DNA from: Pseudomonadales bacterium
Lineage (GTDB): Bacteria; Pseudomonadota; Gammaproteobacteria; Pseudomonadales; Azotimanducaceae
NCBI GenBank assembly: GCA_007128525.1
Contig: SKXG01000091.1
Location: forward strand, 1 to 11,491
Reading direction: 5' to 3'
Length of the DNA stretch: 11,491 nucleotides
In this document: piece after piece, positions 1 to 11,491 of the stretch
How positions within the stretch are numbered: the first letter of the stretch is position 1
Layout of the letters: each line of letters begins with the position of its first letter
Made by a program: the position numbers and the translations under genes
The notes under the pieces: model-generated
Databases searched by the model: none
What the model was told of the DNA's origin: nothing
The model's input: only the letters and a program-made list of their open reading frames with translations

Positions 1-81
1 CTGCTGCGCACCAACCCAGACTTCAGGCATCCTGGGCTCGGACTCAGGTGGCAACTCACGAACTTGAATCAAACCAGCCAT
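1..81 (-). CDS. 5' end of an unidentified gene downstream of narI (possibly a PpiC-type prolyl isomerase)
   Basis: Partial gene: only the first 27 codons are inside the window and they stay open to the edge. The ATG at 81..79 lies 2 nt after the narI stop, with a GAGG Shine-Dalgarno element about 6 nt upstream, so it is most likely the next gene of the narGHJI operon and translationally coupled to narI. The protein begins MAGLIQVRELPPESEP and continues with a short stretch reading MPEVWVGAQQ; no signal peptide or membrane segment is seen. In Pseudomonas-like denitrifiers the gene after narI is often a parvulin (PpiC/NifM-like) peptidyl-prolyl isomerase, and a beta strand of the kind 'V-V-G-x-Q' is common near the start of that family. 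That identification rests on position and a weak motif only. A second ATG at 30..28 has poorer ribosome-binding spacing and is less likely to be the start. Confidence 0.5.
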   Translation of the reverse strand, partial: MAGLIQVRELPPESEPRMPEVWVGAQQ

Positions 82-83
82 GG

Positions 84-761
84 TCAACCTCGCTGCCTGA
101 CGATCTGATACCGCCGAGATACGTACTGTACCGGAACGCTCCAGACGTGAACCAGGCGAGTAAAGGGGAATAGCAGGAAAATCGTGATACCGATAAAGAT
201 GTGCAGCTTGTAGATCCAGTGCACATCCAACAGATAATCCGCTGCACCAACCTGGAAGGTAAAGATGCCCTGCGCCCAGGCGGAGAACTTCACCATCTCA
301 CTGCCGTCGAGGTGATCCATGGTTGGCCAAATCGTCAGCAGACCCAACGCAACCTGTACCAGCAGCAGCGCGATGATGAATACTTCCGCAAAGGAGCTTG
401 TGGCCCGCACACGCGGATCCGTCAGGCGCCGCAACAGCAGCGCAAAGGCACCGATAAAGCACATGACACCGGCGATGCCCCCAATGACAATGGCCAGGAC
501 CTGCTTGGTACCTGCGCTCATGACGGGCTCGTACAGCCATGTCGGCGTCAACAGGCCAATGAGGTGACCAAAGAAGATAATCAGGATGCCAATGTGAAAC
601 AGATTGCTGGCCATGCGCATCCCGCTGCGATTGAGCATCTGGCTGGATCCGGCTTTCCAGGTGAATTGCGCCTGGTCGTAGCGCAGCCAGCTGCCGATGA
701 AGAACACCGCGGCCGCAATAAACGGATAGATTCCGAATGCCAGGGTATTGAAATAGTTCAT
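84..761 (-). CDS. narI: Respiratory nitrate reductase gamma subunit, cytochrome b (NarI)
   Basis: Membrane anchor of the NarGHI quinol:nitrate oxidoreductase. It oxidises quinol at the periplasmic side of the inner membrane and passes electrons through two b haems to NarH. The 225-residue length matches E. coli NarI. Five hydrophobic segments are visible, at roughly residues 2-24, 51-72, 87-109, 123-144 and 181-203. The four haem-ligand histidines sit at exactly the E. coli positions: His56 and His66 in the second helix (FHIGILIIFFGHLIG), His187 (WIYKLH) and His205 (TRLVH) in the last. The start is clear: the ATG overlaps the narJ stop (ATGA) and AAGGAG lies 7 nt upstream. It is the last structural nar subunit; another gene starts 2 nt after its stop. 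No missing residues or frame damage are seen. Confidence 0.97.
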   Translation of the reverse strand: MNYFNTLAFGIYPFIAAAVFFIGSWLRYDQAQFTWKAGSSQMLNRSGMRMASNLFHIGILIIFFGHLIGLLTPTWLYEPVMSAGTKQVLAIVIGGIAGVMCFIGAFALLLRRLTDPRVRATSSFAEVFIIALLLVQVALGLLTIWPTMDHLDGSEMVKFSAWAQGIFTFQVGAADYLLDVHWIYKLHIFIGITIFLLFPFTRLVHVWSVPVQYVSRRYQIVRQRG

Positions 762-1522
762 CTCAGTGCTCCTTGCGTCGCAGCCTTGCTGCCGACATCC
801 GTAGATAACTTGACCGGTTGAACCTGGGACATCTGGTGGCGGCGCTGCACAACCATGCCTTCTACCTGACGCGCCGGACTGACGGCACCGCAGGATTCAC
901 CCTGATCATCGAGGAACCGCACCATCTCCTCTTCCCAGACCGCATCGAGCGCTTCCGGGGTGTCATCCCGCGCCTCCGCCGCCACCTGCACTGCCAGTTC
1001 CTGTCGGTCCAGCTCGGCACTGGCACCGCTAATGGACAACAGGACATCAAACAGAACCTGATAATGGCTCTCGCGCTGGCCGAGCCGCTCGGCGAGCAGC
1101 GCGAGAATGTGGGTAATGCCGGACAGCCAGTTCAGCACTTCATCAGGCTCCCGGGTGCTCAGGTATTCCAAAAACAGCGGCAGATAATCCGGCAGTTCCC
1201 GAGCGTCCAGGATCAGGCCCGCCGATTCATACTCCGCCATCAGGTCGACCATGGCCTGACCGCGATCGCGAGACTCGCCGTGCACGTGCTCGAACAGCAG
1301 CAGTGACAGTGCTCGCCCACGATCAAACAGGCCAACATAGATTTCCTGTGCATCCAGCAGTGGCATCCCGCACAGCTCACGGATCAGGCCCTGCAGCGCT
1401 TTACGGTCAGTCGCACCGAGATCCGGTGAAGCATTGACGGCCTGCAACAGCTCGTCCTGCGCTGATTGCAACTCAGTCACCGGATAATCCAGCAGTCGCG
1501 CAATGACTCTGAGTATCTCCAT
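758..1522 (-). CDS. narJ: Nitrate reductase assembly chaperone (NarJ)
   Basis: Cytoplasmic, system-specific chaperone that binds apo-NarG, helps insert the molybdenum cofactor and Fe-S centre, and times docking of NarGH onto NarI; it is not part of the final enzyme. Family signatures are plain: an N-terminal LLDYP, YVGLFDRG near residue 63, EHVHGESRDRGQAM near 79-92 and ELPDYLPLFLEYLS near 110-123. It is about 20 residues longer than the E. coli protein, the extra part being a polar C-terminal tail. Two adjacent ATG codons are possible starts, at 1525 and 1522. The GGAGG element is only 3 nt from the first but 6 nt from the second, so 1522 is preferred; either way the start overlaps the narH stop and translation is probably coupled. 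Its own stop overlaps narI by 4 nt. Confidence 0.95.
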   Translation of the reverse strand: MEILRVIARLLDYPVTELQSAQDELLQAVNASPDLGATDRKALQGLIRELCGMPLLDAQEIYVGLFDRGRALSLLLFEHVHGESRDRGQAMVDLMAEYESAGLILDARELPDYLPLFLEYLSTREPDEVLNWLSGITHILALLAERLGQRESHYQVLFDVLLSISGASAELDRQELAVQVAAEARDDTPEALDAVWEEEMVRFLDDQGESCGAVSPARQVEGMVVQRRHQMSQVQPVKLSTDVGSKAATQGALR

Positions 1523-3129
1523 CATGCACCTCCGCCCTGGTTTGGCTCGTAGCGATTCACGGCCGGTCGGCCGGTGTCCGGATCCATGCCTGGACCAGCC
1601 TGCATCTCGCGCACTTTGTCGACCATGGTGTAGGTCTGCGGGCGACCGCCAAACATGTCGAACTTGCTTTCACCACCACTGCAGCCATTGCCAAAGCTGA
1701 AGCCGCAGCCGTTGCGTTCCGGGAAGGCATCTCGCGCCAGCTCACGATGCGTAGTTGGAATAACGAAACGGTCTTCGTAGTCGGCAATGGCAAGGTAGCG
1801 GTACATCTCCTGTACTTGGGCTTCGGTCAACCCCACCTCTTCCAGTGCCCGCAGGTCCTGGACACCGTCAACGGTTTCGGCACGCTTATACAGCCGCATC
1901 GCCAGCATGCGCCGAAGTGCCCGTAACACAGGCGCCTCGTCGCCAGCGGTCAGCAGGTTGGCCAGATAGCGCAGGGGAATGCGCAGACTTTCGATGTCCG
2001 GCAGCACGCCCTTGTGACCGAGCTTGCCGGCATCGGCAGCAGACTGAATCGGCGACAGCGGCGGCACGTACCAGACCATAGGCAGCGTCCGGTATTCCGG
2101 GTGCAGTGGTAAGGCCAGTTTCCAGTCTACGGCCATCTTGTAGACGGGTGACCGCTGCGCCGCGGCAATGACGTTGTCTGGAATGCCATCGGCCTTGGCC
2201 TGCGCAATGATCGCGGGATCATTCGGGTCGAGGAAGATCTCGAGCTGCTTCTCGTACAGGTTCTGTTCGTTCGGATCCGATGCCACCTCCTCGATCCGAT
2301 CAGCGTCATACAGCAGCACGCCCAGATAGCGGATACGCCCAACGCAGGTCTCGGAGCACACGGTAGGCTCTCCGTTTTCAATGCGCGGATAGCAGAAGAT
2401 GCACTTTTCGGACTTGCCAGTCTTCCAGTTGTAGTAGATCTTTTTGTACGGGCACCCGGATACGCACATCCGCCAGCCACGGCACTTGTCCTGGTCGATC
2501 AGAACGATGCCGTCTTCGTCGCGCTTGTAGATTGCACCGCTCGGACAAGACGCCACACAGGACGGGTTCAGGCAGTGCTCACAGAGCCTGGGCAGGTACA
2601 TCATGAAGGTGTTTTCAAACTGGCCGTAGATGTCGGCCTGAACCTGGTCGAAGTTCTTGTCCTTACGCCGCTTCGCAAACTCGGTACCAAGGATCTCTTC
2701 CCAGTTTGGACCCCACTCGATCTTCTGCATCCGCTCACCGGATATTACCGAGCGAGGTCGCGCAACCGGCTGGTGCTGGCCGGCAGGGGCATTGTGCAGA
2801 TGCTGGTAATCATAGTCCCAGGGTTCATAGTAGTCGTCGATCTCCGGCAGGTCCGGGTTGGCGAAGATATTCGCCAGCACCCGGAAGCGGCCGCCGATCC
2901 GCGGCTCGATACGGCCGTCTCCACGACGTATCCAACCACCACGCCACTTATCCTGGTTCTCCCACTCCTTCGGATAACCAATGCCGGGTTTGGTCTCAAC
3001 GTTGTTGAACCACGCATACTCCATGCCTTCGCGTGAGGTCCAGACGTTCTTGCAGGTTATCGAACAAGTATGGCAACCAATGCACTTGTCCAGATTCAGG
3101 ACCTTGCCGATTTGTGCCCTGATCTTCAT
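1522..3129 (-). CDS. narH: Respiratory nitrate reductase beta subunit, iron-sulfur protein (NarH)
   Basis: Electron-transfer subunit on the cytoplasmic face, carrying electrons from the NarI haems to NarG through four Fe-S clusters. All four cysteine groups are present: Cys16/19/22/26 (CIGCHTCSITC), Cys183/186/191/195 (CEHCLNPSCVASC), Cys216/222/226 and Cys243/246/258/262. In the third group the usual second cysteine is Trp219 (CRGWRMC), as in E. coli NarH, which marks the [3Fe-4S] cluster. The protein has 535 residues against about 512 in E. coli; the surplus is mainly a C-terminal tail after the GCGFSFGNGC segment. The ATG overlaps the narG stop (ATGA) and is preceded by a near-perfect AGGAGGTG site about 8 nt upstream, so the start is firm. 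The stop overlaps narJ. Confidence 0.97.
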   Translation of the reverse strand: MKIRAQIGKVLNLDKCIGCHTCSITCKNVWTSREGMEYAWFNNVETKPGIGYPKEWENQDKWRGGWIRRGDGRIEPRIGGRFRVLANIFANPDLPEIDDYYEPWDYDYQHLHNAPAGQHQPVARPRSVISGERMQKIEWGPNWEEILGTEFAKRRKDKNFDQVQADIYGQFENTFMMYLPRLCEHCLNPSCVASCPSGAIYKRDEDGIVLIDQDKCRGWRMCVSGCPYKKIYYNWKTGKSEKCIFCYPRIENGEPTVCSETCVGRIRYLGVLLYDADRIEEVASDPNEQNLYEKQLEIFLDPNDPAIIAQAKADGIPDNVIAAAQRSPVYKMAVDWKLALPLHPEYRTLPMVWYVPPLSPIQSAADAGKLGHKGVLPDIESLRIPLRYLANLLTAGDEAPVLRALRRMLAMRLYKRAETVDGVQDLRALEEVGLTEAQVQEMYRYLAIADYEDRFVIPTTHRELARDAFPERNGCGFSFGNGCSGGESKFDMFGGRPQTYTMVDKVREMQAGPGMDPDTGRPAVNRYEPNQGGGA

Positions 3130-6100
3130 GAACGCACCTCCTTTGCAGCTGGCTGCGTAGTGTCATTGCCTTCACCATCGAGCCAGTCGACGTTCTTCAT
3201 CTTGCGTACGATGACAAACTCGTCCCGGTTCGAGCCGACGGTGCCGTAATAGTTGAAGCCGTATGCCTGATGTGCATAGCCACCGATCATGTGGGTGGGC
3301 TTGGGGCAAACCCGGGTCACGGAATTGTGGATGCCACCGCGGGTACCGGTGATCTCGGAACCCGGCACGTTCACATTGCGCTCCTGAGCGTGGTACATCA
3401 TTACCATGCCCTCCCGGACCCGCTGGCTGACGACCGCCCGCGCCGCAATGGCACCGTTGGCGTTGTACAGCTCGATCCAGTCATTGTCCTCAATGCCAAT
3501 CGAGCGCGCGTCCACCTCGCTGATCCAGACGATCGGGCCACCCCGTGACAGCGTCAGCATCAGCAGGTTGTCGCTGTATGTGGAGTGGATGCCCCACTTC
3601 TGGTGTGGCGTGATCCAGTTCAATGCCTTTTCAGGATTGCCGTTGGAACGGACCTCCAGCATGGAATGCACAGTCTTGGTGTTGATCGGCGGCCGGTACA
3701 CCAGCAGCGACTCACCAAAATCCCTCATCCACTGGTGATCCTGATAGAACTGCTGCCGACCGGTCAGGGTGCGCCAGGGAATCAGCTCATGCACATTGGT
3801 ATATCCGGCGTTGTACGAGACGTGCTCGTCTTCCAGCCCCGACCAAGTCGGACTGGAAATGATCTTGCGTGGCTGTGCAACCACATCGCGGAAGCGGATC
3901 TTTTCGTCCTCTTTGGGTTTGGCGAGATGCGTGTGATCCAGGCCGGTATTCTCCGACAGCGCCTGCCAGGCCTTCACCGCAACATGGCCGTTGGTCTCCG
4001 GCGCCAGCGACAGAATGACCTCGCAAGCGTCGATGGCCGACTCAATCCGCGGCCGTCCAGCTGACGTGCCTTCCAGCTGCAACTTGTTGAGCTTGCCGAG
4101 CAGTTCAACCTCTTCGTCCGTGTTCCAGTTGATACCCTTGCCGCCATTGCCAAGCTTCTCCATCAGCGGCCCGAGCGCTGTAAAGCGGGCATAAGTCGCC
4201 GGATAGTCGCGCTCAACTGCAACCAGGCTCGGCGCAGTCTTGCCTGGAATCAGGTCGCACTGACCCTTCTTCCAGTCTTTGACGCCAAGCGGCTGGGCCA
4301 GCTCTGCAGGTGCGTCATGCAGCAGCGGCAAGGTGACCACATCGGTCTCCTGACCCAGGTGGCCAACACAGACCTTCGAGAAGGCCTGCGCAATGCCCTT
4401 GTAGATATCCCAGTCGCTGCGCGACTCCCAGGCCGGATCCGTCGCCGCGGTCAGCGGGTGGATGAACGGATGCATATCGGACGTGTTCAGATCGTCCTTC
4501 TCATACCAGGTCGCCGTTGGCAGGACGATGTCTGAATACAGGCAAGTGGTGGACATGCGGAAGTCCAGCGTCACCAGCAGATCGAGCTTGCCTTCCGGCG
4601 CTTCGTCTTGCCAGCGCACCTCCTCCGGCTTGGGGCCATCTTCATGACCCAGGTCCTGCCCCTGAATACCGTGGCGCGTTCCTAGCAGGTACTTGAGCAT
4701 GTACTCATGGCCCTTGCCCGACGAACCGAGCAGGTTTGAACGCCAGATAAAAAGGTTGCGCGGGAAGTTCTGCGGGTCATCCGGATCTTCGGCGGCAAAG
4801 GCGATTTCACCGCTCTTCAGCGCTTCGGTCAGATACTCCGCCGGCGTCTTGCCCGCTTCCTTGGCTTTTGCAGCGATGCTCAGCGGATTGACATTGAGCT
4901 GGGGCGCCGATGGCAGCCAGCCCATGCGCTCTGCCCGAACGTTGTAATCGATCAGGCTGCCGGTGTATTGGCTGCGGTCTGCCAGCGGCGACAGGATCTC
5001 TTCGACCTCAAGCTTCTCGTAACGCCATTGATCGGAGTGCGCGTAGAAGAATGATGTCGAGTTCATCTGCCGCGGTGGCCGCGACCAGTCCAGCCCGAAC
5101 GCCAGTGGCAGCCAGCCTGTCTGTGGCCGCAATTTCTCCTGGCCCACGTAATGTGCCCAGCCGCCGCCGCTCTGGCCGACGCAGCCACACAGGATCAGCA
5201 TGTTGATCAGGCCGCGATAGTTCATATCCATGTGGTACCAGTGGTTCATACCGGCACCAACGATGATCATGGCCTTGCCTTTGGTCTTGTCGGCCGTATC
5301 GGCAAACTCGCGTGCAATCCGGATAACCGTTTCCTGCGGTACACCGGTGATGGCTTCCTGCCAGGCTGGCGTATAGGGCGCAATCTGGTCGTATTCGGTT
5401 GCACCGTCATCAGCGCCCAGACCGCGGTTGATGCCGTAGTTGGCGACCATCAGGTCGAACACGGTAACCACCCGGCCACTGCTGCCGTCCGCAAGCTGTA
5501 CCTTCTTCGACGGCAGCTTATGCTGCAGCACGTCCTTCACCGGCACACTCGGGAAATGCTGATGTTCGATGCCACCAAAGTACGGGAAGCAGACGCTGAC
5601 GGTTTCATCATTGGCGTCAATCAGCGACAGCGCCAGCTTCACATCACGCTGCTCCTCACCGCTCTTCTGCTGAATGTTCCACTTGCCCTTCTGGCCCCAG
5701 CGATAGCCGATCGACCCATTGGGGGCAACCAGCTCTCCGGAACCTTCGTCAACAGCAATGGTTTTCCATTCCGGGTTGTTTTCCTCACCCAGCGCGCCGT
5801 TGAGGTCGCTGGCTCGCAGGAATCGTCCGGGCACATAAGATCCGTCATCGCGCTGATCGAGCTTGACGAGATAGGGCATGTCGGAATAGCGACGAACATA
5901 GTCCGTGAAGTAGGGGCTCGGGTTGTCGAGGTGAAATTCCTTGAGAATGACGTGACCGAAAGCCATGGCCAATGCGGCATCGGTGCCCTGTTTCGGCGCA
6001 ATCCACTGATCCGACAGCTTGGACACTTCCGCGTAGTCTGGCGTGATCGCCACCGTCTTGGTGCCCTTGTAGCGCACTTCGGTAAAGAAGTGGGCGTCCG

Positions 6101-6887
6101 GCGAACGGGTCTGCGGCACATTGGAGCCCCAGGCGATGATATAGCTTGAGTTGTACCAGTCGGCAGATTCCGGGACGTCGGTCTGCTCGCCCCAGGTCAT
6201 TGGTGACGCTGGCGGCAGGTCGCAGTACCAGTCGTAGAAACTCATGCATACACCACCGATCAGTGACAGATATCGGCTACCGGCGGCATAGGACGCCATC
6301 GACATGGCCGGAATCGGGGAGAACCCGATGACCCGGTCCGGGCCATAGGTTTTGGCCGTGTACACATTTGAAGCAGCAATCAGTTCATTGAGTTCATCCC
6401 AGCTCGAGCGAACAAAGCCGCCCATGCCACGCTGCGACTTGTACTGCTTCGCCTTGGCAGGATCTTCAACAATGGATGCCCAAGCCGTCACAGGATCGCC
6501 ATGCTCGGCACGTGCTGCGCGCCACAAGGCCAGCAGCGGCCGCCGCGCCAGCGGAAACTTGAGCCGGTTGGCGCTGTACATGTACCAGGAATAGCTCGCT
6601 CCGCGCGGACAGCCGCGCGGCTCATGGTTGGGCAGATCGGCTCGGGTGCGAGGGTAATCCGTCTGCTGGGTTTCCCAGGTCACCAGGCCGTTCTTGACGT
6701 AGATCTTCCAACTACAGGAGCCGGTGCAGTTTACGCCGTGTGTGGATCGCACGATGCGGTCGTGCTGCCAGCGCTGACGATAGCCGTCCTCCCACTGACG
6801 ACTTTCGTCCGTGGTGGTGCCATGGCCATTGGCGAAAGGCACGCGCTGTCGGCGGAAATAGCTAAGCCGGTCGAGAAAGTGACTCAT
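3126..6887 (-). CDS. narG: Respiratory nitrate reductase alpha subunit, molybdopterin catalytic subunit (NarG)
   Basis: Catalytic subunit reducing nitrate to nitrite with a bis-MGD molybdenum centre, facing the cytoplasm. From the chosen start it has 1253 residues (E. coli about 1247). The N terminus MSHFLDRLSYF matches the E. coli vestigial Tat-like start. The FS0 cluster ligands His50, Cys54, Cys58 (HGVNCTGSC) and Cys93 (PRGCPRGASYSW), and the Mo ligand Asp223 (FYDWYCDLPPAS), fall at the E. coli precursor positions. Conserved molybdopterin-binding stretches such as CGCVGQSGGGWAHYVGQ are also intact. An upstream in-frame ATG at 6902 would add five residues, but GGAG lies 7 nt before the ATG at 6887 and the homologous N terminus begins there. 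First gene of narGHJI; its stop overlaps narH. The divergent neighbour is nnrS, with a 278-bp shared control region. Confidence 0.98.
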   Translation of the reverse strand: MSHFLDRLSYFRRQRVPFANGHGTTTDESRQWEDGYRQRWQHDRIVRSTHGVNCTGSCSWKIYVKNGLVTWETQQTDYPRTRADLPNHEPRGCPRGASYSWYMYSANRLKFPLARRPLLALWRAARAEHGDPVTAWASIVEDPAKAKQYKSQRGMGGFVRSSWDELNELIAASNVYTAKTYGPDRVIGFSPIPAMSMASYAAGSRYLSLIGGVCMSFYDWYCDLPPASPMTWGEQTDVPESADWYNSSYIIAWGSNVPQTRSPDAHFFTEVRYKGTKTVAITPDYAEVSKLSDQWIAPKQGTDAALAMAFGHVILKEFHLDNPSPYFTDYVRRYSDMPYLVKLDQRDDGSYVPGRFLRASDLNGALGEENNPEWKTIAVDEGSGELVAPNGSIGYRWGQKGKWNIQQKSGEEQRDVKLALSLIDANDETVSVCFPYFGGIEHQHFPSVPVKDVLQHKLPSKKVQLADGSSGRVVTVFDLMVANYGINRGLGADDGATEYDQIAPYTPAWQEAITGVPQETVIRIAREFADTADKTKGKAMIIVGAGMNHWYHMDMNYRGLINMLILCGCVGQSGGGWAHYVGQEKLRPQTGWLPLAFGLDWSRPPRQMNSTSFFYAHSDQWRYEKLEVEEILSPLADRSQYTGSLIDYNVRAERMGWLPSAPQLNVNPLSIAAKAKEAGKTPAEYLTEALKSGEIAFAAEDPDDPQNFPRNLFIWRSNLLGSSGKGHEYMLKYLLGTRHGIQGQDLGHEDGPKPEEVRWQDEAPEGKLDLLVTLDFRMSTTCLYSDIVLPTATWYEKDDLNTSDMHPFIHPLTAATDPAWESRSDWDIYKGIAQAFSKVCVGHLGQETDVVTLPLLHDAPAELAQPLGVKDWKKGQCDLIPGKTAPSLVAVERDYPATYARFTALGPLMEKLGNGGKGINWNTDEEVELLGKLNKLQLEGTSAGRPRIESAIDACEVILSLAPETNGHVAVKAWQALSENTGLDHTHLAKPKEDEKIRFRDVVAQPRKIISSPTWSGLEDEHVSYNAGYTNVHELIPWRTLTGRQQFYQDHQWMRDFGESLLVYRPPINTKTVHSMLEVRSNGNPEKALNWITPHQKWGIHSTYSDNLLMLTLSRGGPIVWISEVDARSIGIEDNDWIELYNANGAIAARAVVSQRVREGMVMMYHAQERNVNVPGSEITGTRGGIHNSVTRVCPKPTHMIGGYAHQAYGFNYYGTVGSNRDEFVIVRKMKNVDWLDGEGNDTTQPAAKEVRS

Positions 6888-6984
6888 GTCGGTCTCCAGC
6901 ATGCGGGATGCGTTGCCAGTTGGTGCGCATCCGTTGATTGAGTGCTGGACCGATTGTGCGCAAAAGAACAGGCCCTGGGAGCCA

Positions 6985-7002
6985 GGTTACCTCCAGATAA
7001 CC
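6985..7002. repeat. Inverted repeat GGTTA-N8-TAACC upstream of narG
   Basis: A perfect 5-bp inverted repeat with an 8-bp spacer, about 100 bp upstream of the narG start. It includes TACCTCC, one base off the NarL heptamer. It may be an operator for narGHJI; the match is short and could be chance. Confidence 0.3.
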
Positions 7003-7094
7003 CCGCTCTACCCCGAAGGTAATAGCCTCTGATCGTGGGACCGCGGCAAGGCAAAAGCGATGCCCAGATCAGATTCGCTCATCAGCCGCTATTT

Positions 7095-7117
7095 TTGCTA
7101 TATTCTTAATACATCTT
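7095..7117. promoter_or_regulatory. Candidate NsrR operator overlapping the nnrS promoter
   Basis: The right half, TAATACATCTT at 7107-7117, matches 10 of 11 positions of the NsrR half-site AAATRCATCTT. The left half, placed at the expected 11-1-11 spacing, matches about 6 of 11. NsrR is the nitric-oxide-sensing [4Fe-4S] repressor, and nnrS is a recurrent member of its regulon in beta- and gammaproteobacteria. The site covers a possible -10 element, TATATT at 7099-7104, where a repressor would block transcription. It also lies immediately before the upstream ATG at 7121, which favours the downstream nnrS start. Inference from sequence matching by eye; a chance AT-rich match remains possible. 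Confidence 0.45.
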
Positions 7118-7165
7118 TAAATGGTTAAGCTGCCCGCACCGCCTCAGACCGCCAGGCGAATCACC

Positions 7166-8368
7166 ATGACGCCAGACAAGCCTGTCCGACCACCATTTGC
7201 CAACGCCTGGTTTTTCCCCGCTGCTCTGCTGTATGGCTTAGCAGTCATACCGCTTTGGGTATTGGGACTGTTGGGCTGGGTTTCCCCGCTGCCCGGCCTG
7301 CAGCAGCCCGCTGGTCATGCCCATGAAATGCTGTTCGGCTATGCAATGGCCGTCGTTGCCGGCTACTTGCTCGGGCCACAGCCGCTGCGCTTCACACTGA
7401 TACTGCTCCTGGCCTGGATCACTGCCCGTATGTCTTTTCTGGTCTGGCCTGGAGGCTGGATAGCCCTGCTCTCGTCCGCGCTTTTCGCCGCAGGATTTGC
7501 AGTCAAGGCCGTACCCCGATTTGCCCGATCGGCCAAGAAGTGGCGCAATCGAATAGTTGCTCCCCTTGCAGCCACGCTGGCACTGCTTACTGCCGGCGCC
7601 GCTACAGTCCTGGGCCCACATCGTCTGCCGGCAGAGATTCAAAGCACGCTGCTGCTCGTCATGCTCACCCTGCTGGCTCTGCTGATGCTCTATATGGGTG
7701 GCCGCATCCTGGCGCCTGCCATAGCGGGGCACCTGCAGGCCAAGGGCCTGCCCATGCCGGCGCGCGTTCAACCTGCCCTGGAAGGTCTGGGCATGATCTG
7801 CCTGATCGCGGCGGCCATTCTCACCGCACTGCCCTGGTTCGGCCTGCAGAGTATTGCGGCGGTTCTGTTGGTTGTCGCCGGCATCACCCTGCTGGTGCGT
7901 TTGACCCGATGGCAGCTGTGGCACTGTGGCGATCGCCCGGACCTTTGGAGTGTCGCACTGGGTTATGGCTGGTTGGGCATCGGAGTGATTCTGCTTGGTC
8001 TGAGCGAACTGCCGACTCGGATTCCGGCCACCCTGGGCATACACACATTGACCATAGGCGCGTTGGGCGGACTGACGGTGACTGTCATGGCCCGCACCCG
8101 CTTGTTGTTCCGCTTTCGCAATGCCCGCCATTCCGCGTTGCCGGTGCTGGCGGCTTTGTCTTTGTCTGTTGCAGTGTTGTCGCGTGCGGCCGGGGTACTG
8201 TTGCCCGGATTGCCGCATGCCACCCAGACCTCTTTACTGGTAAGCGCCGTGGCCTGGAGCCTGGCGTTGGCCGCAACACTGATTGCCGTCATTTACACGC
8301 TGCCACCATTCCTAAAGCCGCAGGCCCAAAAGCCTCAGGTCAGGAAGCAGCAGGCGGCTCCTGTCTGA
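7166..8368 (+). CDS. nnrS: NnrS family membrane protein, nitric oxide stress response
   Basis: Polytopic inner-membrane protein of the NnrS family, which is tied to nitric oxide tolerance and to denitrification gene clusters; its exact biochemical activity is not settled. It is hydrophobic through nearly its whole 400 residues, with about 12 predicted membrane segments. Family marks are an early GHAHEMLFGYAMAVVAGYLL (residues 50-69, with His51 and His53) and a late H-T-L-T-I-G-A-L-G-G segment around His293, followed by a VMARTR sequence where many relatives read VMTRA-LGHTGR. The C terminus is a short polar tail rich in K, P and Q. The ATG at 7121 is in frame, but it has no ribosome site and lies just after the promoter-like AT-rich patch. 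The ATG at 7166, with an AGG upstream and the usual N terminus, is preferred. The 3' end overlaps the convergent narK by 29 bp. Confidence 0.9.
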   Translation: MTPDKPVRPPFANAWFFPAALLYGLAVIPLWVLGLLGWVSPLPGLQQPAGHAHEMLFGYAMAVVAGYLLGPQPLRFTLILLLAWITARMSFLVWPGGWIALLSSALFAAGFAVKAVPRFARSAKKWRNRIVAPLAATLALLTAGAATVLGPHRLPAEIQSTLLLVMLTLLALLMLYMGGRILAPAIAGHLQAKGLPMPARVQPALEGLGMICLIAAAILTALPWFGLQSIAAVLLVVAGITLLVRLTRWQLWHCGDRPDLWSVALGYGWLGIGVILLGLSELPTRIPATLGIHTLTIGALGGLTVTVMARTRLLFRFRNARHSALPVLAALSLSVAVLSRAAGVLLPGLPHATQTSLLVSAVAWSLALAATLIAVIYTLPPFLKPQAQKPQVRKQQAAPV

Positions 8369-9656
8369 TCATTCGAACGAACTCGTCCTGACGCGCCAAT
8401 TGCAGACGGCGACGCCGCTCTTCGTGCCGCGCCCCAAAGAACATCAGAATCATACAGGCCGCCAGAAGGCCGTAGAGCAACATGAAGGCTGCACTGCGCA
8501 CGCCGATGACATCATTCGCAATACCGAACAACACCGGCAGCACAAAGGCGGCCAGGCCGCCCATCGCGACAACCAGCCCACCGACCACGCCCATACGGTC
8601 CGGGTAATAGTTAAAGACCAGGCGCATGACGCTGCCCTTGCCGAATCCCATGGCCGTACCCATGATGAACAACAGCACCAGAAAAATCGGCAGCGGCATG
8701 TTCAGCTCCAGGTGCAGGTCTTGATCAATGCCATGAACAACCATGGATGTCGGTGGATAGGACAAAAAGAACAGGCATACCAGACTGGTCCAGAACACCA
8801 GCCAATTGACCTGGCGGGCGCCCCGAAAGTCAGCCAGCAGGCCGCCTGGAATCTGCATCAGCGCGCCAGGCAGGGTGAAGATCAAAGACAGAATAGCGGC
8901 CCGTTGCAGCGGCACCTGATAGTGGGCAGCCAGGTAGTCCGGCAACCACAGGGCCAGCGCCACGAAGGCACCGAAGACAAAGCTGTAGTAGATGCCAAAG
9001 CGCCAGACCTGAAAGCCGGCCAACACCGCCAATTGCATCTTCAGCGTCGGCGCCGGCTGCCGGCGTGGCCGCTGGTGGTGTTCCTCGTCTTCCCCAAACC
9101 ACCAAAGCAACAGCGCAGCGAGCAGCAACAGAATCAGGTAGATCCAGGGCGCCAGGCGCCAACCGTAGGCCTGGTTGACCATCGGCACCAGCAGGTACGT
9201 CAGCCCGGCGCCAATCATGCCCGACCCATAAAGGCCCAACGCAAAACCTTCCCGATTGGGCGGACTCCAGGCTGCCACATAGGGCAGCCCCGCACCAAAC
9301 AGTCCGGCAGCCAAACCCAGACCAGCCCCAGCAATCAGAAACTCAATATAATGCTGCGCAACACTGATCCAGATCAGGAACGGGCACAGCAGCAGCAGAC
9401 AGCCGAGCATGACACGCCGACCACCCCAGCGCTCGGCAAGCACACCCAAAGGCAGGCAGGCCACCGCGCCAATCAGCATGGGCATGGCCAGCAGTACACC
9501 AAAAGCCGTCTCGGACAGGCCGAGCATATACTTGAGGTCTACACCAATCACCGCAAACAGCGTCCAGGCCGCAAACGCCAGCGTAAAGACCAGCAGCGCC
9601 AGCATCAGGGCAATGATGGCCTGCTGCGATCGGTAGTCTCCTGGCAGAGTGATCAC
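8340..9656 (-). CDS. narK: NarK-like nitrate/nitrite transporter (MFS, NNP family, type I-like), with substituted substrate arginines
   Basis: Twelve-helix MFS carrier, 438 residues, with a charged central loop near 188-204 (GEDEEHHQRPRRQ). Membership of the nitrate/nitrite porter family is supported by LPLGVLAERWGGRR after helix 2, the AWSPPNREGFALGLYG segment, LSYPPTSMVVHGI, and VVGGLVVAMGGL...LPVLFG near the end. These features and the small size resemble type I NarK (nitrate uptake). Aligned without gaps to E. coli NarK, the nitrate-binding Arg89 (GALLRVP) is Cys67 (GAVACLP), Arg305 (GALARSAGG) is Gln268 (GALMQIPGG), and the signature Asn (GLGNMG) is Met147 (GSGMIG). The fold looks intact, so the substrate or mechanism may differ. 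The start is GTG at 9656: an in-frame stop lies two codons upstream, the ribosome site (GGTGA) is weak, and the next Met is inside helix 1. Confidence 0.88.
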   Translation of the reverse strand: MITLPGDYRSQQAIIALMLALLVFTLAFAAWTLFAVIGVDLKYMLGLSETAFGVLLAMPMLIGAVACLPLGVLAERWGGRRVMLGCLLLLCPFLIWISVAQHYIEFLIAGAGLGLAAGLFGAGLPYVAAWSPPNREGFALGLYGSGMIGAGLTYLLVPMVNQAYGWRLAPWIYLILLLLAALLLWWFGEDEEHHQRPRRQPAPTLKMQLAVLAGFQVWRFGIYYSFVFGAFVALALWLPDYLAAHYQVPLQRAAILSLIFTLPGALMQIPGGLLADFRGARQVNWLVFWTSLVCLFFLSYPPTSMVVHGIDQDLHLELNMPLPIFLVLLFIMGTAMGFGKGSVMRLVFNYYPDRMGVVGGLVVAMGGLAAFVLPVLFGIANDVIGVRSAAFMLLYGLLAACMILMFFGARHEERRRRLQLARQDEFVRMIRQEPPAAS

Positions 9657-9690
9657 AAGTCACCAGTGATTCGCGCATAGGCAATAACCT

Positions 9691-9730
9691 CGGAGTCTTC
9701 GCCGATCGAGTGCAAAGGTCAAAGACTCCG
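9691..9730. repeat. 9-bp inverted repeat CGGAGTCTT / AAGACTCCG in the narK leader region
   Basis: Arms CGGAGTCTT (9691-9699) and AAGACTCCG (9722-9730) are perfectly complementary, with a 22-nt loop. It begins 35 bp upstream of the narK GTG. If narK transcription starts beyond it, the leader RNA could fold into a hairpin; otherwise the arms could be two protein-binding sites. There is no following T-run on either strand, so it is not a typical terminator. Confidence 0.5.
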
Positions 9731-9736
9731 GGGAGA

Positions 9737-9752
9737 TACCACCTCAGTGGTA
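9737..9752. promoter_or_regulatory. NarL/NarP-type 7-2-7 binding site
   Basis: The 16-bp TACCACCTCAGTGGTA is two inverted heptamers separated by 2 bp, the arrangement bound by NarL and NarP. One heptamer, read on the minus strand, is TACCACT and fits TACYNMT fully; the other, TACCACC, misses only the last base. Flanking bases extend the symmetry to ATACCAC-N4-GTGGTAT. It is centred about 88 bp before the narK start and 165 bp before narX, so it could serve narK activation or narX autoregulation by the NarXL system. Confidence 0.6.
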
Positions 9753-9825
9753 TTGCACCGTAAATCCTGCAAGGCAAGGTCCAGTCCGAGCTAAGTAGAT
9801 TCAACAGGCGCGAAGTACAGCGGCC

Positions 9826-9849
9826 AGCAATACAATTGATGATATTGCT
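9826..9849. repeat. Inverted repeat AGCAATA-N10-TATTGCT upstream of narX
   Basis: A perfect 7-bp inverted repeat (arms 9826-9832 and 9843-9849) with a 10-bp spacer. It overlaps the candidate -35 element of narX, so it could be an operator for narX. It does not match the FNR, NarL or IHF consensus sequences that I know. Confidence 0.4.
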
Positions 9850-9865
9850 CAGGTCCGTACTTAAT
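9836..9865 (+). promoter_or_regulatory. Candidate sigma-70 promoter for narX
   Basis: TTGATG (9836-9841, 4 of 6 to the -35 consensus) and CTTAAT (9860-9865, 4 of 6 to the -10 consensus) are separated by 18 bp. Transcription would start near 9872, giving a leader of about 38 nt. The -10 is repeated 11 bp downstream (CTTAAT at 9871-9876). The match is only fair. Confidence 0.25.
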
Positions 9866-9909
9866 GGAGTCTTAATCTTGACCACAGGTCCATCCAACCA
9901 GGTGACCCA

Positions 9910-11491
9910 ATGAAGCTGATGCGACGTTCTCTGGTGGCTCGCATCAGCGCTGCCATGATCGCGATCAGCCTGACTGCCTTGATCAGCATTGGGGCTTCCG
10001 TCTTCGTAGCGTACAGCACCAAGGGCGATGCCGCTGCACTGAACGTAGCCGGTTCGCTACGTATGCAAACCTACAAGATTGCCCTGGCGCTGCATCAACA
10101 TCACCAGGCGCCGAACCAAGCCAGCGCTGCCGTCGTCCATGAGCAGCTCGAGAGCTTCGAACGACGCCTGCTTGGTCCAGCGTTGAGTCACGCGATCCCG
10201 CGAGCTACTGAACACGACCTGCGCCAACACTATCTGGATCTGCAGCTTGCCTGGCACGATGAGCTGAAGCCGCACCTTGAACAGGTCATTGAGCTTGGTG
10301 CCGAAGCCAACCTGGCCCACACGCAGTCTGAATTGGAATTTCAGGTCGCAAGAATTGAAACACTGGTAACGCTTCTTGAGCACAGCACCGAGTTCAAGAT
10401 CAAGCTGCTCAGCCTAGTCCAGATGCTGTGTCTGGTTCTGATGGGTGCCGCCATTCTGGTCGCGCTGTTTGACATCAAACTGAACGTCGTCGAACCACTG
10501 AAGAAGCTTGTGGAGCTGGCAAAAGGTGCTGCGGGACGCGACTTCACCCATCGCGCCAACATGCATGGTGAAGACGAACTGAGTTTGCTCGGTCAGACAT
10601 TCGACCGCATGGCCTCCGAGCTGTCGGCCAGCTATGCAAACCTCGAAGCACACGCGGCGCATAAAACTCGTGAACTCGAGCGCAGCCAACGTGCACTGCA
10701 TCTCCTGCATCGAGCAACACGTACGCTGTATGACAACAGTGGCGACTTCTGCCGCAACACCGTACCGCTCCTTCAGCAACTCGAAGAACTGCTGGAGATC
10801 GGTCCGGTGAGAATTCATCTGCGAGACGCCGACGACCAGCCCTGGCAGGTAGCGAACACAGCACCGGTTGAGCGCCCGGAGTACTGCCGTGACCTGAACT
10901 GCGATGCCTGCCTGCTCAACAAGGATCTGATTGCCGTCGACAAGCTGCGCCACCCGGACGGCCGACGCCTGCTGCTGCCAATCAAGGGTGCCAGTGATCT
11001 GCACGGCCACCGGCAGACCCTGGGCACACTGGAAGTCTGGTACCCACAGGACCGCATACTGGAAGAGCCGGCGTACCGACTGCTGGAAACTCTGGCAGAC
11101 CAGCTGGCGACAGCCATCTTCATTCAGCGCCGCATGACAGAACAACAGCATCTGACCCTAATGGAGGAACGCGCCATCATTGCCAGAGAGCTGCATGACT
11201 CGCTCGCCCAGTCGCTGTCGTATCTGAAAATTCAGGTGGCCCGTCTGCAACGCATGCACGAGATGGACATGGAGCCGTCGCGCCAGGACGAAGTGCTCGA
11301 TGAGCTGCGGACCGGACTGAACAGCGCCTATCGGCAGCTGCGAGAACTGTTGACGACATTCCGCCTGAAGCTAGATGCCGGTGGCCTGCAAAGAGCGCTG
11401 CAACGTACACTCGACGAGTTCAACGCGCGTGAAGATGGCCGCAAGCGACCCGACATACACTTGGAATGTGATCTGCCAGAACAGCTGCTGA
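9910..11491 (+). CDS. narX: Nitrate/nitrite sensor histidine kinase NarX (3' end outside window)
   Basis: Inner-membrane sensor kinase that detects periplasmic nitrate and nitrite and phosphorylates the response regulator NarL. 527 codons are visible, open to the window edge. In order: helix 1 (about 10-34), the P-box ligand site GDAAALNVAGSLRMQTY (39-55, with Arg51 equivalent to E. coli Arg54), a periplasmic helical domain, helix 2 (about 163-187), a HAMP domain (about 190-245), a GAF-like central module with the Cys cluster C326-x4-C331-x2-C334 spaced exactly as in E. coli NarX, and the HisKA_3 dimerisation region with phospho-acceptor His429 (ARELHDSLAQSLSYLK). The ATPase domain lies beyond the edge. 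At the P-box position of E. coli Lys49 there is Val46. The ATG is preceded by AGGTGA at 6 nt spacing, so the start is firm. Divergent from narK, as in E. coli; narL probably follows. Confidence 0.95.
   Translation, partial: MKLMRRSLVARISAAMIAISLTALISIGASVFVAYSTKGDAAALNVAGSLRMQTYKIALALHQHHQAPNQASAAVVHEQLESFERRLLGPALSHAIPRATEHDLRQHYLDLQLAWHDELKPHLEQVIELGAEANLAHTQSELEFQVARIETLVTLLEHSTEFKIKLLSLVQMLCLVLMGAAILVALFDIKLNVVEPLKKLVELAKGAAGRDFTHRANMHGEDELSLLGQTFDRMASELSASYANLEAHAAHKTRELERSQRALHLLHRATRTLYDNSGDFCRNTVPLLQQLEELLEIGPVRIHLRDADDQPWQVANTAPVERPEYCRDLNCDACLLNKDLIAVDKLRHPDGRRLLLPIKGASDLHGHRQTLGTLEVWYPQDRILEEPAYRLLETLADQLATAIFIQRRMTEQQHLTLMEERAIIARELHDSLAQSLSYLKIQVARLQRMHEMDMEPSRQDEVLDELRTGLNSAYRQLRELLTTFRLKLDAGGLQRALQRTLDEFNAREDGRKRPDIHLECDLPEQLL

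Follow-up and report, generated by a model that had tools for sequence, protein, structure and literature searches.

The closest described systems are carriers of the NNP family. The substrate site of Escherichia coli NarK, which like NarU has a known structure, consists of F49, R89, F147, N175, Y263, F267, and R305, and the passages of the source that concern this site describe Arg89 as held by the carbonyls of Gly144 and Ser411 (PMC4432589). The same passages report that nitrate uptake by E. coli NarK is abolished by R305K and by G418A, that R89K abolishes it except at the highest induction, and that Gly144 is important (PMC4432589). In Aspergillus NrtA, lysine at the arginines leaves part of the activity, according to an excerpt that refers to that work (cited in PMC3445494).

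Type I NNPs, or NarK1 proteins, are nitrate/proton symporters, with the NarK1 domain of Paracoccus denitrificans NarK as an example in the excerpted text of PMC5217062. A divergent NNP that replaces narK1- or narK2-type genes in a nar operon likewise has a precedent in NarO of Thermus, a separate NNP subfamily; NarO, however, carries both nitrate and nitrite and restores mutants in the passages that describe it (PMC6394727), and we liken it to the protein studied here by that description, not by its residues. The titles and abstract openings of the best matches in the open PMC literature described no arginine-less NarK.

Here, we describe a clade of NarK1-derived proteins, conserved and linked to narG, that lacks the nitrate clamp and occurs beside intact NarK-type carriers. 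The window is the whole stretch of DNA analyzed (11,491 nucleotides), the window protein is the product of its NarK-like open reading frame (8340..9656, minus strand), and the clade consists of the window protein and its orthologs in Halomonadaceae, the salt-loving group around Halomonas, with a small residue, Met, and Gln in place of Arg, Asn, and Arg. The available passages on the NNP family treat the two arginines as the substrate site. The clade amounts to a natural experiment on a NarK fold without its clamp, and the annotation "NarK" next to narG is no proof of nitrate transport.

The nar locus of the window and the substrate site

The window is one entire contig (G000:C184) of a draft genome with 444 contigs and 72.94% completeness. 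On the minus strand, the window-protein gene is followed by narG (3126..6902; nitrate reductase alpha subunit, TIGR01580, 2319.9 bits), narH (1522..3129; beta subunit, TIGR01660, 1015.8 bits), narJ (758..1525; assembly chaperone, TIGR00684, 124.9 bits), and narI (84..761; gamma subunit, TIGR00351, 296.6 bits). On the plus strand, a gene for a narX-like nitrate/nitrite sensor kinase (9910..11490; PilJ, HAMP, HisKA_3) is truncated by the contig end, its top NCBIfam match being NarX at 298.8 bits, below the cut-off of 578. An nnrS-family gene (7121..8368, plus strand; PF05940) is convergent with the window-protein gene, their tails overlapping by 29 bp, and separates the latter from narG. FNR-like boxes were matched 7 times versus 2.96 expected, a count reached by 10 of 200 shuffles, and none lay in the gap upstream of narG. 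Mis-binning of the contig is conceivable; its GC content, 0.591, is near that of three further stretches from this genome (0.599 to 0.620).

The window protein has 438 residues and a Pfam MFS_1 match, and its reading frame extends from a predicted GTG, the first in-frame start, to a TGA stop with no internal stops. Fold comparison indicated an MFS fold with NarK as the nearest fold and other MFS carriers scoring just behind, and no PDB chain was matched by sequence alone at an E value of 0.01. The TIGR00886 score is 135.8 bits versus a cut-off of 311.7, which two NNPs with intact arginines encoded elsewhere in this genome likewise fail to reach (302.3 and 273.9 bits).

A sequence-only reading of this DNA had placed Cys67 and Gln268 opposite NarK Arg89 and Arg305 in an ungapped alignment, and Met147 at the Asn of the nitrate signature. 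A MAFFT alignment of the window protein, E. coli NarK (NC_000913, b1223), and relatives bore this out, with the three residues in the columns of Arg89, Asn175, and Arg305, and direct codon reading reproduced the positions exactly, with TGC at 9456..9458 for Cys67, ATG at 9216..9218 for Met147 at the Asn of nitrate signature 1, and CAG at 8853..8855 for Gln268; codon 117, GCC at 9306..9308, places Ala at NarK Gly144 (all on the minus strand). The seven NarK site columns read F C F M Y F Q in the window protein, from which both intramembrane arginines (NarK R89 and R305) and the signature asparagine (N175) are absent. Compared with E. coli NarK and NarU, the substrate clamp is replaced. An alignment artifact was rejected, as three different MAFFT sets agree on these columns.

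Descent and distribution of the clade

A 74-protein tree unites the window protein and 20 Halomonadaceae members in one clade (100/100), of which the window protein is the first branch. The clade is nested among NarK1 proteins, where it is joined (100/99) with four NarK1 rows of f38, another family of the order, and its stems are long (1.05 and 1.07). Ordinary NarK1 genes are also found in Halomonadaceae, elsewhere in the tree. The comparison of type I with type II NarK that had been proposed earlier thus groups the window protein with the NarK1 lineage and not with NarK2 (six of the 74 rows). Judged by its sequence, the window protein is an offshoot of NarK1 by descent and is not to be filed as a nitrate/nitrite porter. 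Its slot between narX and narG is shared with narK1 in three f38 loci (L080, L082, and L083), there with narK2 between narK1 and narG; at L081, the 20 kb taken showed no narG.

This sister family, too, has lost single clamp residues. We read 30 f38 rows, which were the best matches in 29 of 116 genomes. The full triad is present in 24 of them; three carry R89C, two carry R305W (one together with N175H), and one carries N175T. Of all the proteins read, those of the window/Halomonadaceae clade were the only ones seen without all three residues. The R89C proteins of genus g617 (L237, L238, and L240) have the same Cys as the window protein, with N175 and R305 retained. In the genome of L238 (L248, G1300), narK1-narK2 precede genes that by eye resemble xanthine dehydrogenase, without narG in the next 8.5 kb. 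In genus g120 (L056 and L241), a NarK1 encoded beside narK2-narG has Trp for Arg305, and L056 also has His for Asn175.

The 38 rows compared first, which were the top matches of two relatives searches and of the window's own genome, comprised 30 with R/N/R, three with partial triads (R/T/R, R/H/W, and R/D/R), one misread row (L032), and four (G160, G251, G346, and G428) with Ala/Ser-Met-Gln and 48 to 54% identity to the window protein. The residues of the window protein are thus not the ordinary ones. The family and class searches added 30 rows, of which 29 were R/N/R and one was R/N/S.

A profile built from the window protein and the four odd relatives was scanned against genome_contigs and yielded 61 loci, 59 of them from Halomonadaceae (Halomonas, Billgrantia, Litchfieldella, Modicisalibacter, and Vreelandella); the remaining two (L144 and L146) are R/N/R, and narG is absent from their stretch. 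All 56 fully readable genes in the 59 Halomonadaceae loci carry Ala/Ser-Met-Gln, while in L139, L141, and L145 the frame is interrupted, as it also is in narX, narG, or narK2 of these loci, and what can be read of the three genes fits this triad. The next nar gene is narG in all 59 loci. The earlier question of whether homologs beside narG share Cys, Gln, and Met can thus be answered in part: Met and Gln are shared, but the first position has a small residue, Ala or Ser, and not Cys. Since identical Met and Gln, with Ala/Ser for Cys, recur in 56 of 56 fully readable orthologs, the substitutions are beyond chance, and a mutation or sequencing error confined to a single metagenome-assembled genome (MAG) was rejected. 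A search of 206 genomes of the window's own family at E 1e-60 found nothing but the window gene and one R/N/R match, and a single plasmid record of 72,556 matched at E 1e-60, with 46.9% identity. A pattern scan with P0001 alone against genome_contigs gave 9 pattern matches and no relatives.

Further changed and retained positions

We compared 57 clade rows, picked as M/Q, with 93 canonical NarK1 rows, picked as R/N/R; only the other columns are independent of this choice. Left out of the canonical set were four rows with an incomplete triad (L052, R/T/R; L056, R/H/W; L067, R/D/R; and L159, R/N/S), and also left out were five fragments or fused readings from L139, L141, and L145 and all rows with less than 36% identity or fewer than 370 aligned residues. 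NarK Gly144 is replaced by Ala and position 411 by Leu or Val in all 57 clade rows, Phe147 by Leu and Gly417 by Phe in 56 each (the window protein having Phe and Ala, respectively), and Gly418 by Ala in 49, the window protein included. The three substrate-site changes noted at the outset are real and form part of a larger set that includes Gly144, 411, Gly417, and Gly418. In contrast to NarK1, whose 93 comparators were chosen for the triad, the window protein lacks equivalents of Arg89, Asn175, Arg305, Gly144, and Gly418. The equivalents of Phe49, Tyr263, Gly268, and Gly408 are retained in 57 of 57 rows each, Tyr263 and the bending Gly268 as Tyr224 and Gly229 of the window protein.

Column counts of basic residues revealed no different arginine pair in the site, a finding that would have undone the sequence-only reading, and no substitute arginine was seen in mid-helix. 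The basic residues gained by the clade, mostly Arg, are at positions 134, 278, 284, and 349, which lie in loops or at most 4 residues from a helix end, with helix limits taken from a model; the window protein has gained only that at 278. Arg219, inside TM7, was rejected as a relocated arginine, since the presence of Arg or Lys there in 93 of 93 canonical rows marks it as inherited. With the two conserved positive charges of the site lost and no substitute for them observed in mid-helix, the proposal that the carrier had switched to a different anion finds no support. The content of Met and Cys, which we presumed might hint at a copper carrier, led to an idea that was dropped.

It is improbable, in our estimation, that nitrate or nitrite is still a substrate of the clade protein and moves by some other mechanism, such as weak facilitated diffusion or passage as the protonated acid. 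While the narK1 slot and the retention of Tyr224 and of the bending residues Gly229 and Gly360 are in keeping with such activity, both arginines, the asparagine, Gly144, and Gly418 have all changed. In the passages on E. coli NarK, R305K and G418A are each sufficient to abolish uptake, R89K cripples it, and Gly144 is important (PMC4432589), and unlike the NrtA variants that keep part of their activity, the clade has no lysine at the clamp positions.

Linkage to narG, selection, and possible roles

The f37 sample comprised 201 Halomonadaceae genomes, in which clade membership was assigned by score (at least 512 bits, E values up to 1e-150), the best nonclade match in the family, class, and phylum searches reaching 392 bits; residues were read singly in 4 of the 45 positive genomes, and the other 41, like the phylum-search loci, enter by score. 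The clade gene was found in 45 genomes and narG in 112, with all 45 within the 112, an outcome whose probability would be 2.6e-14 for independent genomes, although these genomes are not independent. In 44 of the 45, the clade match lies on the same strand as the narG match and less than 600 bp upstream of it (median, 231 bp); in the other (G1519), the distance is 6,184 bp. The narrow gap in the 44 genomes leaves no room for an nnrS-family gene, and the stretch from G1519 (L247, 5954-11844) has about 6 kb of other sequence between the Arg-less gene and narG. Since 67 narG-bearing f37 genomes show no clade gene, nitrate respiration as such does not require it.

Over 1,112 close genome pairs (of 1,225 shared), the median dN/dS was 0.349 for the clade gene, 0.300 for NarX, 0.239 for NarK2, and 0.190 for NarG, and across 1,348 pairs with dS of 0.1 to 1.0, the clade gene did not exceed 0.612. 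These values were obtained by the Nei-Gojobori method, with saturation likely at higher dS, and concern Halomonadaceae genes only, the window gene being without a near relative; a comparison with NarK1 mixes two lineages and was not used. The Halomonadaceae clade genes are under purifying selection and are less constrained than NarK2. We regard it as very improbable that they are decaying narK1 copies under relaxed selection. Such copies might evolve faster than NarK2 and NarG, as these genes do, and the sister family, in which individual clamp residues have disappeared, would fit the same picture; against it, dN/dS is close to that of NarX, the frame is open in 56 of 59 loci and broken only where neighboring genes also break, and the new site residues are invariant. 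The earlier reading of the window protein as an intact, paralogous, noncanonical carrier-like protein in a nar locus is supported.

The tie of the clade gene to narG also speaks for a nontransporting partner, the main rival to our preferred explanation, in which the NarK1 fold serves as a membrane scaffold or as an assembly or regulatory subunit for NarGHI, NarK2, or NarX, and in which the pocket would have changed for want of a substrate to pass through it, a role that we consider unlikely but credible. Glycines reported as important for transport by NarK are lost, the motif acid after TM2 is gone in most Halomonadaceae members, and NarK2 and NarXL of Pseudomonas aeruginosa belong to a denitrification complex in which, in the passages describing it, NarK1 was not found (PMC5658584). 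The window protein itself, however, retains the motif (Gly71, Glu75, Arg76, Gly78, and Arg80) as well as Phe120, and a mere scaffold would not need the invariant Tyr224 (57 of 57 rows), nor Met147 and Gln268, which are invariant too, though they were used for picking the rows. A role bound to NarX alone is unlikely in view of Litchfieldella anticariensis (L089), where the Arg-less gene accompanies narGHJI and narXL was not recognized within 10 kb on either side.

Retention of the clade gene in dozens of species suggests a new job in nitrate respiration. We think it likely that, in one group of bacteria, the gene encodes a third, hitherto unrecognized, NarK1-derived component of nitrate respiration beside narG, which lost its clamp stepwise and either carries a substrate other than nitrate and nitrite or acts as a nontransporting subunit. 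Our preferred explanation, to which we give an even chance, is that a NarK1 descendant with a dismantled clamp was repurposed for a narG-linked task, probably as the carrier of a nonanionic solute. In this explanation, the window protein would sit where narK1 once lay, between narX and narG, with its nitrate clamp dismantled and this state then fixed. It would no longer be able to move nitrate or nitrite by means of an arginine clamp, given that R305K and G418A each abolish uptake by E. coli NarK and that R89K does the same except at the highest induction. Alternating access may have been retained, as the equivalents of Tyr263, Gly268, and Gly408 are kept. The cargo might then be a small solute without negative charge that is relevant while NarGHI runs, with Phe28, Tyr224, Gln268, Met147, and Cys/Ala/Ser67 as the proposed site; protonated nitrous acid, another uncharged nitrogen compound, or a cation would be our guesses. 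That such a nonanionic solute is carried to the benefit of nitrate respiration is, in our judgment, evenly balanced.

The window's own genome and 58 of the 59 Halomonadaceae genomes also encode canonical NarK-type carriers with intact arginines, and hence nothing forces the clade protein to carry nitrate. A NarK2-like gene was present in the fetched stretch of 54 of the 59 loci (two in pieces); among the five other genomes searched, four have further full-site NNP genes, and the fragmentary MAG G1291 has only the clade gene. The other Halomonadaceae NNPs of 480 to 700 amino acids read FRFNYFR in 84 of 84 cases in the MAFFT alignment, with one wrong-frame row (X_L219) ignored and a gap at position 49 in L216. 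The clade makes the question of why nar loci keep a second NNP testable in named Halomonas species. FRFNYFR is also the reading of both other NNPs of the window's genome, on contig C277. There (G000:C277, L037, 3607-7349), a gene for a small protein that by eye is universal-stress-like precedes the two canonical NNP genes, of 506 and 554 amino acids, and the same type of run was seen in the Halomonadaceae stretches L076 and L078.
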